This document shows positions 1 through 64,000 of a stretch of 64,000 bases of DNA, one piece after another (position 1 is the first letter of the stretch; every line of letters starts with the position of its first letter). A program made the position numbers and the translations under genes. This DNA is from a bacterium (GTDB taxonomy: Bacteria > Zhuqueibacterota > QNDG01 > JAFGCO01): contig JAFGCO010000006.1 of the NCBI GenBank assembly GCA_016932575.1, positions 1 to 64,000 of the forward strand, read 5' to 3'. A model generated the notes under the pieces. The model did no database searches. It saw only the letters and a program-made list of their open reading frames with translations, and was not told the origin of the DNA.

Positions 1-147
1 GAGATGGGCGTTCAGGAATGGGTTAAATACGAAGAAGAGCGCTGGCGTTGTCCCCGGTGCGGCCTGCCTATGAGCTGGTATGACGCCAAATGCGTCGGAT
101 GCGGGGCACCAAGATACGAGCGCTTGTTTCCTCTGTCTGAAAAATAA
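1..147 (+). CDS. C-terminal end of a zinc-ribbon protein (DUF3795-like), partial
   Basis: The frame is open from the first base and ends with TAA at 145-147, giving 48 residues; the start lies outside the window. It carries two CxxC pairs (CPRC at residues 17-20, CVGC at 31-34) after an acidic, Trp-containing stretch (VKYEEERW). A cysteine-rich tail following 'YE.ERW.CP.CG' is what I recall from the ends of DUF3795-type small proteins, so a structural zinc site is likely. The function is unknown and the family name is tentative. Confidence 0.6.
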   Translation, partial: EMGVQEWVKYEEERWRCPRCGLPMSWYDAKCVGCGAPRYERLFPLSEK

Positions 148-420
148 AATTCGATAACTGTTTCGTCAATACTTCGCCTATGTGAATCCGAAAAGAGAAG
201 AATACGAAATAATGCAAGAAAAAAAATATGGAAGCCGCTATACAAAAATTCAGTAAAGAATTAAAACTTTGATTATTTGGGTATAAAAATGCTGCTACAA
301 ACTGATGCAGGGGACTTTACTCGTCGCGTTGATCCTCCCAAAGCTGGTGATCACTGCGTTATTTGTCCGTTAGAAAAAGCAATAATTTCAACTATCAGTA
401 ATAGAATATGGAGGGATATC

Positions 421-501
421 ATGAATTTGAGAAAATCATCATCTTTATTAATATTTATTGCATTCTATTCATTTGCACAAACACCAGGTACTCAGAAATA
501 G
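421..501 (+). pseudogene. Signal-peptide stub of a decayed secreted-protein gene
   Basis: A strong ribosome site (GGAGGG, 410-415) precedes ATG 421. The 26-residue product begins MNLRKSSSLLIFIAFYSFAQ, a textbook signal peptide, but stops at once after the cleavage region. Downstream (502-739) short open pieces occur in several frames with many stops. This looks like the first codons of an exported protein whose body has been lost. Upstream, 148-420 shows nothing I can support as a gene. Confidence 0.5.
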
Positions 502-739
502 ATGTTTGAGACAGGATACGGTCTTCTCCATCCATTGATGCAGACGGTGTCATTTCAATTAAAAAACCAATCGGGTGAAACGCTTTGCATTGGCAGTATT
601 TATTCTGAATGTAAGTTATAAGACAGCATTTTGATCATAAAAAAACAATTGGATGAATAGGGATAAAACCGCTGAGCAGATTTGCCTCGAAATGAGAAAA
701 TATCATTCTCTGGCAGATGGAAAAACGGCTGGTTATTAA

Positions 740-973
740 GTGTGTGCGGATGATATGAAAGAACAATTCAGTAAAAAGCTTGAAGAAATTCTGCAATCCG
801 CATCAGCGCGTCTTTATCCCGCTGAAATTGGTGAAGCCAAGGTTTGCCTGGACAGCAGGTGCGATAATGGTGACAGTGCGCTGCATGTATTCATTTGGAG
901 TAATGAAACAGAGAAAGCGCTATTTCTTATCGAGAATGGAATCGATGTTAATTTTATGGGACAGGTGAAATGA
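740..973 (+). pseudogene. Truncated ankyrin-repeat protein
   Basis: The 77-codon frame contains one ankyrin-like helix pair (GDSALHVFIW ... ALFLIENGIDVNF), then stops where a second repeat should begin. Starts are GTG 740 or ATG 755; neither has a good ribosome site. The stop overlaps the next start as ATGA (970-973), so the two could be translationally coupled. Ankyrin proteins need several repeats to fold, so this is most likely the remnant of a longer protein, in keeping with the decayed sequence just upstream. A genuine small protein cannot be excluded. Confidence 0.5.
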
Positions 974-2295
974 GACGCATATCTTTGTTAATTATATTCA
1001 TTTTATTCTTTGATATTTTAATTGCCAAAAACCGCTATATGTTTTATCATGATTATTCGACGATGATAAAAAAATCCAACGATTCTATTCAATATATTTA
1101 CAGTGAAAAGAGTTCTAAAGGAGAATTGTCCTTCTTCTTATTTGAATCACAGTCGAATAACAAATGTAGAATTCTGACCCTGGATAATCATCAATCTGAT
1201 TTATTAGAAGAAATTTACTTCCGGAAAAACGGCAATATTCTTGCTATTTTTAATGACAATGAATACGGACAAATACTTGTTATGATAAATAAAGATATTT
1301 CTGTTGAAATAACGGCGCCTGAGCGCGATATCATCAGCGGATTCTCTATTTCTTCAGATGAAGGTTTATCTGTCAATTATCATCGGGAAAGGTCATTTCC
1401 AGATCTTTCTTTTTCACCAAACGGAAATAAAATCATTTTTTGTCAGGATGATTCTGTTACAATTGAGGATCCGGTTTCCGGCGAATACAGAAGAAATCTG
1501 GTTATCAGACAGCTTGATTTCGGAGAAATAACAATTAAAACAGTTTTTACAGATACTCTGCAACTTAGTTATTTAATGGTTGACAGGGATATACATAGAT
1601 TTATATTAACCTGGAGCAGTTCAAAAGAGAACCAGTTTTATTTAACTGATTTTATACAAGGGCAATTAATAAATACTTTCCGGAATTTATGGAAATTTGA
1701 CATTAAGAATGCCTCCCTGGATTTGGTAAGTTCGTTTGTTGAAGAAGTGTATTGTGTTTCGAGAGATGATATGCGGATTTTATTTGTCAATAATGATGAA
1801 ACATGTTGTAGTGGTATAAATTATACGAACAACCAATTATTTGAATATCATCTTACTGATCATAGTCTGGATACATTATTTTGTGAGTATTCTGAATTTT
1901 CAAATGAAAATTGTCCTTCGGAGCATAGACCAATTTCATCGATGTATTCTCCAGGCAATGATAAAATAGTGTTTGATATCGAAACGCTTATTATATCAAA
2001 TGCTTTAAATTGTGAAATGGAAAAAATTGACAAAGCAAAGGAATTCGGATATTTCAAATCGTACGATATCGTTATCTACGATCGATTTACCCGGAATGTG
2101 AAAAAATACAATAATGCAAGATATAAACAGTGGTTTGACGATAATCATCTGATTATCAGCCCATTAACAGTAAAATGGGATTCCCTGAAAAGAGAATGGG
2201 TAAATGACTTTTCGAATAACCTTATACTGAATATTAATACAATGAATACAAAAATATTGAAATACGATATACATACAATATTTTCAGCTTTTTAA
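970..2295 (+). CDS. Exported protein with propeller-like PD40 segments
   Basis: 441 residues. Residues 1-19 form a signal peptide (MRRISLLIIFILFFDILIA). Two segments resemble the PD40/TolB propeller strand: LSFSPNGNKIIF near 146-157 and SMYSPGNDKIVFDI near 320-335. They suggest a beta-propeller in the periplasm or on the surface. There is no catalytic motif. The start is set by the ATGA overlap with the preceding ankyrin fragment and an AGGTGA ribosome site. The gene is AT-rich and sits next to decayed sequence, so it may be part of an accessory patch. Function not recognised. Confidence 0.75.
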   Translation: MRRISLLIIFILFFDILIAKNRYMFYHDYSTMIKKSNDSIQYIYSEKSSKGELSFFLFESQSNNKCRILTLDNHQSDLLEEIYFRKNGNILAIFNDNEYGQILVMINKDISVEITAPERDIISGFSISSDEGLSVNYHRERSFPDLSFSPNGNKIIFCQDDSVTIEDPVSGEYRRNLVIRQLDFGEITIKTVFTDTLQLSYLMVDRDIHRFILTWSSSKENQFYLTDFIQGQLINTFRNLWKFDIKNASLDLVSSFVEEVYCVSRDDMRILFVNNDETCCSGINYTNNQLFEYHLTDHSLDTLFCEYSEFSNENCPSEHRPISSMYSPGNDKIVFDIETLIISNALNCEMEKIDKAKEFGYFKSYDIVIYDRFTRNVKKYNNARYKQWFDDNHLIISPLTVKWDSLKREWVNDFSNNLILNINTMNTKILKYDIHTIFSAF

Positions 2296-2420
2296 GTTGC
2301 TCAAATGAGTTGCTGTCTGCCGTATCTTTCGTGATTTGAACATATTCTGCAATCTCCCGGATTCTTAAAATCTCCGGATGTTTGACATCAGAAAACGATC
2401 AAATATTTTCCCCGAAATGG

Positions 2421-2501
2421 TTACGATTTTCCTCTTGATAAAGCAAATTAATTATCGTAAATTATTCGGTAGTATATATATTTTATCGTAATTTTTACGA
2501 T
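2421..2501. promoter_or_regulatory. Four ATCGTAA/TTACGAT half-sites, probable Lrp-type operator
   Basis: The heptamer ATCGTAA or its complement occurs at 2421-2427 (TTACGAT), 2454-2460 (ATCGTAA) and, as an inverted repeat with a 3-bp spacer, at 2485-2491 and 2495-2501. The steps of 33 and 31 bp are close to three helical turns, the arrangement expected for a wrapped Lrp/AsnC oligomer. The array lies directly upstream of the lrp-like gene, suggesting autoregulation; the adjoining decarboxylase would share the control. Confidence 0.6.
2435..2463 (+). promoter_or_regulatory. Candidate sigma-70 promoter for the Lrp-like gene
   Basis: TTGATA (2435-2440, 5 of 6 matches to the -35 consensus) and TAAATT (2458-2463, 4 of 6 to the -10) are separated by exactly 17 bp. 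They overlap the ATCGTAA half-sites, so regulator binding would block polymerase. The region is AT-rich, so chance matches are possible. Confidence 0.35.
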
Positions 2502-2520
2502 ATTTGAGGGATATTACAGA

Positions 2521-2994
2521 ATGATTGACAAAATCGACAGCCAAATTATTGCTTTACTGCAAACAGATGCCCGTCTCTCGAATGCAGCCCTGGCAGAAAA
2601 AGTGGGTCTGACAACCTCTACTGTACACGAACGGGTCAAAAAATTAGAGAAAAAAGGGATTATACGGGGGTATGTTGCTGTGGTCAATGCAGAGGCTCTG
2701 GGTAAACCGATTATCGCTTTTATCCGTCTCAGTGTCGGCTCGGTTTCAGCAGATTATCTTGAGTCAAAAAACAGCGTGCTGAGTATATGCCAGGATGAGC
2801 CGGATGTGTTGGAATGTCACACTGTGGCCGGTGAAGACTGCTATATTTTAAAAGTGCGCGCAACCAGTCCTGCTCATTTAGAAAATTTGATTGAGCGTAT
2901 TCGCTGCAATGCCCGGGTGTCAAGGACAACGACCAATATTGTGCTTTCGACTCTCAAGGAAACCACGCGGGTAATGCCTGACATAGGAGACTGA
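2521..2994 (+). CDS. Lrp/AsnC family transcriptional regulator
   Basis: 157 residues, normal for the family. Residues about 4-60 form the winged-helix DNA-binding domain (IDSQIIALLQTDARLSNAAL then a TVHERVKKLEKKGII recognition region). About 67-145 is the RAM ligand-binding and oligomerisation domain, with the usual dipeptide between helices (VAGEDCYILKVRA). It usually senses an amino acid. The gene lies 28 bp upstream of the PLP-decarboxylase start, so it probably controls that enzyme; the repeated ATCGTAA sites upstream suggest autoregulation. Start ATG 2521 follows a GAGGG site. Confidence 0.9.
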   Translation: MIDKIDSQIIALLQTDARLSNAALAEKVGLTTSTVHERVKKLEKKGIIRGYVAVVNAEALGKPIIAFIRLSVGSVSADYLESKNSVLSICQDEPDVLECHTVAGEDCYILKVRATSPAHLENLIERIRCNARVSRTTTNIVLSTLKETTRVMPDIGD

Positions 2995-3022
2995 AGTGGC
3001 CATTGAAGGGAAGGATACACAA

Positions 3023-4435
3023 ATGACATATCGAAGCGTGCTTGAGTCGACTCTCGCACATGCCTTGAGCTATATTGAGAACCTTGATGAAGTACCCGTA
3101 TCAGCAACAGCAGGTCTCGCTGGTTTACGCCAGCGTTTGGATCGTCCGCTTGCCGACGAGGGAATGGACGCAACTCAAGTGATTGATGAATTGGTTGATG
3201 ATGTACATGGCGGGATATTGGGATCCTCGGGAGGACGGTTCTTTGGCTGGGTAGTCGGCGGCTCAGTGCCCGCCGCCCTTGCTGCCGATTGGCTGACATC
3301 GACCTGGGATCAGCCCGCCGCTCTGTTCGCATCCGGACCCGCCACAGCCGTCATTGAAGAAGTTTGCGGACGATGGCTGAAAGAGCTGCTGGGATTACCT
3401 CTGAATACAAGCTTTGCTCTGGTAACAGGCTGTTCAATGGCACATGTGACTTGCCTGGCAGCTGCCCGAAATGCCTTATTGGCCAAATATGACTGGAATG
3501 TGGAGCGAAAGGGATTGACAGGCGCACCTCAAATCCGTATTTTGAGTAACAACCAGCGGCATGGCTCAATTGAGCGTTCCGTCAGGCTGTTGGGGATAGG
3601 CAATGAAAATGTTATTGATCTGCCCGTAAACAAACAGGGTCATTTAAACATAAAAGATCTCCAGAGGGAACTTCAAAAACATGCAGGCCAGCCGACCATC
3701 GTATTATTACAGGCCGGCGACATCAACACCGGCGTGTTTGAGCCTTTTGAAAAGCTTATCCCCGTCGCACACAACTATAACGCCTGGGTCCATATCGACG
3801 GAGCTTTCGGGCTATGGGCATCGGCAAGCCCCAAATATAAACATTTGCTGAATGGAGCAGAACAAGCCGATTCATGGGCGGTTGACGGGCATAAATGGCT
3901 GAATGTGCCCTATGATTGCGGCTATGCCTTTGTTGCAGATTCAAGGGCTCATCAGGCAGCCATGTCTCACCGTGCGAGTTATTTAACCCATGATGCTGTT
4001 GCCCGTGACCAGATTGACTGGACTCCGGAATGGTCTCACCGTGGACGAGGCACCGCCACCTATGCCGCACTCCGGCAGCTGGGCAAAAAGGGGGTGGCCG
4101 GGCTAATCGAACGCACCTGTCAGCATGCACATTGCCTTGTCACACGCATTGGTGCATTGCCCGGTGCTGAAGTAATATGGGAACCACAGATAAACCAGGG
4201 ATTGGTACGTTTTCTCAGCACCCGATCCGATGCGACGGATACGGATCATGATCGGCGCACAGACGGTGTTATTGCCAATATTCTTGAATCTGGTGAAGTT
4301 TTTTTTAGCGGTACGACCTGGCAAGGCAAACGCTGTATGCGCGTTTCGGTGTGCAATTGGAAAACAAATGAGCTGGATGTTGAGCGTGCCGTCAATGCCG
4401 TTCAACGTGCTCTTGAAAAACAGTCAATAGCATAA
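3023..4435 (+). CDS. Group II pyridoxal-phosphate-dependent decarboxylase
   Basis: About 470 residues from ATG 3023. This start is preferred over GTG 2996 because GGGAAGG lies 8 bases before it. The fold-type I PLP signature is clear: VHIDGAFGLWAS holds the cofactor Asp, and VDGHKWLNVPYDCG holds the Schiff-base lysine (about Lys291). The family includes aromatic amino acid, glutamate and diaminobutyrate decarboxylases; databases often call this subgroup 'aspartate aminotransferase family'. The substrate cannot be told from sequence. It forms a unit with the Lrp-type gene just upstream, which suggests amino-acid-responsive expression. G+C is higher than in the genes to the left. Confidence 0.85.
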   Translation: MTYRSVLESTLAHALSYIENLDEVPVSATAGLAGLRQRLDRPLADEGMDATQVIDELVDDVHGGILGSSGGRFFGWVVGGSVPAALAADWLTSTWDQPAALFASGPATAVIEEVCGRWLKELLGLPLNTSFALVTGCSMAHVTCLAAARNALLAKYDWNVERKGLTGAPQIRILSNNQRHGSIERSVRLLGIGNENVIDLPVNKQGHLNIKDLQRELQKHAGQPTIVLLQAGDINTGVFEPFEKLIPVAHNYNAWVHIDGAFGLWASASPKYKHLLNGAEQADSWAVDGHKWLNVPYDCGYAFVADSRAHQAAMSHRASYLTHDAVARDQIDWTPEWSHRGRGTATYAALRQLGKKGVAGLIERTCQHAHCLVTRIGALPGAEVIWEPQINQGLVRFLSTRSDATDTDHDRRTDGVIANILESGEVFFSGTTWQGKRCMRVSVCNWKTNELDVERAVNAVQRALEKQSIA

Positions 4436-4705
4436 AGACTAAAAAACGTTGCAAAAGTGTTGTATGAAGATGGAGGACATGTTTTATCCGGCCATGGAGA
4501 TAAAAAAGAGTGATTTCTGATTTTATTAGAAAACAGTCGGAATGATCATTGAATATATTTACTTAAAGACAGTTATATCCCCATATTTAAATCAGCAGAC
4601 AAGCCTTCCTCTGGTTTGCAGCGTATTTATATACTGCAAATCACTTGATTATGAAATAACAATTCAGTATCATAAAAATATTCACAATAAGCGGAGGATT
4701 TTAAC

Positions 4706-5548
4706 ATGAAAAAGGTCATACGAATTTTGATTGGCATCATTTTGTTGTTATCATTGCATTCTTTTGCCCAGGGATACAAGTTAACCTCTGATGATATTAT
4801 TTTATTGAAACAAAATAATTTTACTGAAACAACGCTCCAAAAATTAATCGATGCTCCTGAGATTAACATTTCAGTCGATGAATTAATCAGGCTGAAACAA
4901 TCGGAGCTAAGTGAAGATACGATATTAAAGCTGGCAATAAAAAAAGAGACAGTGCCTGAAAAACGAACACCGGCGACCCAGATTGTGAATACGGTGCGAC
5001 CAAAACGATCAAGAAATACATTCGTCCGTTATGAATGGATGGTTGGGCTTTCCGGCGGTGGCGCAATCGGTCAATATACACAGGTGCCGGATGATAATTC
5101 CATGAGTCAGTTCAATCCAAGTCTTGCTTTCCGATTTGGACGAATGTTCGATAAAAATCTGCTCTTATGCATTGAGGTCAATGGGTGGATGCCTTATTGG
5201 GAAGAAAATGATGATATTACAGATCATACCATAGATTTTGTTCTGGGGACCTTGTCTGCCACCTATTTTTTTGGAAAGCCGGGTACAATATTGAATGGTA
5301 TTTTCATTCAGGGAGGTATCGGGGGCGCATCTGGTTCAATCACATGGATTGAAACGGATGAATTAACCATGGAAGAGTCGGATGCGGGGTGGGGATTTTT
5401 CATTGGTGCGGGCTATGAGTGCCCTGTTTTTAATAAACTAACGCTGGGTATGAGGATGAGCTATAATCAAATGTTCTTTGGTGGTGATAATCTGTTTGAG
5501 TCCGCACGGTTTACACCTCTGCTATTAGATGTGAATTACTATTTTTAA
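4706..5548 (+). CDS. Exported outer-membrane beta-barrel protein
   Basis: 280 residues with a signal peptide (MKKVIRILIGIILLLSLHSF, cleaved near AQG). Residues about 25-75 contain two similar short helical units (DDIILLKQNNFTETTLQKLI and VDELIRLKQSELSEDTILKL), a small domain often seen at the front of exported proteins. From about 110 on, alternating hydrophobic strands rich in Gly and aromatic residues end in LLLDVNYYF, a barrel-type last strand. Ribosome site GGAGG at 4692-4696. The 4436-4705 gap upstream shows no gene. No specific function. Confidence 0.75.
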   Translation: MKKVIRILIGIILLLSLHSFAQGYKLTSDDIILLKQNNFTETTLQKLIDAPEINISVDELIRLKQSELSEDTILKLAIKKETVPEKRTPATQIVNTVRPKRSRNTFVRYEWMVGLSGGGAIGQYTQVPDDNSMSQFNPSLAFRFGRMFDKNLLLCIEVNGWMPYWEENDDITDHTIDFVLGTLSATYFFGKPGTILNGIFIQGGIGGASGSITWIETDELTMEESDAGWGFFIGAGYECPVFNKLTLGMRMSYNQMFFGGDNLFESARFTPLLLDVNYYF

Positions 5549-5793
5549 ATTATAATGGATTTAGAAACATGACAATTAATTATATTTAATATCATGTCAA
5601 GAATTGCTGGAATTGTCGTTAACGCAGAACCAATGACAGCGATGATATCGTCATACGGACAGTGATATTGCTGTCCTGTGTTCAGGTGTTCAAACGGATG
5701 CGAGAAATCAACTTTCAGAATCATTTTCGATACCCGACAGGCGATCCGTCCTGCCGCCCGAAAAGAACATACTGCCAAAAAAGGAGGATGATG

Positions 5794-8307
5794 ATGAACA
5801 GTCGTTGTCTATCGGTTTGCCGAAACCTTCTGACCGCGTTTCTGTTACTGGCATATGCAGTGCTTTTCGCAGAGCCGCTGCTTGATGTTAACCGCGGCGC
5901 GCTCAATTTCGGTGCATGCTCATATGGTCAGACAGGAAGTCAGATCCTTTCTGTCAACAATGCAGGTGATGGCACATTGAACTGGTCTGTCAGCACCGAA
6001 CAATCCTGGCTGACTGTCATGCCCTCCTCAGGAAGCGGCTCCTGCCAGGTGACCGTCACCGCTGATCCGGACGATATGACTCCGGATTCCTATTACTCAG
6101 ATCTTATCATTACAAATACGGACAATCCGGCCGACCAGGCACATATCAGCACTTTTCTGAATGTATATACAGGTACAGAGGAGCCGTTTGGTTCTTTTGA
6201 CACGCCTCTGGACGGTTCAGCCGTATCCGGCTCTGTGCCATTCACAGGCTGGGTGCTCGATGATGTCCGCATTAAATCCGTTACTGTATACATGGATGAG
6301 AGCGGTTCCCAAACCTATATCGGACAGGCAGTTCTCGTTGAGGGCGCCAGGCCCGATGTGGAATCCCTGTATCCCGGCTATCCGATGAGTTACAAAGCAG
6401 GCTGGTCCTACATTCTGCAGACCCATCAGCTTCCGGACGGCGGGAACGGAACTTACACATTTGATGCGACTGCGCGGGATGATGAGGGAAACACCGTACA
6501 GCTTGGCACGAAAACGATTATCTGCGATAACGCCAATGCTGTGAAACCCTTTGGGGCCATCGATACACCCGCGCCGGGAGGTACAGCTTACGGCGATTTA
6601 TACCGGGTTTCGGGATGGGTACTGACACCCCGGCCGAACAAGATACCGGAGGACGGTTTAACGATCAGAGCCTATGTGGACGGCGTCCTTGTGGATCATG
6701 CAACCTATAATGTCTACAGGCAGGATATTGCGGCCCTGTATCCGGATTATGAGAATGCTAACGGGGCCGGAGCCTGGTTTGACCTTAACACGACGGCCTA
6801 TGAAAACGGCCTGCATACTATCCAGTGGACGGCAACGGACAATGCCGGCAACACAGACGGCATCGGGAGCCGGTATTTTTGTGTTTTTAATCAGGAGGAC
6901 ATGCCCAGACCGGTTTTAAACAGACCCCGCGTCAATTTCGGGGCCGATCTGGAGGGGAATCACACCGCTTCCCAATATGTCCGTATCAGCAACAGCGGAG
7001 GCGGAACACTGAAATGGGAGGTAAATCCCGATGACTGGTCCTGGTGGTCAGTTGAACCATTATCCGGTGAAAATACGGAATATGTCAAGGTAAGCGTTCA
7101 ACCCGGAGGACTGGAGCCCATATTCTATTCGGGAATGACTCCCATTTACATCCCAGAAATCGGTGAAACATCGTTCGAAGTGGCTTTATGGAAAACGGAT
7201 ATGTCTTCAGATCATTATATTCCCTTCGGCGAGTTTGATACACCGCAGGAGGGCAGCACCGTAAGCGGGAGTATTTCGGTGACAGGATGGGCACTGGATG
7301 AAATCGGTGTCGAATCCGTAAAAATTTACGGATGCCTGGAAGGCGGCCCGAATACGTACATCGGGGATGCCGTCTTTGTCGAAGGCGCACGGCCGGATAT
7401 CGCAAATATGAAATCAGGAGCCCCCTGCGGTTACAAAGCCGGATGGGGATATATACTGATGACCAATATGCTGCCGGACGGCGGCCAGGGCACTTACACA
7501 CTGGATGCCGTGGCCACGAATATCGCGGGCAAACAGGTGTCACTGGGCACGAAAACCATTCAGGTGGATAATGCAAATTCGGTCAAGCCGTTCGGTGCCA
7601 TTGATTCTCCTGGATGGGGAGAAGTGGTATCCGGCAGCTCGGTTAAGATTTCCGGATGGGTACTGGCACCGCAACCCAGTACAATTCCAACAGACGGATC
7701 CACCATCAGCATCTATATCGATGGTAAATTCATAGGACATCCGACTTACAATGAATACAGGGAAGATATTGCTGTCATGTTCCCTGAATATAACAACAGT
7801 CAGGGCGCGGGATGGTCGTTATTTATGGACATATCCGCATTTCAGGATGCACCCCATTCCATTTCCTGGGATATCGGAACTTCCGATATAGGGCCTTCTG
7901 AACGGGATGGAGGACTTGAAAAGTCCATTGCTGAAACTGCAACGATGACGGCACAACTTTTTGTCGTGCAGAATGAGCGGCCTGTTCAGAATTCGATTCC
8001 TGATACCCCACAGTCTTCCGGGCCGGATCAGTTTACTTTATATCCAGTGTATCCGAATCCCTTCAATCCCGTCACGAAGATTGAATTTCATCTGAATCAA
8101 GCAGGTCGTGTTGAACTAAACATATTGGATATGCTCGGACGACATGTAAAAACACTGGTATCCGGACAGCAAAAGGAAGCAGGAAAACATGAAACAGAAT
8201 GGTCCGGAACAGACGATTCGGGAATGCCGCTGGCTAGCGGTGTTTATTTTTTACGATTGAAGTGCGGGAAACTGATTCAATCCAGGAAGATGATACTGAT
8301 TCGGTAA
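5794..8307 (+). CDS. Large secreted BACON/Ig-like protein with type IX C-terminal signal
   Basis: 837 residues from ATG 5794, chosen because AAGGAGG (5781-5787) lies 6 bases upstream; ATGs 5788 and 5791 are too close. A signal peptide is followed by a BACON-like domain (LDVNRGALNFGA...), two Ig-like modules, then a second BACON-like domain and two more Ig-like modules. The two halves are an internal duplication: PFG.(F/I)DTP, VEGARPD, YKAGW.YIL and LG(T)KTI recur. The C-terminus has YPNPFNPVTKIEF and ends ASGVYFLRL...RKMILIR, the FlgD-like type A sorting domain of type IX cargo. Probably an adhesin or carbohydrate-binding surface protein. No catalytic domain is seen. Confidence 0.85.
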   Translation: MNSRCLSVCRNLLTAFLLLAYAVLFAEPLLDVNRGALNFGACSYGQTGSQILSVNNAGDGTLNWSVSTEQSWLTVMPSSGSGSCQVTVTADPDDMTPDSYYSDLIITNTDNPADQAHISTFLNVYTGTEEPFGSFDTPLDGSAVSGSVPFTGWVLDDVRIKSVTVYMDESGSQTYIGQAVLVEGARPDVESLYPGYPMSYKAGWSYILQTHQLPDGGNGTYTFDATARDDEGNTVQLGTKTIICDNANAVKPFGAIDTPAPGGTAYGDLYRVSGWVLTPRPNKIPEDGLTIRAYVDGVLVDHATYNVYRQDIAALYPDYENANGAGAWFDLNTTAYENGLHTIQWTATDNAGNTDGIGSRYFCVFNQEDMPRPVLNRPRVNFGADLEGNHTASQYVRISNSGGGTLKWEVNPDDWSWWSVEPLSGENTEYVKVSVQPGGLEPIFYSGMTPIYIPEIGETSFEVALWKTDMSSDHYIPFGEFDTPQEGSTVSGSISVTGWALDEIGVESVKIYGCLEGGPNTYIGDAVFVEGARPDIANMKSGAPCGYKAGWGYILMTNMLPDGGQGTYTLDAVATNIAGKQVSLGTKTIQVDNANSVKPFGAIDSPGWGEVVSGSSVKISGWVLAPQPSTIPTDGSTISIYIDGKFIGHPTYNEYREDIAVMFPEYNNSQGAGWSLFMDISAFQDAPHSISWDIGTSDIGPSERDGGLEKSIAETATMTAQLFVVQNERPVQNSIPDTPQSSGPDQFTLYPVYPNPFNPVTKIEFHLNQAGRVELNILDMLGRHVKTLVSGQQKEAGKHETEWSGTDDSGMPLASGVYFLRLKCGKLIQSRKMILIR

Positions 8308-8674
8308 ATGGCGGAATTGTCCGGATACGGGGATCATTCGCATGAACGGGATGAATCGGACAGTGCAGCGGCCAGTGACGTGACAGTGAGCGTCAAAATG
8401 AGTGTGCGCTTACTGGGAACGCGGGAAACGGAGAAATGTTTCGATTCCAATCAGTTCAGGGCATGTGATCGGAACGTGTCAATATCCGCCTGTCAAGGCT
8501 GGCGGCTTCTATTCTGATGATCCGGGGGACCGCAAACAGGATCACAACATTAAATGAGGTTCAGGGCGTGAAGGCCCAGATCAGAAAACCGGGGAAAGAT
8601 CTGTTTATATTCTGCTATACCGGTATGATTCTGTGCCCTATGGCCGGTCTTTTACACGAATGGAGAGAATAAAA
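8308..8674 (+). other. Gap without a supportable gene; possible coding remnant
   Basis: No gene with a convincing start. A stretch at about 8474-8672 on the + strand stays open for some 65 codons without a good initiation site and reads like protein (VQGVKAQIRKPGKDLFIFC near its end). It may be the tail of a lost gene. The 69-codon frame starting directly after the 8307 stop has unlikely composition and no ribosome site. Confidence 0.3.
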
Positions 8675-9787
8675 ATGAATCGAAATCATATTTATTTTTC
8701 TTTTCAAAAGAAAACAGGGAATTTTATTATTTGCTTGATATCGCTGTTCTGGTTATTGTGCTGTACGAAACAAATTCATTCGAAAGCAACCTGGAAATCC
8801 GTCAGTTTTCCCGATTTCTTTAATTTTGATGTGCCTCAGCCCTGGCCGGAGTGGGATTCTTCGGTTGACTGGTTTCTGGATCAAGTGGAAGGAGAAAACC
8901 CTGATTATGTCATGATTGCCGGTGATCTTGTCAACGGACACTGGTGGGACGGCCCGAAGTGTATCGAGCAGATGGGGGCTTTGTACTATGAAGGCTGGAT
9001 ACGGCGCTTGAAACAGCATAACCTGACTTATTTTACATGCATCGGCGATCATGAACTGGGGGATGATCCCTGGCCCGTAGAGAAGGTAGAACTGGTCCCC
9101 CATTTTGAACGTGTGTTTGCCATGCACATGAAAATGCCCGGCAATGGCCCTGAAAACAAGAAGGGGACAGCTTACTATGTGCTTCACAATAATGTACTCA
9201 TGATTACTGTTGAAACATTTGAAATACAGAATAACACAATCGTGCCGACCGTATCTGGAAAGCAGCTTGAATGGTTCAGGCGAATACTTGTGGAACAAAA
9301 GAACAAGGTGGAGTTCGTTGTTGTCCAGGGACATGTTCCGGTGTTCGGCCCTGTTGACAGCCGGTCTTCGAGTGCCATTATGCTGGAAAACGGACGGAAG
9401 AATCCGTTCTGGGAGGCCATGAAAGAGGGAGGTGTCGATCTTTATCTGTGCGGCGAGCACCACGCTGTCACGGTTTATGAATCCGACGGTATCTGGCAGA
9501 TTGTTCACGGCTCATCCTGGGGACGGAAGGTTGTTAACACAATGGATTATCTTGTTCTGACCGCATTTCCCGAAAAACTGCGAATAGAAATGAAAAGCTT
9601 TCCCATGCATGCCAAAGGTGATTATATGTGGAACCTTCACAAGGACCGCGGACCGCGGGAAATCGTGGAAATACCGGAAGAGATAAAAAACTCGGGACCG
9701 AAAACGATCGGGGAAATAACAATAGATAAATCAGCAGGGATAAAGCAATACATAAACAGGACGGGGATTTTTCAAAACAGTCCTTAG
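8675..9787 (+). CDS. Exported calcineurin-like metallophosphoesterase
   Basis: 370 residues from ATG 8675 (GGAGAG about 7 bases upstream). An N-terminal hydrophobic segment ends LLCCT, a signal peptide or imperfect lipobox. Metallophosphoesterase motifs run in order: GDLVNG, GDHELG (in place of GNHD/E), VQGHVPV and CGEHH (in place of GHxH). The usual first DxH motif is not obvious; SFPDFFNFDVPQP sits where it should be. Substitution at several metal-binding positions means the activity may be altered or lost. It likely works in the periplasm or on the surface; substrate unknown. Confidence 0.75.
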   Translation: MNRNHIYFSFQKKTGNFIICLISLFWLLCCTKQIHSKATWKSVSFPDFFNFDVPQPWPEWDSSVDWFLDQVEGENPDYVMIAGDLVNGHWWDGPKCIEQMGALYYEGWIRRLKQHNLTYFTCIGDHELGDDPWPVEKVELVPHFERVFAMHMKMPGNGPENKKGTAYYVLHNNVLMITVETFEIQNNTIVPTVSGKQLEWFRRILVEQKNKVEFVVVQGHVPVFGPVDSRSSSAIMLENGRKNPFWEAMKEGGVDLYLCGEHHAVTVYESDGIWQIVHGSSWGRKVVNTMDYLVLTAFPEKLRIEMKSFPMHAKGDYMWNLHKDRGPREIVEIPEEIKNSGPKTIGEITIDKSAGIKQYINRTGIFQNSP

Positions 9788-9855
9788 GATTTTTGATGTT
9801 TTTTAGGGATCATTTTGATTATATTTGATAAACCAATAAGCAAAAGGAGCCATCG

Positions 9856-10092
9856 ATGATTATTCTGAAAGATAAGGAAACGGATCGTACGATCGGAACC
9901 ATTAATGAAGCCCAATTGCAATTCTTAATAGATGAACTCGAAGAGGAATCGTCAAGTGACCAGGATTACTATATTAATTTAACAACTCTGGACATGTTTG
10001 AGGAAAAGGGGATTGATCGGGAGCTGCTTCAAATTTTAAAAAATGCCATGGGTTCACGCGAAGACATGGAAATCGTGTGGTCGCGTGAATAA
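9856..10092 (+). CDS. Small conserved acidic protein
   Basis: 78 residues with a good ribosome site (AAAGGAG before ATG 9856). The sequence has the pattern (I)LKDKET...GTI.E.QLQFLIDELEEES..D.DYYIN, followed by a helix ending EDMEIVW. I recall this as a widespread small family of unknown function, sometimes mislabelled galactosyldiacylglycerol synthase. It is soluble and acidic, with no catalytic motif. It stands alone between two exported proteins. The 10093-10356 gap after it has no gene. Confidence 0.7.
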   Translation: MIILKDKETDRTIGTINEAQLQFLIDELEEESSSDQDYYINLTTLDMFEEKGIDRELLQILKNAMGSREDMEIVWSRE

Positions 10093-10356
10093 TAAGTCCG
10101 ACAATAAAAATAACCGGCAATTCATAAAGAACAAGCATCCTGTGTTTGCAGAGAACGTTCCCGGAGTTAGAGTCATTACCAAATGACCCGCATATCCAAT
10201 AGAGTTAAAAATCCTGTTTGTATTGATGCTTTTATTTTTTGGGGAATCAATTTTTCAACATGAATGATGAGGGTGTTTTTCAATGACTTTTTTAATCGGC
10301 TTGATCTTCGCAGGTTGATACGGATCTTTGGAATTAATAATCAGGGGAGAGAAAAG

Positions 10357-11058
10357 ATGAAAAATACTGTAATGAGATGGATTCTTATATTCATTGGCTT
10401 GTTCATCATATTCACACTGACCCTATGCTGCTCGATGAACAGATTGCAGGGGTATCAGTTCAGAGAACACACAGTGTCCGCACTTTTAGCCTATTCCCCG
10501 CCGCCCGAAATCTTTACTGACAACTGGGCAGATGTGGATTTCAGCAATCCCGTACAGGCATTCATCGACATCGGAACGGGTATAGCCAAGGAAGTCGAGG
10601 TGGCAAAAACCCGAGCAAAGATGGACAGTGCCATGGGGATGGTGGATATTCCGGAAATCGTCCGTATTGAAATCCTCGAACGCGGATCGAAATACCTCCA
10701 TTACCGTGCGATTGAAGATACTGACGATTCTGATTATCTTTTCGACATCGAGATGAGACATTATGGAATCGATGCCGAATCATGGACAGCCGGTGTCTAT
10801 TTTAAAATAGATACCAGAATTACCCTGATTGACAATATGAAGGGTAAAGAGATCTGGAGAGGCTGCTTTGATGAAAAATATCCGGCTTCAGGAGAATTTT
10901 TCGGTTTTTCCGGAGCTGCAGGCAATATCATCACCATGGTATCGCTCTCCAGGCTCACGACAGAGCAGATTGCACTTGGATTGAAAAATTTAGCCATTCA
11001 TACATCAGACCGAATCATCCATAAACTGCAGCGGGATTTCTCAAAGAAAAACCAATGA
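10357..11058 (+). CDS. Putative lipoprotein of unknown function
   Basis: 233 residues from ATG 10357, preceded by GGGGAGAG; the upstream in-frame ATG at 10264 has no ribosome site. A hydrophobic segment (WILIFIGLFIIFTLTL) ends in CCS, consistent with a signal peptidase II site. The mature part is mixed alpha/beta with no motif I recognise. It meets the next gene tail to tail with no spacer: TGA 11056-11058 abuts the minus-strand stop at 11059-11061. Confidence 0.7.
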   Translation: MKNTVMRWILIFIGLFIIFTLTLCCSMNRLQGYQFREHTVSALLAYSPPPEIFTDNWADVDFSNPVQAFIDIGTGIAKEVEVAKTRAKMDSAMGMVDIPEIVRIEILERGSKYLHYRAIEDTDDSDYLFDIEMRHYGIDAESWTAGVYFKIDTRITLIDNMKGKEIWRGCFDEKYPASGEFFGFSGAAGNIITMVSLSRLTTEQIALGLKNLAIHTSDRIIHKLQRDFSKKNQ

Positions 11059-12447
11059 TTATGCATTCTCGTGTTTTTCTTTAAATCCTTTCAGCATCCA
11101 GCCTTTGGCCAATAGAAGTCCAGCCGGGCTGATGACAGCAATTCCACCGTAGATGAGCCACATAAATTCCGTATTCATTGTCTCCGGCAGTGTGTCTGCA
11201 GGGCAATAACGCATCAGAAACCATCCGGAGTATAAGGCTGTAATCACTTTGGTTAAAAACCAGGGGAACTGGCCGATTCCCATGTAGATTCCGGTCATGT
11301 TTTTCGGTGCGATCTCTGCTACCCATTGCAGGAAGCGGGGCTGCCACATAGCCTCGCCAATGGTCATAAAAATCAGATAGAGCATCAGTGTGTTGATATT
11401 CGGACCGAGCGCCAGAATAAATGTCGGAAATGCCATGACAAATGTTCCCGCAATCATCATCTTGTATGTGTTGCGACTGGATGTGAGAGCCGTCACCATC
11501 GGCGTTAGAATAAAAATAAGAATGGGATTCAGGTTCACGAAGAATTCAAAGTTATCTTGTACAAATCCGTCGAAAGCTCGGCTTGTATACTGAGGCAGAG
11601 TAAGCCAGTTGTGGGCGAACAATGTCTGGACCGGTATTAAAATAAAAATGAAATACATGAAACGGAGATCTTTCAAGGGAAAATTTTTCGTATAGAAAAC
11701 CGCCTTTTCCTTCAGGGTCATTCCGGCCAATTCATTTTCATTCTCTTCCTGGCTGTCACCTGCTTCATCAACAGCGTTTTTGATTGCCTGCTTGGTCATA
11801 ATAAAATAAACGACAGCAATCCCGCAAACAGTCAGACCTGCAAATACCCAGAATACGCCCACGATACCGGTCGCCCGGCGGATGGGAGGAGAAATCAATC
11901 CGGGCAGGAATCCGCCAAGATTCATTAGTGCATAGAGCATGGCATATCCCATGGCTGCTGTTTTGGCAGTGGTGAGTTTCTTTACCGTGGCATAAGCCGC
12001 AGGCTGATAAATACCATATCCTATAATGATCCCAATCAGTCCGATCATTGAAAGCCAATGTGCAGAACCCCAAAGGCCAGGAGCCCCAAATGCAGGGGCA
12101 GCACTTAGAAAAGTTCGCCCGGCGAGCATGAAAATCAGGGAGGCAAGCAAGGCTTTGCGTATACCGATCCAGTCAACGGTCGCTCCCAAAAATAGCATGG
12201 CCAAAGTAATACCGGCTGTCAGAAATCCGACCATGCGTCCTGCGTCGATGTCATTCAGTTGTATGTATTCATTAAAATAAATGGCCAGCAGACCCACCAC
12301 GCCAAAATAGGTGAGGCCCTCGATGACATAACTTAAATTCAAACCAAACAGTGCTCTTGAGGTGTGGGCCAAATCGATGAACGGCCGGGTGAGTTCCCTG
12401 ACCGTGTCTTTAAACAGATCCTTCTTTTTTTCTTTTGTTTTGTTCAT
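11059..12447 (-). CDS. MFS transporter
   Basis: 462 residues with about 12 hydrophobic segments. After a lysine-rich start comes FGLNLSYVIEGLTYFGVVGLLAIYF, a first helix like that of POT-related members of the major facilitator superfamily. The loop DWIGIRKALLASLI matches the cytoplasmic loop 2-3 signature (DRxGRR-like). A long acidic central loop (EAGDSQEENENEL) splits the two halves. Substrate unknown; a peptide or nucleoside-type H+ symporter is possible. The ribosome site is weak (AAGAGA). A GTTGAT...TATCA repeat upstream may be an operator. Confidence 0.85.
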   Translation of the reverse strand: MNKTKEKKKDLFKDTVRELTRPFIDLAHTSRALFGLNLSYVIEGLTYFGVVGLLAIYFNEYIQLNDIDAGRMVGFLTAGITLAMLFLGATVDWIGIRKALLASLIFMLAGRTFLSAAPAFGAPGLWGSAHWLSMIGLIGIIIGYGIYQPAAYATVKKLTTAKTAAMGYAMLYALMNLGGFLPGLISPPIRRATGIVGVFWVFAGLTVCGIAVVYFIMTKQAIKNAVDEAGDSQEENENELAGMTLKEKAVFYTKNFPLKDLRFMYFIFILIPVQTLFAHNWLTLPQYTSRAFDGFVQDNFEFFVNLNPILIFILTPMVTALTSSRNTYKMMIAGTFVMAFPTFILALGPNINTLMLYLIFMTIGEAMWQPRFLQWVAEIAPKNMTGIYMGIGQFPWFLTKVITALYSGWFLMRYCPADTLPETMNTEFMWLIYGGIAVISPAGLLLAKGWMLKGFKEKHENA

Positions 12448-12984
12448 GATGTCAGTCTCTTGTTTATTGTGAATGCTCGATTTAATCGTACAAGAAGCAA
12501 GGGTTGATAGTTTATCATCAGTTGATTATCAAAAAGAACGACGGATTGGATTGATTTTATCCCTGTTTGATTGACTGTCTGAAAGTAAACTTAACTGTGC
12601 AAGATATGTTTTATGAAGCTAAATTGCAATAGAAAACCGGTTTCTTATTACTGAATTTCAACAGAAACAGGATTATCATCGAATGATCATGTCTTCTTCC
12701 AATGTCTGCATAACTTTTATGGTGTATGTCGGGGGATCAAGACATTTCTGTTTTTAATATAATTATAAAAGCACCATTGAAGATATAAATAAATGACATG
12801 TCAGAGTTGATGCGGATTTCAGGGGGGTGTCGCCGGTTCGATCCGTACCTGGTCTGGTAAAATAAATTTCTTGTTATTTAATTTATTTGCATTATTTTAC
12901 ATGATGATGAATACTTATCGTGAAAGAACCATGAAAAGATCATCACCGAAGCCATACAGCCTTTGATCCGGAATCCGGAAAAAT
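12448..12984. other. 537-bp divergent intergenic region
   Basis: This lies between the divergently transcribed MFS and cyclase genes, so both promoters should be here. At 12503-12532 the unit GTTGAT...TATCA occurs twice in tandem (GTTGATAGTTTATCA, then GTTGATTATCA), a candidate operator near the MFS start. At 12758-12763 TATAAT is present without a convincing -35 partner. No gene or RNA was found; a tRNA-like GGTTCGATCC at 12835-12844 does not fold. Confidence 0.4.
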
Positions 12985-13626
12985 ATGGGGACCTATGATT
13001 TAACATTGACATTATCGCAGGAACTTGTAGTTTGGGAAGGCGATGAACCCATTGAGATCCAGGCGGTTTCCAGGCTGGAACAGGGAGACAGCTGCACACT
13101 TTCCACTATCAAAATGAGTGTGCATTCGGGTACTCATGTGGACGCTCCGAAGCATTTTCTCCAGGACGGCCAAAGCGTGGATACTCTGGATCCGGATACC
13201 CTGGTGGGACCGGCACAAGTGGTTGATATGAGGGGGTATTCTGCTATCACCGATTCTGTGCTTTCAAAATCCAATATACGTTCGGATATGGAACGCATCT
13301 TGTTCCTCACGGATAATACAGAAAGACAGATTTTACACGCTTCCCGGTTTATACGTGATTTTGTGGCTGTTGACGAATCCGGAGCGAGATGGCTGAAGAG
13401 AGCCGGTATTCGTCTGGCAGGTATTGATGCCCTTTCGGTAGCCCCATTTGGGAATTCAGAGTTTACGCATCGAATATTACTGGGAGCGCATATTATTGTG
13501 GTTGAGGGCTTGGATATGGCCGGCATTCAGCCCGGCGTCTATCAGCTTATCGTATTGCCGTTGAAAATCAAGGATTGTGACGGAGCGCCGGCCCGGGCGA
13601 TTTTAATCGATATAAAGGATGATTGA
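12985..13626 (+). CDS. Cyclase-family hydrolase (kynurenine formamidase-like)
   Basis: 213 residues, full length for the family. It has the metal-binding motif HSGTHVDAPKHF and a later E/H region (NSEFTHRILLGAHIIVVEGLDM). These enzymes hydrolyse arylformamides such as N-formylkynurenine or act on polyketides; the real substrate here is unknown. It is the first gene of a tight cluster with a 69-residue protein and aroC; the next start lies one base after its stop. The aroC link might hint at aromatic metabolism, but that is inference. Confidence 0.85.
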   Translation: MGTYDLTLTLSQELVVWEGDEPIEIQAVSRLEQGDSCTLSTIKMSVHSGTHVDAPKHFLQDGQSVDTLDPDTLVGPAQVVDMRGYSAITDSVLSKSNIRSDMERILFLTDNTERQILHASRFIRDFVAVDESGARWLKRAGIRLAGIDALSVAPFGNSEFTHRILLGAHIIVVEGLDMAGIQPGVYQLIVLPLKIKDCDGAPARAILIDIKDD

Positions 13627-13627
13627 A

Positions 13628-13837
13628 ATGTCAGATCAGAAGCAGCAGGTTGAGCAGCTTTCATTGTTGGAGGACGAGGTGCCTCTGTGCCACTTTTTTG
13701 ATAAGAACGGTGCTTTGCGAACCGGAAGAATTGTACGTAAATATACAAGAGGAAAATGGAAAGGCCGTTTTTTGGTTGAAGATCTGAACGGCAAGCATTG
13801 TGTGCCAGATAAAATCAGAAATATTGAGATTAAATGA
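13628..13837 (+). CDS. Small hypothetical protein
   Basis: 69 residues from ATG 13628. The other ATG, 13619, sits directly on AAGG, whereas 13628 has it 9 bases upstream. It begins with an acidic Gln-rich helix (QKQQVEQLSLLEDE), followed by a small basic beta region (VRKYTRGKWKGRFLVEDLNG) with the look of an SH3-like or KOW-like barrel. It is placed between the cyclase gene (1 bp away) and aroC (12 bp), so co-transcribed. Function unknown. Confidence 0.6.
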   Translation: MSDQKQQVEQLSLLEDEVPLCHFFDKNGALRTGRIVRKYTRGKWKGRFLVEDLNGKHCVPDKIRNIEIK

Positions 13838-13849
13838 CAGGGATGACTT

Positions 13850-14929
13850 ATGTCGAATACATTCGGTCATATTTTCAGGGTCACCACTTTTGGTGAGTCG
13901 CATTGTAAGGCTGTCGGGGCAGTGGTGGATGGATGTCCTCCACGTATGGAATTAAGTGAGGGGGATATTCAGCCGCAGCTGAACCGAAGGCGTCCCGGGC
14001 AGAATGATATCACCACGCCACGACAGGAAAAGGATTGTGTCATCCTCCTTTCCGGTGTGGAAAACGGATTGACATTGGGCACCCCCATCGCGATGATGGT
14101 TGAAAATCAGGATCAGCGGCCGGGAGATTATCAGGAGATAAACAGGGTGCCCCGGCCTTCCCATGCGGATTATACCGTACAGATAAAATACGGGATTCGT
14201 ACTGCAAGCGGTGGGGGGCGTGCAAGCGCACGTGAGACTGTCGGGCGGGTGGCTGCCGGTGCTGTTGCTGAAAAAATTTTGAAAAATAATTGGGGAGTGG
14301 AAATTGTCGCATGGGTCAGCCAGGTGGGTGATGTGGCTGCTCCGGATTTATCTGATTCCAATGTTACTCGCGAGATGGTGGATCAGCTTCCCGTACGTTG
14401 TCCGGATCATGAATCTGCTGAAAGAATGGCAAAAGTCATTAACGAAGTTAAAATCGCAAAAGACTCTGTGGGAGGGATTGTCACTTGTATCTGCCGTCAG
14501 ATACCCGCAGGATGGGGAGAACCGGTTTTTGGAAAGCTGGATGCCCGTCTGGCACAGGCTATGTTGTCGATTCCGGCCGTGAAGGGATTTGAAGTCGGAT
14601 CAGGATTTCAGGCGGCTGCCATGCGGGGATCCCAGCATAATGATCTGTTTATTCAAAAAGGGGACAGGCTGGGTACAATCACAAATAACAGCGGCGGTAT
14701 CCAGGGCGGTATTTCAAATGGAGAACCGATCGTATTCCGGGTCGCTTTTAAACCAGCGGCCACCCTTGGTCAGCCCCAGAAGACCGTGGATTTTAATGGA
14801 AAAGAAACCATATTGAATGCCAGAGGTAGGCACGATCCATGTGTAGTACCACGCGCCGTACCGGTCGTAGAGTCCATGGCTGCGCTGGTCCTTGTGGATT
14901 GTGGACTATACCAAAGGGTAATTCAATAA
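13850..14929 (+). CDS. aroC: Chorismate synthase
   Basis: 359 residues, standard length. It converts 5-enolpyruvylshikimate-3-phosphate to chorismate with reduced FMN, the last shikimate step, in the cytosol. Family signatures are all present: [18 protein letters not shown] at the start, [19 protein letters not shown] in the middle and [15 protein letters not shown] near the end. Other aro genes are not in the window. An AT-only hairpin (AATCAAC/GTTGATT, 14928-14946) follows the stop and may be a weak terminator. It is the third gene of the cyclase cluster. Confidence 0.97.
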
Positions 14930-15128
14930 TCAACAAGTCGTTGATTTTAATTCCTCATTATATAAAATATCCATCCTTTTTACCGTTTTTATTTTTTATT
15001 TCATTTTTGTCGTTTTTTAGTTGACTCTTTCAGATAAAATAATTATTATAAATTATCAATAATTATTAGCATAATTATGGCTGACTAACAAGTCATATAT
15101 CAATAATTAGTACATTGGGGAGTTATCT

Positions 15129-15620
15129 GTGAAGGAAAGATTTGGTGAAGATGGAAGGTTAATTATTCCATTAAACAAGCGAAAGCGGTCTAAATCCAAA
15201 AAGAATGAAAATAAAATCAGATATGTGATTAATGAAGCGTACTGTCCAAAGGGCTGTAATATTATGGATAGTGATCATCCTGTGAACGGATATCCAGGAT
15301 TAAAAATCCGATTTCGGCGGCCGGATCATGAAGGCATTTTTATTATCTCTGCGATTGAAGGAGATTTTGATAAAATTGTTCTTTCCGGCAAGCTGCAAAT
15401 GGGTGTGAAAGATGATTTGTACTGTCCATACTGTGATACGCTTTTTGAGCGGCTGACGAGTTGTAACTGTCAGCCGGATGCAGATATGGTGGTTGTGGGA
15501 CTCATACCGAAACTGGATTTTAATAATGCGATTACATTTTGCAATGTCACCGGATGCGGAAACGGCGCATTTGTAAAATCCGGAGATATACTGAGGCATA
15601 TACGGCTTCAAAGTCTGTAG
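15129..15620 (+). CDS. Cysteine-rich hypothetical protein
   Basis: 163 residues starting at GTG 15129 after GGGGAG. A very basic N-terminal stretch (NKRKRSKSKKNENK) precedes a core with several Cys pairs: CPKGC, CPYC, SCNC, and C..TGC near the end. They are spaced like one or two zinc ribbons. The basic arm plus zinc fingers suggests nucleic-acid binding, but nothing confirms it. It stands alone, with an AT-rich 200-bp leader and its own strong terminator. Family not recognised. Confidence 0.7.
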   Translation: MKERFGEDGRLIIPLNKRKRSKSKKNENKIRYVINEAYCPKGCNIMDSDHPVNGYPGLKIRFRRPDHEGIFIISAIEGDFDKIVLSGKLQMGVKDDLYCPYCDTLFERLTSCNCQPDADMVVVGLIPKLDFNNAITFCNVTGCGNGAFVKSGDILRHIRLQSL

Positions 15621-15769
15621 CTGGATTCCATTTTCATTGTTTTATAAGACGAAAAATATTTTCAAAGATCGGGTTGGTTTCTTTTATCCCGGCAGAGCAT
15701 AACGTTTTCGGAAATGATCAATTCCACAGGTATGAACCGGAAATCAAACAGATACACAGCCAAAATGAT

Positions 15770-15793
15770 AATCCCGCTTTTGCGGGTTTTTTA
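15770..15793 (+). terminator. Rho-independent terminator
   Basis: CCCGC (15773-15777), loop TTTT, GCGGG (15782-15786) and a run of six T form a classic terminator. It ends the cysteine-rich gene; the promoter of the next gene starts inside its T tract. Confidence 0.85.
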
Positions 15794-15822
15794 TTGACTT
15801 CGTTTTAATATTTTTCTAATAT
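15794..15822 (+). promoter_or_regulatory. Candidate sigma-70 promoter
   Basis: TTGACT (15794-15799) and TAATAT (15817-15822) with a 17-bp spacer, 35 bp before the start of the FG-GAP protein gene and directly behind a terminator, where a promoter is required. Confidence 0.5.
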
Positions 15823-15857
15823 ATTTCAATATGACAATTTCAATAAAGGTGGTTATT

Positions 15858-17885
15858 ATGACAGACAGGTGCATTATCAAATTATCGATCGGCGTTTTAT
15901 TTATTATCGCTTTTTCTGCCGTGCCAAATGATCATGATATCGTACTTTTAAAGGATGATTTCAGCCAGCTCCGTCGCGGTCCTTTGAGCAATTCCTACGG
16001 TGCCAGGACAGAATATCATTATTTCCCGGAAGCTGCACCGAGAGGAGGCTGGGCTGTATCCAATGACCGGGGATGGTGGTCTGTTCGCGAATCGGAGAAT
16101 GACCGATACATCTATCAGAAAAAATTGGATGAACTCGATTATGCGCATCCCATGATCATTACCGGTGATGTTTTATGGACCAATGTGCATATTACGGTTT
16201 CGTTTGCACCCGAATCATTCGAGCAGCTGTGCGGTATTGCATTTCGATATCAAAATGACCGGTGCTATTATTTTTTCGGCGTAAAAGACAACAAGGTTAT
16301 GTTGAAAAAAGTTCAGCATGGCATTGGATTTCATCAACCTTTTGAGGCAATATTGGCCCAGGATATATACAATTGGAAAATCGGGGAAACCCTTCTTGCG
16401 GATATCAAGGTGGATGGGACCAGTATTCAGGCTCGGATCAATGAAAAAATCGTGCTTCAAGCCGTCGATTCCACATTTCGAACCGGAAAGATCGGTTTCC
16501 TCTCGGATGTACCGGCCCGTTTTACACACGTGCTTGTCACCGCACCGCCGTCTGATTATAAAGAATATAAACGGAATCGGATGCTTATGCAGTCCGAAGA
16601 AACGCGTCTTCAGAATGAGAATCCCAAACCTGTGATCTGGAAGAAAATCAGCACCGAAGGATTTGGTGTGGGACGGAATCTTCGTTTTGGTGACATGGAT
16701 GGTGACGGAGTAATGGATGTGCTGATTGGTCAGGTGAACCATCATGGTCCCAAAGACCGGAACAGCGAACTCAGCTGTTTAACGGCCATGACATTTGACG
16801 GCCGCCAGCTTTGGCAAATTGGCCAGCCCGATCCATGGAAAGACTATCTGACCAATGATGTGGCTTTTCAAATTCATGATCTGGACCGAGATGGACAGAA
16901 TGAGGTCATATATTGTAAAAATTTTAAACTGATCGTCGCAGACGGGGCAACCGGTCAAATCGAAAAGAAAATATTCACACCTGAAACTCCCGGCGGCAAA
17001 CCATATCGTTCGGTCTACAACATTTTTCCTCATATTCTGGGTGACTGTCTTTATTTATGTGATCTTCGTGGTGTGGGATATGACAGTGATATTATTTTCA
17101 AAGACCGCTACAGATATCTTTGGGCCTATAATGACCAGCTGGAATTGCTCTGGAATGCGGAATGCAACACCGGACATTATCCGTATGCTGTGGATATGGA
17201 TGGAGACGGCCGTGACGAACTGATGATGGGATACACATTGTTTGATGACAATGGTGAGAAGTTGTGGTCACTGGATGACACACTTCAGGATCATGCGGAT
17301 GGCGTGGCGATTTTGTCCTTCCGGCCCGGCGCGGATTTGAGACTGCTTTGTGCAGCGAGTGATGAGGGCCTGTTTTTTACAGATAAGAACGGACGAATTC
17401 TTAAGCATTATTATATAGGACATGTGCAAAATCCGGCGATCGCAAATTTCAGAGATGACCTCCCGGGATTAGAGGTTGTGACGATTAATTTTTGGAGGAA
17501 CCAGGGAATCATTCATTTTTTTGATGCGGATGGAAATCTATATCACAGTTTTGAGCCCAATCAATACGGCAGTATGTGTCTGCCGGTCAACTGGACCGGT
17601 CGTACAGAGGAGTTTTTTATTCACAATGCGAATATCGATGAAGGCGGGATGTATGACGGGTGGGGCCGTAAAGTGGTCGTGTTTCCTGATGATGGTCATC
17701 CGGACATGTGCAATGCGGTTGTGGATATCATCGGAGATTGCCGGGATGAAGTGATCGTATGGGATCCCCATGAAATCTGGGTATACACACAGGACGACAA
17801 TCCCAAACCTCAGAAACTCTATGATCCATTAAAAAATCCCCTGTATAATGAATCTAACTACAAAGCCTCGGTGTCTATACCATAA
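15858..17885 (+). CDS. Exported protein: lectin-like domain plus FG-GAP propeller (polysaccharide-lyase-like)
   Basis: 675 residues from ATG 15858 (AAAGGTGG upstream). After a signal peptide, residues about 35-230 look like a LamG/DUF1080-type jelly roll (DDFSQ..., GIAFRYQND, WKIGETLLADIKVDG). From about 260 on there are FG-GAP-type calcium loops, e.g. FGDMDGDGVMDVLIG, DLDRDGQNEVIY and DMDGDGRDELMMG, as in the propeller of rhamnogalacturonan lyases. It ends without a type IX domain. Probably a surface enzyme or binding protein for plant or algal polysaccharide. Lyase activity is inferred from architecture only. Confidence 0.7.
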   Translation: MTDRCIIKLSIGVLFIIAFSAVPNDHDIVLLKDDFSQLRRGPLSNSYGARTEYHYFPEAAPRGGWAVSNDRGWWSVRESENDRYIYQKKLDELDYAHPMIITGDVLWTNVHITVSFAPESFEQLCGIAFRYQNDRCYYFFGVKDNKVMLKKVQHGIGFHQPFEAILAQDIYNWKIGETLLADIKVDGTSIQARINEKIVLQAVDSTFRTGKIGFLSDVPARFTHVLVTAPPSDYKEYKRNRMLMQSEETRLQNENPKPVIWKKISTEGFGVGRNLRFGDMDGDGVMDVLIGQVNHHGPKDRNSELSCLTAMTFDGRQLWQIGQPDPWKDYLTNDVAFQIHDLDRDGQNEVIYCKNFKLIVADGATGQIEKKIFTPETPGGKPYRSVYNIFPHILGDCLYLCDLRGVGYDSDIIFKDRYRYLWAYNDQLELLWNAECNTGHYPYAVDMDGDGRDELMMGYTLFDDNGEKLWSLDDTLQDHADGVAILSFRPGADLRLLCAASDEGLFFTDKNGRILKHYYIGHVQNPAIANFRDDLPGLEVVTINFWRNQGIIHFFDADGNLYHSFEPNQYGSMCLPVNWTGRTEEFFIHNANIDEGGMYDGWGRKVVVFPDDGHPDMCNAVVDIIGDCRDEVIVWDPHEIWVYTQDDNPKPQKLYDPLKNPLYNESNYKASVSIP

Positions 17886-18031
17886 TCTGGTTGGACAAGT
17901 AAAAAAGAACAAGGACAGACAGAATGACAGGGATTGATTTTGTGGATTTTACACGGTTTTAGTTAAAAAGCACTGTCTCGGGAATCCTTCGTATTGTCTG
18001 ATATCATTACCTGAAATATGGAGTATTCATC

Positions 18032-18727
18032 ATGAGAACGATAGGATTAATTGGTGGTACAGGTTGGGCCTCAAGTATGGAATATTATCGTTATGTCAAC
18101 GAATTCACCAATCGGCGATTGGGAGGTCACCAATTTTCAAAATGCGTTCTGTACTCTCTCAATTTTCATGATGTGGTCAAATTAAAACAACAGGGTAAAT
18201 CAGTTTTTCCTCTGTTGCTGGACGCTGCAGAAAAACTGGCTGCTGCTGGCGCGGATTGTCTGCTGATTTGCGCCAATACCATGCATCAGTATGCAGACGA
18301 ATTGCAAAAGAAGCTGTCATTGCCGATACTTCATATCGCTGAGGAGACAGCAAAAGTCATCTTTGAGCAGCAATTGTCCAGGGTAGGCCTGATTGGAAGC
18401 CAACCGACTATGGAAATGGATTTTTTCATTTCTAAATTACATGCACATCATATTGCCTGCGTTGTGCCCGGAGCATCGGACCGCATTGCCTTAAACGCGA
18501 TTGTCATGGATGAGCTCGCCAGGGGCGTTTTCACAGAAGCAAGCAGAAAAAAAACGATGAATATTGTAAATAAAATGAACCAACAGTCCATTCAGGGCCT
18601 GATATTGGGATGTACCGAATTTCCCCTGTTGCTTCGAAAAGCACCATTCTCATATCCGATATTCAACACAACAGAAATTCACGCCATGGCCGCAGTTGAT
18701 TTTGCGCTGAGCAGTACGGATTTTTAG
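18032..18727 (+). CDS. Aspartate/glutamate racemase family protein
   Basis: 231 residues. Both catalytic cysteines are visible: LLICANTMH near residue 82 and LILGCTEFPLL near 193. The N-terminus IGLIGGTGWASSMEYY is typical of RacX/YgeA-like amino-acid racemases, PLP-independent two-base enzymes. It probably makes a D-amino acid (Asp or a broader set) for the envelope or for amino-acid turnover; the substrate is not determined. GGAG lies 9 bases before ATG 18032. It stands alone. Confidence 0.9.
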   Translation: MRTIGLIGGTGWASSMEYYRYVNEFTNRRLGGHQFSKCVLYSLNFHDVVKLKQQGKSVFPLLLDAAEKLAAAGADCLLICANTMHQYADELQKKLSLPILHIAEETAKVIFEQQLSRVGLIGSQPTMEMDFFISKLHAHHIACVVPGASDRIALNAIVMDELARGVFTEASRKKTMNIVNKMNQQSIQGLILGCTEFPLLLRKAPFSYPIFNTTEIHAMAAVDFALSSTDF

Positions 18728-18756
18728 TTGACATTTTCATTATATTTTTCTAACAT
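18728..18756 (+). promoter_or_regulatory. Candidate sigma-70 promoter for the histidine kinase
   Basis: Perfect TTGACA at 18728-18733, immediately after the racemase stop, with TAACAT (18751-18756, 4 of 6) after exactly 17 bp. The start codon it would serve is 122 bp further on. Confidence 0.5.
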
Positions 18757-18877
18757 TTATAAAATAATATAGTCGTCCGATTGATCTTCGTATCAATTTC
18801 TGCAGGATTTTTTATTTCTTTAAATCCGATTTCTTTCGGTCGATGATCCAATCGGAAGTTTTCAGGATATTTTCATC

Positions 18878-20059
18878 ATGCCGAAAAAATTACCAAAATC
18901 AGGAATTGACGGTCTTTTATATGTATTAAAAAAGGCAAGTAAGGGGGATTATAAAGTCCGTGCCAGTTTGTCCGATAACATGTCAGATCTAAAGTCTCTT
19001 GCTGAAGGGATTAATCATTTTCTCGAACATGTCGGTCAGACCTTCAGGAAACACGAGGAGGCGGAAGAGGCTCTGCGGCAGAGTGAAGAACGTTTTCGCA
19101 GGATGTTTGAAGATTCAACACTTGGGATTTATCGAACCACACCAAGCGGAAAAATTATACTGGTGAATCAGGCGGCTCTTCGTATGCTCGGATATCGTTC
19201 ATTTGAGGAGCTTGCAAAGCGGAATCTTGAAGAAACCGGATTTGAACCGAGTTATCCCAGAGATGAGTTTAAGAGGCGTCTTGAGGAGGAGGGGGTGATT
19301 ATAGGTCTTGAAAGCGCGTGGCTTAGGAAAGACGGTTCTACGATCTATGTCCGGGAAAGTGCCCGTGCGGTTCGAGACACAAAAGGAAATGTCATCTTTT
19401 ATGACGGCACGTTTGAGGATATCACCGAGCGCAAAAAAACAGAAAAGCGTGTTGAGAAAGAATTAAAAGAAAAGGTATTGCTGCTGAAAGAGGTGCATCA
19501 TCGTGTGAAAAATAATCTGCAGATCATCTGCAGCCTGCTTAATTTGCAATCGTACAAGGTTCAGGATCCCGAAGCAAAAATTGCGTTTCAATACAGTAAA
19601 AGCCGCATCTACTCTATGGCTCTTGTACATGAACAGCTCTATAAGTCCGACGATTTCTCGAATATTCAGATAAAACCGTACATCGAGCAACTGGTTCAGG
19701 AAGTGGGAAGAGCGTATCGTATTTCTTCAAGTATTCGAATTAGCCATGATATTGAAGAGATTACATTGGGCATTGACAAGGCGATTCCCTGCGGGCTAAT
19801 CTTAAATGAGCTCATCACAAATGCCGTTAAGCATGCATTTCCGGAAAAGACCCGGGGAAAGATTAATATTATTTTTAAAAAAAAGCAAGACACCTTTGAA
19901 ATTACAATCGGGGACAATGGCATTGGGCTGCCGGATACGTTTGATTTTAGTAATATCAGGTCGATGGGGCTGCATATGGTCAAGGTGCTGGTCAGACAAT
20001 TGAATGGGGAACTGACTTTAACAGGAAAGCCGGGGACTGAGTTTGTTATCCGGTTTTAG
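18878..20059 (+). CDS. Soluble PAS-domain histidine kinase (HisKA_2 type)
   Basis: 393 residues with no membrane segment. Residues 1-60 resemble a HAMP-like helical unit (ASKGDYKVRASLSDNMSDLK). A PAS domain follows (about 68-185, SEERFRRMFEDSTLGIYRTT ... FEDITERKKTEK), then the HisKA_2 dimerisation helix EVHHRVKNNLQ with the phospho-acceptor among His207/His208, and an ATPase domain with NELITNAVKHAF and DNGIGLP. Such kinases phosphorylate separate receivers in general-stress or light/redox signalling. No response regulator is adjacent, so it is an orphan kinase. Confidence 0.9.
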   Translation: MPKKLPKSGIDGLLYVLKKASKGDYKVRASLSDNMSDLKSLAEGINHFLEHVGQTFRKHEEAEEALRQSEERFRRMFEDSTLGIYRTTPSGKIILVNQAALRMLGYRSFEELAKRNLEETGFEPSYPRDEFKRRLEEEGVIIGLESAWLRKDGSTIYVRESARAVRDTKGNVIFYDGTFEDITERKKTEKRVEKELKEKVLLLKEVHHRVKNNLQIICSLLNLQSYKVQDPEAKIAFQYSKSRIYSMALVHEQLYKSDDFSNIQIKPYIEQLVQEVGRAYRISSSIRISHDIEEITLGIDKAIPCGLILNELITNAVKHAFPEKTRGKINIIFKKKQDTFEITIGDNGIGLPDTFDFSNIRSMGLHMVKVLVRQLNGELTLTGKPGTEFVIRF

Positions 20060-20105
20060 TCAGGCTCAGCCATCAATCGACCATGGATGAGGACAGGATA
20101 CTTTT

Positions 20106-20136
20106 TTGACACTTTATCAATGGATTTATATTGACA
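20106..20136 (+). promoter_or_regulatory. Two TTGACA boxes upstream of the phosphofructokinase gene
   Basis: TTGACA occurs at 20106-20111 and 20131-20136. At 17 bp after each are TATTGA and TAAGTT, both only 3 of 6 matches to the -10. A promoter here is expected because the upstream gene ends at 20059, but which box is used is unclear. Confidence 0.3.
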
Positions 20137-20216
20137 TTGCGTTTCGGTTTTTGTAAGTTTTTAATTCAAAATTTTAAGATTTTCGTCATAATTATCACCG
20201 TTAACAGGAGTGAAAC

Positions 20217-21476
20217 ATGAAGATTATTCAGGGCAATGCAGTGGTTTTTACCCAGGGCGGTCCCACAGCCGTAATCAATGCATCCTGGGTGGGTGTGGTT
20301 TTGGAATTGATCAATGTCCCGGAGATTACAGGTGTTTACGGCAGTCTCAACGGCATTGACGGTGTTTTGAATGAGAATTTTGTGGATTTACGCGCCCAGG
20401 GAGAAGAACGGCTGATTGCTGTTTCAAGGACGCCGGCCACGGCATTGCTTTCCACACGGCATAAACCCAAGGATGAAGAAAACAGAAAAATGCTTGAAGT
20501 ATTTAAAAAATACAACATTCGATATGTGTTTGGCGCCGGAGGCAATGACACGTCCGAATCATTGGATATTATCAATGATGCAGCAAAAGATCAGGGATAC
20601 GAGTTGAGGTTATTTCATGTGGCGAAAACTGTAGACAATGATTTAATGGAAAACGATCATACTCCCGGATATGCATCTGCTGCCAGGTATGTAGCCAATG
20701 CTTTTCGGGGTGTTGATATGGATAATCAGTGTTTCGGCGGATTGTATCTCGGGGTATGCATGGGCCGGCATGCCGGCTTTTTGACAGCAGCCTCCGCTTT
20801 GGGCCGGACCACACCGGAATCGGGCCCGCATCTTGTTTATGTACCGGAAAGGGCTTTTAACATCGATCAATTTTGTCAGGATGTGGAAACTGTTTATCAT
20901 AAATATGGTCGTTGCGTCGTGGCCGTTTCTGAAGGCGTGGAGGATAAGAATGGTGTGCCGATTCTGCAATTGTTGTCCGAAGGAAAACTGGATGCAGACA
21001 GTCATGGCAATGTTCAGCTCTCCGGAACCGGTGCTCTGGCCGACGCTCTGATTGATAAAGTAAAAAATTATTTGACGGACCGCCTGAATGCCCATTCAAA
21101 AGAAAAAGGTGTGTCCAAGAAGCTGCGTGCACGGGGTGACACACTGGGATATATTCAGCGTTCTTTTCCCGATCAGAGTCCGGTCGATTATGAGGAAACT
21201 CTAAGCCTGGGAAAATTTGCGGCCAGAATGGCAATGGAAGGGAATATTGACGGATCTGTGGCCATTCAGCGCATTTCCGATTCGCCATATCAATCTGAAT
21301 TCAAGCTGGTTCCTCTGAAGGCAGTGGCCGGCAAAACCCGGCATCTGCCGGATGGCCATATCAATGCCGAAGGCAACAACGTCACAGAAGCGTTCATTCG
21401 ATGGGGAAAGCCATTGATCGGAGAATTGAATCCGTTCGGACTTCTGGATACAACAAAGATGGTGATTAAAAAGTAG
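20217..21476 (+). CDS. 6-phosphofructokinase, probably pyrophosphate-dependent
   Basis: 419 residues, longer than the 320 of bacterial ATP enzymes and typical of the PPi-type group. It phosphorylates fructose 6-phosphate, reversibly if PPi is the donor. The loop GAGGNDTSESL has Asp at the position of E. coli Gly104, and AKTVDNDL has Lys where ATP enzymes have Gly124; both are known markers of PPi use. The first Asp of the usual GGDD is Asn here. Ribosome site AGGAG before ATG 20217. Other glycolytic genes follow 1 kb downstream. Confidence 0.88.
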   Translation: MKIIQGNAVVFTQGGPTAVINASWVGVVLELINVPEITGVYGSLNGIDGVLNENFVDLRAQGEERLIAVSRTPATALLSTRHKPKDEENRKMLEVFKKYNIRYVFGAGGNDTSESLDIINDAAKDQGYELRLFHVAKTVDNDLMENDHTPGYASAARYVANAFRGVDMDNQCFGGLYLGVCMGRHAGFLTAASALGRTTPESGPHLVYVPERAFNIDQFCQDVETVYHKYGRCVVAVSEGVEDKNGVPILQLLSEGKLDADSHGNVQLSGTGALADALIDKVKNYLTDRLNAHSKEKGVSKKLRARGDTLGYIQRSFPDQSPVDYEETLSLGKFAARMAMEGNIDGSVAIQRISDSPYQSEFKLVPLKAVAGKTRHLPDGHINAEGNNVTEAFIRWGKPLIGELNPFGLLDTTKMVIKK

Positions 21477-21614
21477 CATCTGGATTCATAACCGTCTGTG
21501 GCTACTGCAGGCGGTATCAATAGAATCCTGTTGGATCCATGCTTAAGAGATGAATTTATAAGGCCGTAGAGACTTTATATTTTCGGCAAATTGTAAACCG
21601 GCAGATAATTATTA

Positions 21615-22331
21615 ATGATCACTCAATTTCTGCATCAGCTGATCGATCCGGTTCTGGATTTCATCTATCCGCCTGTCTGCCCGGTCTGCGGGGAGATGAT
21701 GGAAACCTATGTCCCGGTTTGTCATGGTTGTCAGTTATTAATGAAAAATCAGATAAATATCCGTCATCATCAATCGGGGGATTTTAATCATTTGGACGGG
21801 CCCTTCTTTTTGAATGATGTGATCACGTTTTGGCAGTATTCACCGAAAATCGAGACATGCATCCATCTGGTGAAATATCAATCGCGAAAAAAGCTGGGTG
21901 ATTTCATTGTCCGGATGCTGAATGAGTCGATTCAAAGTCTGCATCTTCCGTACCCGGATACAATTATGCCGGTTCCGCTGCATCCGCGCCGTTTCCGTGA
22001 ACGGGGGTATAATCAAAGTCAAATTTATGCCGGGGCGATCAGCCGGATAACCGGCATTGAATTGAACAATCGGCTGCTGAAACGCATCCGGTATACACAG
22101 ACACAAACCCGGTTGTCCGCTGAGGCACGGCAGGCCAATGTCAGGGACGCTTTTACCATCAAGCGTTTTTCGCATATGCAGAACAGGGCAGTCTGGCTGA
22201 TCGATGATGTGATTACCAGCGGAGCGACAATCAACAGCTGTGCAAAGGCCTGCAGAGATGCAGGAGCAAGCTCTGTGATAGGAATCGGACTGTCAAGACC
22301 GCAATTGTATGACCCCGCAATATCTCCCTGA
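21615..22331 (+). CDS. ComF family phosphoribosyltransferase-like protein
   Basis: 238 residues. The N-terminal zinc finger (CPVC, CHGC near residues 23-42) and the PRPP-type loop VWLIDDVITSGATINSC near the C-terminus define the ComF/GntX family. Members take part in DNA uptake or use of external DNA in competent bacteria. No other competence genes are nearby. The start has no clear ribosome site. The stop lies 6 bp before the -35 box of the gap operon promoter. Confidence 0.88.
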   Translation: MITQFLHQLIDPVLDFIYPPVCPVCGEMMETYVPVCHGCQLLMKNQINIRHHQSGDFNHLDGPFFLNDVITFWQYSPKIETCIHLVKYQSRKKLGDFIVRMLNESIQSLHLPYPDTIMPVPLHPRRFRERGYNQSQIYAGAISRITGIELNNRLLKRIRYTQTQTRLSAEARQANVRDAFTIKRFSHMQNRAVWLIDDVITSGATINSCAKACRDAGASSVIGIGLSRPQLYDPAISP

Positions 22332-22337
22332 TTCTGC

Positions 22338-22366
22338 TTGACATTTGAAAAAAATTTATTTATAAT
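22338..22366 (+). promoter_or_regulatory. Perfect-consensus sigma-70 promoter of the gap-pgk-tpiA operon
   Basis: TTGACA (22338-22343), 17-bp spacer, TATAAT (22361-22366): 12 of 12 matches with optimal spacing. Transcription should start near 22373, giving a leader of about 105 nt. Such strength suits high constitutive expression of glycolytic enzymes. Confidence 0.85.
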
Positions 22367-22375
22367 TAACGACCA

Positions 22376-22429
22376 ACGCTCGAATGACAGCGTCGGGGAA
22401 TCGTGCGTTTTGAACCCTTTGTCAGGGTT
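22376..22429 (+). other. Leader hairpins in the gap operon 5' UTR
   Basis: Within the predicted leader two small stem-loops can form: ACGCT/AGCGT (22376-22380 with 22388-22392) and AACCCT/AGGGTT (22413-22418 with 22424-22429). They have no T tract, so they are not terminators. They may stabilise the mRNA or bind a regulator; chance cannot be excluded. Confidence 0.35.
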
Positions 22430-22460
22430 GAATATTGTACTCATACAGGAAATACTCTAG

Positions 22461-23480
<1,020 letters not shown>

Positions 23481-23494
23481 AGGGATCCGTGATA

Positions 23495-24757
23495 ATGAGA
23501 AAGAAAACAGTCAAAGATGTGGATTTGCATGGTAAACGCGTGTTAATGCGGGTGGATTTTAATGTTCCTATGGATAAAGGCATTGTACAGGATGATACTC
23601 GCATTCAGGCTGCTCTACCTACGATTCGATATGTACTTGATCAGGGTGCAAAAACACTGGTTTTGATGTCACATCTCGGTGATCCTGCAAAAGACACGAA
23701 AAAGGCCAGAGAGAAAGCTGAAAAATCCGGACAGCATTTTGATGAGGCTATATATATTGAAGGCAAACATAAAATGGCGCCCGTGGCAGCATATCTTGAA
23801 AAATTACTGAACCGGCCTGTGAAACTGGCGCCTGATTGCATCAGTGAAGAGACACAGACGATGGTCTCGTCTCTTCAGGACGGCGACATTTTAATGCTTG
23901 AGAATACCCGTTTTCATAAAGAAGAAAAATCCAAAGATGAAGCAGAGCGGGAATCGATGGCCAGGGTGCTTGCAACCTACGGGGATATCTATGTCAATGA
24001 TGCTTTCGGAACCGCACATCGTGCACATGCATCCACAGAAACAGTCGCCCGGTTTCTTCCTGCGGTAGCGGGATTTCTCATGGAAAGAGAACTGGAATTT
24101 CTGGAAGATAAAGTCGTAAAAAATCCTAAAAAGCCGTTTGTCGCCATTATTGGCGGAGCAAAAGTATCCTCTAAAATATCTGTTCTCGAGAGTTTATTGT
24201 CCAGAGTGGATCAAATAATTATTGGTGGCGGGATGGCCTACACATTTTTAAAAGCCAAAGGAATTTCAGTGGGTAATTCATTGGTGGAAGATGATATGAT
24301 CGATATGGCGAGGTCAGTTTTAAAAAAAGCTTATGAAACCAATGTGTATATCTATTTACCGATTGATCATATTGTGACTCAAGAATTTTCTCCCGATGCC
24401 GAGGCCAAACATGTAGCACGCAATACCATTGATGAAGGATGGATGGGCATGGATATTGGTCCTCTGACCATTGAGAAATTCAGGGGTGCCCTGAAAAATG
24501 CCCGAACCATTTTTTGGAATGGCCCGATGGGTGTTTTTGAATTTGATAATTTCGCTAAAGGAACCAATGCCATTGCCGCCACTTTAGCAGAATTGGAAGA
24601 CGCCATCAAGGTCATTGGCGGCGGCGATTCTGTTTCTGCTGTAAAAAAGGCCGGTGTTGCTGATAAAATGTCGCACATCTCCACGGGAGGCGGTGCTTCT
24701 CTGGAACTTGTGGAAGGCAAAACACTGCCGGGCATTGCTGCCTTAAATGATGCTTAG
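23495..24757 (+). CDS. pgk: Phosphoglycerate kinase
   Basis: 420 residues from ATG 23495 (AAAGGGATCC upstream), not from the longer frame overlapping gap. It transfers phosphate from 1,3-bisphosphoglycerate to ADP. Motifs: RVDFNVPMD, NDAFGTAHRAHAST, GGAKVSSKI, nucleotide loop GGGDSVSAV and MSHISTGGGASLEL. Unusual: the HLGRP motif reads HLGDP, so an arginine known to bind 3-phosphoglycerate is replaced, and an extra charged segment follows (residues about 65-85). This may mark a divergent PGK subfamily. tpiA begins 10 bp downstream. Confidence 0.96.
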   Translation: MRKKTVKDVDLHGKRVLMRVDFNVPMDKGIVQDDTRIQAALPTIRYVLDQGAKTLVLMSHLGDPAKDTKKAREKAEKSGQHFDEAIYIEGKHKMAPVAAYLEKLLNRPVKLAPDCISEETQTMVSSLQDGDILMLENTRFHKEEKSKDEAERESMARVLATYGDIYVNDAFGTAHRAHASTETVARFLPAVAGFLMERELEFLEDKVVKNPKKPFVAIIGGAKVSSKISVLESLLSRVDQIIIGGGMAYTFLKAKGISVGNSLVEDDMIDMARSVLKKAYETNVYIYLPIDHIVTQEFSPDAEAKHVARNTIDEGWMGMDIGPLTIEKFRGALKNARTIFWNGPMGVFEFDNFAKGTNAIAATLAELEDAIKVIGGGDSVSAVKKAGVADKMSHISTGGGASLELVEGKTLPGIAALNDA

Positions 24758-24767
24758 GAGTTGAACC

Positions 24768-25523
24768 ATGCGTAAATTGTTTATTGCGGGCAACTGGAAA
24801 ATGAACACAAATACAGATGAAGCTGTATCTCTGCTGAATGAACTTATACCATTGGTATCTGATGTTCAGGATATGGATATAGCAGTTTGTCCGCCTTTTG
24901 TCTATTTGCATAAAGCTGTGTATTTAACCCGGAACAGCAATATTCGTGTGGGTGCGCAAAATTGCCATTTTGAATCCAAAGGCGCGTTTACCGGAGAAGT
25001 CGCTCCGGAAATGCTGAAGGATATCGGATGCACTTATGTGATTATTGGTCATTCGGAACGACGACATATTTTTGGTGAAACCGATGATGTGATTCATTCG
25101 AAAGTGAAGAAAGCCCTGGATGCGGAGCTGAAAGTAATTCTCTGCGTGGGTGAATTACTGGAAGAGCGGGAAGCCGGAAAAACAGAGATCGTTGTTGAAA
25201 CCCAGCTTATCGGTGGGTTAAAGGATTTGTCTTCTGAAGATTTGGACAGGATAACCATCGCATATGAGCCGGTTTGGGCCATTGGCACGGGTAAGACGGC
25301 CAGTCCTGATCAGGCCCAGGAGGTCCATGCATTTATTCGCAGCTGGCTCAAGAATCAATATAATGAAAACGTGTCCGGCAATTGCCAGATTCAATACGGC
25401 GGCAGTGTAAAGCCGGAAAATGCCAGAACATTGCTGGAGCAGCCGGATATCGATGGCGCTTTGGTTGGCGGGGCGAGTTTAAAGGCTGCCAGTTTTGCGG
25501 CAATTGTCAAGGCAGCTCGATAA
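24768..25523 (+). CDS. tpiA: Triosephosphate isomerase
   Basis: 251 residues, complete. GNWKMN at the start, catalytic His in IGHSERR, catalytic Glu in AYEPVWAIGTG (which also opens the flexible loop 6), and the phosphate-binding end LVGGASL. It interconverts dihydroxyacetone phosphate and glyceraldehyde 3-phosphate. Third gene of the glycolytic operon; TAGGAG lies 8 bases before the start, overlapping the pgk stop. Confidence 0.97.
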   Translation: MRKLFIAGNWKMNTNTDEAVSLLNELIPLVSDVQDMDIAVCPPFVYLHKAVYLTRNSNIRVGAQNCHFESKGAFTGEVAPEMLKDIGCTYVIIGHSERRHIFGETDDVIHSKVKKALDAELKVILCVGELLEEREAGKTEIVVETQLIGGLKDLSSEDLDRITIAYEPVWAIGTGKTASPDQAQEVHAFIRSWLKNQYNENVSGNCQIQYGGSVKPENARTLLEQPDIDGALVGGASLKAASFAAIVKAAR

Positions 25524-25538
25524 TTTGAGGGTTCACTT

Positions 25539-25898
25539 ATGATTGCTTTTTTATCAGTTATTCATGCTCTGGTTTCGATATTATTGGTTGTGAGTATTTT
25601 ACTGCAATCCAGCCGTGGAGGCGGATTGGCAGGCATGTTCGGTGGAGGTGGTGGTATTGGGGGTGTATTTGGCGGTCGCGGCGCTGCTTCGTTTTTATCC
25701 AAAGTGACCATGTGGCTGGCTATCGGTTTTGCGACTACTTCGCTTACAATCGGTTTTCTGTCATCGGGCCGAAGAACCCAGGAGAAGACAGCGGTGCAGG
25801 AAATTCTGGATCAGGAAGCCGCTCCAACGGATATTCTGCCAGCCATTCCAGGCGCTTCTGGAACCGGAGAGGAAGCAGTTCCACAGGAAACCGAATAG
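25539..25898 (+). CDS. secG: Protein-export membrane protein SecG
   Basis: 119 residues. Two membrane helices (about 2-22 and 56-76) flank a Gly-rich loop (GGGLAGMFGGGGG), the normal SecG layout, followed by an acidic hydrophilic tail longer than in E. coli. SecG assists SecA/SecYE in preprotein translocation at the inner membrane. It sits 15 bp after tpiA, a neighbourhood (tpiA-secG-tRNA-Leu) common in many bacteria, and just before tRNA-Leu. GAGGG ribosome site. Confidence 0.95.
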   Translation: MIAFLSVIHALVSILLVVSILLQSSRGGGLAGMFGGGGGIGGVFGGRGAASFLSKVTMWLAIGFATTSLTIGFLSSGRRTQEKTAVQEILDQEAAPTDILPAIPGASGTGEEAVPQETE

Positions 25899-25944
25899 GA
25901 AATCATTCGTTTAAACAATGTTGTCTTTTGGCAGGCGACATTTT

Positions 25945-26028
25945 GCCGAAGTGGTGGAAGTGGTAGACACGCTGTCTTGAGGGGGCAGTGGGAGAAATCC
26001 TGTGGGGGTTCGAATCCCCCCTTCGGCA
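25945..26028 (+). tRNA. tRNA-Leu (GAG)
   Basis: Acceptor GCCGAAG pairs with CTTCGGC (26021-26027). The anticodon stem CTGTC/GGCAG (25972-25976 and 25984-25988) encloses loop TTGAGGG with anticodon GAG at 25979-25981. A long variable arm marks class II, and GGGGG-TTCGAAT-CCCCC forms the T arm. Discriminator is A; CCA is not encoded. It follows secG, a common arrangement. Confidence 0.95.
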
Positions 26029-26066
26029 CGTGTTATTAAATTATAAGTCACAAGCAGGAGGTTTTT

Positions 26067-27095
26067 ATGAGGTTTTTCAGCCGAGAGACTGTTTGTTTGA
26101 TGATCATTGTCTTTGCTATCAGTACGATTGCGATTTTTGCGCAGGATTATCAGGCACAGATCGAAGCCTTGCAGAAAAAACAAAAGCAATTGGTTGCGCA
26201 AATGGAAGAAGCGAGTCAGGCCAACGACACCAATGCCTATAATGTTGCGATGGAAGAATTCGAAAAGGTAAAAGCAGAGCTGCAGCAGTTAAAAGAGAAA
26301 ATTACATCGGCACAGGATCAGGAATCCCAGGCAAAAATTGCCTTTAATAAAGGCGGCAGTTTATTACAAAAACGCCAATATGAAGAGGCAGTCGCGGAAT
26401 TTGATAAAGCCATATCCATTGATTCCGATTATTACAAGGCATATTACATGAAGGGTTATGCACTGACCCGCCTGAAGAGATATTCGGATGCAACCGGTGC
26501 TTATGAAAAAGCACTGGAAATCAAACCCAACGATTCGAGGGTGATTTTTGCATTGGGGAAGCTTTATGAATCACAGGGAAAAGGCAAGCAGGCTATTACT
26601 TTATACGAAAATGCTCTGAGCGCTGATCCTAACAATGCAAAAGCTGCTTATTCCATTGGCGCTGTCTATGTGGGGTGGGACGCGTATTCGGATGCGGCTC
26701 AGGCCTTTCAAAGAGCGGTTGAAATCGATACAACCTATGATTTGGCTTATACGGGATGGGGAACATCACTTCTTGAGTTGGGTAAGGTGAACAGCGCAAT
26801 CGAAAAACTAAAAAAAGCCATTACCATTGATCCCAATAATGGTGATTCTTATTTTCGTCTGGCCAAAGCGTACAATGCCGTCGGTAACTACAGTGATGCT
26901 TTGGAATCTGCTGAAAAAGCTATTCAGTTATCTAAAAGATCCAAGACTTCCAAAGCTGCTTCAAACATAGAAAAAGGAAACGCGCTGGAAGCGATGGGTA
27001 AAAAAACAGAAGCCCTGACTGCTTTTCAGGAAGCAGCCCAGTTGGATAGAAAATGGAAAGACTGGGTTGATCACCATATTGAGCAAATGCAATAA
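26067..27095 (+). CDS. Exported TPR-repeat protein
   Basis: 342 residues, AGGAGG ribosome site. A signal peptide (about 1-26, ends IAIFAQ) is followed by a Gln/Lys/Glu-rich coiled coil (about 28-90). About six tetratricopeptide repeats then start at FNKGGSLLQKRQYEEAVAEF and include YYKAYYMKGYALTRLKRYSD and NAKAAYSIGAVYVGWDAYSD. Likely a periplasmic scaffold for envelope complexes. A good terminator follows. Function otherwise unknown. Confidence 0.85.
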   Translation: MRFFSRETVCLMIIVFAISTIAIFAQDYQAQIEALQKKQKQLVAQMEEASQANDTNAYNVAMEEFEKVKAELQQLKEKITSAQDQESQAKIAFNKGGSLLQKRQYEEAVAEFDKAISIDSDYYKAYYMKGYALTRLKRYSDATGAYEKALEIKPNDSRVIFALGKLYESQGKGKQAITLYENALSADPNNAKAAYSIGAVYVGWDAYSDAAQAFQRAVEIDTTYDLAYTGWGTSLLELGKVNSAIEKLKKAITIDPNNGDSYFRLAKAYNAVGNYSDALESAEKAIQLSKRSKTSKAASNIEKGNALEAMGKKTEALTAFQEAAQLDRKWKDWVDHHIEQMQ

Positions 27096-27129
27096 TTAAT
27101 TTGTTTTATTTCTGAAATTCTGTTAAATT

Positions 27130-27160
27130 AAAGCCCGTCAGCATTTGATGGGCTTTTTTA
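27130..27160 (+). terminator. Rho-independent terminator
   Basis: AAAGCCCGTC (27130-27139) pairs with GATGGGCTTT (27147-27156) through one G-T wobble and is followed by a T run to 27159. It ends the TPR gene, 40 bp before rnfB. Confidence 0.85.
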
Positions 27161-27196
27161 TTATTTTAAATCAATTAACTGGAGATCAACAATTCC

Positions 27197-28039
27197 ATGA
27201 ATTTCAGCGTTATATTGGCAATGATCATTATGGGAGGATTGGGATTAATTTTTGGTGCCTGGCTGGCTGTGGCCTCGCGTGTTTTCATGGTTAAGCGTGA
27301 CCAGCGGATTGCTTTGATTGAAGAAGCCTTGCCAGGAGCCAACTGCGGTGCCTGTGGTGCGCCCGGATGCAGCGGTTTCGCAGAAGGCGTTGTGAAGGGC
27401 GTATATCCGGTGAATGGTTGTACGGTTGGCGGTGCTGATGTGGCTGCCAAAGTGGCCGAAATTATGGGAACCAAGGCTGGAGAAACAGTACTCAAAGTCG
27501 CTGTTGTACGGTGCCGCGGGGATCATGAAAATGCCGTCGATCGTGCTCAATACACAGGGATTCAGGATTGCCGGGCAGCTGTCCAGATCAACAATGGTCC
27601 GAAAGGATGCGAATATGGATGCCTTGGCCTGGGTACATGTGCAGCAGTTTGCCCGTTTGATGCCATTAAAATGAGCGAAAATGGCCTTCCTGTGGTGGAT
27701 GAAGCATTGTGCACAGGCTGCGGAGAATGTGTCAAGGCATGCCCGAGAAATATTATGGCTCTGCTGCCAAGAGATCAGAAGATTTATCTGGCCTGTGTGT
27801 CCAGGGATTTTGGTAAAGCAGTGAAAGCCGTATGCAAGGTCGGCTGTATTGGGTGTACATTGTGCGCCAATCCAAAAACGACAGCCAATGAAATCATTAC
27901 CATGGAGGGGAAATTACCGGTCATTCACTATGACAGAGTGAATGATCCGGTGGGAGATCTTCAGAATGCTGTTGAAAAATGCCCGACAAAAAGTTTTGCT
28001 GTCAGAGACACCAGCGGCAAGCAAAAGAAAAAACAATAA
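27197..28039 (+). CDS. rnfB: RnfB-like electron-transport subunit
   Basis: 280 residues: one N-terminal membrane helix (about 5-27), then the RnfB 4Fe-4S domain (GANCGACGAPGCSG; Cys50, 53, 58, 75). Two ferredoxin clusters follow (C.YGCLGLGTCAAVCP and CTGCGECVKACP), and a further Cys group (CKVGCIGCTLCANP) matches the family pattern. In the Rnf complex this subunit passes electrons between ferredoxin and NAD. None of rnfA, C, D, G or E is adjacent, so this copy is an orphan here and may serve another partner. The next gene starts 14 bp downstream. Confidence 0.92.
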   Translation: MNFSVILAMIIMGGLGLIFGAWLAVASRVFMVKRDQRIALIEEALPGANCGACGAPGCSGFAEGVVKGVYPVNGCTVGGADVAAKVAEIMGTKAGETVLKVAVVRCRGDHENAVDRAQYTGIQDCRAAVQINNGPKGCEYGCLGLGTCAAVCPFDAIKMSENGLPVVDEALCTGCGECVKACPRNIMALLPRDQKIYLACVSRDFGKAVKAVCKVGCIGCTLCANPKTTANEIITMEGKLPVIHYDRVNDPVGDLQNAVEKCPTKSFAVRDTSGKQKKKQ

Positions 28040-28053
28040 ACGGAACCAGAACC

Positions 28054-28782
28054 ATGAAAATTTTCAGATCTATAAATATACGATTGTCTGGTTTGAGTGT
28101 TATTGTGGCAGCTTTTCTTTTTGCTGAAAATGGGTATTATATAGAAGAAAAAGTGACGACGCCTCCTATTTTCGGATTACCAGCGCAAACCCATTTCACG
28201 AAAACCTGGATTACGGACACACATCTGCGGCGCGATGAGGGTGATAAAAATCAAACCCTGTTAATCGACACCCGGAAAAATCAAGCCTGGCTGGTTCGAC
28301 ATCAGGACAGCACAATGATCAAGATGGATATAGCCACATTTCAGGGAATGGCTTTGATGACCATGATGATGTTCGGAGTTACATATGACACTTTAACAGG
28401 TGAACCGATCATTCCGGATTCGATTTTTTATAAAACCGGCAGACAGCGGCATGTCGGAGAATGGGATTGTCATGAAGTGGTCATTCACAGCCGTCGTCCG
28501 GATTCGGGCGATAAGAGGAATCACCGCGTGATAATGTGGGTGACAACCTCCCCGGATCGTCCGTTGTATGCATCGATTTTAAGAACCATGATGGGGCCCA
28601 TGGTCAGACAATATGCTTTCTTTTTTGATCAGCTGGAACGGCTGGGCGGATATCCCGCCGAGCTTCATACGCGGGCCATGGGTGTGGAAGTTACGCAGAA
28701 ATTGTTATTATTGGAAGAGCGGGACATTGCTGACTCATTTTTTCAATTACCGCCAGGATACCAGTCCGAAGAGACCCCATAA
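28054..28782 (+). CDS. Exported protein of unknown function (DUF4412-like)
   Basis: 242 residues from ATG 28054; the longer frame overlapping rnfB lacks a signal sequence at its start, whereas here MKIFRSINIRLSGLSVIVAA begins one. The mature part has a run of beta strands (TKTWITDTHLRRDEGDKN, LLIDTRKNQAWLV) and ends FFQLPPGYQ, the way DUF4412/LolA-like periplasmic proteins do. It is 14 bp behind rnfB, so probably co-transcribed; no functional link is obvious. Its stop faces the minus-strand gene 4 bp away. Confidence 0.65.
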   Translation: MKIFRSINIRLSGLSVIVAAFLFAENGYYIEEKVTTPPIFGLPAQTHFTKTWITDTHLRRDEGDKNQTLLIDTRKNQAWLVRHQDSTMIKMDIATFQGMALMTMMMFGVTYDTLTGEPIIPDSIFYKTGRQRHVGEWDCHEVVIHSRRPDSGDKRNHRVIMWVTTSPDRPLYASILRTMMGPMVRQYAFFFDQLERLGGYPAELHTRAMGVEVTQKLLLLEERDIADSFFQLPPGYQSEETP

Positions 28783-28786
28783 TTTT

Positions 28787-31045
28787 TTATGCATTATTTT
28801 TTTTCAGATACATTAACACACTGATGCAGCCATTCATGAGTGATAAGAGAAGCAGACAGTGAATAATCCCCAGAATGGGGATCAGCAATACAGAACATAT
28901 AAACGCGCCAAATGCTGAACCAGACAAATCGGAACTATAAAGAAATCCGGCCTGATGCGACAGTTCTTTTTTGGAATGGATGTAAAGATGGTTTGCCAGA
29001 ACAAATTGGAACCCCCCCAGACTCCCTGCGAATAGTGTAAGTAATACAAACACGGGGGGAATCAATGAATGGAATGGTTGATGAAGCATCCATCGGCTGA
29101 AAAGGACCGTGCCGATACAGAGGAGAACATAAAGAGACACGATTGCCTGAATTCTCCGAAAGGTCTCGAATCGGGCTTTCTTAAGTTGATACAGTTTCCA
29201 TGCACGAAGACTGCCCAGGGAAAGTCCGAGCATATAAGAGGCGATCAGTATGGCGAGTATTTGATAAGTTGCTCCCCATAAAATTTGAAATCCGAGAATT
29301 AAAATAATCTCCAGAGAAATTTCGGTAAATCCCACGATCCAGATGGACGCCAGGATATGCAGCTTTCTCCACCGGAGGGTTTTTTTCCATTGTTGCAACA
29401 GAAAAATAATCAGAAATAAGACGGCAATAAAAAAAATCCAGCGGGACAGGTGAAGTTTGCTGAATTCCTGATATACTGTTTTAAATCCATGTGAAAAATG
29501 AGCGACCCATAATACTGTGTCGTAATAGTATCCCAGGGGTTTAAAATCTGTATTGCGTTGAGACGTGGGGTGAATTTGCTCCATAACCTGGGCAATCCGG
29601 TCACGACTTAGTGTATATTGGATGAAATAGTACCGAATATACCGTGTTTGTAATCGCCGTTCATTGATACGGCTTTGCAGCCGGTCCGGATTTGAAAAGG
29701 TGAGCCCGGGCGTTGTTGAAGCAAGCCAGTGCTGGACTTCCCCGGGTAAAATGGTCAGATCCGGAAATACATCCCGAACTGTGGCGGAAAGCATGCTGAG
29801 AAAATCAGACAATTCCGGATTGATAACATTTTCCTCTGCCCGAACCTGGAACGTGAATATCCCCTGGCTGTTCAGCCTATTTTTTACGGCTTTAAAAAAT
29901 TCCAAAGTATAGAAACGGTTCAATTGATTGGTGTAGGGATTGGGCAGATTGGAGAGAATGACATCATATGATGTCCCATACCGATCGATGTATTGCCGGG
30001 CATCCATATGGTGAATATGGATACGGGGATCTGTCACCAGGCTTTTCGCCCCGGGAATTTGACGCCGGATCATTTGTATTAATGCGGGATTGATTTCAAC
30101 ATAGTCGATATGCTGCACGGAGGGATGTTTAAGAATCTCGCGCAGCAAATCCACGCCGCCGCTGATTTGCAATACCCGTTTGGGAGCGGGATGCTGCAAC
30201 AGGGCAAAATGGACAGAGGATTCAGCTGACAGCGGATCGGGTGAAGTATACATCCAAAGACCATTTTGGTAAACATTGGTTTGGTCCTGGAGGCGGGTGA
30301 TATGAATTTGTCCGTAGGGTGTATTTTTCGACAGTACAATCGATTGATTGGGAAAGTATAATGCGTCCAGTCGGGTTTGTATGGATACTGAGAAATACCA
30401 CAGGATGCAGTAACCCAAAAGGATCGGAAGCGTAAACCTCAGGCGTTGTGTGTGGGGTGAAAGCAGGATCCATGCAGAAAAGAGGCTGAATCCTGAAAGA
30501 AAAAGGCCAATCTGAAAACTGTTCAAGGCGCGGATAAAAATAAAACTGGCCAGAAGACCCCCTAATCCCGCTCCAATTGACTCGAGAGTATAAACCCGGG
30601 GTGGTGAAAAGCGGCGGGTTTCATCTTCTTTCCAATGGCAAACCAGGGTATATAAATACCCGGATAACAGGCAGAATGGCCCCAGGACAATCGTCGTGAT
30701 TATCAGCATGTGTGAAAACCCCGCCATTTCAGCGGCAGGAATACCGATGACAGATTTTGCGGAACGCACCAACCACAAGGTGCAGGGAATCACAAAAGCC
30801 CATGCGAGCTGGATGATGGCGATCCGATGTTGAACACGGATTGGCGCAGGTAACAGCTTTGGAAGAAGTCCGCTTCCTGTGGCTGTCCAGATCAGCCAAA
30901 AAGCGAGAGTGGTTCCGATGCATAACTCATTTCCGTAAAACTGAGAAATCAGTTCCTGCATCATGAGTACCTGCATAGGGACCGAAATCATGCCAATGGC
31001 AATAATCGGTACTGAATTGAGTATTTGATTTTTATGAATTTGCAT
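28787..31045 (-). CDS. Membrane-fused spermidine-synthase-like protein
   Basis: 752 residues. Hydrophobic helices at about 10-220 and 490-745 surround a soluble Rossmann domain (about 225-480) of the spermidine synthase/methyltransferase fold: LQISGGVDLLREIL, DYVEINPALI, VILSNLPNP and NRFYTLEFF. In true spermidine synthases the catalytic Asp is in DSxDP; here the segment reads SNLPNP, so aminopropyl transfer is doubtful. Fused transmembrane relatives are widespread, but their reaction is not settled. Single gene, divergent from cysS. Confidence 0.8.
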   Translation of the reverse strand: MQIHKNQILNSVPIIAIGMISVPMQVLMMQELISQFYGNELCIGTTLAFWLIWTATGSGLLPKLLPAPIRVQHRIAIIQLAWAFVIPCTLWLVRSAKSVIGIPAAEMAGFSHMLIITTIVLGPFCLLSGYLYTLVCHWKEDETRRFSPPRVYTLESIGAGLGGLLASFIFIRALNSFQIGLFLSGFSLFSAWILLSPHTQRLRFTLPILLGYCILWYFSVSIQTRLDALYFPNQSIVLSKNTPYGQIHITRLQDQTNVYQNGLWMYTSPDPLSAESSVHFALLQHPAPKRVLQISGGVDLLREILKHPSVQHIDYVEINPALIQMIRRQIPGAKSLVTDPRIHIHHMDARQYIDRYGTSYDVILSNLPNPYTNQLNRFYTLEFFKAVKNRLNSQGIFTFQVRAEENVINPELSDFLSMLSATVRDVFPDLTILPGEVQHWLASTTPGLTFSNPDRLQSRINERRLQTRYIRYYFIQYTLSRDRIAQVMEQIHPTSQRNTDFKPLGYYYDTVLWVAHFSHGFKTVYQEFSKLHLSRWIFFIAVLFLIIFLLQQWKKTLRWRKLHILASIWIVGFTEISLEIILILGFQILWGATYQILAILIASYMLGLSLGSLRAWKLYQLKKARFETFRRIQAIVSLYVLLCIGTVLFSRWMLHQPFHSLIPPVFVLLTLFAGSLGGFQFVLANHLYIHSKKELSHQAGFLYSSDLSGSAFGAFICSVLLIPILGIIHCLLLLSLMNGCISVLMYLKKNNA

Positions 31046-31284
31046 TGTATCTTACATTATCCGGCTGATAAACAATGATCAATGGCTCCTCAGAGTTATC
31101 ATGGCTATATTGCCAGACAGAATATTTCAGACCAGGTTATGTGATGTTTGTTATTTTGCCAAAAAGCGACAAAATCCAGGGAATCAATAAATATGTTGCT
31201 TCTTCCTGCGACCGTATTATATTAAAAGCAGGGATGATGCAGTCCACGGTTCATCATTATTATAAAAAGAAACCACAGTACTTG

Positions 31285-31418
31285 CAAGTGTTATATCACT
31301 TGTTCCGGTTTACGAGATTGTCGTAAACCATTGTAAACGGTATTTTAAACCTCCGAAAGGTTCAATAAGTTTAATATTCCCAATGTGCAATCTTAATTAT
31401 AAAACCTCCCGGAGGTTT
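31285..31418. repeat. Cluster of four short palindromes upstream of cysS
   Basis: Four stem-loops lie in 134 bp: CAAGTG-TTATAT-CACTTG (31285-31302), GTTTACGA-GATTG-TCGTAAAC (31308-31328), AACCT-CCGAA-AGGTT (31348-31362) and AAACCTCC-C-GGAGGTTT (31402-31418). The last two are variants of one unit. They occupy the 482-bp gap 31046-31527, which otherwise shows no gene. They could be bidirectional terminators, a cysS leader structure or dispersed palindromic repeats. No T-box features (AGGGTGG-type motif, AA bulge) were found. Confidence 0.55.
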
Positions 31419-31527
31419 AACTTGCAACCTTTTTGATAGTTACAACTAGAATTGGGACTCATTTAAAACCAGAATTTACGAACCGTATCAAAAAAACACA
31501 TCGGATCAATAAATAAGAAGGAAACGA

Positions 31528-32976
31528 ATGATGCTTCATGTTTACAATACGCTCAGCAAACAGAAGGAACCCTTCGAACCGGCCAATCCCCCGTTTGTGG
31601 GGATGTATGTATGCGGTCCGACGGTCTATGATGATCCGCATCTCGGACATGCCAAAAGTTACGTCAGTTTTGATGTTATCGTCCGTTTCCTTCGGGCGTT
31701 AAAATACAAAGTTCGTTACGTGCAAAACATTACAGATGTCGGTCATCTTTTGGAAGATTCCGAAGACGGGGAAGACCGGATTATTAAAAAGGCCAAACTG
31801 GAAAAAGTTGAACCTATTGAAATCGCCCAAAAGTATGAGAGGCATTACTTTCATGATATGGATTTATTGAATAATCTTCGGCCCGATATTTCCTGCAGGG
31901 CCTCGGGATATATTCCAGAAATGATCGAGCTGGTTAAAACTTTGCTGGACAAGGGATATGCGTATGAAAACGAGGGAAATGTTTATTTTGATATCGCCAA
32001 ATTTGAAGGTTACGGAAAATTGTCCGGACGCAAGATCGAAGATCTGCTGGAAGGTGTTCGTGATACAGTGGCTGAAGGTAAAAGGCATTCAGCCGATTTT
32101 GCTTTATGGAAAAAAGCGGATCCACAGCATATCATGCAATGGCTGTCGCCCTGGGGCCGGGGATACCCCGGCTGGCATCTTGAATGTTCCGTGATGTCCA
32201 TGAAATACCTTGGAGAAAGTATAGACATCCATGGCGGCGGACTGGACAATCAGTTTCCCCATCATGAGTGCGAGATTGCACAAAGTGAAGCCGCTACAGG
32301 AAAACCCTTTGTGAAATACTGGCTGCATAACAACATGGTGACTATCAACGGCCAGAAAATGAGCAAATCATTGGGTAATTTCAAGGCGCTTCCCGATTTG
32401 TTTGAAACGTATGGCTCCATGGTCATCCGGTTTTTCATTCTTCAGGGCCATTACCGCTCTCCGCAGGATTTTTCCGATCAGGCGCTTGATGCAGCCAAGG
32501 CGGGATTCACGCGGCTCTCGAAAATTGTTCAGGATATTCGAAGCAGGATTGGAGAGACAGTCCAGAACCTTGAAGATTCAGAGCTTTCGGAACCCTGGAA
32601 GGGTTATAAACAGAAATTTTATGAATATATGGAAGATGATTTCAATACGGCAGGTGCGGTTTCCGTATTATTTGATATGGCCAAAGAGTCCCAGGCGAGG
32701 CTGCAGTCCTCTCCGGAAAAGACAGATTTGGAATGTGCGGACAAATTGTTTCATGCGCTGGGAGAATCCATTCTCGGCCTGGCATTCAAATCCGAAAACG
32801 CCGTTTCGGGAACGGGCACTGCAGAATCAGAGCTCGTCGAATTTCTGCTTGAATTAAGGCAGGATTTTCGTGCAAAAAAAGACTGGGCCGCCAGTGATGC
32901 GATTCGCGACCGGTTAGGCGACATGGGGATTCTGGTGGAGGATGGAAAGGACGGGGCCTCCTGGCGGAAAGCGTAA
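31528..32976 (+). CDS. cysS: Cysteine--tRNA ligase
   Basis: 482 residues, complete. Zinc/Cys-binding residues in MYVCGPTVY, HIGH motif as HLGHAKS, second zinc ligands in LECSVMS and HHECEIAQSE, WLHNNMVTINGQKMSKSLGN with the KMSKS loop, and a C-terminal anticodon domain ending WRKA. It charges tRNA-Cys in the cytosol. AAGAAGG precedes the ATG pair (31528/31531). The gene stands alone; the region behind it (32977-33095) holds nothing recognised. Confidence 0.97.
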   Translation: MMLHVYNTLSKQKEPFEPANPPFVGMYVCGPTVYDDPHLGHAKSYVSFDVIVRFLRALKYKVRYVQNITDVGHLLEDSEDGEDRIIKKAKLEKVEPIEIAQKYERHYFHDMDLLNNLRPDISCRASGYIPEMIELVKTLLDKGYAYENEGNVYFDIAKFEGYGKLSGRKIEDLLEGVRDTVAEGKRHSADFALWKKADPQHIMQWLSPWGRGYPGWHLECSVMSMKYLGESIDIHGGGLDNQFPHHECEIAQSEAATGKPFVKYWLHNNMVTINGQKMSKSLGNFKALPDLFETYGSMVIRFFILQGHYRSPQDFSDQALDAAKAGFTRLSKIVQDIRSRIGETVQNLEDSELSEPWKGYKQKFYEYMEDDFNTAGAVSVLFDMAKESQARLQSSPEKTDLECADKLFHALGESILGLAFKSENAVSGTGTAESELVEFLLELRQDFRAKKDWAASDAIRDRLGDMGILVEDGKDGASWRKA

Positions 32977-33095
32977 GCGGTCATAAATTATGTATTTCAG
33001 GTTTGATTATGTGTAACTTTCACTTGCACGACCACAATGATCGTAACACACGATTTCTAATTTGTTATTTCACTCACTAAGGGCGCCTGGCGAAT

Positions 33096-33329
33096 TTAAC
33101 TGGCGAATATTACAATTGGTTCTTTTAAATCCGTTTGTTCTTTTAATGTCTTTACCAGGCATGCAATCAACCATATTTTTATCAGATCATGTTTATCGTA
33201 TGATTCAGTCTTGCTAACAGCTTTAAGCATATCATTAAAAATTGAAAATTGCTTTCCAATATAAGATTTTATGTTCTTGTCATATGAACCACATCCCTCA
33301 AAGCATTGATGTTTTTCAGAATATGTAAA
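33096..33329 (-). pseudogene. Coding fragment without start, minus strand
   Basis: The minus strand is open for 77 codons, ending with TAA at 33096-33098, but has no start codon at its front; an in-frame stop lies at 33330-33332. The sense looks protein-like: SEKHQCFEGCGSYDKNIKSY, then a helical end (IWLIACLVKTLKEQTDLKEP). It appears to be the 3' part of a decayed gene. Family not recognised. Confidence 0.4.
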
Positions 33330-33345
33330 TCATAAGAAGATGAGA

Positions 33346-33872
33346 TCATGGCAATATACGAGGCAATATAAGAAAATCAAGTATTTTCAGGGGAGTAACT
33401 TTGGTCTGTTTCCTGTCGTTTTTTCTTTTTTTGTCTAATGAGACATGAAATCCATTCGATAAAAGACGCCAATTTAATAATTCTATGGGATATTCATTGC
33501 CATTTCCCTGTCTTGCGTCTTCATGTATCAGCCAAAAAAAATCTCAGACCGAGCAAAAACATCCACGTGACATTTAATAATAAACCGCCCATCGCGAAAC
33601 TCATTGCGACTTCACTGAGTTTGGGTATAAAAGATATACATATTTCATAGATTGACAGCATTGCAAAGCCCGTGATTCCTGCAAGAGCGAGGTTTATTTC
33701 TATGAAAGGAATATATTGAATTGATCAAAAATGCACAAGAAGATTCTAAAATTCTACAAGGCAAGTTAAGGTATCGATAACAGAATTTATTTAAACCATT
33801 AATTTGTATTATGCTCACGATTAAAGCACTTAACATACTATTTTGATAAACTAAATATCCGTCAGATACCAA
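33346..33872 (-). pseudogene. Frameshifted remnant of a membrane protein
   Basis: Three overlapping minus-strand frames read as one protein if frameshifts are allowed. 33872 to about 33715 gives ...PCRILESSCAFLINSI. 33724-33521 gives two hydrophobic helices (INLALAGITGFAMLSIYEI and MGGLLLNVTWMFLLGL). About 33545-33346 gives a basic soluble tail (WLIHEDARQGNGNEYPIELL). The last two join exactly if one T is removed from a run of eight T (minus strand), a classic slippage site. It lies directly downstream of the TIR gene on the same strand. AT-rich; no family assigned. Confidence 0.5.
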
Positions 33873-33912
33873 ATATTATCAAAATTAATACAGATTGTAA
33901 TATTATTTAAAA

Positions 33913-35376
33913 TCATTCACCGATATTTGATCTCCAATGACATAGAGCTTTAAATGCCAGTATATCATTATTAAAATGTAAATGAGATGCAAGCTCTGGT
34001 GGTGTTGTAGCTATATCAGGCGGTTCAAGTGGTACAGGATCTATAAAGTCAATTCCTTTTTCTTTTAGGGCATGGGCCCATTCCATTTTCACCCACTTTG
34101 AATCCTTGGCTGCTCTTGACCAAAACAAATAAAATATATCGCTTTTATCAATTAATTGAAATAATTTGGATTTATATTTATCTCCTGACCGTAAAGCTAT
34201 TATATCCATGAATATTTCTAAATCTGGTATAATTTTCCTCATTCCCGTAAGAATTGAAAATACTTCTTCACGATCCTCACTTGCATATGAAGGAAATACA
34301 GATCGATATCTCATTTCCTTATGACTTAAAGGTTTACTTTCTAAAGATAATTCACCAACATGTATAACAAAATATAGCTTGGAAATCGGTATGCCATTTA
34401 AATAAATACTAATTCGACCTTTATAATTACCAAAGGACATACTCTTTGGAGCTTTCACAATAAACGTTGCATTTCCAATATCTCCGTCCCAAAATATAGC
34501 ATCTTCTGGATCGTCAATAATAAAGGGTGCTAAATCAATTCTAACATTTAATAAAGAACCTTTTACAATGGATACTGGCCCTTTAAAATCAACTTGAATA
34601 GGTTTTTCATTGAAAATTATTTTTGATCGTTTAAGGACTTCGTCCCTCTGTCTTTCTAGGTGTGCAAACAACTCAATTCGAAAAGTTGAACCAGGTTCTA
34701 CGGTAGATAATGATGTTAATGTGAAATGCACTTTGTTGAATTTTTTATGTGGCATTTCTATTTTTTGATTTAAATCAGGCTCTACTATATCAAACACATA
34801 TCTTTTAAGTTTATTTCTAGCACTACGAATAGCCCTATCAAATGCTTCTTCACTAATTTGCATTTCCTTTATAATTTCTTTCGTACTTGCTTCCTGCATT
34901 ATAATTGTCATTATTTTTCGTTCGGTATCATTTAAATATTTAAATGCTGCTTTAATCTTTTCAGTAAGATCTTCAGATTCAGAAAGAGAATCTTGTGAGA
35001 AATTATACACATTCCCTATAAATGGATCTACAGGATCTTGTACAGAGGAATTTTTCCTTCTGGCTTCAGTATTTTCTGGTTTTACTTCTGTTTCCCGACT
35101 CTTTTCAATCACATCAGATATTCTTCGCTTATATAGATTTTCATACGTTTCATCTTCAATGTGCTTTTCCCGGCGCATCTGCCTGATTTTCTGCCTTCTT
35201 CGATCTAGATATTTATAATTTAAAATACTATGAGCCCATTGAATGAACAATCCTTTATATTCCACTTCCAAACATCGAATTGATAAGATAATATATAGAA
35301 TCCATAAAAAAATATTTCCCTCGTTCCCACGGTCTGAGACTGTGTGAAAATGGATAAAACCCCCTCCTCGATCCAA
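33913..35376 (-). CDS. Sigma-70-like / TIR domain protein, 5' end truncated
   Basis: 487 codons; roughly the first 18 come from the repeat element at 35322-35525. Residues about 38-70 (GLFIQWAHSILNYKYLDRRR) resemble sigma-70 region 2. About 140-195 (FKYLNDTERKIMTIIMQEAS ... AIRSARNKLKRYV) resembles region 4, with a helix-turn-helix. About 210-350 is a beta domain starting KVHFTLTSLSTVEPGS. About 358-480 is a TIR domain: VFPSYASEDREEV, MDIIALRSGDKY, YLFWSRAAKDSKWVKMEWAH with the conserved Trp/Glu, and PELASHLHFND. TIR domains of this kind may cleave NAD or signal in defence; the joining to sigma-like segments suggests transcriptional control. The native start is lost; ATG 35178 could give a shorter product. 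Confidence 0.7.
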   Translation of the reverse strand: MDRGGGFIHFHTVSDRGNEGNIFLWILYIILSIRCLEVEYKGLFIQWAHSILNYKYLDRRRQKIRQMRREKHIEDETYENLYKRRISDVIEKSRETEVKPENTEARRKNSSVQDPVDPFIGNVYNFSQDSLSESEDLTEKIKAAFKYLNDTERKIMTIIMQEASTKEIIKEMQISEEAFDRAIRSARNKLKRYVFDIVEPDLNQKIEMPHKKFNKVHFTLTSLSTVEPGSTFRIELFAHLERQRDEVLKRSKIIFNEKPIQVDFKGPVSIVKGSLLNVRIDLAPFIIDDPEDAIFWDGDIGNATFIVKAPKSMSFGNYKGRISIYLNGIPISKLYFVIHVGELSLESKPLSHKEMRYRSVFPSYASEDREEVFSILTGMRKIIPDLEIFMDIIALRSGDKYKSKLFQLIDKSDIFYLFWSRAAKDSKWVKMEWAHALKEKGIDFIDPVPLEPPDIATTPPELASHLHFNNDILAFKALCHWRSNIGE

Positions 35377-35525
35377 AGGAACGGATCGAGGTCCCCCTTA
35401 TCAGGGGGACAAATTTTCTCTTCGATATGAAAAACGGAGAAACAGCGTATTGTAATATTGGAAAAAAACACAGTCAAAACACCCGGGGTTTGGCTATTTT
35501 CACACAAACTCTCTCCGTGGGAACG
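35322..35525. mobile_element. 204-bp MITE-like element with inverted-repeat ends
   Basis: The outer 30 bp form imperfect inverted repeats: CGTTCCCACGG + 9 nt + GTGTGAAAAT (35322-35351) against ATTTTCACAC + 9 nt + CCGTGGGAACG (35496-35525). 21 of 21 outer and inner positions match and about 4 of 9 in the middle. Inside are two perfect stem-loops: CCTCGATCC/GGATCGAGG (35366-35391) and TCCCCC/GGGGGA (35392-35409). It has no coding capacity. It abuts the TIR gene body and supplies its apparent start. The CGTTCCCACG...CGTGGGAACG motif is a widespread bacterial palindrome type. No target duplication was seen. Confidence 0.6.
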
Positions 35526-35531
35526 CATTCA

Positions 35532-35549
35532 ATGACGCTTTCGCGTCAT
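35532..35549. repeat. Short perfect palindrome beside the MITE-like element
   Basis: ATGACGC-TTTC-GCGTCAT, a 7-bp stem with a 4-nt loop, lies 7 bp from the element's outer end and may belong to the same composite repeat. It lies 28 bp past the response-regulator stop and might also serve as its terminator. Confidence 0.5.
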
Positions 35550-35576
35550 AATATTATTGTTATGGGGCTTGTTCCC

Positions 35577-36287
35577 TTATTCATCGAAAAACTGATACCC
35601 TGCTCCACGGATACTTTTAATAAAGACCGGTTTTGAGGGATCTGTTTCGAAATATTTTCGAAGGCGCGAAATAAAGCTGTCCACGGTCCGGGTTTCAACC
35701 TCTGAACTGACGTGCCACACATTTTCGAGCAGGGCCTTTCTGGAGACGATCTTTCCTTTATGCAGAATGAGATACTTGATAACCATAGCTTCATGAGGGG
35801 TTAGACGGATTTCCTGTTTTTCTGTTTTGCAGACCAGGGTTTCAAAATTTATTTTATTATCTCCAAAGCAATAAACAGGGCCAATCTCAGACACATCCTG
35901 GTACCACTGTTTTCGCTTTAACATACCCCGAATCCGGAGCAGTAATTCCTGCAAATGAAAGGGCTTGGTTAAGTAATCATCTGCGCCGATCTCCAGCCCT
36001 TTAATGCGATCTTTGGCCGTGGTTCTGGCGGTGAGTATGAGAATAGGCATTTGAGGGGATTTTTCACGGATTATTTCGGTCAGTTCGAAGCCGTCATAAA
36101 AAGGGAGCATGATATCCATGATGATTAAATCGAAGGATTGATTCTGTATCAGATCAAGGGCAATCCGTCCGTCTTCAGCCCGGGTCACATGGTATCCTTC
36201 ATGAGTAAGATTATATTCCAATCCGACTGCCAGGTTCTCCTCATCTTCAACCAGCAGAATGCGACTTTTTTCTTTTTCATTCTTCAA
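35577..36287 (-). CDS. OmpR/PhoB family response regulator
   Basis: 236 residues. Receiver domain about 8-122 with the acidic pocket (LLVEDEEN), phospho-acceptor Asp in LIIMDIMLPFYDGFE, and Thr and Lys in LTART and DDYLTKPFH. A winged-helix output domain at about 140-232 contains LTPHEAMVIKYLILHKGKIV and VDSFISRLRKYF. It binds DNA as a dimer after phosphorylation. It overlaps the kinase gene upstream by 11 bp, so the two are translated as a pair. Targets unknown. Confidence 0.95.
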   Translation of the reverse strand: MKNEKEKSRILLVEDEENLAVGLEYNLTHEGYHVTRAEDGRIALDLIQNQSFDLIIMDIMLPFYDGFELTEIIREKSPQMPILILTARTTAKDRIKGLEIGADDYLTKPFHLQELLLRIRGMLKRKQWYQDVSEIGPVYCFGDNKINFETLVCKTEKQEIRLTPHEAMVIKYLILHKGKIVSRKALLENVWHVSSEVETRTVDSFISRLRKYFETDPSKPVFIKSIRGAGYQFFDE

Positions 36288-37299
36288 AAGCGTTCTCCTG
36301 TTGGCGCCGTTTCCGGGTGATTTTCAGCAGATTTTGAATATACCGTTTTTTCGAAGCCTGGTAAATGGGCAGTTCAATGTGAAAGCTCGTGCCCTTGTTG
36401 CGCCCTTTGCTGTGTACAGAAATTCTGCCGCCATGATACCGGATGATTTCGCGCGTCCAATAAAGACCCAGGCCTGTCCCCTTGACATTTGGACTGTGGG
36501 GATCATGTGTTCGGTAGAATTTATCAAACACCTTTTTTTGATCCGATGCACATATGCCTATCCCCTGATCTTTATAATCGAGTGAAAATGTCCTTAGGCC
36601 ACAATGCAAACGGATTGATATGTGTACTGAATCGGGACTATATTTGATTGAATTGTCTATCAGATTGTCCAGTACAATTTTCAATGCATTGCGGTCTGCA
36701 ACGCACCGGCATTCTCCCGATCCGCGGATCTGAACCGCATCCGAAGGCAGATTGAACTGTTCCATGGATTCCAGAACAAGCTCATGAATGAATGGAATGA
36801 TTGGATAGACATCATAATTATGGGCGACTTTTTTTTGCTCCAGAGCCGGTATTTCAAGTATGGCATTGATCAGCTTGTTCAGGCGGGCTGTGTCTTTCAG
36901 CATCATATCGATAAATGCTTTTTGCCTTAATTTTGGAAGATGATGCAAATTCAGAGTCTCAAGGGCCAGCTGTATGGAAGCCAGAGGCGATTTTAATTCA
37001 TGGGTGACATTGGCGATAAAATTATCATAGAGCCGCGCCAAATTAAGCTGCATATTCAATCGGTGAAAAAGCAGGGACATCAACACAGAAACCACAATCA
37101 GGAGTACCAAACCGCTGACCAGCACAAAAACATTACGGCCTTCCGAGATGATTTCAGCAGAGAATTTATCATCCACTTCACTGAAAATAATATAATTGGA
37201 GACGTACCAGTATATCCAGATACCGAGCAGCGAAAGGCTGGCAATTTGTGCCAGGACAAAGATAAAGATGGGATAAAAAAATGAGCGGGGATGTTTCAT
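36277..37299 (-). CDS. Membrane sensor histidine kinase (HisKA type)
   Basis: 340 residues. Two membrane helices (about 8-30 and 53-75) enclose a short periplasmic loop of some 20 residues, too small for a classical sensor domain. The HisKA helix reads ANVTHELKSPLASIQLALET with the phospho-acceptor His. The ATPase domain has the N box (LIDNSIKYS), DQGIGI and GTGLGLYW. It probably senses a membrane signal or a partner protein and phosphorylates the overlapping OmpR-type regulator. Confidence 0.93.
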   Translation of the reverse strand: MKHPRSFFYPIFIFVLAQIASLSLLGIWIYWYVSNYIIFSEVDDKFSAEIISEGRNVFVLVSGLVLLIVVSVLMSLLFHRLNMQLNLARLYDNFIANVTHELKSPLASIQLALETLNLHHLPKLRQKAFIDMMLKDTARLNKLINAILEIPALEQKKVAHNYDVYPIIPFIHELVLESMEQFNLPSDAVQIRGSGECRCVADRNALKIVLDNLIDNSIKYSPDSVHISIRLHCGLRTFSLDYKDQGIGICASDQKKVFDKFYRTHDPHSPNVKGTGLGLYWTREIIRYHGGRISVHSKGRNKGTSFHIELPIYQASKKRYIQNLLKITRKRRQQENAFEE

Positions 37300-37443
37300 T
37301 CAGAGATCCGCCGGTTTTACAGTACTTTTACAAATGAGGACTGTTTGAATCTGTATATTATAATATAAAATTTAAGGTGAATAAAAAAGCGTTTTTTTAT
37401 TCACCAAAATCTTGATCATAATGAATTCCAGAAGGAGTGCAAT

Positions 37444-38922
37444 ATGAATATATTAATGGTTAATCCTGAGATGCCCTCAACATTCTGGAGTTTCAGAAAT
37501 GCACTGAAATTTGTATCCAAGAAATCCTCGGAACCGCCGCTGGGATTACTGACAGTTGCTTCCATGCTGCCGAAACACTGGGAAGTCAAATTGATCGATA
37601 TGAATGTATGTGTATTGAAAAACCGGGATTTGGATTGGGCTGACTTTGTATTTCTTACCGGAATGAATGTACAACGCAAATCGTTTCAGGATGTTGTGTC
37701 GAGATGTCAATCCCGGGGCGTCAAGATTGTCGCCGGGGGACCTATGGTGACCACCGAAAGTGAAACATTCACCGGAATCGACCATTTGATTTTAAATGAA
37801 GCAGAAGAAACCCTTCCCGGATTTTTCAGAGATCTTGAGGATGGATGTGCGAAGCCCGTCTATGCTTCCGGCCACTTTCCGGAACTTCAAAAAACGCCTT
37901 TGCCGAGATGGGATCTTCTGGATAAAAAGAAATATGCCAGTATAAGTGTACAGTATTCTCGCGGTTGTCCGTTCGATTGTGAATTTTGCACGATTCCTCT
38001 TTTGAACGGACACAAGCCGCGGACCAAGAGTTCAGAACAGTTTATAAGCGAACTGAATTCGCTCTACCGGATCGGATGGCGGGGGCCCGTTTTTATTGTG
38101 GATGACAATTTGATCGGTCATAAAAGACGGTTGAAGCACGATCTGCTGCCTGCCTTAATTCAGTGGTCGGAAGCCAAAAAATATCCGTTCCGGTTTACGG
38201 CTGAAGTCTCCATGAATCTGGCGGATGATGAGACCCTGATTCAAATGCTGGTGCAGGCCGGATTTGAGCATGTATTTATCGGTGTTGAAACGCCGAACGA
38301 CGAGAGCCTGGCGGAATGCGGAAAATCCCAAAATTTAAACCGGGATATGACAGTCTCCGTGCGTCAGCTTCAAAAACAGGGGCTCCGCGTTTCCGGAGGA
38401 TTTATTGTGGGATTCGATCATGATCCACCTTCCATATTCGAAAAGCAAATTCAGTTTATTAAAAAGAGCGGAATTGTCACAGCTATGGTCGGTATACTGA
38501 ACGCCCCGACCGGTTCCAAATTGTTTCACCGGATGAAATCGGAAAAAAGGCTGCTGGGTGTTATGAGCGGGGACAATATGGATGGATCCACCAATTTTAT
38601 TCCCAAAATGCATCCGACAAAATTGAGCGAAGGGTATAAGAAGATACTGAGAACTATCTATTCTCCACGAGAATACTATGAGCGGGTGAAATCCATGATG
38701 CAGGACTTTCATCCTTTCCCGGAAATGAAGCCCAGGATTACCTGGAATGATATCGGGGCGCTTCTGAAATCAATGTGGATTCTGGGTGTATTGGAAAAAG
38801 GGAAACGCTATTACTGGAAACTATTTTTATACAGTCTGTTTCAATGTCCTAAAAAATTTCCTCTGGCCATTACCCTGCTGATTTACGGATTTCATTTCAG
38901 AAAAATTGCAGAATCGATTTAA
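37444..38922 (+). CDS. B12-binding-type radical SAM protein (DUF4070)
   Basis: 492 residues with a strong ribosome site (AAGGAG). The N-terminal 150 residues have a cobalamin-binding-like fold (NPEMPSTFWSF, PPLGLLTVASML). The radical SAM CxxxCxxC motif is Cys175, Cys179, Cys182 in GCPFDCEFC. The C-terminal part (NAPTGSKLFHRM, GSTNFIPKM, YSPREYYERV) matches the DUF4070 group found in hopanoid- or lipid-modifying enzymes such as HpnR/HpnJ relatives. A modification of a lipid or other unactivated carbon is likely, but the substrate is unknown. Single gene. Confidence 0.88.
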   Translation: MNILMVNPEMPSTFWSFRNALKFVSKKSSEPPLGLLTVASMLPKHWEVKLIDMNVCVLKNRDLDWADFVFLTGMNVQRKSFQDVVSRCQSRGVKIVAGGPMVTTESETFTGIDHLILNEAEETLPGFFRDLEDGCAKPVYASGHFPELQKTPLPRWDLLDKKKYASISVQYSRGCPFDCEFCTIPLLNGHKPRTKSSEQFISELNSLYRIGWRGPVFIVDDNLIGHKRRLKHDLLPALIQWSEAKKYPFRFTAEVSMNLADDETLIQMLVQAGFEHVFIGVETPNDESLAECGKSQNLNRDMTVSVRQLQKQGLRVSGGFIVGFDHDPPSIFEKQIQFIKKSGIVTAMVGILNAPTGSKLFHRMKSEKRLLGVMSGDNMDGSTNFIPKMHPTKLSEGYKKILRTIYSPREYYERVKSMMQDFHPFPEMKPRITWNDIGALLKSMWILGVLEKGKRYYWKLFLYSLFQCPKKFPLAITLLIYGFHFRKIAESI

Positions 38923-39000
38923 TCTCATTTATTAAACAAATTATCGTCGCTCAATAGCATATTGATTTTTTCAGGTAAATAACTGCAAAAAAGGAGTCTT

Positions 39001-40119
39001 ATGGCAAGTTTAATCATCGCTCCCTTGAAAATTGGTTCTGTGAGCGCGCCCATCCCGATCATTCAGGGTGGTATGGGTGTGGGCATATCAGGCGCCGGAC
39101 TGGCCTCGGCTGTTGCCAACGAGGGCGGTATCGGCGTTGTTTCCGCAGTGGGCTTGGGATTTCATGAACCGGATTTTAACACACATTTCAAGGACGCCAA
39201 TAAACGTGCGTTAAAGCATGAGATCCAGAAAGCACGTGAAAAAACAGATGGTTTGATCGGCGTGAACATCATGGTTGCCTTATCCGATTATGACAATTTA
39301 ATGGAGGGGGCTGTGGAGGAGAACGCGGATTTTTTGTTTCTCGGTGCAGGATTGCCGCTCAAATTTTCTGAAGCCTTTCCTCCGGAGCGCTTGAAAACCA
39401 TGAACACAAAAATTGTTCCGATTGTTTCCTCAGCCAAAGCTGTGCAGGTAATTTTTAATTTCTGGCAGAAGCGGTTTAATCATATTCCCGACGGGGTGGT
39501 TGTTGAAGGGCCTTTGGCCGGCGGACATCTCGGATTCAGAATGGAGCAGATTGAAAATCCGGACTATGCTTTGGAAAAATTGGTTCCCGATGTGGTCCGT
39601 ACAATTCAGCCTTTTCAGCAGACTTTCGGAAAGGAAATTCCTGTGATTGCCGGCGGCGGCATCTATACAGGCGAAGATATTTTTCGTATGCTGGAATTAG
39701 GCGCTCAGGGTGTGCAAATGGGCACCCGGTTTGTGGCAACGCATGAATGTGACGCAGATATCCGATTCAAAGAGGCATATATTCAAGCCGAGGCGGAGGA
39801 TATTGTAATTATTCAAAGTCCGGTCGGACTACCGGGCCGGGCGATAAAAAACACATTTTTAAAGGATGTGTTTGCGGGAGTCAAAAAACCGTTTCAATGC
39901 CCGTGGAAATGCCTGCGCACCTGTAATTACCGGGAATCCCCTTACTGTATTGCCGCTGCATTGACGCAAGCCAAAGACGGACGGCTGAAAAACGGATTTG
40001 CCTTTGCCGGAGCGAATGTCTGGCGTGTAAATAAAATTGTCTCGGTAAAGGTGCTTATAAAATCGTTGCTCCAGGAATACAATAAAATGGTTATGGCAGG
40101 CGCGGCAGCAGATGAATGA
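39001..40119 (+). CDS. Nitronate monooxygenase-like flavin oxidoreductase
   Basis: 372 residues, AAGGAG ahead of ATG 39001. TIM-barrel FMN enzyme: IIQGGMGVGISGAGLASAVA at the start, VVVEGPLAGGHLGF, PVIAGGGIYTGEDI and QMGTRFVATHECDAD for FMN phosphate and substrate binding. The C-terminal Cys group (CPWKCLRTCNYRESPYC) is typical of one subgroup and could hold a metal. The group includes nitronate monooxygenase and enoyl-ACP reductase FabK; nitronate use is not certain. No operon partner. Confidence 0.87.
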   Translation: MASLIIAPLKIGSVSAPIPIIQGGMGVGISGAGLASAVANEGGIGVVSAVGLGFHEPDFNTHFKDANKRALKHEIQKAREKTDGLIGVNIMVALSDYDNLMEGAVEENADFLFLGAGLPLKFSEAFPPERLKTMNTKIVPIVSSAKAVQVIFNFWQKRFNHIPDGVVVEGPLAGGHLGFRMEQIENPDYALEKLVPDVVRTIQPFQQTFGKEIPVIAGGGIYTGEDIFRMLELGAQGVQMGTRFVATHECDADIRFKEAYIQAEAEDIVIIQSPVGLPGRAIKNTFLKDVFAGVKKPFQCPWKCLRTCNYRESPYCIAAALTQAKDGRLKNGFAFAGANVWRVNKIVSVKVLIKSLLQEYNKMVMAGAAADE

Positions 40120-40182
40120 CTTTATCTCAGGGTGTCATGATAAAACCGGATGTGATAAGCCATCGCATTTCCCCTTTCGGAA

Positions 40183-41058
40183 TTGGTGAAAGATATCTTC
40201 GGATTTGATTTGAATTTTTCCAAAGTAGTGAAAGAATATTTGACATTGAACAAATCTATGTGCTACCTGATCATGTTGTTAATAGTTTGGCTGAGCCTAA
40301 TTATATTTGATTTTAATTTGTTTGCTCAGAATGGAGAGAAGATGTTTCCGGATATGGAATTGGTTTTTATTGAGGGGAATGTAATATCAGAGAGTCATTG
40401 CAGTGATCATGCATATACTTCCAGTCCTGTTGTCGAAAGTTTCATGATGGGAAAATTTGAGGTAAATCAAGATCAGTGGTTATGGGTTATGTATTCGTTT
40501 AATCCATCCCAGTTTAAAGGATTTAATCAACCGGTTGAAAATGTCAGTTGGTATGATGCGATTCAATTCTGCAATTCGTTAAGTCATATGGAAGCGGTTG
40601 ATCCATTCTATAATATTGATGGTATCAAAATTACACGAAATTTGAATTCAAGCGGATACAGACTACCGACTGAAGCTGAATGGGAATATGCGGCCCGGGG
40701 CGGCAAATGGTGCCATTCCTACCGATACAGTGGGAGTGACAGTGCTAAGGAAGTAGCCTGGTACGCCGAAAATTCAAATAACATGTCCCACAATATCGGT
40801 CAGAAAAGTCCGAATGAACTGGGGATTTATGATTTTAGCGGGAATGTGTGGGAGTGGTGTTGGGATGGTATCGGGAACGAGGTCACGACCTCGTTGATAG
40901 GCATTCAAAAAGATTCTGAAAAGTTATTTCGGGTGATACGGGGTGGTGGCTGGCAATGTCACTCGGATTCGCTGGGAATTACCAATTACAAGAATTTTCA
41001 ATCTTCGGAAAGGCGTAGTGATTTGGGATTCAGGATATGCAGATCAATTCATAAGTAA
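40183..41058 (+). CDS. Exported SUMF1/FGE-domain protein
   Basis: About 291 residues from GTG 40183; ATG 40258 (MCYLIMLLIVWLSLIIF) would give a cleaner signal peptide. Neither has a clear ribosome site. The FGE-sulfatase domain is evident: FEVNQDQWLWVM, NPSQFKGFNQPVENVSWYDA, GYRLPTEAEWEYAARGG, GIYDFSGNVWEWCWD and LGFRICRS. True formylglycine-generating enzymes need two nearby cysteines; here only the first of the pair seems present (GGGWQCHSDSLG), so it is probably a non-catalytic or differently acting relative. Single gene, AT-rich. Confidence 0.8.
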   Translation: MVKDIFGFDLNFSKVVKEYLTLNKSMCYLIMLLIVWLSLIIFDFNLFAQNGEKMFPDMELVFIEGNVISESHCSDHAYTSSPVVESFMMGKFEVNQDQWLWVMYSFNPSQFKGFNQPVENVSWYDAIQFCNSLSHMEAVDPFYNIDGIKITRNLNSSGYRLPTEAEWEYAARGGKWCHSYRYSGSDSAKEVAWYAENSNNMSHNIGQKSPNELGIYDFSGNVWEWCWDGIGNEVTTSLIGIQKDSEKLFRVIRGGGWQCHSDSLGITNYKNFQSSERRSDLGFRICRSIHK

Positions 41059-41141
41059 AGGTTAACTATATTAAATGAGCCCCATTGGATTCTGAACTGG
41101 GTTTTAAAAAGAAGCATATGGGAATTGAAATATTGAGACCA

Positions 41142-42590
41142 CTAATACTTGCGTCGTTTCCTTGTTCTGTTTTTATCACCAGAATCCTTGGATTTTGGGG
41201 AGTCTGATTTGTTGTTCGCTGGCTGAGATACTGGTGCATGAAGCATTTGCTGGTAATAATCGTCCAGCAGCATGGCGATAATGGCTGACTCGTCTTCGCT
41301 TTCCGCAAGGGCGCGTCCCAGCGCCTTGAATCGCCTGCTGCGTTCAGTTTTTAATTTATCCCGGTCACGAAGACGGGCTTCGAGCAGAGCGGTCAGGCGT
41401 TCGGTAACCACAGTTTGTACATCAGCGTCTGTGGGCAGAGGCCATTCCTGCATGTCAATATTGTATCGTTTCACAATCCGGTTCAGCATAAATTTTTCCT
41501 TTTGATTCACCATAGCGATAGCGACACCCGTTGCACCCGCACGGCCTGTACGCCCGGCACGGTGAATATACACTTCAAAATCTTCAGGAATCTGATATTG
41601 AAATACATGTGAAAGGCTGGGAATGTCCAATCCGCGAGCTGCTACATCCGTTGCCACCAGGAAACGAAGTGTTCCCTGGCGTACCAGGGCCAGTACCCGT
41701 TCCCGGTGTTTTTGAGACAAATCGGAGGTCAATTCGTCCGCGTCGTATCCGAACCGCTGTAAAACAGTCGTGACATAATGCACTTCAGCCTTGGTGTTGC
41801 AAAAAATAATGGCCGAAGACGGATTTTCAATTTCTATGATGCGGATGAGGCTGCGATCTTTATCCATGCCAGGAACTGTATAAAAGACATGAGTCGTGTC
41901 TGTGACATGCACATGGTCTTCACTGAGAGAGAGGAACTCGGGTGCATGTATAAATTCTTCGGCGATGGTTCGCACCTGGGGAGGAAAGGTGGCAGAGAAC
42001 ATGCAGGTGTGCAGGTGCTTTGGCAAATGCCCCTTCAATTTGATCATATCCGGATAAAATCCCATGGAAAGCATGCGGTCTGCCTCATCAAAGATGAGCA
42101 TTGTCAAATGTTTCGAATCCAGATTCTTCTTTAAAAGATGGTCTAAAATCCGTCCGGGGGTTCCAACAACAATATGCGTACCCTTTGTTAAAGCCTGGAT
42201 CTGAGCCTTGTACCCCACGCCGCCATAAACTGCCGCAGTGCGGAGCCCCTGGTTTCCCAGCAGTATTTCCGTTTCCCGCCAGACTTGTTTGGCTAGCTCT
42301 CGGGTTGGCACCAGAATGAGTGATTGACAATGCGGCCGGGAAGCATCCAACAGCTCCAGCATAGGCAAAATGAAAGCGCCGGTTTTACCACTGCCCGTCC
42401 GTGCCTGAATTATCATATTTCTTTTTGCCAGAAGATAAGGAACAGCACGGGCTTGAACAGGCATAAGAGAAGACCAGCCGACGCGGGCCGCGGCTTCCTG
42501 CAATGCACGCGGCAGTTCTTCCAGAGTCACATTCGACAAGGACCGGTTCGATGGATTCACAGTCACCTCGCCTTCATTATTTACTTTCAT
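41142..42590 (-). CDS. DEAD-box RNA helicase
   Basis: 482 residues from ATG 42590; a longer frame from 42629 has no ribosome site. All motifs are present: Q motif region (LPRALQEAAARVGWSSLMPV), ARTGSGKTGAF (I), PTRELAKQ (Ia), GTPGR (Ib), DEAD (II), SAT (III), VATDVAARGLDIP (V) and HRAGRTGRAG (VI). A basic C-terminal tail (NRTRKRRKY) could bind RNA. Likely role in ribosome assembly or mRNA decay. It lies behind the slyD remnant on the same strand. Confidence 0.95.
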   Translation of the reverse strand: MKVNNEGEVTVNPSNRSLSNVTLEELPRALQEAAARVGWSSLMPVQARAVPYLLAKRNMIIQARTGSGKTGAFILPMLELLDASRPHCQSLILVPTRELAKQVWRETEILLGNQGLRTAAVYGGVGYKAQIQALTKGTHIVVGTPGRILDHLLKKNLDSKHLTMLIFDEADRMLSMGFYPDMIKLKGHLPKHLHTCMFSATFPPQVRTIAEEFIHAPEFLSLSEDHVHVTDTTHVFYTVPGMDKDRSLIRIIEIENPSSAIIFCNTKAEVHYVTTVLQRFGYDADELTSDLSQKHRERVLALVRQGTLRFLVATDVAARGLDIPSLSHVFQYQIPEDFEVYIHRAGRTGRAGATGVAIAMVNQKEKFMLNRIVKRYNIDMQEWPLPTDADVQTVVTERLTALLEARLRDRDKLKTERSRRFKALGRALAESEDESAIIAMLLDDYYQQMLHAPVSQPANNKSDSPKSKDSGDKNRTRKRRKY

Positions 42591-42673
42591 CTTTGGATTT
42601 CCACTTGATTCATTTCTCGACGAACACATGGATAACAGTATCGGCTTCGAGCCAAATGCCCTTTAATTCAGCC

Positions 42674-43090
42674 TTAATGGGCATGACTGTGTGAAATTTC
42701 TTCAGGGGCGACATCCCGAACGGATTCTATCCGGACATCGAAATGAAGGGTTTGTCCGGTCAGAGGATGATTGGCATTCACCGTGACTCCCTGGTCATCT
42801 ACCTCCTGAACTAACAGTAACCGGACACTCACATCCGCTGCGGAGGGTTGCAGCTGCATGCCGGGTTGGACTTTGCCGACTTCCTTGAATACATGATGCG
42901 GGAGTTTCTGAATTAAATCCGGATTGGGTTTGCCGTATGCCTTTTCAGGCGGTACAATGACTTGAAGGTGATCTCCCTCATTTTTCCCGGTCAGTTCCTT
43001 CTCCAGCCCCGGAATCAGTTTGTTCATGCCGTGTAAACAGGTAAACGGCTCCCGGCTTTCCGAAGAATCCAGTGTTTTTCCCTGATTATC
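42674..43090 (-). pseudogene. slyD: SlyD-type FKBP peptidyl-prolyl isomerase lacking its N-terminus
   Basis: From codon 43090 the frame matches SlyD closely: QGKTLDSSESREPFTCLHG, LIPGLEKELTGKNEGDHLQV, VPPEKAYG, NHPLTGQTLHFDV, ending His-rich SHSHAH. The first 15-20 residues (start codon and first strand of the FKBP domain) are missing. The matching sequence begins at the asd stop codon, where GGATAATCAGG serves both genes. No start codon exists in frame before the internal LHGM. The upstream extension of the frame is only the asd gene read in another frame. A deletion at the asd/slyD junction, or a sequence error, would explain it. Confidence 0.65.
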
Positions 43091-44171
43091 CGATATATCC
43101 TTTGCTGACCAAAAGTTCGGCTGTGAGTACCGAACCGCCGGCCGCGCCGCGAAGTGTATTATGGGACAGGGCAATAAATTTCCAGTCGAGAATCGTATCC
43201 TCCCGGAATCTTCCGGCAGTGACGCACATGCCGTGCCCCAGATCACGGTCCAACCGGGTCTGCGGACGATCGTCTTCTTCACAATAGACCAGAAATTTTT
43301 CGGGCGATGAGGGTAGATCCAGATCTGCAATCGGATTTTGATAATTTTGAATTGCGCTGATTATCTGATCCAGCATCGGTTTGATCCTGAACGCTGCATT
43401 CACAGCGACCAGATGCCCATCCGAAACCGGAACACGCACGCAATTCGCAGAGATGACCGGTTTTTCTGCCAGAACCAGTTGGTCACCTTTCAACCTGCCC
43501 CAGATTTTTAAGGGCTCATCTTCGCTTTTCTTTTCTTCACCGGCAATATAGGGAATGACATTATCGATGATTTCGGGAGCCGTATCCAAAGTTTTCCCGC
43601 CACCTGATATGGCCTGATAGGTCGATACAATCACTTTTTCCGGTCCGAATGATTTCAGTGCGTCCAGAACAGGAACATAAGATTGAATTGAACAGTTGGG
43701 TTTCACAACAATCAATCCCCTGCTCCATCCGCGGTTCCGACGTTGAATGTCGATCAATGCGATATGCTGATGATTGATTTCAGGCATTAGCATGGGGACG
43801 TCTTCGGTCCAACGATGGGCGGAATTATTGGAAACCACAGGCACATCTTTCGCGGCATACATGATTTCGATATCGCGCACCTTAACCTTATCCATGCTCA
43901 AAGCCGAAAATACGAAATCCGACCGATCGGCGACAGTGTCCACGTCCTTTTCCACTTCATAAACGGAGAGATCTCTGACAGCGTCCGGAATGTCCGTTTC
44001 CTGTGACCACCGGCCCGCAACCGCCTCTTTATAGGATTTGTTTGCAGATCGGCTGGAGGCGGCCACGCAGCTGACCTGAAACCAGGGATGATCCGCCAGC
44101 AGCCTGATGAATTTCTGACCGACGGTTCCTGTTGCTCCCAGAATGCCCACTTTAAATTTTTTTGTAATCAT
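43086..44171 (-). CDS. asd: Aspartate-semialdehyde dehydrogenase (archaeal/fungal-type)
   Basis: 361 residues, complete to the usual RGAAGG...LLVSKGYI end. GILGATGTVGQKFIRLL binds NADP; the catalytic Cys is Cys160 in VVKPNCSIQSY; QAISGGGK is the substrate region. It reduces aspartyl phosphate to the semialdehyde for Lys, Thr, Met and diaminopimelate synthesis. It lies 110 bp behind thrA, which supplies its substrate and uses its product, so the pair forms a functional unit. Its last codons overlap the slyD remnant. Confidence 0.95.
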   Translation of the reverse strand: MITKKFKVGILGATGTVGQKFIRLLADHPWFQVSCVAASSRSANKSYKEAVAGRWSQETDIPDAVRDLSVYEVEKDVDTVADRSDFVFSALSMDKVKVRDIEIMYAAKDVPVVSNNSAHRWTEDVPMLMPEINHQHIALIDIQRRNRGWSRGLIVVKPNCSIQSYVPVLDALKSFGPEKVIVSTYQAISGGGKTLDTAPEIIDNVIPYIAGEEKKSEDEPLKIWGRLKGDQLVLAEKPVISANCVRVPVSDGHLVAVNAAFRIKPMLDQIISAIQNYQNPIADLDLPSSPEKFLVYCEEDDRPQTRLDRDLGHGMCVTAGRFREDTILDWKFIALSHNTLRGAAGGSVLTAELLVSKGYIG

Positions 44172-44281
44172 AGATGACTCCGATATTTTTACACCTTTTG
44201 CAACCGGTCAAATAATTCTTTTATCATACGGGCTTTTTGCATTATGGCGGTGTTATTCTGATGAATGATCCGTGAACAATA

Positions 44282-46732
44282 TCAGGAAAGATAATTTGCG
44301 ATCCGGATAATATCTGCAAATACTCCGGCTGCGGTCACTTCCGCGCCTGCGCCCGGTCCCTTAATAACCAGAGGTAATTCATGATAGCGTTCAGTGGTCA
44401 ATACCACCATATTGTCGCTGCCCGTCAATGCATAAAAGGGATGGCTTTTATCAATCGCTTTCAAACTGACCGTGGCCTGACCGTTTTCCAATGTGGCAAT
44501 ATATCGCAGAACCTGATCCTGACCGGCTGCTTTATCTCTTTTTTTCGCAAACTGCGGGTCCGCCTTTTCCAGCGCCTGAAAGAAACTCTTGACATCTCCG
44601 GCTTTCTGGCAGGATTCTGGAAGAATATTTTCCAGCCGAACCTGCTCGGATTCGAGGATCAGTCCGGTTTCACGGGCGAGAATCAGTATTTTTCTGGCCA
44701 CGTCCAAACCGTTCATGTCATCCCGGGGATCCGGTTCGGACAATCCTTTGGCTTTGGCTTCTTTGACAATATCACTGAATTTTTTCTCTCCAGTAAATGA
44801 GTTGAAGATATAACTCAGTGTTCCGGACAGGATGGCTTCGATTTTTACAATTGTATCTCCGGAGCTGACCAGATCATTTAATGTGCTGATCACGGGAAGG
44901 CCGGCACCCACATTGGCTTCATAGAGAAATTTTACCCCTTTTTGTGCAGCCGTATCCCTCAGATCTTTGTATCTGGAATAAGGTCCCGAGTTGGCGATTT
45001 TATTCGGTGTTACAATCGAAATGCTGGCACTCAGGATTTGTTTGTAATAATCAACGACGTCAGCGCTCCCTGTGCAATCCGCAAACACGGTGTTCGGGAG
45101 ATTCATGTTCAGCATTTTGGTGATATATGCATGCAGGTCCATTCGAGGACCGTTTTTCAATATATTCTGCCAATTGCCGGTGTCGATAGGTGTTGAGTCC
45201 AGAATCATATGATCAATATCACCGATTCCCATCAGACGAATATCCAGAGCTTTTTCAGATCGAAGCTTGCTTTGCTGATTTCCCATTTGTTTCAGAAGGG
45301 TCGATCCAATCAGGCCCGTACCGATGATAAATACGTGCAGCGATTTGGTATCAGAAAGAAAAAATGCCTCATGGAGCGCGTTAAGGGCCTTGGCTTCATC
45401 TTCGTCGGCAATCACCACTGAAATGTTCAATTCCGAAGATCCCTGGGCAATGGCCTGGACGTTTACGCCATTTTTCGCCAGCGCCTGAAAAAGACGAGAG
45501 GCGATTCCCGGTGTCCGGCGCATATTTTCTCCAACCACTGCGACAATGGATACCCCGGTTTCAACATTAACCCGGTCCATATGTCCGGCGGATATTTCAA
45601 ATGCGAATTCTTCTTCAATGGCCTTTTTGGCTGCATCTGCTTGGTTGGGCGCTATCGCAAAACAGATGGAATGTTCGGATGAGGCCTGTGTGATCAGAAT
45701 GACATTGATTGCATTTTTTGCCAAAGCGCCGAACAGCCGTTTTGCAATACCAACAACTCCCATCATACCGCTACCCTGCACGCTGAGCAAAGCGGTTTGG
45801 TCGATTGAGGAGATGCCGCGCACAGGCTGATCTGAATCCAAACCGGATCCGACAATGGTTCCTTTAAAGTCCGCATGAAAAATATTGCGAATATAAATCG
45901 GAATGTTGTGCTGTGCAGCCGGAATCATGGCAGGAGGGAAAATTAATTTTGCTCCGAAATGGGAGAGTTCCATGGCTTCGTCCCAGCTTAAGTGGTCAAT
46001 TGGAAACGCTTTGGCTACCTTTTTGGGATCAGCGGTCATGATTCCATCCACATCAGTCCAGATTTCCACGGCTTCGGCTTTCAGGGCTGCTCCTATAAGG
46101 GTGGCAGTGTAGTCAGAGCCACCCCGGCCCAGTGTGGTAATCTCGCCCTTTGAAGTCATCCCGATAAATCCTGGTACAATGGGAACTTTTGTTTTGCCGC
46201 TTAATTGTTTCTGAACGTTGCTGATGGTAGACTCCCACTCGATTTTGGCTTTTCCGAACTGGTCATCTGTCGCGATCAGCGTACGCGGATCTATCAATTC
46301 AACAGGGATGGATCTCGCGCTCAGACAACCGACAAGAATGACAGAGGCGAGTCTTTCACCAAAGCTCAGAATCAAATCAAGAGATTTTGGGGAAAGTTCC
46401 TTGAGCAGATGGACACCATGAATGGCATCTTTTAATGCGGACAGCAGTGATTCTGTATCATTGATCGTGTCTTTCTGCTTTGATTCAGGGATAAATGCCT
46501 GAATAACCTCAATATGTCGTTTTTGAATCACTTCAAGAGTTTGCAAATATGCATCATCTGAATTAACGGCGCTTTGGCTTAACTGCATCAGTTGATCGGT
46601 TACGCCGCCAAATGCGGAGAGAATAAGAACGATATCAGAATCGGATTGAATGGTCTTTTCCAGTCGGAGAAGCACACGTTCAATTTGTTGAATCCCGGTT
46701 AATGTTGAGCCGCCAAATTTCAATACTTTCAT
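44282..46732 (-). CDS. thrA: Bifunctional aspartokinase / homoserine dehydrogenase
   Basis: 816 residues from ATG 46732 (MKVLKFGGSTLTG); upstream ATGs add a non-homologous tail. Residues about 1-290 are the kinase, 310-450 two ACT domains (VQGSGMMGVVGIAKRLFGAL; VVGENMRRTPGIASRLFQAL) that usually bind threonine for feedback inhibition, and 465-816 homoserine dehydrogenase (FIIGTGLIGSTLL, GTLSYIFN, EPDPRDDMNGLDVARK). It catalyses the first and third steps towards threonine and methionine. Paired with asd just downstream. The in-frame sequence after its TGA stays open for 30 codons. Confidence 0.96.
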   Translation of the reverse strand: MKVLKFGGSTLTGIQQIERVLLRLEKTIQSDSDIVLILSAFGGVTDQLMQLSQSAVNSDDAYLQTLEVIQKRHIEVIQAFIPESKQKDTINDTESLLSALKDAIHGVHLLKELSPKSLDLILSFGERLASVILVGCLSARSIPVELIDPRTLIATDDQFGKAKIEWESTISNVQKQLSGKTKVPIVPGFIGMTSKGEITTLGRGGSDYTATLIGAALKAEAVEIWTDVDGIMTADPKKVAKAFPIDHLSWDEAMELSHFGAKLIFPPAMIPAAQHNIPIYIRNIFHADFKGTIVGSGLDSDQPVRGISSIDQTALLSVQGSGMMGVVGIAKRLFGALAKNAINVILITQASSEHSICFAIAPNQADAAKKAIEEEFAFEISAGHMDRVNVETGVSIVAVVGENMRRTPGIASRLFQALAKNGVNVQAIAQGSSELNISVVIADEDEAKALNALHEAFFLSDTKSLHVFIIGTGLIGSTLLKQMGNQQSKLRSEKALDIRLMGIGDIDHMILDSTPIDTGNWQNILKNGPRMDLHAYITKMLNMNLPNTVFADCTGSADVVDYYKQILSASISIVTPNKIANSGPYSRYKDLRDTAAQKGVKFLYEANVGAGLPVISTLNDLVSSGDTIVKIEAILSGTLSYIFNSFTGEKKFSDIVKEAKAKGLSEPDPRDDMNGLDVARKILILARETGLILESEQVRLENILPESCQKAGDVKSFFQALEKADPQFAKKRDKAAGQDQVLRYIATLENGQATVSLKAIDKSHPFYALTGSDNMVVLTTERYHELPLVIKGPGAGAEVTAAGVFADIIRIANYLS

Positions 46733-46926
46733 GATGTTGCCTGTCTGTTTATTCATACAATGAATGACAGGAAATATACAAAAAAAACACTGAGAAGACA
46801 AGGAATAGATGGCAGGATTTATTTGAATTGGCCAATCGAAGCCGGGCTTTTTTTATATGCGATATTTCACGCCGGATAATGCTTGTAAAAGGTTTCCAAC
46901 TCGTGTTTATTTTAACGGCCGGATTG

Positions 46927-47511
46927 TTAAAAATTGCCGAATTTAATCGTCATTACCAATGTCGGACCACCCAGATCATTATTCGACAACTCAGTTCCGG
47001 TGTCCATAGAGGTGACAAATCTGTAGCTTCCGCCAAGACCAGCCCGGAAAAATTCGGTAATATTCAGCATGATGTGCACAGAAGGCTCGGCAATAAAAAA
47101 TGTGTCATATTCATAATCGTCATTCCAATCGGTCGTATGACGTTCTGAAAAACCGGCCCCGCCACCTCCCAGCAATGCCATGATACTGAAATGGACAAGC
47201 TTGTTCGGTTGTTTGATATATTCAATTTCAATGCCGCCATACCCCATATTCATTTTCATATCCGGATGTTCTTTTGATGCGATATCGGTCACCAGGCCGT
47301 ATGCTCCACCTCCCAAAACAAATTGATGGTTGATGATCCATCCGCCACGGCCACCCATCATGAACGCGGCTTCCTGATATACGCTTCCGATCTTGCAGAC
47401 CGGTCCTCCGAATCCTCCGCTTTTAAAATCGCCGCTGATCAGGGTTTCCTGTCGGGCTGTTAATACACCCGAAAAAACGAGTAAAAATAACATACACGCT
47501 TTATATCTCAT
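46927..47511 (-). CDS. Exported barrel-like protein of unknown function
   Basis: 194 residues with GGGGG 5 bases before the ATG. Signal peptide MRYKACMLFLLVFSGVLTA, then Gly-rich alternating strands (GGRGGWIINHQFVLGGGAYG, IMALLGGGGAGFSE) and a last strand TLVMTIKFGNF, which suit a small outer-membrane barrel. No catalytic motif. First of several envelope-related genes on this strand; 35 bp downstream of the next upstream gene's stop, so possibly in one transcript with it. Confidence 0.7.
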   Translation of the reverse strand: MRYKACMLFLLVFSGVLTARQETLISGDFKSGGFGGPVCKIGSVYQEAAFMMGGRGGWIINHQFVLGGGAYGLVTDIASKEHPDMKMNMGYGGIEIEYIKQPNKLVHFSIMALLGGGGAGFSERHTTDWNDDYEYDTFFIAEPSVHIMLNITEFFRAGLGGSYRFVTSMDTGTELSNNDLGGPTLVMTIKFGNF

Positions 47512-47546
47512 TGTTCCCCCGAAATTGTATCATTTATTTTCTGTGC

Positions 47547-48074
47547 TTAAAATGTTCCCCACTCCTGTTTGCCGGGAATCCAGGCGGAGGGATAGAGAAA
47601 TTTGAATGCCCTTGCAGCTTTATCTATTTTTTCTGATTTTTGCTGCAGAGCTTTTTTTCGTTTGTCCAGTTGTGCACCGAATTTTTTTTCAATGAATGCT
47701 TCTGCTGCTTTTTCACGGTCCTCTTCCGAAGCGAATTGCTCCCGGATCTGCTTCAACTCACCGGCATCCAGCCAGAATCCACCGCATTTTGGGCATTCGT
47801 CCACAGCCACTGCCATTTGTGTGCTGAAAAAATGCCGCATCATAATGACGTTTTTGCATTTGGGGCAAGATCGCTTTTTAGTATAATTCACCGCAATTTC
47901 CGGGCTTTTCTCAATTTTCAGCAAGGCTTCGCCTATGTGCTCGCTGGGTTCGTCGACTTTTTGAAGCTCAAACCAGTCGAACCAAATGCCTCCGCAGCCG
48001 TTTCGACATACATCAACGGTGAGTTTCTCAACAGTGAAAGGCTGCAGCTCATGATCACATGCAGGGCATTTCAT
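47547..48074 (-). CDS. Protein with two TFIIB-like zinc ribbons
   Basis: 175 residues from ATG 48074, set by GGAGG 6 bases upstream. Ribbon 1 at the start (MKCPACDHELQPF ... CRNGCGGIWFDWFEL), ribbon 2 in the middle (SCPKCKNVIMMRHF ... CPKCGGFWLDAGELKQI), then a long charged helix. The 'C.GGxWxDxxEL' end is the zf-TFIIB signature. A related ribbon pair is fused to the M48 protease at 58.8 kb. Function unknown, possibly protein or nucleic-acid binding. Confidence 0.88.
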   Translation of the reverse strand: MKCPACDHELQPFTVEKLTVDVCRNGCGGIWFDWFELQKVDEPSEHIGEALLKIEKSPEIAVNYTKKRSCPKCKNVIMMRHFFSTQMAVAVDECPKCGGFWLDAGELKQIREQFASEEDREKAAEAFIEKKFGAQLDKRKKALQQKSEKIDKAARAFKFLYPSAWIPGKQEWGTF

Positions 48075-48092
48075 GGTATCCTCCATAAGATA

Positions 48093-48587
48093 TTAATTCA
48101 TGGATGAGATGATAAATTCCATATCATTCCAGTTAAACTGTCTGGCAAGTTTCAGAGCCTCTTCAGCAGAGACATTTTTAAAGCTCAGGGATAGAAACGC
48201 GCCTTCATTTTCCTCCCGTTGAATCACGACGATAATGAGGATTTCTTTTCTTGATTTCCGATGGGTTCGAAATACCTGAAATCCGTCGATGGTTTCCGTT
48301 GTAATGGACGATCCGGCAGATTCGAAATGGAGATTACTGTCGAGCCAGCCGGTTTCAGAAGCCTGGTTGGTGATAAAAATAACGGAGTTCAAAAATTTGT
48401 CTTCTTGCGTATATCTTCGGGAAGCATTGATCATTTTAATGTGATTGTGATACGAGTTGAATCCCTCGGCAGGCCCAGCCTGCCAGCCCGGCAGATCGGG
48501 CAGCAGCGGTTTTAATGAGTCGAGTGGATCGGCAAAGACATATGCAATCAATACCAGACCCATGCATAAAAACCATTTTTTGTTCAT
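48093..48587 (-). CDS. Small exported protein of unknown function
   Basis: 164 residues from ATG 48587, where MNKKWFLCMGLVLIAYVFA gives a clean signal peptide; an AGGGA site lies upstream. The longer frame from 48668 is less likely. The mature part has PLLPDLPGWQAGPAEGFNSY and ends in mixed strands and helices (LSFKNVSAEEALKLARQFNW), with an even mixture of charged residues. Only 18 bp separate its stop from the zinc-ribbon gene, so they are probably one transcript. Family not recognised. Confidence 0.65.
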   Translation of the reverse strand: MNKKWFLCMGLVLIAYVFADPLDSLKPLLPDLPGWQAGPAEGFNSYHNHIKMINASRRYTQEDKFLNSVIFITNQASETGWLDSNLHFESAGSSITTETIDGFQVFRTHRKSRKEILIIVVIQREENEGAFLSLSFKNVSAEEALKLARQFNWNDMEFIISSMN

Positions 48588-48753
48588 TTCAATGGATCCC
48601 TGTTCGTTAATTTTTTTCTCATGGTTCATTTCTCCGAATATATTTTTATCGACAGGGCGAATGGACACACACTCTCTTTATCATTGTTATTTTCAGTGAT
48701 AACGCAAGTATTGGACGAAACGTCCTTTTTAATAATCATACTGCTTTCAGAAT

Positions 48754-49863
48754 TTAAAATTGATAGATCCACCCGGCTCCGATCTCAAGACCGGAAAGCG
48801 ACACATCTGTGCTATACGAACCGGTCCAGTATTTCAGTCTTCCGATAAGTTGAGATTTATTTGAGAGTTTCATTTCCGGTGTCAGCACGATACCTATCAG
48901 GTTTGAACCTTCATATATACCGGTTTCCTCATAAAACCTGCCTTCGATTCCATAGGACATGGAAAAAGCATTGCTGTGACGATGCTTATACTGGCCGGAG
49001 AACTCTATATGATTCGGATATGATTTTTCCCTTTCTGCCACGAGCTTATATGTACCGGTCGAATCGGAACCGATGATCCGGTTTTTTGCTTTGCTTCGAT
49101 ACCGTAGTAACAGCGTCAGTATATCATATTCGAAGTAGGTTTTAAATTGTATATTTGTCACCATTTTATTCCCGGATTTGAATACCTCCAGGGTATCTGC
49201 ATATGTATCTGATCCATAAGATGTGAAGATGAAATCACCTGAGAGTGTGCTGAGTGTGCCGACACGGATATCGAGACCGGCAGTGAGTAACAGTTCGTTA
49301 CCCGGTTTGTATACAGCTTCCGTTTTTTTCAGCGGGACGAATCCTCCCCGAATCTGATAGGCCAATCCCAATCCCAGGACGGCTCCATCATTGACAGGAA
49401 GCGCCCAGGTTACGCCTGGCGAAAGATTAAATCCCTGACCGAAACTGGGAACAATAAAGTTCCAGTAATGCTGACTGATGAACATTGAAGTCTGAAACTC
49501 CGCACTGTCCAGAGCCGTCTTCCCTGTGGGCATTCCCAGACCCAGGTTGAACACAAGATTTTGATCCTCCAGATAATAATTCCATGAAATCTGCGTGTCA
49601 CTCAATCCGGCAATCTCGCCCATATCCTTGCCGTTTGCATTGGCATAACTTGTATATATCGAAAGAGAGGTTTCCCGGGAAATCGGCCAGTAAACCTCGA
49701 CCGGTACGCTGAATTCACTGAGAGAACTGTCATTATCAATGGTGTAACTCTGATGAATCCCCTGTATGCGAAAAAATCCTTGTTGGCCAATCACATAATT
49801 TTCTTCAGCCGGGAGTGATCCGGCAATCATCAGTAAAAAAATCCATATCAATTTTCTGGTCAT
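48754..49863 (-). CDS. Outer-membrane beta-barrel protein
   Basis: 369 residues; GGAGG 5 bases before the ATG. Signal peptide (MTRKLIWIFLLMIAGSLPA), then strands of alternating polarity throughout, e.g. FVPLKKTEAVYKPGNELLLT, FKTYFEYDILTLLLRYRSKA and MKLSNKSQLIGRLKYWTGSY, ending GLEIGAGWIYQF with the terminal aromatic residue needed for barrel assembly. Last gene of a three-gene unit with the propeller protein (27 bp gap) and the CsgG/TPR lipoprotein. It may form the channel or anchor of that unit. Confidence 0.8.
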   Translation of the reverse strand: MTRKLIWIFLLMIAGSLPAEENYVIGQQGFFRIQGIHQSYTIDNDSSLSEFSVPVEVYWPISRETSLSIYTSYANANGKDMGEIAGLSDTQISWNYYLEDQNLVFNLGLGMPTGKTALDSAEFQTSMFISQHYWNFIVPSFGQGFNLSPGVTWALPVNDGAVLGLGLAYQIRGGFVPLKKTEAVYKPGNELLLTAGLDIRVGTLSTLSGDFIFTSYGSDTYADTLEVFKSGNKMVTNIQFKTYFEYDILTLLLRYRSKAKNRIIGSDSTGTYKLVAEREKSYPNHIEFSGQYKHRHSNAFSMSYGIEGRFYEETGIYEGSNLIGIVLTPEMKLSNKSQLIGRLKYWTGSYSTDVSLSGLEIGAGWIYQF

Positions 49864-49890
49864 GCACGCCTCCGAATCACTGCAGCGAAT

Positions 49891-52800
49891 CTACTGCAGG
49901 CGAATCATTTTTTTGGTTGCTGTGAAATGAGGTGTAGACAGACGATAAAAATACAAACCACTGGCGCATTGGCGGCCCCAGGCATCCGTACCATCCCAGA
50001 ATTTTGTGTGATTACCAGCGGGCAGGGTTTGATAAATCCATGTTTGCACGCATTCCCCGAGAACATTGTAGATCTCCAAGCGTACACGGGTCCGCTCTGC
50101 CAGTTGAAAATCAATGGTGGTCGTCGGATTGAAAGGATTTGGATAATTCTGTCTCAATCTGAAATGCTGGGGAGAGAGCGGAATATCTTCTCGCTGGATC
50201 TCTGCATATTCCAAAGTTCCCAGAATCAGTTTCAGCCGTCGGGGAGGATGAATTTTTGCTTGGTGATTCTGAAGAGGAATCGAGGCGCCGTGGTCCAGAT
50301 CAAGCAGCCAGATATGAAAATGATCCGGTATGTCTGTTTGCTGATTTAAAACAATTTCAGCCAGCCCTGTTCCGGATGCGGATTTGATTTCTAATTCCCA
50401 GCATGCGCCTTTGGTGGAAATTTGTTTATAATTGGCTGAAAACCTAAGCCGTTGTTCCAGAATATTCAATTGCAGTGTGTTTCTGATAGCCGGTGGTTTC
50501 AAATAGTCGCACGCGTCTTTAATGTCACTGGCATCCCGCAGCATGCCCACATAGTTGTTCTGGTCCGTAAATCCAGAACTCATATCTCTGGCACTCAGTT
50601 GTATTACAATTTCACCCGGTTTACATTCTTTGCCTCGTCCGGATTTGGGCAATGGACTCGCAGACACCGGCGGCACCAGAAGTTCTGCAGAGCCATTGGC
50701 ATACACAAAATAGCCTTCCCACGGATTGAGAACGGTCTGGTCATAAAAATATTCTTCATCATAACTCGCTACAGGCGGATCCACGCTGGCACCCCTTACA
50801 GAAACGCTGCTCCATGCCACCGGAAATGTAAAGGGATTTCCAATCTGATTCCATCCCTTTTGCAGTAAAATCTGATAAGGGGTTCTGGAGTCCACTGAAA
50901 GTACGTTATCGATGTCAAAGTCTATTCCCTCGTGGGTGATTACCCAGAACGCTTTGCCCGGTTCAGAATTCCACAATGCTTCGCCCGGCCGATATTCCCG
51001 GTAATAAGCCGTATCAGCTGCACTGTCGTTCCACCAATAAAAAACACGCCACAGTTTGGTGTTGTAGCTCCCGAGTTCATCGGTAAAGACACGTCCGATA
51101 TTGCGTTCAGTTAAATGGTAGGGAATGGTCAGCATACCATACGTTTCCGGGAGAGAGATTTTTTCTGAAGCAACTGAAGGAGAGACAACGATTAACCAGT
51201 TGGCTGTGGCGTCATCGCTTCCGGATAGAATTGTTTTTTCCTGAGTGACAGAATTGATTCTGGCGATATAATAAGCCAGCCCGTCCGGTGGAATTTCGGC
51301 AGCTTCCAATTCCACAGTATAATCAAGCAGACCCCGTTCAAATTCCAGTGAATCCCAGTCTGCCTGGCCGGAGGAGCGGTAATAGAGAAATATCCGGTCG
51401 AAAATCTGGGCTCCGCTGGCGAGTGTTATTGAGAAGGATGAATCCGAGGAAAGCTTGCTGGGCAGAATATCGGGATTTATTTGGAACAGTGTGCCTCGGC
51501 CTGTCAGCTGGACAGTATTCAGACCCTGGGCTGTATTGGATTCGATGATCAGGTAGGCTGTATCCGGCAGCAGTTCCGCGGGTGCAAATGCCACAGATAA
51601 AAAGCTGGTATCGCCAGGTGCGGCCAAAGCGGGCTCAGGTCCGAATACAACAGAGAATTGAGATCCGGGAGGATCGATCGCTGCATTGTAAATCTGCAGT
51701 TCCTGATTTCCGATATTGATCATTGAAAGGGTGTCGATTTTTGTTGTGTTTCTTACCACACGCCCGAACATCCAGGGATCCGGATGCACGGCCATGAGCG
51801 GCGATCCCCCCGACCCGGTCATTGATAAAGTGTCCGGTGAGGAGGGGGCGTTGCTTATCACAATCAGATCGGCTTCTTTGATACCACCGGACTGGGGGGT
51901 AAAATTGACTATGATGATATGCGTACTGTCCGGATGCGGACTGACAGTTGCCGGATCGCCCCCCTGAACCAGTTCAAAATCTTCTGATCCTAAAATATAA
52001 CTTTCATAAATTGACAGTTCAGCAGCGCCCGGATTGGTAATGATCACAGATTTACGGATGTCTTCATCCGGAGACAGAATGCCGAAATCGAGGGATGACG
52101 GATTAAAATTTAACATGGCCTGGTCAGATGATCCCTGCAAACGAACCGTGTCCGGAGAAGTGGGCGAATTGGAATAAATAACCAGAAATGCCTGAAAAGT
52201 GCCCCCGAGAACGGGTTTGAATTTGACAGAAATCGATCCCTGGCTGCCCGGATCAAAAGGAGAGGGAGCAGAGTGAGTTTCTTCATACAACACGCCGTCC
52301 TGAGTGTTGATCAGCTGCGTGTCCGTGATGTCCAGTTCGGCACTGCCGATATTTTGTATTTGCAGGGTCTGTGTTGCCGAGTCGCCGGCCATGACATTGC
52401 CGAAATCGATCCTATAGGCGGATAAAGCCAGTTGGGGGCTTCCGACCTCCTCGACCGTGTATAAGGCCAGTCCCCGTTCCGTTCCCACCCATAAGTTTCC
52501 GTTGATGTCAAATGCCAGATCATTGATGCCGTTATCGATCAGTCCGGAGTTTTTGACCGTATACCATGATGTGTCTCCGGGGGCATATTTCACCAAGCCC
52601 TGGCTCGTGCCGATCCAAAGATTGCCGGATTTACTGACGGTTAAGGCACGAATGATATTGCTCGGCAAATCCGGGTCTACGGTTTCCCATTCCCAGGTTT
52701 CGTTTTTTAATACCCATAATCCCTGGTCCGTCCCGACCCATAAGTTGTTCTCATTGTCAACGGTCATGTCCAATACGTACGTGGCTGTAATACCATCGGG

Positions 52801-54300
52801 TGCCAGGGTGACTTCTTCAGTGATCGTGTTGAATTGACGAATGACAAAATTCTGGGCAAACAGCCACAAGTTGTCTTCGTGGTCCGCCGCAATCACCGTA
52901 TTATCATTGGTCTGAAGCTCCACAACTTCCTGTGTTGTATAAGGAATCCAGTCCGCGCCGTCATATTTTCCCAGCCCCTTCTCAGTACTGACCCAGACAG
53001 TGTAAGACGCATCCATGACACTTGTCAATATGTAATTGCCGGGGATACCGTAGCCGGGGGAGATATGATTCTCCCAGACAGAGTTGCTGAACAAATAGAC
53101 ACCGGCGCCTTCCGTGCCGACGAACAGCGTTCCACCGTGATCAACCAGGATGCTCCTGATTGGTGCCGCAGGCGCATTGCCGCCTTCATAGGTATTCCAG
53201 CCAGCCCCGTCATACAATGTGACAACATTTCCCGTGCTGATCCAGAGGCCTTCGTTCTGGTTTCTTGAAGCCAGATTCTGCACCGACGGACTTGGCAGCT
53301 CGGAGTTGGAAGTAACATAACTTGTCGACCAGACCGAGCCGGACAGCTTTGCAAGACCTTGTGTGGTACCGATCCATTTGTCGTTCAGCTCATCGATATG
53401 AATGGCATGAACCGCATTGGCGGGAATTCCGGTACCTGGAAAGCTGTAAGCAATCCAGCTAGTCCCGGGATAATAAGCCAGGCCGCCGTTTTCGGTACCG
53501 ACCCAGGGAACGTTCACATTGTCAAATGCGATAGCGCGGATATTGTTGTCCGGAAAACCGGGTGCAGCACCTGACTGATAAAAATCCCAGTCGCTTTGGG
53601 CGATTTGCTCGGCAAGCCCCGAGCCTGGTGTGCCGACCCATGGCACACCCTCCGAATCGAATGCGACAGCGGATAATTCATCGGAAGGAAGTCCTCCGGG
53701 CGACTGATACCACGTTTGCCATAGATCATCAGTGGTTCGCCGGGCAAGACCATCGGCCGTAGCGATCCAGAGCCAGTTATTGCTATCGTCAAAGGCCAGG
53801 TCACGAATCAAATTGCTGGGCAGATTGTCCTCTGTGGTCGTATTGATAACCGAAAAGTCATCCGTATCGCTGTGGTAGATGCCCAGCCCGTTCGACAGAG
53901 TGCCAACTATGGGCAGTCCGTCTGTATCCAGGGTCAATGTATTGACAACCTGGGAGGGCAGTCCGTCATTTGTGTCGTAAAGTGTCCAGTCATTCCCTGC
54001 AAGCTTTGCCAATCCCTGCCGGGTGCCGATCCACTTTTCATTATTGGATCCGATGACGATATCCAGAATTTCAACATTTGGCAAATCAGAATTCGCACTG
54101 TTTAAATGTTCCAGAGTCTGATCGGTGACTTTATTGATTTTTACAAGACCGCAGGTGGTTCCTACCCAAAGCGTATCAAATTCCTGAGCGATGGCTGTGA
54201 TTTGATCGCCATTGGTGAAATTAAACCATTCCGGTTCCTGACCCCGGATCAAACTGGTTAAAATAATGAGAACAATGATAATGCGAACCAAGTTTTTCAT
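49891..54300 (-). CDS. Giant secreted two-component-propeller / choice-of-anchor-D protein with type IX signal
   Basis: 1469 residues. Signal peptide, then about 610 residues of propeller repeats of the Reg_prop type (VPWVGTENGGLAYY, KWIGTTQGLAKLSG and NLWVGTDQGLWVL recur). About 640-960 carries three choice-of-anchor-D/Hydin-like domains (YRIDFGNVMAGDSATQTLQI and two more). An unassigned region follows, and the C-terminus has YPNPFNPTTTIDFQL ... CASGLYFYRLSTPH...MIRLQ, a type A sorting domain. Reg_prop repeats usually sense polysaccharides in hybrid kinases; here no kinase is attached, so it is probably a surface binding protein. Middle gene of the unit with a lipoprotein and a barrel. Confidence 0.88.
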   Translation of the reverse strand: MKNLVRIIIVLIILTSLIRGQEPEWFNFTNGDQITAIAQEFDTLWVGTTCGLVKINKVTDQTLEHLNSANSDLPNVEILDIVIGSNNEKWIGTRQGLAKLAGNDWTLYDTNDGLPSQVVNTLTLDTDGLPIVGTLSNGLGIYHSDTDDFSVINTTTEDNLPSNLIRDLAFDDSNNWLWIATADGLARRTTDDLWQTWYQSPGGLPSDELSAVAFDSEGVPWVGTPGSGLAEQIAQSDWDFYQSGAAPGFPDNNIRAIAFDNVNVPWVGTENGGLAYYPGTSWIAYSFPGTGIPANAVHAIHIDELNDKWIGTTQGLAKLSGSVWSTSYVTSNSELPSPSVQNLASRNQNEGLWISTGNVVTLYDGAGWNTYEGGNAPAAPIRSILVDHGGTLFVGTEGAGVYLFSNSVWENHISPGYGIPGNYILTSVMDASYTVWVSTEKGLGKYDGADWIPYTTQEVVELQTNDNTVIAADHEDNLWLFAQNFVIRQFNTITEEVTLAPDGITATYVLDMTVDNENNLWVGTDQGLWVLKNETWEWETVDPDLPSNIIRALTVSKSGNLWIGTSQGLVKYAPGDTSWYTVKNSGLIDNGINDLAFDINGNLWVGTERGLALYTVEEVGSPQLALSAYRIDFGNVMAGDSATQTLQIQNIGSAELDITDTQLINTQDGVLYEETHSAPSPFDPGSQGSISVKFKPVLGGTFQAFLVIYSNSPTSPDTVRLQGSSDQAMLNFNPSSLDFGILSPDEDIRKSVIITNPGAAELSIYESYILGSEDFELVQGGDPATVSPHPDSTHIIIVNFTPQSGGIKEADLIVISNAPSSPDTLSMTGSGGSPLMAVHPDPWMFGRVVRNTTKIDTLSMINIGNQELQIYNAAIDPPGSQFSVVFGPEPALAAPGDTSFLSVAFAPAELLPDTAYLIIESNTAQGLNTVQLTGRGTLFQINPDILPSKLSSDSSFSITLASGAQIFDRIFLYYRSSGQADWDSLEFERGLLDYTVELEAAEIPPDGLAYYIARINSVTQEKTILSGSDDATANWLIVVSPSVASEKISLPETYGMLTIPYHLTERNIGRVFTDELGSYNTKLWRVFYWWNDSAADTAYYREYRPGEALWNSEPGKAFWVITHEGIDFDIDNVLSVDSRTPYQILLQKGWNQIGNPFTFPVAWSSVSVRGASVDPPVASYDEEYFYDQTVLNPWEGYFVYANGSAELLVPPVSASPLPKSGRGKECKPGEIVIQLSARDMSSGFTDQNNYVGMLRDASDIKDACDYLKPPAIRNTLQLNILEQRLRFSANYKQISTKGACWELEIKSASGTGLAEIVLNQQTDIPDHFHIWLLDLDHGASIPLQNHQAKIHPPRRLKLILGTLEYAEIQREDIPLSPQHFRLRQNYPNPFNPTTTIDFQLAERTRVRLEIYNVLGECVQTWIYQTLPAGNHTKFWDGTDAWGRQCASGLYFYRLSTPHFTATKKMIRLQ

Positions 54301-54356
54301 AACGAATTGCCTCTCAATCGTCTAATGCCTGTTTTCAATAGTGAAGGAATCCGGCT

Positions 54357-55757
54357 CTAAGGTCCCGGCGGATCCGGGGGGCGAGGCAGATCAGGCAATG
54401 TAATGGTATTAAAAAGTGATTCCACATCAAAATCATATAAATCCAGAGGATTGGAAATCCGTTCATCCAGGACGTTCGACAGGAGTTGCGCGGTTGTGAA
54501 TTCCTGACTGGATTTTCTTGAATCCTGACCGGGGATAAATGTGGAGCCAATATTCCTGCTGACGTTATGCAGGCGGTTGCGGATCAATGCTTCTCTGTTG
54601 ATGAGTGTCGGTGCGAGTGGTGTCCGTGGAGATACGGAGACATGTTTAACAGATCGGAAAGGAGTCTGTCTGCTTATCTGAGCCATGGATTGATTGACCA
54701 TCAGTTTATTTTGTGCTTCCTCATAACCGGGATCTATGCCTGTGGCTTGTTTAAAATATTCAGCGGCTTTGGTAAAGTTCCCCTGATCTTCCATTTCCAG
54801 TCCCATACTGTAAGCGATAAACGCCTGAATGTTTTTTGTCGGAATATGCTGTATTTGTTGCCTTTCCCTGGCAGACAGCTCGATGCCCATCTGGCCGATC
54901 ACTTGAAAAACTAGGTCCTTCTCCAGTTTAAAGAGATGCTGCAAACGATCTTTCATTGTAATCGGATTGGGAACAGTGCTGCTGAAAATATCTGTATATG
55001 TGACGTCCAGGTGGATGTTCCTGTCGTCAAGCACGGCAAAATTGCCCTGGACCACCTTGCCTGCTCCGAGCAACTTGCCCATTTTTGGTGTGGAAGTGAC
55101 ATCCATCAGGCCGGTTTGTGACAGCTGCATTTCATCATACAATGCCTGAACGCGAACCCGCTCAACCATATCCAGTTTCTTCACCTGACTTAGGTCGGTC
55201 ATAATCATTTCAGCCACGCCTTTGCCCATCGGAGCATAGTTTTCATCTAATCCCATGTGTTTCAGCGGTAATACAGCGATTGTTTTAGGGGATGTTGTTT
55301 TGATCTGCAGCAACGCTTCACTTTGCAGCATCTTATGAATTTCTTTTCGTGAGTTTGTTCTGGAGAGAAGGTTGTGCTGAGCTTCCATCTTGTATTTATA
55401 TTCGGCCGGAATTTCTACTGACTTATATCGGCCATAGATCATCAGAGCCCTGTCGGTTTGTCCGCGTAATTCCAGAAGCTGTGCCAGGTAATAGAGTGTT
55501 TGTGCGTCTTTTCGGTTAAGACGCCAGGCTTTAATCAGACTTTTCACAGCGAACTTGTACCATTTCATTTCGAAAAGAGCGGTACCAAGATCCCGAAATG
55601 CTTCAGCGCTGCGTGGATTTTGTCTTATTTTGTATATGAGGTGTTTGATTTTTTGACGTTGTTCCGTGGGTGAGGGTCCAGGGGGTGTGGTTGCACAGGC
55701 CAGCCATAACATCAGAACCGGCATCAGCCATCTCCCAAGGCGTATTATTGATCGCAT
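54357..55757 (-). CDS. CsgG-like / TPR lipoprotein
   Basis: 466 residues from ATG 55757 (AGGAG 6 bases upstream). A hydrophobic start ends LWLACATTPP, a likely lipid-attachment Cys. TPR repeats at about 45-110 (AEAFRDLGTALFEMKWYKFA). A CsgG/FlgO-like domain follows at about 155-260 (TIAVLPLKHMGLDENYAPMG, DLSQVKKLDMVERVRVQALY), then another TPR-like pair (AAEYFKQATGIDPGYEEAQN) and a Pro-rich end. CsgG relatives sit in the outer membrane and take part in export. It leads the three-gene unit, 56 bp from the propeller gene. Confidence 0.8.
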   Translation of the reverse strand: MRSIIRLGRWLMPVLMLWLACATTPPGPSPTEQRQKIKHLIYKIRQNPRSAEAFRDLGTALFEMKWYKFAVKSLIKAWRLNRKDAQTLYYLAQLLELRGQTDRALMIYGRYKSVEIPAEYKYKMEAQHNLLSRTNSRKEIHKMLQSEALLQIKTTSPKTIAVLPLKHMGLDENYAPMGKGVAEMIMTDLSQVKKLDMVERVRVQALYDEMQLSQTGLMDVTSTPKMGKLLGAGKVVQGNFAVLDDRNIHLDVTYTDIFSSTVPNPITMKDRLQHLFKLEKDLVFQVIGQMGIELSARERQQIQHIPTKNIQAFIAYSMGLEMEDQGNFTKAAEYFKQATGIDPGYEEAQNKLMVNQSMAQISRQTPFRSVKHVSVSPRTPLAPTLINREALIRNRLHNVSRNIGSTFIPGQDSRKSSQEFTTAQLLSNVLDERISNPLDLYDFDVESLFNTITLPDLPRPPDPPGP

Positions 55758-55943
55758 GAATATCTCCTGAAAAGTCCTGTTAATATTCAATTTTCAATGT
55801 ATTATACAAACATTTTTCATGAAATGCCAGAATATTCTCCGCGACAAGAGAGAACGGGAATGTCAACGGATTTTGGCAGGGAAATCGGACATATATGAGG
55901 CAAAGACGTTGATTTGTGGTTTCCAATCTCCCCCAAGGCCTTA

Positions 55944-57699
55944 TTATTTTAATAACAGACATTTTCGAAGCTGCCGGTTCTTGCCGGCAGTCAGTCGTAT
56001 TAAATACATATTACTTGCAAGTTTTGTTCCATTCCAGTATAATGTATGTGCCCCTGCGTTTGCTGCTCCATCAAACAAGGTTTCAATTTTTTCTCCCCGT
56101 GTATTGAATACTTCCAGTCTTATATGACAGGATTCGGGTAAATGCCAGCTTATTTCAGTGCTTTCATTGAACGGATTCGGAGCCACGGGATGCAAGCAGA
56201 ACAAATCCGGTTTATTGTGTTGAACCTGGCTTGAGGATTGAAAGGTCCATGTCATCAGTGTCCAGGAGTGGCTGCTGAAATCATGGGTGTATGGAAAATT
56301 CTCATTTCCCTGAAAAACGGTTTTCAGCGCGACTTCCGTGTTTTTCGCTGTATTGATTGACCAGAGACGGGGGGCGTTTAATTCTCGCAGTGTGAGTTGG
56401 TTGTAATCGGATCCGTTAGTCAGATGAATAATGGCTGTTATGGAGTCATATTCATGATCTGATTCCTGAAGTCCGGAAATACGGTTTAAAACATACAATC
56501 GCAGAGTATCTTTGGCCGGACTGACAGTTGCCAGTGATTTTAAAAGGGGAACAAATAATGTGTCCGACTTCCATCCCTCTCTGCCTTCCGGATCAATATC
56601 AGCCACTGGCAAATGATAAACGGGCCCGTTTTTAATGTTTGAAGCGATAACAGAATGATGAAGGCTTCGGGACAACTCGCTGTATATCAGGGCAGAAGGA
56701 TTGAGATAAAATGCAGGTGAAGGGCCGATCATCCCTGTCACCGGCCAGTCTGCAAGAGCCGTATCAGAATCTGTGAGCAGTGAATGGATGTTCATTCCCA
56801 GGAGCCCTGTATTGAAGGCCCGGCTCAGCATACCCATAAGGCAACCCGCAATATACAATCCCTGATCCAGAGAACGACCGAAAAAAATCCAGCTGTCTTC
56901 CAGCATACCATGGATTGGATGTATCTCCTGTTCGGTCATACAACCGATACACCAGGTTGAACTCGCTGATCCATATCCCCAATGTTTTCTGCCCATGAGC
57001 CAGAACGTCCAGATGTTCGCGATGGTTCTGCAGTCTGGTTTCATGATTGTCTGTCTGCTGCCATTCGGTGCCCCACGAGACGTCCGCACAAAGCGCCAGA
57101 AAAAATGAGTCCGGATCCACGGGCGGATATTTCACATAAAACGACTGATCGGGCTGACCGTTGCTTATTTCGGCATTTACAGACCAGTTGTTTTTCTTCA
57201 CAACCCGTTGGCCTTGTTGCGGATTTTTCATATCATAGTACTGCCATTGAGAGCCGCCAAGAAGATAATTGCGGACGGTCCGGGCATAGTTTTCAGAACC
57301 ATCGGGATTCTGTCCGAAATGCCAGGAGAACATGTGCTTATAATGCGCTCCCAGTTCATTTTTTGAATAGCCTGAAGAGCCGTCGAATCCGCCCGGCCTT
57401 TCCTCAATGGAACCCAGGCCGTCTTTCCAGAAATAGCTGCCGCTTGCGTTTCCACCAGGGAATCTCAGGTTTCTGACGCCGGTCTCACGAACCGCGCTTA
57501 TGAACAGTTCCGGGAACAAACCGGTCAGCGGATCGTAATCCGCACGATCAACAATAGATGTCATGGGATTGTTGGCACCCAGTAAAAAGGGGGTGACGGT
57601 TCCCAGGGTATCCGCAGAGAGATCGATGTGAATTTCGATTTGAGATTCTCCGAATAATTGAAAGGATAAGAAGATCGAGAAAAGTGCGGTGGTTTTCAT
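55944..57699 (-). pseudogene. Secreted glycosidase-like protein, split by a frameshift
   Basis: Two overlapping frames make one protein. From ATG 57699 (signal peptide MKTTALFSIFLSFQLFG) the first frame has a glycoside-hydrolase-like start (FLLGANNPMT, NLRFPGGNASGSYFWKDG) to WISEFNLVYRLYDRTG. It then loses sense, while the second frame continues with MLEDSWIFFGRSLDQGLYIA, a barrel end and a type IX domain (APNPFNESTEISWHL ... YLIRLTAGK). Reading must shift by one base near 56900-56930. It resembles alpha-L-arabinofuranosidase-type enzymes, but the family is uncertain. One error or mutation separates it from an intact gene. Confidence 0.7.
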
Positions 57700-58001
57700 G
57701 AAGGCATTTTTCCCATGTTCAAATTTTTTATTGCACTTAAGATGTCGCTTCCAGTTTTTCAGAGACAATCCAGAAACAATCAATAAGCTGTGGTTGAATG
57801 AAAAATAGACTCAATATGGGGTAATATAATCAGGATTCATCAGAAAATAAAGAGATGGTTCTTGATTTTGTCATTTTTAATTTTAATTTATAGTTAAATA
57901 ATTTGCGAATTTTATATGATTATCATTTTTATAAAAAACTAAAGATCTAATACTTTTCAGTCTGATTATCAGTTCATAATATTCAACCGGAGGAGAGAAC
58001 C

Positions 58002-58547
58002 ATGCTTGTCTTTTTAGCAATCATCGTTTTATTGTTGCTTATGATTATTATGGTTTACAATCGTCTGGTGAAACTTCGGAATCATAATAAAAATGGGTTT
58101 CACCAGATTAATGTGCAGTTACAGCGCCGGACAGATTTAATTCCCAATCTTGTTGAAACTGTGAAAGGCTATTTGAAGCACGAAAAAAAGACGCTGGAAG
58201 CTGTCATCCGGGCTCGTTCAGCTTTGCAAAAAGCGGATTCCCCCGGTGAAAAAGCGCAGGCCAACGATATGCTATCTTCCACATTGAAAAGCCTTTTTGC
58301 CGTGGTTGAGAATTATCCCCAATTAAAGGCCAATGAAAATTTTCTGCGTCTGCAAGAAGAAATTACGACCACAGAGAATCAAGTGGCTTTTGCCCGCCAG
58401 TATTATAATGATTCGGTGATGAAATATAATACGGCCATTGAATCCTTTCCCCAATCGCTTATTGCCGCGATGTGCAATTTTCGGGCGTTTCATTATTTTA
58501 AAACAGAGAGTGCAGCCGCAAGAAAAGCGCCGAAGGTGAAGTTCTAA
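58002..58547 (+). CDS. lemA: LemA family protein
   Basis: 181 residues; GGAGAG ribosome site. One N-terminal membrane helix (about 2-19), then the LemA helical bundle: YNRLVKLRNHNKNGFHQINV, QLQRRTDLIPNLVETVKGYL, TENQVAFARQYYND and YNTAIESFPQSLIA. LemA proteins are inner-membrane anchored with the body outside the cytoplasm, and often lie beside M48 proteases; here the M48 gene is adjacent but convergent. The 302-bp gap before it (57700-58001) is AT-rich and holds no gene. Confidence 0.93.
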   Translation: MLVFLAIIVLLLLMIIMVYNRLVKLRNHNKNGFHQINVQLQRRTDLIPNLVETVKGYLKHEKKTLEAVIRARSALQKADSPGEKAQANDMLSSTLKSLFAVVENYPQLKANENFLRLQEEITTTENQVAFARQYYNDSVMKYNTAIESFPQSLIAAMCNFRAFHYFKTESAAARKAPKVKF

Positions 58548-58784
58548 GTATAAGGTTCAAAAACAAATATCAAAAAGTAAAAATTCCACTCCAATTTGAA
58601 AACCAACCCAAATTTTTTGTCATTCCCATATTTTTCAAATAGAGGATGTTCTTACTCGTCTTTTGGTGACCCTGTCTTTCGAAGATCCGATGCTTTTCCA
58701 TATAAAAATTTTTTTGGTCAGAAATCCATGCGTGGATGATGAAGAATGTATTTTTAATATAAGTATTTGGGGGTGAACCTCTTC

Positions 58785-60572
58785 CTAAATGATATGATCC
58801 ATTTTATTTGCTTCTTCCACCAGAATCTGCAATAACTCCAGTTCATTTTGATCAAACCAGACCACCCGGCAGAATTGGCAGGTATCGAGTTCGATGTGAT
58901 ATACGACATTGTACAGAGATCGGATCATGGGCATACTGCAGCATGGGCAGAGATACTGTTCCAATTTATTACCCAGGGATTTGGTATTGCCTTTAGATCT
59001 GTACCACTGGATGGCTTTTTTTCGTGCTGTCTCAGAAAATTGCACATCCTGACGGATAAGAATGGTTTGAATGCTCTCCAGAAGCACTATTTTACCGGAG
59101 CATTCCGGGCAGTACTGAACGGATACGTTTTCATAACTGCCTCTGACCAAATTTTTTCTGCAAATTGGACAAAGAACATCAGGACTCAAAAAATCCTTTA
59201 CGCTTTTTTTTCGTTGATGCATGTTTTTGATTTTTTGCACATATTTGGCGGGCACACCTGTTTTCAATAAATTTTTGGGAATGGTGTCCGATTGAGAAGT
59301 ACTGGCTTCATCCACCGTAATAAATGTGGTCAAAGTAAACCAGGGCATGCGTACCAGAGTCTCGGTTGAAAGGCCGGAGATCCAACCGCCGGAAGGTGTG
59401 CGTATTTTCCAAAGTTGTTCATTTGGAGTGTTCATCCATTCAGAAGATGGAATTTCAGGAGGTACTAGACGAATGGGGGTATCGGATTCCGGCTCAGCAT
59501 GTTTGAACCGGTGTGTTGGATAATGCGCCATAGCAAGCAGAGCGGCAAGCCTTTTTTTAGGGGGAGGATGGCTGCTGAGAAGGTTGGTCCAGAACCCTCC
59601 TTTTTCATTTGATCCCTCTGAATCGGGTGAGACGATAAAAAGCGGGGTGAATCCAACTGCATAGAGTCCCAAGTTGGATGGATTACAGTGAGCTTTGTCA
59701 ATAGCCCGGGCCAGAGCCATTGGATTGCGAGTCATTTCCACAGCGGTAGCATCTGCAATAAACTCTCTGTTTTGACTTATAAAACAGCTGAGCAAACGCA
59801 TCATACCAGAAGAGATTCCCAGTATGAAGCTATAAAAAACCTGGAGGCCCGTGCGGTATTCTTTGTCATTGATGAGCGTTTTTTTGCTTATAGAATGCAT
59901 CGTATTGATTAATGAAGTGATAAATCCAATATAGAAGGTGTCTCCATTGCGAATGTGAGCCAGTTCATGGGCAACAATGGCTTGAAGCTCGTCCCGCTTA
60001 AATTTGGAGACGATGCCTTCGGTTAAAGCGACTATTGGTGTTCCCTCTTTGTCGATGAGGGCCATTGAGTTAAAAACACCGGAAGGAATGATTCTCGCGT
60101 ATACACTGGGCAGGCCGCAGGCGATACGGATTTCATCAACAATATTTTTAAACTGCTGATGACAGCTGTCCAGTTTTCCGGGTGGATGCAGGTTGAGTAT
60201 TTTGAGTAACCGTTGTCTTCCGTATAATTTGGCGTAGGTCCAATGTAACCCCAGGAATGTCAAAGACAATCCCAGGATGATAAATATGTCGGTCCATGAA
60301 AAATAGGAGATAAAAAAAGAGGAACCAAAATCAGTGAATATGACACGATCCTCGAAATATGTCATGAGGGGGATCCACAGAATTCTGATTGGTATATAAA
60401 GGACAGTAATGGTGAACACATAGATTAAAAACAGTGGAAAGATAAGAATAGCTGTCTTCCTGTTTTCCCGGGTCCGTATTTCATAGAAATTTTGCGGTGA
60501 TGATTTCAAGTTGAAACTCAAATTAGACTGCTTTTGGATTTTTCTGATACAGATGAAAAACATGCCAGTCAT
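58785..60572 (-). CDS. M48 membrane metalloprotease with C-terminal zinc ribbons
   Basis: 595 residues. Membrane helices at about 40-65 and 88-112; zinc-protease motif HELAH (202-206) with the third ligand Glu in NREFIADATAV; a further hydrophobic stretch near 220-260. The last 160 residues hold two TFIIB-like ribbons (CPICRKNLVRGSYENV ... CPECSGKIVLLESIQ; CPCCSMPMIRSLYN ... CQFCRVVWFDQNELELL). This is HtpX-like quality control fused to zinc ribbons. The start at 60572 overlaps the upstream gene by 50 bp; a TTG near residue 18 may be the true start. Faces lemA. Confidence 0.88.
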   Translation of the reverse strand: MTGMFFICIRKIQKQSNLSFNLKSSPQNFYEIRTRENRKTAILIFPLFLIYVFTITVLYIPIRILWIPLMTYFEDRVIFTDFGSSFFISYFSWTDIFIILGLSLTFLGLHWTYAKLYGRQRLLKILNLHPPGKLDSCHQQFKNIVDEIRIACGLPSVYARIIPSGVFNSMALIDKEGTPIVALTEGIVSKFKRDELQAIVAHELAHIRNGDTFYIGFITSLINTMHSISKKTLINDKEYRTGLQVFYSFILGISSGMMRLLSCFISQNREFIADATAVEMTRNPMALARAIDKAHCNPSNLGLYAVGFTPLFIVSPDSEGSNEKGGFWTNLLSSHPPPKKRLAALLAMAHYPTHRFKHAEPESDTPIRLVPPEIPSSEWMNTPNEQLWKIRTPSGGWISGLSTETLVRMPWFTLTTFITVDEASTSQSDTIPKNLLKTGVPAKYVQKIKNMHQRKKSVKDFLSPDVLCPICRKNLVRGSYENVSVQYCPECSGKIVLLESIQTILIRQDVQFSETARKKAIQWYRSKGNTKSLGNKLEQYLCPCCSMPMIRSLYNVVYHIELDTCQFCRVVWFDQNELELLQILVEEANKMDHII

Positions 60573-61182
60573 GGATCATATGCTCGAAACGACCGGCTGT
60601 GGTCAGCGGATGAATCCGAATACGGATGACTCTGTCCTTTATTTCCATGACCGCACAACTGCTTTCGGTTTTTGAAAAGGCCCGTCCGGGATTGACAAAT
60701 AACCGGTCTCCTGTAAAATGCAGTTTCGGCCAGTGGAGATGGCCGAAGAAAACAATATTGGTATCAGGCAATGTTTGCACGCATCGTTTGATCATGCGGT
60801 TTGCCACCATATTGAAGAATCCTGCCCGCCCGAAAACAAAGTCTGTCAAACGATGCCAGAATGTCTTCATGCCGTGCCACATGACAATTTGGATTCCGCC
60901 GGCGACCTGCACGATACATTTTTCCGGCAAGGGGGGGTCAAACAACCGGTCTCCCCGGTTGTTCCCCCGCACGGCAAGGGTGGGAGCCATACGGCTCAGA
61001 TGCTCCAATACGGGTGCTGTTGTAATATCCCCCCCGTGCAGAATAAGATCCACATTGCTGAAAATTTCCTGTACAGACGGGTAAAGACCCGCGGCACGGT
61101 CAGGCACGTGGGTATCTGCAATAAGACCGATGCGTGCAGCCCTGGGATAATGAAAAACCGGAATGGGGGATTTGTCGGGCAT
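60523..61182 (-). CDS. YfcE-like metallophosphoesterase
   Basis: 219 residues from ATG 61182 (AGGAG 6 bases upstream). All motifs of the small calcineurin-like family are present: IGLIADTHVPD, LHGGDITT, VRGNNRGD, WHGMK, FFGHLHWPK. Homologs hydrolyse phosphodiesters such as p-nitrophenyl test substrates or cyclic nucleotides; the physiological substrate is unknown. Its end overlaps the start of the M48 gene, so the two are likely one transcript. Confidence 0.9.
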   Translation of the reverse strand: MPDKSPIPVFHYPRAARIGLIADTHVPDRAAGLYPSVQEIFSNVDLILHGGDITTAPVLEHLSRMAPTLAVRGNNRGDRLFDPPLPEKCIVQVAGGIQIVMWHGMKTFWHRLTDFVFGRAGFFNMVANRMIKRCVQTLPDTNIVFFGHLHWPKLHFTGDRLFVNPGRAFSKTESSCAVMEIKDRVIRIRIHPLTTAGRFEHMIHDWHVFHLYQKNPKAV

Positions 61183-61248
61183 ATTTTCTCCTGGCCTGGC
61201 CGGCATTAAAAATCGCGGAAATAAAAAACCAAATATTCATTTCAATCG

Positions 61249-62058
61249 CTATTCCAGTCTTGATAAATCATCGAGTTCCAGCAAATGAAACCCATGCTCT
61301 TTGGCAAGTGCATGTTCACGTGTTGTGTTGAATCCCCATAATGCAAGATGACAGTGCACGCCCAGGTCAGCGACAGAGATAAGATGCAGCACTTTATCAT
61401 CGATAAAATGAATTTGGTGAAACGGTACCTGATAAGTTTTCTGAAGCTTTTCCAGATGATGTTTTTTTGTGTCAGACAAATCTTTATCCAGAATCCGCGA
61501 AGCGGGAAACACAGCGTCCAATCCGTAGGATTTCAGCTGGATATGAACGGATGGTCCGTCCTTGGATGTTGCTATGGCAAGTCTGAATCGTCCTGAAAGA
61601 CATTTGATAGCTTCGATGACGCCCGGGAATGCAGGCAGAAGTTCGGACCAGATTTCCGGATTTTCCTGATAGGATCGCCTGAGCTGATAATAAATTGTGT
61701 GATACTTATCCAGTATGGCGGGATCGAGCCGGATTTTAAATCTGTCGTAGGATGCCTGATCGACGATGTCCGGGGTTTTTCCGCATTCGATTATTCTAAG
61801 GATTACATAATAGTCTTCCGCCCGGTTCCCAAGGGGCATCAAATGAGAAAAGGATTGATACAAACGAGGATGTTTTTTTTCGACCGTAAAAATGGCTTCC
61901 GGAGGATCCACGGGATCCGATATGGGCAGATTGTGGCCCGGAAACAGATGGATGTAGGCATTTAATGCTGTCCGGAATGAATCGTGCACTGAATTGGAAA
62001 TAACCCCATCAAAATCGAAAACAAGAAGCTGCAGTGGCATTTTTTGTTTTTTGGTCAT
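61249..62058 (-). CDS. HAD-superfamily hydrolase
   Basis: 269 residues. Nucleophile motif VFDFDGVISNSV (DxD), motif II region LAIATSKDG, Lys in ASRILDKDLSDTKKHHLEK, and acidic motif IHFIDDKVLHL. A cap domain of about 110 residues lies between the first two. Resembles phosphoglycolate-phosphatase-like members that dephosphorylate small metabolites. A GAAGAA site precedes ATG 62058; ATG 62040 is also possible. 66 bp upstream of the phosphoesterase, same strand. Confidence 0.9.
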   Translation of the reverse strand: MTKKQKMPLQLLVFDFDGVISNSVHDSFRTALNAYIHLFPGHNLPISDPVDPPEAIFTVEKKHPRLYQSFSHLMPLGNRAEDYYVILRIIECGKTPDIVDQASYDRFKIRLDPAILDKYHTIYYQLRRSYQENPEIWSELLPAFPGVIEAIKCLSGRFRLAIATSKDGPSVHIQLKSYGLDAVFPASRILDKDLSDTKKHHLEKLQKTYQVPFHQIHFIDDKVLHLISVADLGVHCHLALWGFNTTREHALAKEHGFHLLELDDLSRLE

Positions 62059-62090
62059 GTTTTTTCTTCAGGGTGAGGTTGTTTCATATC

Positions 62091-62522
62091 TTATTTCGTA
62101 TCATAAGTTTTTATCTGTTGAATGGAAAAGCTGTCAAAATTATCCAGCAGTTCGATATTGATATTTTCTTTTTGGAGAAATTTTTGAAAGAGATTTCTGC
62201 CTCTATCCCAGCTTTCCTTCTCAAATTCCATTTTATCGGATCCGGTGGGTGTTTGGATGGTTTTCCAGTAAGCTTCGGATTTGTTGTTCTTTAACCATGA
62301 TTTTTGCTGGCTGTGATGACCTGCTTCATGAAAAAGCAGATATAATAGTGTGGTGAAATCCTCGGCATCGGGATTGTAAAACAGGACAATGCTCCCCATT
62401 TGAGCAGGGGGATAATAATAAGCCAGCGATTCACGGATAGGTATCAGCTGGATACTCAAATCCTTATAGCAATCCCAGCAGAGGAAGGCTTTCGCCTGTT
62501 TAATCACTTCGAATGATATCAT
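62091..62522 (-). CDS. Small HExxH zincin-like protein
   Basis: 143 residues, no signal peptide. LLYLLFHEAGHHSQQKSWL contains HEAGH, a metalloprotease zinc motif of the ImmA/IrrE or minimal-gluzincin kind; a Glu further on (KESWDRGRNLFQ) could be the third ligand. IPIRESLAYYYPPAQMGSIV precedes it. It is 8 bp behind the DUF4870 gene and 32 bp before the HAD gene. Possibly a peptidase acting on a cytosolic partner; no specific family assigned. Confidence 0.7.
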   Translation of the reverse strand: MISFEVIKQAKAFLCWDCYKDLSIQLIPIRESLAYYYPPAQMGSIVLFYNPDAEDFTTLLYLLFHEAGHHSQQKSWLKNNKSEAYWKTIQTPTGSDKMEFEKESWDRGRNLFQKFLQKENINIELLDNFDSFSIQQIKTYDTK

Positions 62523-62530
62523 TACCCGGT

Positions 62531-62920
62531 TTATTTTTCTCCGGCTTCTATGAAGTCAGCCACAAAAATATACCGGAAGGGCCGATCTTTCCAAACCCGC
62601 CATGCGCCGAAAAGCCCATAGGCGATCACCCAAATCCATGCAAGGAAATAAAAAGGCTTCAACAGCTTTCCAATGAAAATAAGAGATAAGAGCGCAATAA
62701 TAAGGAATAGAATTGCTGCAATTATATAGACGCAGAGCTGATAGAAAAAAGCCTGCTTGGCATGGAACTGCACAAATCGGGATGATTTGGGCAGCAGCCA
62801 GATGACCAGGGGGATCACCATCGTAAACGGGCCAATGAAAAAAATAGCCAGTGATGCATGCGAAGCCACGGCCATTAACTTTTCCTCATGTGTCACAGCA
62901 GATTTTGTTTCAACCACCAT
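62531..62920 (-). CDS. DUF4870 membrane protein
   Basis: 129 residues. After a short soluble start (THEEKLMAVASHASLAIF) there are three hydrophobic helices. The motif FVQFHAKQAFFYQL and the ending AWRVWKDRPFRYI are the marks of the DUF4870 (Tic20-like) family of small inner-membrane proteins with unknown role. GGAGG lies 6 bases ahead of the start. It leads the minus-strand run to the M48 gene (gaps of 8 to 66 bp and one overlap), which could be one operon. The gap 62921-63108 has no gene. Confidence 0.85.
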   Translation of the reverse strand: MVVETKSAVTHEEKLMAVASHASLAIFFIGPFTMVIPLVIWLLPKSSRFVQFHAKQAFFYQLCVYIIAAILFLIIALLSLIFIGKLLKPFYFLAWIWVIAYGLFGAWRVWKDRPFRYIFVADFIEAGEK

Positions 62921-63108
62921 CTCAACCTCCTTGGTATTAGAAAAAGCTTTGTGAATAAATTGATTTTTAATTCAATGCCAAACTCTGCGACTCGGCAATT
63001 GTTTTACAAACATCCGAATTATATCCGTACAGGATTTTTACAGAGCGACGAATCCCAATGATATTTACAGGCCCCTGTTTGTCTGTTCATAAAAACAAGG
63101 GATTTTCA

Positions 63109-64000
63109 TTATCCGGACAATGCTTTCAGTGTTTCTTGAAGCAGTTTATAAAAACGTTCAACAGAGTGAATATGCACCCTTTCATCCGGAGAATGCGGGT
63201 TTTGAAGATCCGGTCCAAAGCTGATCATATCCATGCCTTCAAATTTTTCACCAATGATTCCGCATTCAAGACCGGCGTGAATGGCTTCAACCTTTGCCTC
63301 TTTGCCGGTGACATTTTTATAAATTGCTTTCATGGTTTTCAGAATGGCTGAATCCAGATTGGGCGTCCATGCGGGGTAACCTGCCAGGTGAATGACACGG
63401 GCGCCGGCAAGCGATGCAACGGCGCCTATTTTTTGACGTGTAGCCTCCAGAGCGGAAAGAATGGAGCTCCGGCTGCTGGTGTAGATCATTGGCTCACGGG
63501 TATCGTTCTTTACAATAGCCAGATTGTTCGACGTTTCGACCAGGCCCTTAATTTCCTGGCTCATGGCCATTACACCGTGGGGCAGGCCTGCCAAAAGGTT
63601 CAGAAGCCTGGCCTGATCTTCGGCTTTTAATGGATCTCCATGGGTATCCTTTACAGATTGGATATCCAAAGTCATTTCTTTTTCCACAGATTTGTATTCG
63701 AATTGAATTTCTTTCAGGGAGGCATGCAACTGGTCTTTTAATTCAGCCTCCTTATCGCACAAAAGGACAGCAAATGCTTCCCTGGGAATGGCGTTGTGCT
63801 TGCTGCCGCCTTCAAGAGAGACGAGATCGATGTCGGTTTTCAAATTTAACAGTACTCGGGCCAGTAATTGTATGGCATTGCCCCGGCCTGTGTGGATATC
63901 AATCCCCGAATGCCCCCCCCTTAATCCTTTTAAACCCACGGAAAAGGCCTTTTTGCCTGAAGCAGATTTTCGTTGCACGGGTAATTTAATTTCCGTGTCT
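63109..64000 (-). CDS. pepD: Aminoacyl-histidine dipeptidase (PepD, M20), C-terminal part
   Basis: The frame stays open to the window edge; about 296 residues of some 480 are present, so the N-terminal metal ligands are outside. Visible marks: GLRGGHSGIDIHTGRGNA (dimer/lid domain), LEGGSKHNAIPREA, IHAGLECGIIGEKF with a metal-ligand Glu, MDMISFGPDLQNPHSPDERV with the final His. This is the di-zinc peptidase that cleaves carnosine and other dipeptides. The apparent GTG start at 63978 is only an internal codon. Confidence 0.93.
   Translation of the reverse strand, partial: DTEIKLPVQRKSASGKKAFSVGLKGLRGGHSGIDIHTGRGNAIQLLARVLLNLKTDIDLVSLEGGSKHNAIPREAFAVLLCDKEAELKDQLHASLKEIQFEYKSVEKEMTLDIQSVKDTHGDPLKAEDQARLLNLLAGLPHGVMAMSQEIKGLVETSNNLAIVKNDTREPMIYTSSRSSILSALEATRQKIGAVASLAGARVIHLAGYPAWTPNLDSAILKTMKAIYKNVTGKEAKVEAIHAGLECGIIGEKFEGMDMISFGPDLQNPHSPDERVHIHSVERFYKLLQETLKALSG

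Follow-up and report, generated by a model that had tools for sequence, protein, structure and literature searches.

A UPA-like beta-sandwich fixed before a TIR domain in a prokaryotic protein family, with one probably truncated member carrying a sigma-like front

The protein encoded at 33913-35376 of the reverse strand belongs to an uncatalogued prokaryotic family in which a UPA-like beta-sandwich is followed by a TIR domain; this module is the conserved and informative part of the protein, and the family is the lasting result of the analysis. The window, that is, the whole stretch of 64,000 nucleotides analysed, comes from contig C35 of a 4.4 Mb draft genome. The open reading frame (ORF) is real, as originally predicted, and is flanked by a response-regulator/kinase pair on one side and cysS on the other; its features are collected in Table 1. 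The surroundings are AT-rich (GC 0.31-0.33 vs about 0.45), and the ORF itself has a GC of 0.32-0.33 against 0.45 in the long ORFs of the window. Its GC3, about 0.21, falls roughly four standard deviations short of the mean for those ORFs (0.46, sd 0.06), while the three codon positions follow the order GC1>GC2>GC3 seen in coding DNA. From the atypical composition combined with this coding-like pattern, the gene is probably of foreign origin, yet has behaved as a gene. A second strongly AT-rich ORF of the window (970-2295, forward strand; 441 aa, GC 0.31, GC3 0.29) is possibly foreign as well, and had no match in a Pfam search at E 0.01.

Table 1. Features of the ORF and its 5' side (window coordinates)
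Feature	Coordinates	Strand	Basis or remark
ORF, 487 codons from TTG as listed	33913..35376	-	start not credible
TIR domain, residues 358-480	33937..34305	-	profile and fold match
W428...E432, WxxxE motif with presumed catalytic glutamate	34081..34095	-	alignment
UPA-like beta-sandwich, residues 211-345	34342..34746	-	fold match; W296 and F305 invariant in family
ECF sigma region-4-like helix-turn-helix, residues 126-194	34795..35001	-	profile match
Fragment like ECF sigma regions 2.3-2.4, residues 37-70	35167..35268	-	weak alone, E=0.0018
Dispersed intergenic repeat, source of the first ~21 codons of the ORF	35310..35549	.	inverted ends 35322-35362 and 35485-35525

Whole-ORF searches of genome, viral and phage collections returned no relatives. 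A profile of the beta domain plus TIR, run against genomes, identified 71 loci in named genomes, and in 57 of them both domains are covered; the same profile had no match in viral contigs. The family spans about a dozen bacterial phyla (Chloroflexi, Cyanobacteria, Clostridia and other Firmicutes, Proteobacteria, Acidobacteria, Planctomycetes, Bacteroidetes and others) and one archaeon, Methanothrix, and named strains with homologs include Nostoc, Variovorax and Thiolinea. Surveying the phylum to which locus L048 belongs added seven Chloroflexota loci, and when 386 genomes from one Nostoc-containing phylum were surveyed, only the locus already known passed a strict cut-off. The module is C-terminal in nearly all members, and the parts in front of it vary widely: CoaE-like, HEAT, CARDB, GAF (a weak match), kinase, leucine-rich repeat (LRR), PKD/carboxypeptidase-regulatory, pentapeptide, SEFIR/TIR (a second TIR) and apparently transmembrane parts were found. 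The fronts scanned had no Pfam match to ZU5/FIIND. In one Accumulibacter protein (L093:6462-8732), the UPA-like domain and the TIR follow leucine-rich repeats, so that a bacterial protein has the layout of an LRR-TIR receptor.

The original prediction mentioned a middle, beta domain without further identification. The domain is real, and its UPA-like fold had been missed. An AlphaFold2 model built from 44 sequences reached a pLDDT of 90, and the top four structure matches of its beta domain (4d8o, 6m3q, 7crv and 7crw) are all UPA domains. The ankyrin-B UPA 4d8o matched with Z 11.9-12.1 and rmsd 2.7-3.0 over 119-120 residues in two models, the second ankyrin-B entry, 6m3q, with Z 11.2, and the NLRP1 UPA with Z 10.3 (7crv) and 9.5 (7crw). 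The full-length model gives the same UPA matches, with Z of 12.1, 11.4 and 10.5. The best non-UPA Ig-like domains reach Z 9.4 over about 98 residues, compared with about 120 for UPA, so that 7crw alone is tied with them. Across the 44 members scanned, the beta domain is covered by no Pfam or NCBIfam model. The Pfam UPA model (PF17217) matches none of the 44 and, even with the threshold relaxed to E 10, finds nothing at these loci; we therefore call the domain UPA-like and not UPA, a predicted link by fold, with common descent a possibility.

TIR_2 (PF13676) matches residues 360-456 with E=8e-12 and 46.1 bits (cut-off 28), in agreement with the C-terminal TIR carrying a conserved Trp/Glu that had been predicted. 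E432 is invariant in 58 sequences and aligns with the glutamate of the SARM1 WVHKE motif. The closest structures to the TIR model are SPARTA TIR-APAZ (Z 14.9), AbTir (13.9) and SARM1 (12.2), with Toll-family TIRs also among them; the entry 9mud is a Cat1 filament. Judged from its sequence, the domain is probably an NAD-cleaving enzyme. A WxxxE glutamate in a TIR does not guarantee an active NADase, and some TIRs work through assembly alone. The closest TIR, 45% identical, is encoded in KSB1 by L013:987-1875 (L086), which overlaps a kinase-like ORF out of frame, has no UPA-like match and looks broken. Elsewhere, G000:C59:20000-50000 (L001-L004, L006, L007, L171) holds six TIR_2 matches in about 30 kb, five of them above the curated cut-off, in frames of 270 to 812 codons with unrelated genes in between; the searches run found no UPA-like domain among these.

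The front of the protein is related to ECF sigma factors. The ECF sigma model TIGR02937 matches residues 37-193 with E=6e-8 from profile position 45 on, and the whole sigma segment with E=2.4e-8 over profile positions 48-164 of 165; the total of 32-34 bits is under the cut-off of 42.9. Residues 126-203 alone give E=7.8e-6, whereas the region-2 fragment alone reaches only E=0.0018, its best match being a sigma model associated with type III-E CRISPR. Scored with an ECF model made for this analysis, the sigma segment reached 18.9 bits and shuffled sequences at most 13.3 (0 of 2000 as high). Profile positions 1-44, which correspond to regions 2.1-2.2, are absent from the ORF, and region 2 is thus incomplete. 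Among related genomes, the nearest sigma found is a short ECF of G073 with 34% identity over region 4. The nearest ECF sigma, L030:1477-2323, appears split, its N-terminal part seemingly encoded upstream in a different frame that overlaps it. When free-standing ECF sigmas were added to the alignment, they were misplaced onto the beta domain, and this alignment was left out of modelling. The full-length model shows the sigma part at low confidence only, and therefore no fold is claimed for it. Overall, the sigma ancestry of region 4 is sound from the profile matches, and a region-2-like stretch is weakly supported. The original prediction had combined a region-2-like stretch and a region-4-like helix-turn-helix with a TIR end in one chain. 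Both ends are present, the helix-turn-helix is upheld, and the N-terminal half is more than an unrelated helical linker; of the region-2 stretch a fragment stands, with the first ~44 profile positions missing. Its further proposal of a defence regulator is unsupported because region 2 lacks its first part and none of the other family members scanned has a sigma-like front, and a role as transcription regulator is likewise unsupported. The combination of sigma and TIR is real, a single and probably damaged case.

The damage would lie at the 5' end. Residues 1 to about 21, included in the ORF as originally predicted, come from a dispersed repeat with inverted ends of 41 nt each, of which other genomic copies exist (86% identical over 156 bp on contig C14). 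The TTG at 35376 was consequently rejected as a start, and the in-frame ATG, GTG and TTG codons of the sigma part downstream of the repeat have no convincing ribosome-binding site. As the gap between the repeat and the upstream gene is only about 50 bp, the missing 5' part does not lie beyond the repeat. The simplest reading is that the 5' end of the ORF was probably lost at the repeat; a relative with an intact sigma front, which would prove the loss, was not found.

A gene in this condition could be dead, an untranslated pseudogene that the repeat has cut, as the repeat, the missing sigma N-terminus, the lack of a ribosome-binding site and the strongly atypical composition would suggest. We consider this unlikely, since about 450 AT-rich codons are still open with coding-like GC by codon position, and the family-invariant residues are all intact. 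Another reading, which comes near the original prediction, takes the protein as a working transcription-coupled sensor, whose sigma-derived front would bind a promoter or RNA polymerase and whose TIR would be released or activated when a phage alters transcription. Region 4 exceeds chance, the reading frame is uninterrupted and its GC by codon position (GC1>GC2>GC3) resembles that of coding DNA, the region-2 scrap has its best, weak match in the CRISPR type III-E-associated sigma model, and bacterial TRADD-N conflict proteins with ECF-like HTH fronts have been described (PMC8195603). This reading appears improbable, as regions 2.1-2.2 are missing, there is no credible start, and a similar front is seen in none of the other family members. 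Sigma regions 2.1-2.2 contribute to core binding. Least likely of all is a scaffold made of a non-enzymatic TIR adaptor and a generic Ig-like fold: certain TIRs do act by assembly alone and Ig-like domains of sialidases and complement match the beta domain with Z about 9, but E432 is invariant and the UPA matches rank higher and cover more residues.

The gene neighbourhoods had been suggested earlier as a place to look for defence genes. Few homologs have recognisable conflict genes next to them: five are near another TIR gene and three near one shared gene family. No general partner was found among 456 flanking ORFs. A PADLOC search returned weak matches to parts of the protein only. A defence setting is plausible, given the TIR relatives SPARTA, Cat1 and SARM1 and the fact that some homologs are encoded beside other TIR genes.

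The explanation that we favour, with moderate confidence, is an undescribed effector family with a variable front, a UPA-like domain and a TIR, of which this copy is probably cut at its 5' end. In animals, UPA sits before a Death or CARD domain and aids its oligomerisation, and the TIR NADases of SPARTA, SARM1 and Cat1 act as assemblies. In NLRP1 and CARD8, UPA oligomerises and promotes CARD filaments, the linker being 9-20 residues long (PMC7794362). The linker between the UPA-like domain and the TIR is of similar length, 15-24 residues in all members but one. From these observations we infer that the variable front would act as a sensor or brake; once it is triggered, most likely by a phage or other invader, the UPA-like domains would assemble and so gather the TIR domains, which in this assembled state would cleave NAD+ and thereby stop or kill the cell. 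Here the front derives from an ECF sigma factor that has kept region 4 and a remnant of region 2, and with the 5' end probably lost where the repeat abuts the gene, this copy may be inactive or without its brake.

Several known systems share parts of this layout. The UPA-CARD of NLRP1/CARD8 and the UPA-Death of ankyrin/PIDD likewise place the beta-sandwich immediately ahead of the signalling domain at the C-terminus, with a short linker (9-20 residues in NLRP1/CARD8) and a variable part in front. The family differs in that TIR replaces CARD or Death, and in that the likeness is by fold alone, with no sequence match to Pfam UPA and, in the fronts scanned, none to ZU5/FIIND. SPARTA TIR-APAZ, Cat1, AbTir and SARM1 share the TIR fold and the WxxxE glutamate; in contrast, the TIR here is joined to a UPA-like domain and, across the family, to many fronts, and no Argonaute, CARF or SAM part was seen in the chain. 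ECF sigma factors described in a review carry an additional C-terminal part after region 4 but, unlike this ORF, do not lack regions 2.1-2.2, and that review mentions no TIR-bearing ECF. The TRADD-N conflict proteins (Kaur et al. 2021, PMC8195603) also have variable N-terminal domains, which can be TIR or ECF-like HTH, whereas here the middle is UPA-like and a constant TIR forms the C-terminal part.

Bacterial origins of ZU5 are mentioned in the literature, and no description of a prokaryotic UPA domain was found in the literature searched. Bacterial counterparts exist for the TIR, caspase and Death-like domains that serve animal immunity. We tentatively raise the possibility that the UPA-TIR effectors share ancestry with the animal UPA-CARD and UPA-Death proteins, which would point to a prokaryotic origin of the inflammasome UPA adaptor. 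If so, TIR would be an alternative output of UPA, coupled to fronts as different as LRRs, kinases and, in a single case, a sigma factor. A UPA-like domain fixed before a TIR NADase would extend the list of animal immune adaptors with a bacterial counterpart, and the two domains together would give a simple, testable oligomerisation switch.
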